Shown here: piece by piece, positions 1 through 6,288 of the stretch
Position numbering within the stretch: the stretch's first letter is position 1
Layout of the letters: every line of letters begins with the position of its first letter
Source of the DNA: a candidate division TA06 bacterium SM23_40
GTDB taxonomy: Bacteria > LJUI01 > SM1-40
Assembly: GCA_001303705.1 (NCBI GenBank)
Contig: LJUI01000143.1
Location: forward strand, 1 to 6,288
Direction: 5' to 3'
DNA: 6,288 nucleotides
Translations under genes and position numbers: made by a program
The notes under the pieces: model-generated
What the model saw: the letters and a program-made list of their open reading frames with translations, nothing else
Database searches by the model: none
What the model was told of the DNA's origin: nothing

Positions 1-1569
1 ACGGCGAGGACTGCTCCCAGAGGTTCGTACGTTATCCGCGATCTCGCCCCATTCGGCTGGGTACAGGTCGGCAATCTGGCCGGGGCGAAGCAGGTCTTCT
101 CTCTCATCGAGCTCGAGGACGGGACGCTTCTGGCGGGGACAGCGCACGAGGGCAAGGTCTTCAGGTCGCATGATGCGGGACGGACCTGGCAGGAGGCGAT
201 GGCCCTTCCCGGTGCCGAGGTGGTGAGGTCGCTGGCCGTCGATGACGGAGGGACGGTGTTCGCCGGGACATATCCGGGAGCGCGGCTATTTCGAAGCCGG
301 GACAGGAGCGATCGGTGGGAGATGATACACGCCTTCCCGCATTCCCGGGAGATATATTCACTTCTCGCGGTCGGCACTGATACGTTGCTCGTCGGTCTGT
401 ACCCGCCCGCGGCGGTTGCTCATTGCACCGACGGGGGCCGCAACTGGAGCAATCGACAGCTCTTCCCGGACGAGGGTGGTGTCTTCTCGCTTCTCCAGTC
501 TCGCGACGGGACGATCTATGCGGGAACCTATCCGGGGGGGCGCGTCTTCTCGTCCCGTGACCGGGGACGCTCATGGAAGGAGACAGGGGCGCCTGCAGGC
601 GCTCAATATGTGAGAGCGCTTGTCGAAGATGAGGATGGCCGGCTCTTCGCCGGCACTTACCCTCAGGGCCGGGTATTCCGGTCGCTCGACCGCGGACAGC
701 ACTGGGAACTGACCGCCGATCTCGAAGGCGCTGAGGAGACGCTCTGTCTCCTTGCCGTGCGCGACAGGATCCTGTATGCAGGGACAACACTCTTCGGGCA
801 CATTTTCCGGACGACGGACGCCGGGAGTGCGTGGGCCGACGTGTCCGGCGATCTGTGGGGTGAGGGGTTGGCGGATTATGTTCACTGCCTCCTGGAGACT
901 TCGGGGGGAGTGGTCCTCGCCGGAACCTCGGCGACCGGAGACATATTCGCCCTGGGATACGCGCGCAACCGAGTGCACATCTCGCCCGTGTTTGCCCTGC
1001 CCGGCGAGGATGTCCTCTTCCGCGTCGTCGGGTGGGAGCCGGTCGCTGGAGGTGAACCTCCCATAATCAGAATACGGACGGGGCTCGACCCACGACTCGA
1101 GAATGCCGAACCGTGGGAACGATGTCCCCGCCTCGAAAACGGACAGATGCTGGGTGGCGTGTCTTCTGTACGAGAGGGAGACCACTTTCTCCAGTATCGG
1201 ATCGACCTCCCGGACTCCCCATCTGCGATCGTGCCGGCGATTCGAGGAATCTCTATCGGCTGGGAGGCGGGCCCGACGGCCAGAGAGCCATCGGGCCGGG
1301 GGTATCTCCGGCCGCTCGCGGTGCGAGGCGAGGGGCTCGTTCGATTCAGAGTATCGGTTCCCGAAGGGGGATACACCGTCGTCACTGTCCTCGATCGCGC
1401 GGGCAGCATCGTGCGGATCCTCGTTGCGGAGAATCGCCCTGTCGGGGGATTCGATGTCGTCTGGAACGGCAAAAGTCAAGTTGGTGAGATGGTTGATGAG
1501 GGGGTATACATCGTTTCCCTGATGTGGGGGAGGCGGTGTGCCGCGCGCCGATTCGCCTTCCTCCGTTGA
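1..1569 (+). CDS. Exported seven-bladed beta-propeller protein with C-terminal FlgD-like Ig domain (5' end outside window)
   Basis: The frame is open from base 1 to TGA at 1567-1569, giving 522 visible residues; the N-terminus and any signal peptide are missing. Six Asp-box/BNR-like motifs (consensus S-x-D-x-G-x-x-W, for example SHDAGRTW and SRDRGRSW) begin at visible residues 56, 99, 142, 185, 228 and 271, exactly 43 residues apart. Seven GT-x4-G-x-(V/I/L)-F-type strands precede or follow them, which fits a seven-bladed propeller whose last blade lacks the Asp box. Residues about 325-425 look like a beta-sandwich (FLQYRIDL followed by IRGISIGW). Residues about 446-522 match a FlgD-type Ig fold (LDRAGSIVRIL, VVWNGKSQVGE, EGVYIVSLMW), ending in RRFAFLR. 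This C-terminal pattern resembles type A sorting domains of the type IX secretion system, so a surface or secreted location is likely but inferred. Asp-box propellers occur in sialidases and in many non-enzymatic proteins; no catalytic residues are evident, so the ligand is unknown. Confidence 0.9.
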   Translation, partial: TARTAPRGSYVIRDLAPFGWVQVGNLAGAKQVFSLIELEDGTLLAGTAHEGKVFRSHDAGRTWQEAMALPGAEVVRSLAVDDGGTVFAGTYPGARLFRSRDRSDRWEMIHAFPHSREIYSLLAVGTDTLLVGLYPPAAVAHCTDGGRNWSNRQLFPDEGGVFSLLQSRDGTIYAGTYPGGRVFSSRDRGRSWKETGAPAGAQYVRALVEDEDGRLFAGTYPQGRVFRSLDRGQHWELTADLEGAEETLCLLAVRDRILYAGTTLFGHIFRTTDAGSAWADVSGDLWGEGLADYVHCLLETSGGVVLAGTSATGDIFALGYARNRVHISPVFALPGEDVLFRVVGWEPVAGGEPPIIRIRTGLDPRLENAEPWERCPRLENGQMLGGVSSVREGDHFLQYRIDLPDSPSAIVPAIRGISIGWEAGPTAREPSGRGYLRPLAVRGEGLVRFRVSVPEGGYTVVTVLDRAGSIVRILVAENRPVGGFDVVWNGKSQVGEMVDEGVYIVSLMWGRRCAARRFAFLR

Positions 1570-1593
1570 AGGGAGGGCCGTCACCGCGTGGTC

Positions 1594-1625
1594 GGCGAAG
1601 GCCCCGGCTGGCGAAGCCCCCGCCT
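1594..1625 (+). repeat. 16-bp tandem duplication in the gap between the first two genes
   Basis: Two adjacent 16-bp units (GGCGAAGGCCCCGGCT and GGCGAAGCCCCCGCCT) match at 14 of 16 positions, and a partial third unit (GGCGG) follows at 1626. The repeat lies in the 81-nt gap before the flippase-like gene. If that gene began at the upstream GTG (1588) the repeat would be coding, but the resulting Pro/Arg-rich N-terminus looks unnatural. It is therefore treated as intergenic. No function can be assigned. Confidence 0.4.
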
Positions 1626-1650
1626 GGCGGAGGTGGAACGAGGACAGCGT

Positions 1651-2628
1651 ATGCGTATGAGTCGATCGAGCGTCTTGGGCATCGCGCTGGCACTGATCAT
1701 CTTCGCCATGATCTTCTTCGCATTTCGTGGCCAGGTCGGCGACACGCTGCGGATCCTCAGGGGCTTCTGCTGGACCTACATGGTGGCGGCATGCGCACTT
1801 GCTTTCTCTAACTACCTGATACGATTCATCCGTTGGGAGTTTCTCCTCCGTCGCGCGGTCGGGCGCGCGGTCGGCGGACCGACACGATGGGCGAGCCTCG
1901 CCATCTTCTTCTCCGGGCTGGCAATGTCGGTTTCGCCGGGCAAGGTCGGTGAGGTTCTGAAGGCGGGACTTCTCAAGGAACTTGCTGGAACGCCACTCAG
2001 GCATTCAACGCCCGTCGTCATCATCGAGCGTCTCGCTGATCTTCTGGGCGTCGTCCTGCTCGCGGCCGTGGGGCTTCCTGCCTTCAGTCAGGCCGGGCCG
2101 ATCGTCGCCGTCCCTCTCGTATTAGTCGCTCTCATCATGCTCGTGCTGTCGAGGGAGCGGCTCTGCCTCTCCGCCCTGAGAGCGATGGGTAGAGTACCGT
2201 TCATAGGTCGCAGTACCGCTGCATTGACCGATGCGTATCGAGCGGGCCGTTCGCTCATCACTCCCTCCTCTCTCGTCGTCATCGTGCCCCTCAGTGTCGC
2301 TGCCTGGTTTCCCGAGTGTCTGGCCCTGTGGGTGATCATCCGCGGGCTCGGTGTCGATCTCTCGCTGCTCGCCGCTACGTTTGCCTATGCCATGGCCACG
2401 CTCGCCGGTGCCGTCACGCTCCTCCCCGGGGGCCTGGGCGCGACCGAGGCAAGCCTAGCCGGGCTCCTCATACTGTGGCACGTCCCCGGCGATGCTGCTC
2501 TGGCTGCCACGCTGCTCGTGCGGGCAGCCACCCTCTGGTTTGCCGTCGCCCTGGGGCTCGTTGCACTCGCGGCCACGAGACTCTCCATCTTCCGGGCATC
2601 GAGTCTCGAAGATACATCCACGGACTGA
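1651..2628 (+). CDS. Multi-pass membrane protein, LPG_synthase_TM / UPF0104 (flippase-like) family
   Basis: This is a 325-residue hydrophobic protein with about eight or nine membrane segments (roughly residues 8-25, 40-58, 81-97, 122-145, 150-167, 205-230, 236-262, 264-278 and 284-308). Family hallmarks are visible: RFIRWEFLLR after the second segment, SPGKVGEVLKAGLL near residue 95, ERLADLLG near 126, and LPGGLGATEASLAGLL near 258. These match the membrane domain of lysylphosphatidylglycerol synthases/flippases (MprF N-terminal part) and stand-alone UPF0104 relatives. The soluble aminoacyl-transferase domain of MprF is absent, so this is not a full MprF. A lipid-flipping or lipid-linked-intermediate role in the inner membrane is inferred from the family. 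The start at ATG 1651 is preferred because GAGGA (1640-1644) lies 6 nt upstream and the first membrane segment follows at once. GTG 1588, with GGGAGGG at 1571-1577, is an alternative adding 21 residues. The 81-nt gap to the propeller gene, with no obvious promoter, allows co-transcription. Confidence 0.9.
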   Translation: MRMSRSSVLGIALALIIFAMIFFAFRGQVGDTLRILRGFCWTYMVAACALAFSNYLIRFIRWEFLLRRAVGRAVGGPTRWASLAIFFSGLAMSVSPGKVGEVLKAGLLKELAGTPLRHSTPVVIIERLADLLGVVLLAAVGLPAFSQAGPIVAVPLVLVALIMLVLSRERLCLSALRAMGRVPFIGRSTAALTDAYRAGRSLITPSSLVVIVPLSVAAWFPECLALWVIIRGLGVDLSLLAATFAYAMATLAGAVTLLPGGLGATEASLAGLLILWHVPGDAALAATLLVRAATLWFAVALGLVALAATRLSIFRASSLEDTSTD

Positions 2629-2713
2629 AGGACCACGAGCGCAGTGATGGTTGTACGGTCGCGCCCGGGATGCCGCACCTGCCCCCTGAGCCTGCCTCGC
2701 GACGATGAGGAAG

Positions 2714-2769
2714 CCCGGGGTTATCAGGGATGCCTGGCAACGTCGTCATCCCCGGGAGGGGCCATTTTT
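2714..2769 (+). terminator. Possible intrinsic terminator after the flippase-like gene
   Basis: CCCGGGG (2714-2720) can pair with CCCCGGG (2750-2756). The inner segment GTTATCAGG can pair imperfectly with CCTGGCAAC, so the arm is long but bulged. A run of five T follows at 2765-2769. The T-run is 8 nt beyond the stem, which is further than usual. The position, about 85 nt after the stop codon and just before the next promoter, suits an end of transcription. Confidence 0.4.
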
Positions 2770-2772
2770 CGC

Positions 2773-2801
2773 TTGACATGTCAGCGAAGATATGGTAGAA
2801 T
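2773..2801 (+). promoter_or_regulatory. Sigma-70-type promoter with extended -10, for the lipoprotein gene
   Basis: A perfect -35 box TTGACA (2773-2778) is separated by 17 nt from TAGAAT (2796-2801), which matches five of six consensus positions. TGG directly precedes the -10 box and forms a TGN extended -10. Transcription should start near 2808. The nearest confident gene downstream begins at 3077, so the promoter implies a leader of about 270 nt. Confidence 0.8.
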
Positions 2802-2807
2802 GCGAAC

Positions 2808-3062
2808 CTCACTAGGGGTGGGGGAATATGTCAGCATGGTGCGAGGTAGAGAGAGGCCGCGACTATCTTCCCGGATCCAGGGGGTGTAGTGTGCGGTATT
2901 TTCTTTCGCCCCGAGAGAAGAGATGTGTAGTAGCCCGAAGGGATCTGCTTCACAGAAAGGGGGGATTCCGAGCAGCGAGGTAAGAGATCCTCGAAGGGTT
3001 CCTGTATTCCACTGTGGCATGTCGGATAGGAAGAGGAGCTTTCTATCCCGACACCAATTGAG
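2808..3062 (+). other. Long untranslated leader of the lipoprotein mRNA, with a possible small ORF
   Basis: About 255 nt lie between the predicted transcription start and the Shine-Dalgarno of the lipoprotein gene. The stretch is purine-rich, with G-runs near 2815-2824, 2879-2883 and 2959-2964. Local pairing is visible: CGAGG/CCTCG (2976-2980 with 2989-2993), CCC-GAA-GGG near 2935, and the stronger hairpin at 3021-3052 listed separately. An ORF of 51 codons (ATG 2828 to TAA 2981-2983) starts about 20 nt after the predicted start site, with AGGGG 9 nt upstream. Its product (starting MSAWCEVERGRDYLPG) is basic and resembles no family I know, so it may be chance or a leader peptide. No known riboswitch class was recognised. 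Confidence 0.45.
3021..3052 (+). promoter_or_regulatory. Hairpin just before the lipoprotein ribosome-binding site
   Basis: GTCGGATAGGAAG (3021-3033) pairs with CTTTCTATCCCGAC (3039-3052) through 13 pairs, with one G-U pair and one bulged C. The loop is AGGAG (3034-3038), itself a Shine-Dalgarno-like sequence. The true Shine-Dalgarno starts only 10 nt after the stem. This could shield or space the ribosome-binding site or protect the mRNA; no T-run follows, so a terminator is unlikely. Confidence 0.5.
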
Positions 3063-3068
3063 AGGAGG
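3063..3068 (+). promoter_or_regulatory. Ribosome-binding site that favours the second of two ATGs
   Basis: AGGAGG lies 2 nt before ATG 3071 but 8 nt before the in-frame ATG 3077. The same AGGAGG-to-ATG distance of 8 nt is seen for the gene at 4250. The second ATG is therefore taken as the start of the lipoprotein. Confidence 0.65.
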
Positions 3069-3076
3069 AAATGAGA

Positions 3077-3835
3077 ATGACTCGACTGACTCTCGCGGCG
3101 GTCATTGTGTTTGCGGTCGCGCTCGTTGGGTGCCAGCAGGAGGCGCCGCTGCCCGTGGCAAGCGATTCCAGCAACCCTGAGGGGCCGTTCTTCGGCTCGG
3201 AGGTGCCGGTCGGTGTGCTCACGCCGGAGTACACCACCGGTTCGGCCATGTTGACCCCCGAGCAGGTCACGCAGTTTTTCGGCATCGACGAAGTGACCCT
3301 CAGCGCGATGGAAGGCCTGGATCATGTCGTCATCGATTGCTGGACCGTCGACACCATGGACTACTATTGGGATCTGCTCCACGAGAACTACAAGTTCTTC
3401 GGTGAGGAGCACATCCGTCACGTCATCTTGTGCAAGCTCAATCAGGGTGACTGGATCACGGCGGACATCGGTTGGTTTGAGTGCAGGGACTTCCAGCCGC
3501 CGCTGCTCCCGTTGAACCAGTACCTGATCGCTATGCTCAATGACGTGGTGTGGGAACCGGTGTACGAGAAGAACTTCTGGCTGATGTGGGTTGACGTGAC
3601 TTCGGGTGGCGTCGGGCTGCCGTGGGGCATCCCGCTCGATTGGGTGGCTGGCGTCGATTTCAACGTGAACACAGCCAATTTCAAGTACGATGATGTGTGT
3701 GGATGGAAGTACCCCGATATGATCATCTTCGGGCCCCATCCGCCGTTCCCGCCACCTCATCCGTTCCCGTTCAGTCTCCCGGGCGAGGATGGCGAGACCA
3801 GGCCGTGGTGTTTCCTGATCAACCCGTGGGACTAG
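3077..3835 (+). CDS. Trp-rich lipoprotein of unknown function
   Basis: The product is 252 residues, or 254 if translation starts at ATG 3071. It opens with a lipoprotein signal peptide: Arg3, a hydrophobic core (LAAVIVFAVA) and a lipobox LVGC with Cys19 as the lipidated residue. It should be anchored in the inner or outer membrane facing the periplasm or surface. I do not recognise the mature domain. It holds 12 tryptophans and five cysteines besides the lipidated one, which could form disulfides after export. Residues 219-232 are a Pro/His/Phe run (GPHPPFPPPHPFPF), and the protein ends in LINPWD. A Ser/Pro linker follows the lipid anchor before the folded part begins near the TPEQVTQFFGI segment. 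It stands alone: a strong promoter and long leader lie upstream and a perfect hairpin lies 30 nt after the stop. Codon use is that of a normal GC-rich gene and there is no sign of disruption. Confidence 0.85.
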   Translation: MTRLTLAAVIVFAVALVGCQQEAPLPVASDSSNPEGPFFGSEVPVGVLTPEYTTGSAMLTPEQVTQFFGIDEVTLSAMEGLDHVVIDCWTVDTMDYYWDLLHENYKFFGEEHIRHVILCKLNQGDWITADIGWFECRDFQPPLLPLNQYLIAMLNDVVWEPVYEKNFWLMWVDVTSGGVGLPWGIPLDWVAGVDFNVNTANFKYDDVCGWKYPDMIIFGPHPPFPPPHPFPFSLPGEDGETRPWCFLINPWD

Positions 3836-3865
3836 AAACGAGATAGGGTCTGATCAGATATCCCC

Positions 3866-3901
3866 GCAGGAGCCTTCGATTCCAGGATCGAAGGCTCCTG
3901 C
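3866..3901 (+). terminator. Perfect 15-bp hairpin terminator after the lipoprotein gene
   Basis: GCAGGAGCCTTCGAT (3866-3880) and ATCGAAGGCTCCTGC (3887-3901) are exact reverse complements around a 6-nt loop, starting 30 nt after the TAG stop. No T-run follows, so it may act as a U-less terminator or 3'-end stabiliser. Because it is symmetrical it could work from either strand. Confidence 0.65.
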
Positions 3902-4067
3902 TGCGTAGTGCCGCTTTCGATGTTTGTGGATGTAGCAGGGGGCATCTCACCCGGATGAGATCGCCTCCGGGAGATCAACTCAAGGACCGATGTCTGATCT
4001 TCGTGCCGCATCTGTTCGATGACATCAGTCCGACATAGATCCATGATAGTGCCTGTCGGCCTAGGGC
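3902..4067. other. Intergenic spacer without a recognisable gene
   Basis: No ORF with a convincing start or composition was found on either strand. One weak hairpin is present: CCCGG (3950-3954) pairs with CCGGG (3967-3971) and, across a 2-nt bulge, ATCT (3944-3947) pairs with AGAT (3972-3975). Nothing else was seen. Confidence 0.4.
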
Positions 4068-4188
4068 TGGTCAGACTCTGTTCTGTAACAGCGAAGTGAT
4101 AATGTCCTATTTAGGTAAAATGGGACATTTCTATTTTGCTAAGAACGGGACAATTCTTATTTGCCTCTACATGGCCAGACTCTGTTCT
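4068..4188 (+). repeat. 17-bp direct repeats flanking the first promoter-linked repeat element
   Basis: TGGTCAGACTCTGTTCT (4068-4084) recurs as TGGCCAGACTCTGTTCT (4172-4188), 16 of 17 identical, enclosing 87 bp. The right copy starts on the base after the second 25-bp unit of the repeat element ends (4171), and its last T is the first base of the -35 box. This arrangement looks like a duplicated insertion target or the product of a local duplication. Confidence 0.6.
4101..4171 (+). repeat. Promoter-linked repeat element, copy A (two 25-bp units plus an inverted half-site)
   Basis: Two tandem 25-bp units lie at 4122-4146 (GGGACATTTCTATTTTGC...) and 4147-4171 (GGGACAATTCTTATTTGC...). The stretch 4114-4171 matches 5155-5212 at 50 of 58 positions. 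To the left, AATGTCCTATTT (4101-4112) is the inverse of the unit head and can pair with 4118-4129 through 12 bp with one G-U pair. The element is AT-rich against GC-rich surroundings. Tandem and inverted copies of a short site suggest protein binding, either by a regulator or by a transposase at an element end. Copy A ends 16 nt before the -35 box at 4188. Confidence 0.75.
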
Positions 4189-4216
4189 TGACTTCCATAG
4201 CTGCGGGGCGTATATT
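4188..4216 (+). promoter_or_regulatory. Sigma-70-type promoter for the small secreted protein
   Basis: TTGACT (4188-4193) and TATATT (4211-4216) are separated by 17 nt, with five of six consensus matches each. The predicted start near 4223 gives a short leader of about 27 nt before ATG 4250. The heptamer TTGACTT is shared with the promoter of the PorV-like gene. Confidence 0.75.
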
Positions 4217-4249
4217 TGGAAGCGACAGAAAAGGGAGGAGGTCGTCCAT

Positions 4250-4801
4250 ATGAAGAGCTGCATAGTGGTTGCCGGCGTTCTATCGCTTCTGGTAGGCCTT
4301 CCCTCTGTGGGCGCGGAAAGCCCGGATGAGGAGAGAGGCGCTGGCGTACAGGCATATTCGGTGCCGACATACCCGTCAGCAACCCTGGAGCGATCCGAAG
4401 GGCTGAGCCTATCCGGGACTCCGGTTGGGTCCGGACTGCCCCGCCGTCCCGGGGTCTCCGTGGGGCGTCTCTCACTCCTCGATCCCTCGAAGATCCGCAT
4501 GGCCCACGGCCTCTCGCTCGGCTTTGTCGGCGGTAGTGGGCAGAGGGGTCGATTTGAGAGCCGGTACCTGAACCGCATCTTCTATCCATTCACGCCCTCG
4601 CTAAGCCTGCGGCTCGATCTCGACTACGTCGTTGAGCCATTCGGATCTGCGAGTCAGAGTGAGATTCTGCCGGGTATGGTGCTCCGTTATGAGCCGAGCG
4701 ACCACCTCCTGCTGCAAGTGCAATACCGTACGTACAGAAACATGCGCTCGAGCTCCTGGTGGGCGAGTGATTTGTCCTCGGATCAGTCTCCACGCTGGTG
4801 A
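4250..4801 (+). CDS. Small secreted protein with outer-membrane-type beta strands, function unknown
   Basis: The product is 183 residues. ATG 4250 is chosen because GGGAGGAGG (4233-4241) lies 8 nt upstream and a standard signal peptide follows: MKSC, hydrophobic IVVAGVLSLLVGL, and probable cleavage after SVGA at residue 22. An in-frame upstream ATG (4136) lies inside the repeat element and before the promoter, so it is rejected. Residues about 25-70 are Ser/Pro/Gly-rich and probably unstructured. Residues 74-160 alternate polar and hydrophobic residues as in beta strands (LSLLDPSKIRMAHGLSLGF, LSLRLDLDYVVEP, MVLRYEPSDHLLLQVQYR). The string LSLLDPSKIRMAHGLSLGF resembles a conserved segment I associate with uncharacterised envelope proteins of Eisenbacteria-like lineages; this is from memory and unverified. 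It is too small for a typical porin, so it may be a periplasmic or outer-membrane-associated beta protein. It has its own promoter and terminator. Confidence 0.85.
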   Translation: MKSCIVVAGVLSLLVGLPSVGAESPDEERGAGVQAYSVPTYPSATLERSEGLSLSGTPVGSGLPRRPGVSVGRLSLLDPSKIRMAHGLSLGFVGGSGQRGRFESRYLNRIFYPFTPSLSLRLDLDYVVEPFGSASQSEILPGMVLRYEPSDHLLLQVQYRTYRNMRSSSWWASDLSSDQSPRW

Positions 4802-4833
4802 CAGGAGCTCAGTCTGATGATCGTCGTTGTGTG

Positions 4834-4871
4834 CAGGCCGCTGTCTGAGAGTGGCCTGTTTGGTTCTTTCC
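4834..4871 (+). terminator. Intrinsic terminator after the small secreted protein gene
   Basis: CAGGCCGCT (4834-4842) pairs with AGTGGCCTG (4850-4858), a 9-bp stem with one G-U pair and a 7-nt loop. It is followed at once by a T-rich tract (TTTGGTTCTTT). It begins 33 nt after the stop codon, a typical position. Confidence 0.75.
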
Positions 4872-4986
4872 GCGAGGAGGTTGGAGCTCTGTGCGGGATC
4901 CCCGCAGAACCGGCGCCGGAGCTGTGAGGGCCATGAGAAGAGGATTTCGTCGGGGCGGGACCTTCTGGCTGGTGCCTTCGAGCGGT
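4872..4986. other. Spacer without a recognisable gene
   Basis: The whole 4802-5384 gap (583 nt) holds a terminator, two repeat copies, a promoter and a leader, but no convincing gene. ORFs crossing it have Arg/Ser-rich compositions with no recognisable domain and poor starts. In this part nothing specific was seen. Confidence 0.4.
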
Positions 4987-5046
4987 GGGGCAACACAGGA
5001 CATGTGCTCTCCGCCAACAACCGGTCATTTCTATTCTGCCGCGCAG
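4987..5046 (+). repeat. Promoter-linked repeat element, copy C (decayed)
   Basis: The stretch aligns without gaps to copy B at an offset of 166. The left flank (GGGGCAACACAGGACAT against GGGGCAAAATAGGACAT) matches at 15 of 17 positions. The second unit (CGGTCATTTCTATTCTGCC) matches CGGACATTTCTAATTTGCC at 16 of 19. The first unit (4997-5021) keeps its ends but has a diverged middle. The two 25-bp units keep their spacing. No TTGAC box follows 16 nt downstream, unlike copies A and B. Confidence 0.55.
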
Positions 5047-5152
5047 ACGGAAGAAGGTCTACACACCATAGCCTGACCACCCCTGGAGGAGGCGTTACAA
5101 GCCGCCTTCGTGGAGAGAGCGGAAGAAGCAGGCAGAGAGAGCTGCCTGTGCC

Positions 5153-5212
5153 GGGGCAAAATAGGACATTTCTATTTTGCTGAGAACCGGACATTTCTAA
5201 TTTGCCTTCACA
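5153..5212 (+). repeat. Promoter-linked repeat element, copy B (two 25-bp units)
   Basis: Units lie at 5163-5187 (AGGACATTTCTATTTTGC...) and 5188-5212 (CGGACATTTCTAATTTGC...). The first contains a perfect inverted repeat, GCAAAATAG (5156-5164) with CTATTTTGC (5172-5180), around GACATTT. In copy A the equivalent arms pair with two G-U wobbles. Copy B ends 16 nt before the -35 box at 5229, exactly as copy A does for its gene. The AT-rich element contrasts with its GC-rich flanks. Confidence 0.75.
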
Positions 5213-5228
5213 GTGGGGCAAAACGAGG

Positions 5229-5257
5229 TTGACTTTTCGCGGCCTCTTCGCTATCCT
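5229..5257 (+). promoter_or_regulatory. Sigma-70-type promoter for the PorV-like gene
   Basis: TTGACT (5229-5234) and TATCCT (5252-5257) are separated by 17 nt, with five and four of six consensus matches. The predicted start near 5264 gives a leader of about 120 nt before GTG 5385. The shared TTGACTT and the equal distance to the upstream repeat support it as a real promoter. Confidence 0.65.
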
Positions 5258-5339
5258 CACTATCTTGGGAAATGGTACTGTATCTGTTCCGATTGCGGAT
5301 TTCGGACCATCGCGGGAGAGGGTCGGGAGCGGCCGCGCA

Positions 5340-5355
5340 GTCCGGTTCCCCGGAC
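5340..5355 (+). promoter_or_regulatory. Small perfect hairpin in the PorV-like gene leader
   Basis: GTCCGG (5340-5345) and CCGGAC (5350-5355) form a 6-bp GC-rich stem around a TTCC loop. The stem ends 18 nt before the Shine-Dalgarno. It may influence mRNA stability or translation, but a GC-rich leader forms such stems by chance fairly often. Confidence 0.3.
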
Positions 5356-5373
5356 GCGGGCATTGAGGCCCAT

Positions 5374-5379
5374 AGGAGA
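5374..5379 (+). promoter_or_regulatory. Ribosome-binding site fixing a GTG start
   Basis: AGGAGA lies 5 nt before GTG 5385. An in-frame TAG at 5373-5375 excludes any longer version, and no ATG occurs before the signal-peptide core, so the GTG is the start. Confidence 0.75.
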
Positions 5380-5384
5380 CCGCA

Positions 5385-6288
5385 GTGAAACGATCGACCA
5401 GAGAGCCTCATATATTTCAGGAGGTCATTGCTCTGCTGGCGGGAGTGACCCTGCTTATCCTGGTCCTCTCGCCTTACCCGTGTTCGGGCGATGTGCATCC
5501 CAAGGCCGGGACGACAGGACTCTCGTTTCTCAGGATCGATGTCGGCGGCCGCGGTGCGGCCATGGGGGGAGCGCATACGTCGGCCAGCGAGGGCGCATTC
5601 TCGATGTACTGGAATCCGGCCCTGCTCGCCCGGGTAAGGGGCTATGATCTCGCACTCATGCACACCGAGTGGTTTCAGGACATTCGCTACGACTATGCGG
5701 CCTTTGCCGCGGGTGGCGGAGACCAGGCTGTCGGGCTCTCTGTCGGCGCGCTGTACATGGGTGATATCGAGTACCGCATAGACACGCGGCAGGATCCGAT
5801 TGGACATTTCAGTGCCGGGGACTATATGGTGGCTGTCAGCTATGCCCGATCGGTCCAGGGAGTTCATATCGGGGCTACGCTCAAGGCGATCCACGAGCGC
5901 ATCTACCACGATACTGCGAGCGGCATCGCCGGCGATATCGGATTCGCATACGAGGTGGTGCACGTCTTCCCTGGAATCCGCCTGGGCGGCACCATCCAGA
6001 ATCTCGGCCCGAAATTCCGTTTCAGAGATGTTCCGTTCAAGCTCCCCACACAATTAAGAGCGGGGATATCGTACCACTCCCCCATGGGGATGCGGATCGG
6101 TCAGCTGGTTGTGGCCGGCGATGTCACCAAGCCCAACGACGGTGATGTGAGAGCGGGCTTTGGGGCCGAATACGACTATAATGATCGGTTCCAGGTGCGT
6201 GCTGGCTACCGTGTCGGCTATGACACTGCTGATCTGACCGCGGGCATCGGCGTGAAGTTCAAGTCGTACCGCGTCGACTACGCCTTCG
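5385..6288 (+). CDS. PorV/PorQ family outer-membrane beta-barrel protein (3' end outside window)
   Basis: GTG 5385 opens a frame that stays open to the window end, giving 301 visible residues. An N-terminal export signal is present: KR at 2-3 and a hydrophobic core at about 14-29 (VIALLAGVTLLILVLS), with cleavage probably near residue 35. The family signature follows: GTTGLSFLRIDVGGRGAAMGG (42-62) and then YWNPALL (75-81), the pattern typical of PorV/PorQ proteins. The rest alternates polar and apolar residues in repeated strands, such as GFGAEYDYNDRFQVRAGYR, as expected for an outer-membrane barrel. The visible end, YRVDYAF, resembles the penultimate strand of the family, so probably only a few tens of residues are missing. 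In Bacteroidota PorV carries type IX secretion cargo to the sortase PorU, but the wider family also occurs in lineages where its role is unproven. The gene has its own promoter with repeat copy B upstream. Confidence 0.88.
   Translation, partial: MKRSTREPHIFQEVIALLAGVTLLILVLSPYPCSGDVHPKAGTTGLSFLRIDVGGRGAAMGGAHTSASEGAFSMYWNPALLARVRGYDLALMHTEWFQDIRYDYAAFAAGGGDQAVGLSVGALYMGDIEYRIDTRQDPIGHFSAGDYMVAVSYARSVQGVHIGATLKAIHERIYHDTASGIAGDIGFAYEVVHVFPGIRLGGTIQNLGPKFRFRDVPFKLPTQLRAGISYHSPMGMRIGQLVVAGDVTKPNDGDVRAGFGAEYDYNDRFQVRAGYRVGYDTADLTAGIGVKFKSYRVDYAF

Follow-up and report, generated by a model that had tools for sequence, protein, structure and literature searches.

The DNA examined here, referred to as the window, is a stretch of 6,288 nucleotides from the candidate division TA06 bacterium SM23_40 (contig LJUI01000143.1). 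It contains two related repeat copies, A (4114-4171) and B (5155-5212), which are identical at 50 of 58 bases. Each is followed by a promoter whose TTGACT hexamer starts 16 nt beyond the end of the copy; all promoters, here and throughout, are predicted from sequence. The 16-nt linkers of the two copies have 3 positions in common, and the -35/-10 spacers, both of 17 nt, have 2. A promoter scan recovered the two promoters as TTGACT-17-TATATT (A) and TTGACT-17-TATCCT (B), so that the geometry on which the original prediction was founded has been borne out. No match in Pfam was found for the 183-aa ORF downstream of A, and an Rfam scan of the whole window returned no structured RNA. Further upstream, at 3871-3900, an inverted repeat (AGGAGCCTTCGAT...ATCGAAGGCTCCT) lies directly 3' of a 254-aa lipoprotein-like ORF, of which it is probably the terminator. 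The features of the region are as follows.

4068..4083, unstranded: left TSD (target-site duplication) copy of element A, TGGTCAGACTCTGTTC, 15/16 identical to 4172-4187 (repeat family D9)
4084..4171, + strand: element A, an 88-bp miniature, non-autonomous and IS1202-type, TGTAACAG...CTCTACA, with TSD and TGT/ACA ends
4123..4139, + strand: inner end-repeat unit of A (repeat family D1), a putative transposase-binding site
4148..4164, + strand: outer end-repeat unit of A (repeat family D1), 25 bp from the inner unit
4172..4187, unstranded: right TSD copy of element A, TGGCCAGACTCTGTTC, the 16-nt linker of the original prediction
4188..4216, + strand: predicted promoter targeted by element A, -35 TTGACT at 4188-4193, 17-nt spacer, -10 TATATT at 4211-4216
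4250..4801, + strand: ORF downstream of A, 183 aa, with a signal-peptide-like start
5023..5039, + strand: degenerate additional end-repeat unit (repeat family D1)
5038..5164, + strand: 3' end of a decayed transposase gene (...RRRKKVYTP*PDHPWRRRYKPPSWRERKKQ...AK*), with homologues in contigs C102 and C182
5155..5212, + strand: right end of element B, two end-repeat units 25 bp apart, ending TTCACA (repeat family D1)
5213..5228, unstranded: 16-nt spacer, where the right TSD copy of B would be expected; 4985-5000 may be a decayed left copy (12/16)
5229..5257, + strand: predicted promoter targeted by element B, -35 TTGACT, 17 nt, -10 TATCCT
5385..6288, + strand: gene downstream of B, encoding a PorV / UPF0164-type outer-membrane protein and continuing past the window end

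The linker of A is repeated, at 15 of 16 positions, immediately before a left end, a match at 4068-4083 that the original prediction had overlooked. Thus, the element is 88 bp long, extending from 4084 to 4171, and is flanked by a TSD whose length of 16 bp fits the long-TSD group of the IS1202 family, described below. The sequence at its left end, TGTAACAGCGAAGTGATAATGTCC, agrees with that found in the same place in intact insertion sequences (IS), for example L189 (TGTAACCGCAAAGTGATAATGTCC). The terminal inverted repeat of A is weak, at 14/26 compared with 17-24/26 on the same score in its relatives. The left end of the miniature bears a single repeat unit, and the right end bears two, 25 bp apart. 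By analogy with the family, these end-repeat units may be regarded as transposase-binding sites.

Element B retains its right end only, the left TSD copy being at most a possible 12/16 match. The transposase tail of B carries an HPWRR motif, and an HPWR-type C-terminus is common to intact ISNCY transposases. A tblastn search of plasmids with the degraded C-terminal peptide of B yielded nothing useful. When an rve or ISNCY transposase was sought in the window and in the source assembly, none was found beyond the C-terminal remnant at 5038-5164. The source IS is therefore either absent or unassembled, and A and B have been assigned by their ends, by the TSD of A and by the transposase remnant of B.

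When up to 3 mismatches are allowed, the draft genome of 2.9 Mb contains 16 occurrences of the 18-nt unit pattern, against 0 of a reversed control pattern. Ten of the copies in this genome were inspected, and in eight of them (A, B, C68, C102, C43, C7, C168 and C65) TTGAC is found 16-17 nt past the end; these copies are on different contigs and most have a -10 element. The other two, C182 and C92, have a right end without an obvious promoter. C65 is a second miniature, in which ~88 bp lie between near-identical direct repeats that are followed by TTGACA, and C68 is a third, of 114 bp with a decayed TSD. Elsewhere in the genome, the targeted promoters include those of valS and of genes encoding an NfeD-type protein and a zinc carboxypeptidase.

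These repeat units also make up both inverted ends of elements that encode an ISNCY transposase in Burkholderia ubonensis. L047 has two units at each of its ends, and L132 has two at its left end. Against NF033594 (ISNCY; cut-off 250), five of the intact relatives whose ends match reach 377-492 bits, and an alignment of 25 transposases shows D149, D209, E259 and Q266 to be invariant, which places a glutamine at E+7. The transposase matches the TnsB profile with an E value of 1.7e-8. Its fold, in a model with a mean pLDDT of 69 built on a shallow alignment, is predicted to be TnsB/IstA/MuA-like, with N-terminal helix-turn-helix bundles, an RNase H domain and a small beta domain. Viral contigs scanned with the transposase of L085 contained no relatives. 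L048, a match on an Acinetobacter plasmid, was rejected as a relative and has not been counted as evidence, a true IS481 transposase being present between its repeat ends.

The IS1202 family was defined by Harmer, Pong and Hall in 2023 by a transposase that is TnsB-like and has Q at E+7 (PMC10132070). Its members have imperfect terminal inverted repeats of 24-26 bp with 5'-TGT/ACA-3' ends, and close to both termini there is a further transposase-binding repeat (PMC10132070). One group has a TSD of 5 bp and inserts beside dif, with 5 bp between the element and the XerC site (PMC10132070). For a second group, with long TSDs (about 15-28 bp), the 2023 study found no conserved target; its members are IS1202, ISCARN53/62/63, ISTde1, ISShha1, ISVbsp4 and ISHahy13 (PMC10132070). 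No partner protein similar to TnsC/TnsD, IstB or MuB is known in the family (PMC10132070). The elements described here resemble the long-TSD group in their TnsB-like DDE transposase with Q at E+7, their TGT/ACA ends, their doubled end repeats and their TSD of 15-17 bp. They differ from the group as published in that a target, the -35 edge of sigma70-type promoters, is assigned here, the ISfinder members having been compared by description. The window copies differ further in being miniature or decayed and in lacking a transposase. IS1202 itself generates a TSD of 27 bp, and that of ISSeq2 is likewise in the range of 27-28 bp.

The assignment of a target draws on intact elements collected from whole-genome searches with the L085 transposase and its relatives. 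Nineteen were chosen on two criteria only, a TSD of 14-18 bp and an inverted-repeat score of at least 17/26; five of the 19 are from one genome, where they occupy five different promoters. The TSDs of these relatives are 15-17 bp long and mostly perfect. In 17 of the 19 elements, the TSD adjoins the TTG that starts a -35 box, and 16 of these 17 have a -10 element matching at 4/6 positions or more, 16-18 nt further on. Across the 38 flanks, TTG is present 18 times at offset 0, compared with a mean of ~0.7 at each other offset (P ~1e-21). The promoters include TTGACA-17-TATAAT at L132 (Massilia timonae), TTGACA-17-TATGAT at L178, TTGAAA-17-TATTAT at L179, TTGCAT-17-TATAAA at L183, TTGATT-17-TATCAT at L189 and TTGACA-16-TATAAA at L151 (Anaerolinea thermolimosa). 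The intact L132 element is 1476 bp long (3712-5187). L271, found later with a family HMM, has a TSD of 16 bp followed by TTGATT-17-TATATT. The two exceptions among the 19 are L144, in which the -35 box begins 2 nt inside the TSD, and L146, which lacks the TTG but has a good -10-like TACACT. The promoter may be at either end of the element, about equally often among transposase-bearing elements, so that orientation is free. The TSD-like matches at L073 and L150 were discarded as chance or tandem repeats, and fell below the threshold for the terminal inverted repeat.

Two further observations concern individual insertions. L198 and L178 have promoter-like TTG boxes on both outward flanks, adjoining the TSD or 1 nt from it, as if they had landed between two divergent promoters. 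G164, a genome in a single contig, holds several divergent copies (L182, L190, L192, L194 and L227), some with stop codons; they belong to a long-branch member, and L182 also adjoins TTGACA-17-TACAAT.

An unselected scan approached the question from the element ends. A collection of 84,980 species genomes was scanned for the end GGACATTTCTAYTTNGCNTTGACA, whatever sequence flanked it, giving at least 119 ends with 115 distinct flanks. Among the matches listed, TTGAC begins at +15 in 6 of the 115 distinct flanks, at +16 in 21, at +17 in 7 and at +18 in 2, that is in 36 of 115 where ~0.1 per position is expected; TTG alone is found at +15 to +18 in 52 of 115 flanks among these listed matches. TTGAC next to element ends is more frequent than chance. 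A -10 element of at least 4/6, at 16-18 nt past TTGAC, is present at 21 of the 36 targeted ends (58%) among the matches listed, compared with 23 of 114 intergenic TTGAC sites of equal G+C (20%; P 4e-5) and with 100 of 1280 coding TTGAC sites on the same contigs.

The order of events can be read at one insertion. The flanks of L191 in G250, when joined, align across the junction to the sister species G112 (L243) with 89% identity. In G112, the segment duplicated at L191 occurs once, and the tRNA-Lys promoter, TTGACA-17-TAGAAT, is unchanged. Since the empty site already has the promoter, the promoter is older than the insertion next to it. One alternative named in the original prediction, in which the end of a mobile element happens to place promoters, is therefore correct as regards the mobile element and wrong as regards the bringing of a promoter. 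Further copies in G250 are at the promoters of tRNA-Phe, tRNA-Leu and rpmG, and tRNA genes are targets in other genomes also (tRNA-Leu at L189, tRNA-Lys at L132 and tRNA-Asn at L029).

Taken together, these data make it very probable that the repeats of the window are the ends of small non-autonomous relatives of the IS1202 family (ISNCY), inserted at the -35 edge of promoters that already existed, with contact to the polymerase as the presumed means of targeting. At the level of sequence, the joining points are seen at the -35 edge and 15-17 bp upstream of it, with the core promoter retained. On this reading, the TnsB/IstA/Mu-like DDE transposase of the family inserts the element in either orientation, joining one strand to the very base at which the -35 box of a sigma70-type promoter begins, at about -37, and the other strand 15-17 bp further upstream, at about -52. 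Gap repair then duplicates the 15-17 bp between the joining points. As a consequence, the length of one TSD always separates the element end from the -35 box, and the core promoter is left intact. The transposase is proposed to find its site by contacting promoter-bound RNA polymerase, through sigma region 4 and/or the alpha-CTD.

Capture of the promoter-bound holoenzyme is most likely the mode of targeting, because the -10 element matters in addition to the -35 box and because tRNA and ribosomal promoters recur; from the preference for promoters over intergenic TTGAC sites that lack a -10 element, we infer that the transposase recognises promoters bound by RNA polymerase. Alternatively, the transposase may read promoter DNA directly, through the -35 hexamer and perhaps the DNA upstream of it, with the polymerase uninvolved and the -10 element present because most intergenic TTGAC sites belong to promoters. 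The strongest and most precise anchor is indeed the TTG of the -35 box, and no additional protein would be required. However, the -10 element is found at only 20% of intergenic TTGAC sites, against 58% of targeted ones among the matches listed and 16 of 17 in the TSD-verified set. The -35 box, moreover, varies (TTGACA, TTGAAA, TTGATT, TTGCAT, TTGCCA, TTGTAA) whilst the -10 element is kept, and tRNA promoters are targets repeatedly. Direct reading is accordingly a doubtful explanation, albeit one with a real claim to attention.

Recruitment by the polymerase can be stated more generally. The target DNA upstream of the -35 box is where the alpha-CTD normally binds at sigma70 promoters. We consider it reasonably probable that an IS group spread over many phyla uses the promoter-bound holoenzyme as a landing platform, joining at the upstream edge of its footprint (-37/-52) by means of the transposase alone. 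In the cousins with a 5-bp TSD, dif-bound XerC is the presumed guide. Insertion at a distance of one TSD from a host protein on the DNA may be a general rule of the family, which is supported by the published dif case, where the TSD stands between the IS and the XerC site.

It might also be supposed that insertion occurs anywhere, and that only elements just upstream of a core promoter persist, as harmless. A site at about -52 spares the core promoter and should be nearly neutral. Selection cannot, however, fix one cut at the exact edge of TTG in 17 of 19 elements while the other cut varies by 2 bp. Recent copies with perfect TSDs, as in G250, occupy the same position, and the related 5-bp-TSD transposases have another exact target, dif. 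Survivorship is for these reasons very unlikely.

The main reading of the original prediction, a site for a regulator that contacts RNA polymerase in a shared envelope regulon, drew on the fixed promoter spacing with free linkers and on the exported proteins encoded by both window genes. The fixed geometry stands, and positioning by the polymerase survives as an idea, with contact as its presumed basis, but the identity of the repeats as regulator sites does not. The 25-bp units are IS1202-type end repeats, A has a TSD and TGT/ACA ends, and elements that bear a transposase have these units at both of their ends. In addition, the empty site in a relative demonstrates insertion, and intact IS copies in other phyla show the same geometry. 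An envelope regulon is ruled out by the targets, since the element-bearing promoters drive unrelated genes (valS, tRNA genes, rpmG and those for the zinc carboxypeptidase and NfeD-type protein). A regulator site is consequently scarcely credible. That the element carries its own outward promoter beyond its end, or that the 58-bp element and promoter were duplicated whole, would account for the identical spacing in every copy and for an element end that itself reads TTGACA, but the chance of either is negligible, as the copies have nothing in common in their linkers, spacers and downstream genes beyond a few chance positions, the TSD puts the element border before the promoter, the promoter is on the left side in half of the elements, and its presence in the empty site refutes both.

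Insertion at promoters is found in a wide range of bacteria, the named loci spanning Acidobacteriota, Armatimonadota, Pseudomonadota and Chloroflexota. Relatives with a 5-bp TSD, namely L230, L238, L241 and L047, adjoin dif-like sites instead, as does L237, for which no TSD was found; as a positive control, this reproduces the result of the 2023 study (PMC10132070). These dif-adjacent 5-bp-TSD relatives form one clade (100/100), apart from the promoter-targeting elements. Under a midpoint root, the only rooting applied, the dif clade is nested among the promoter hunters. The window element does not belong with the dif hunters: its TSD is 16 bp, it is adjacent to a promoter, and dif is found only beside the 5-bp clade. 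For L236 and L240, on Kosakonia and Klebsiella plasmids and in a clade near the dif hunters, no TSD, dif site or promoter was found; this clade is perhaps the published group without a TSD.

The promoter-targeting elements resemble the ISAjo2-type hunters of dif and pdif in inserting one TSD length from a protein-binding site, in having a related transposase and in having no known accessory targeting protein. They differ in that ISAjo2-type elements insert on the XerC side of dif with a 5-bp TSD and in a fixed orientation, and form a separate clade, whereas the promoter group inserts in both orientations. The predicted fold is shared with the transposases of Tn7 (TnsB), IS21 (IstA) and phage Mu, which differ in their targets and partner proteins. 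Ty1 and Ty3 integrate at narrow, harmless positions upstream of genes by way of RNA polymerase III/TFIIIB (PMC10050235, PMC8632968). The likeness to Ty1/Ty3 is one of mode, that is position-specific insertion upstream of transcription starts with tRNA genes among the targets; these eukaryotic LTR retrotransposons are unrelated as elements, and contact with the polymerase is only presumed in the bacterial case.

In the open-access PMC library, which is the literature covered here, no earlier report was found of promoter targeting by IS1202 or of an IS that targets promoters. The present analysis offers an answer to a question left open in PMC10132070, namely where IS1202-family elements with a long TSD insert. 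The data suggest that transposition by a single protein can be directed to sigma70-type promoters, precisely to the base pair, and can leave the core promoter intact. If the holoenzyme does serve as the platform, such insertion would be the equivalent in bacteria of Ty1/Ty3 targeting, and the dif-hunting clade may stem from a pool of 'promoter hunters'. Elements of this kind could serve as natural promoter markers in uncultured bacteria and as a tractable model for the guidance of a TnsB-like transposase that has neither TnsC/TnsD nor a guide RNA to direct it, and they may be a steady source of rewiring upstream of -52.

Two minor observations can be added. L233 and L234, on plasmids of Microvirga ossetica, are ISNCY transposase elements present at up to 13 places per replicon, and their ends, TGTAGAACCCCG...TTCTGACA, are different. 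The outermost bases of many elements (TTTGCCTTGACA) read TTGACA, an outward-facing perfect -35 hexamer 16 nt from the real one.
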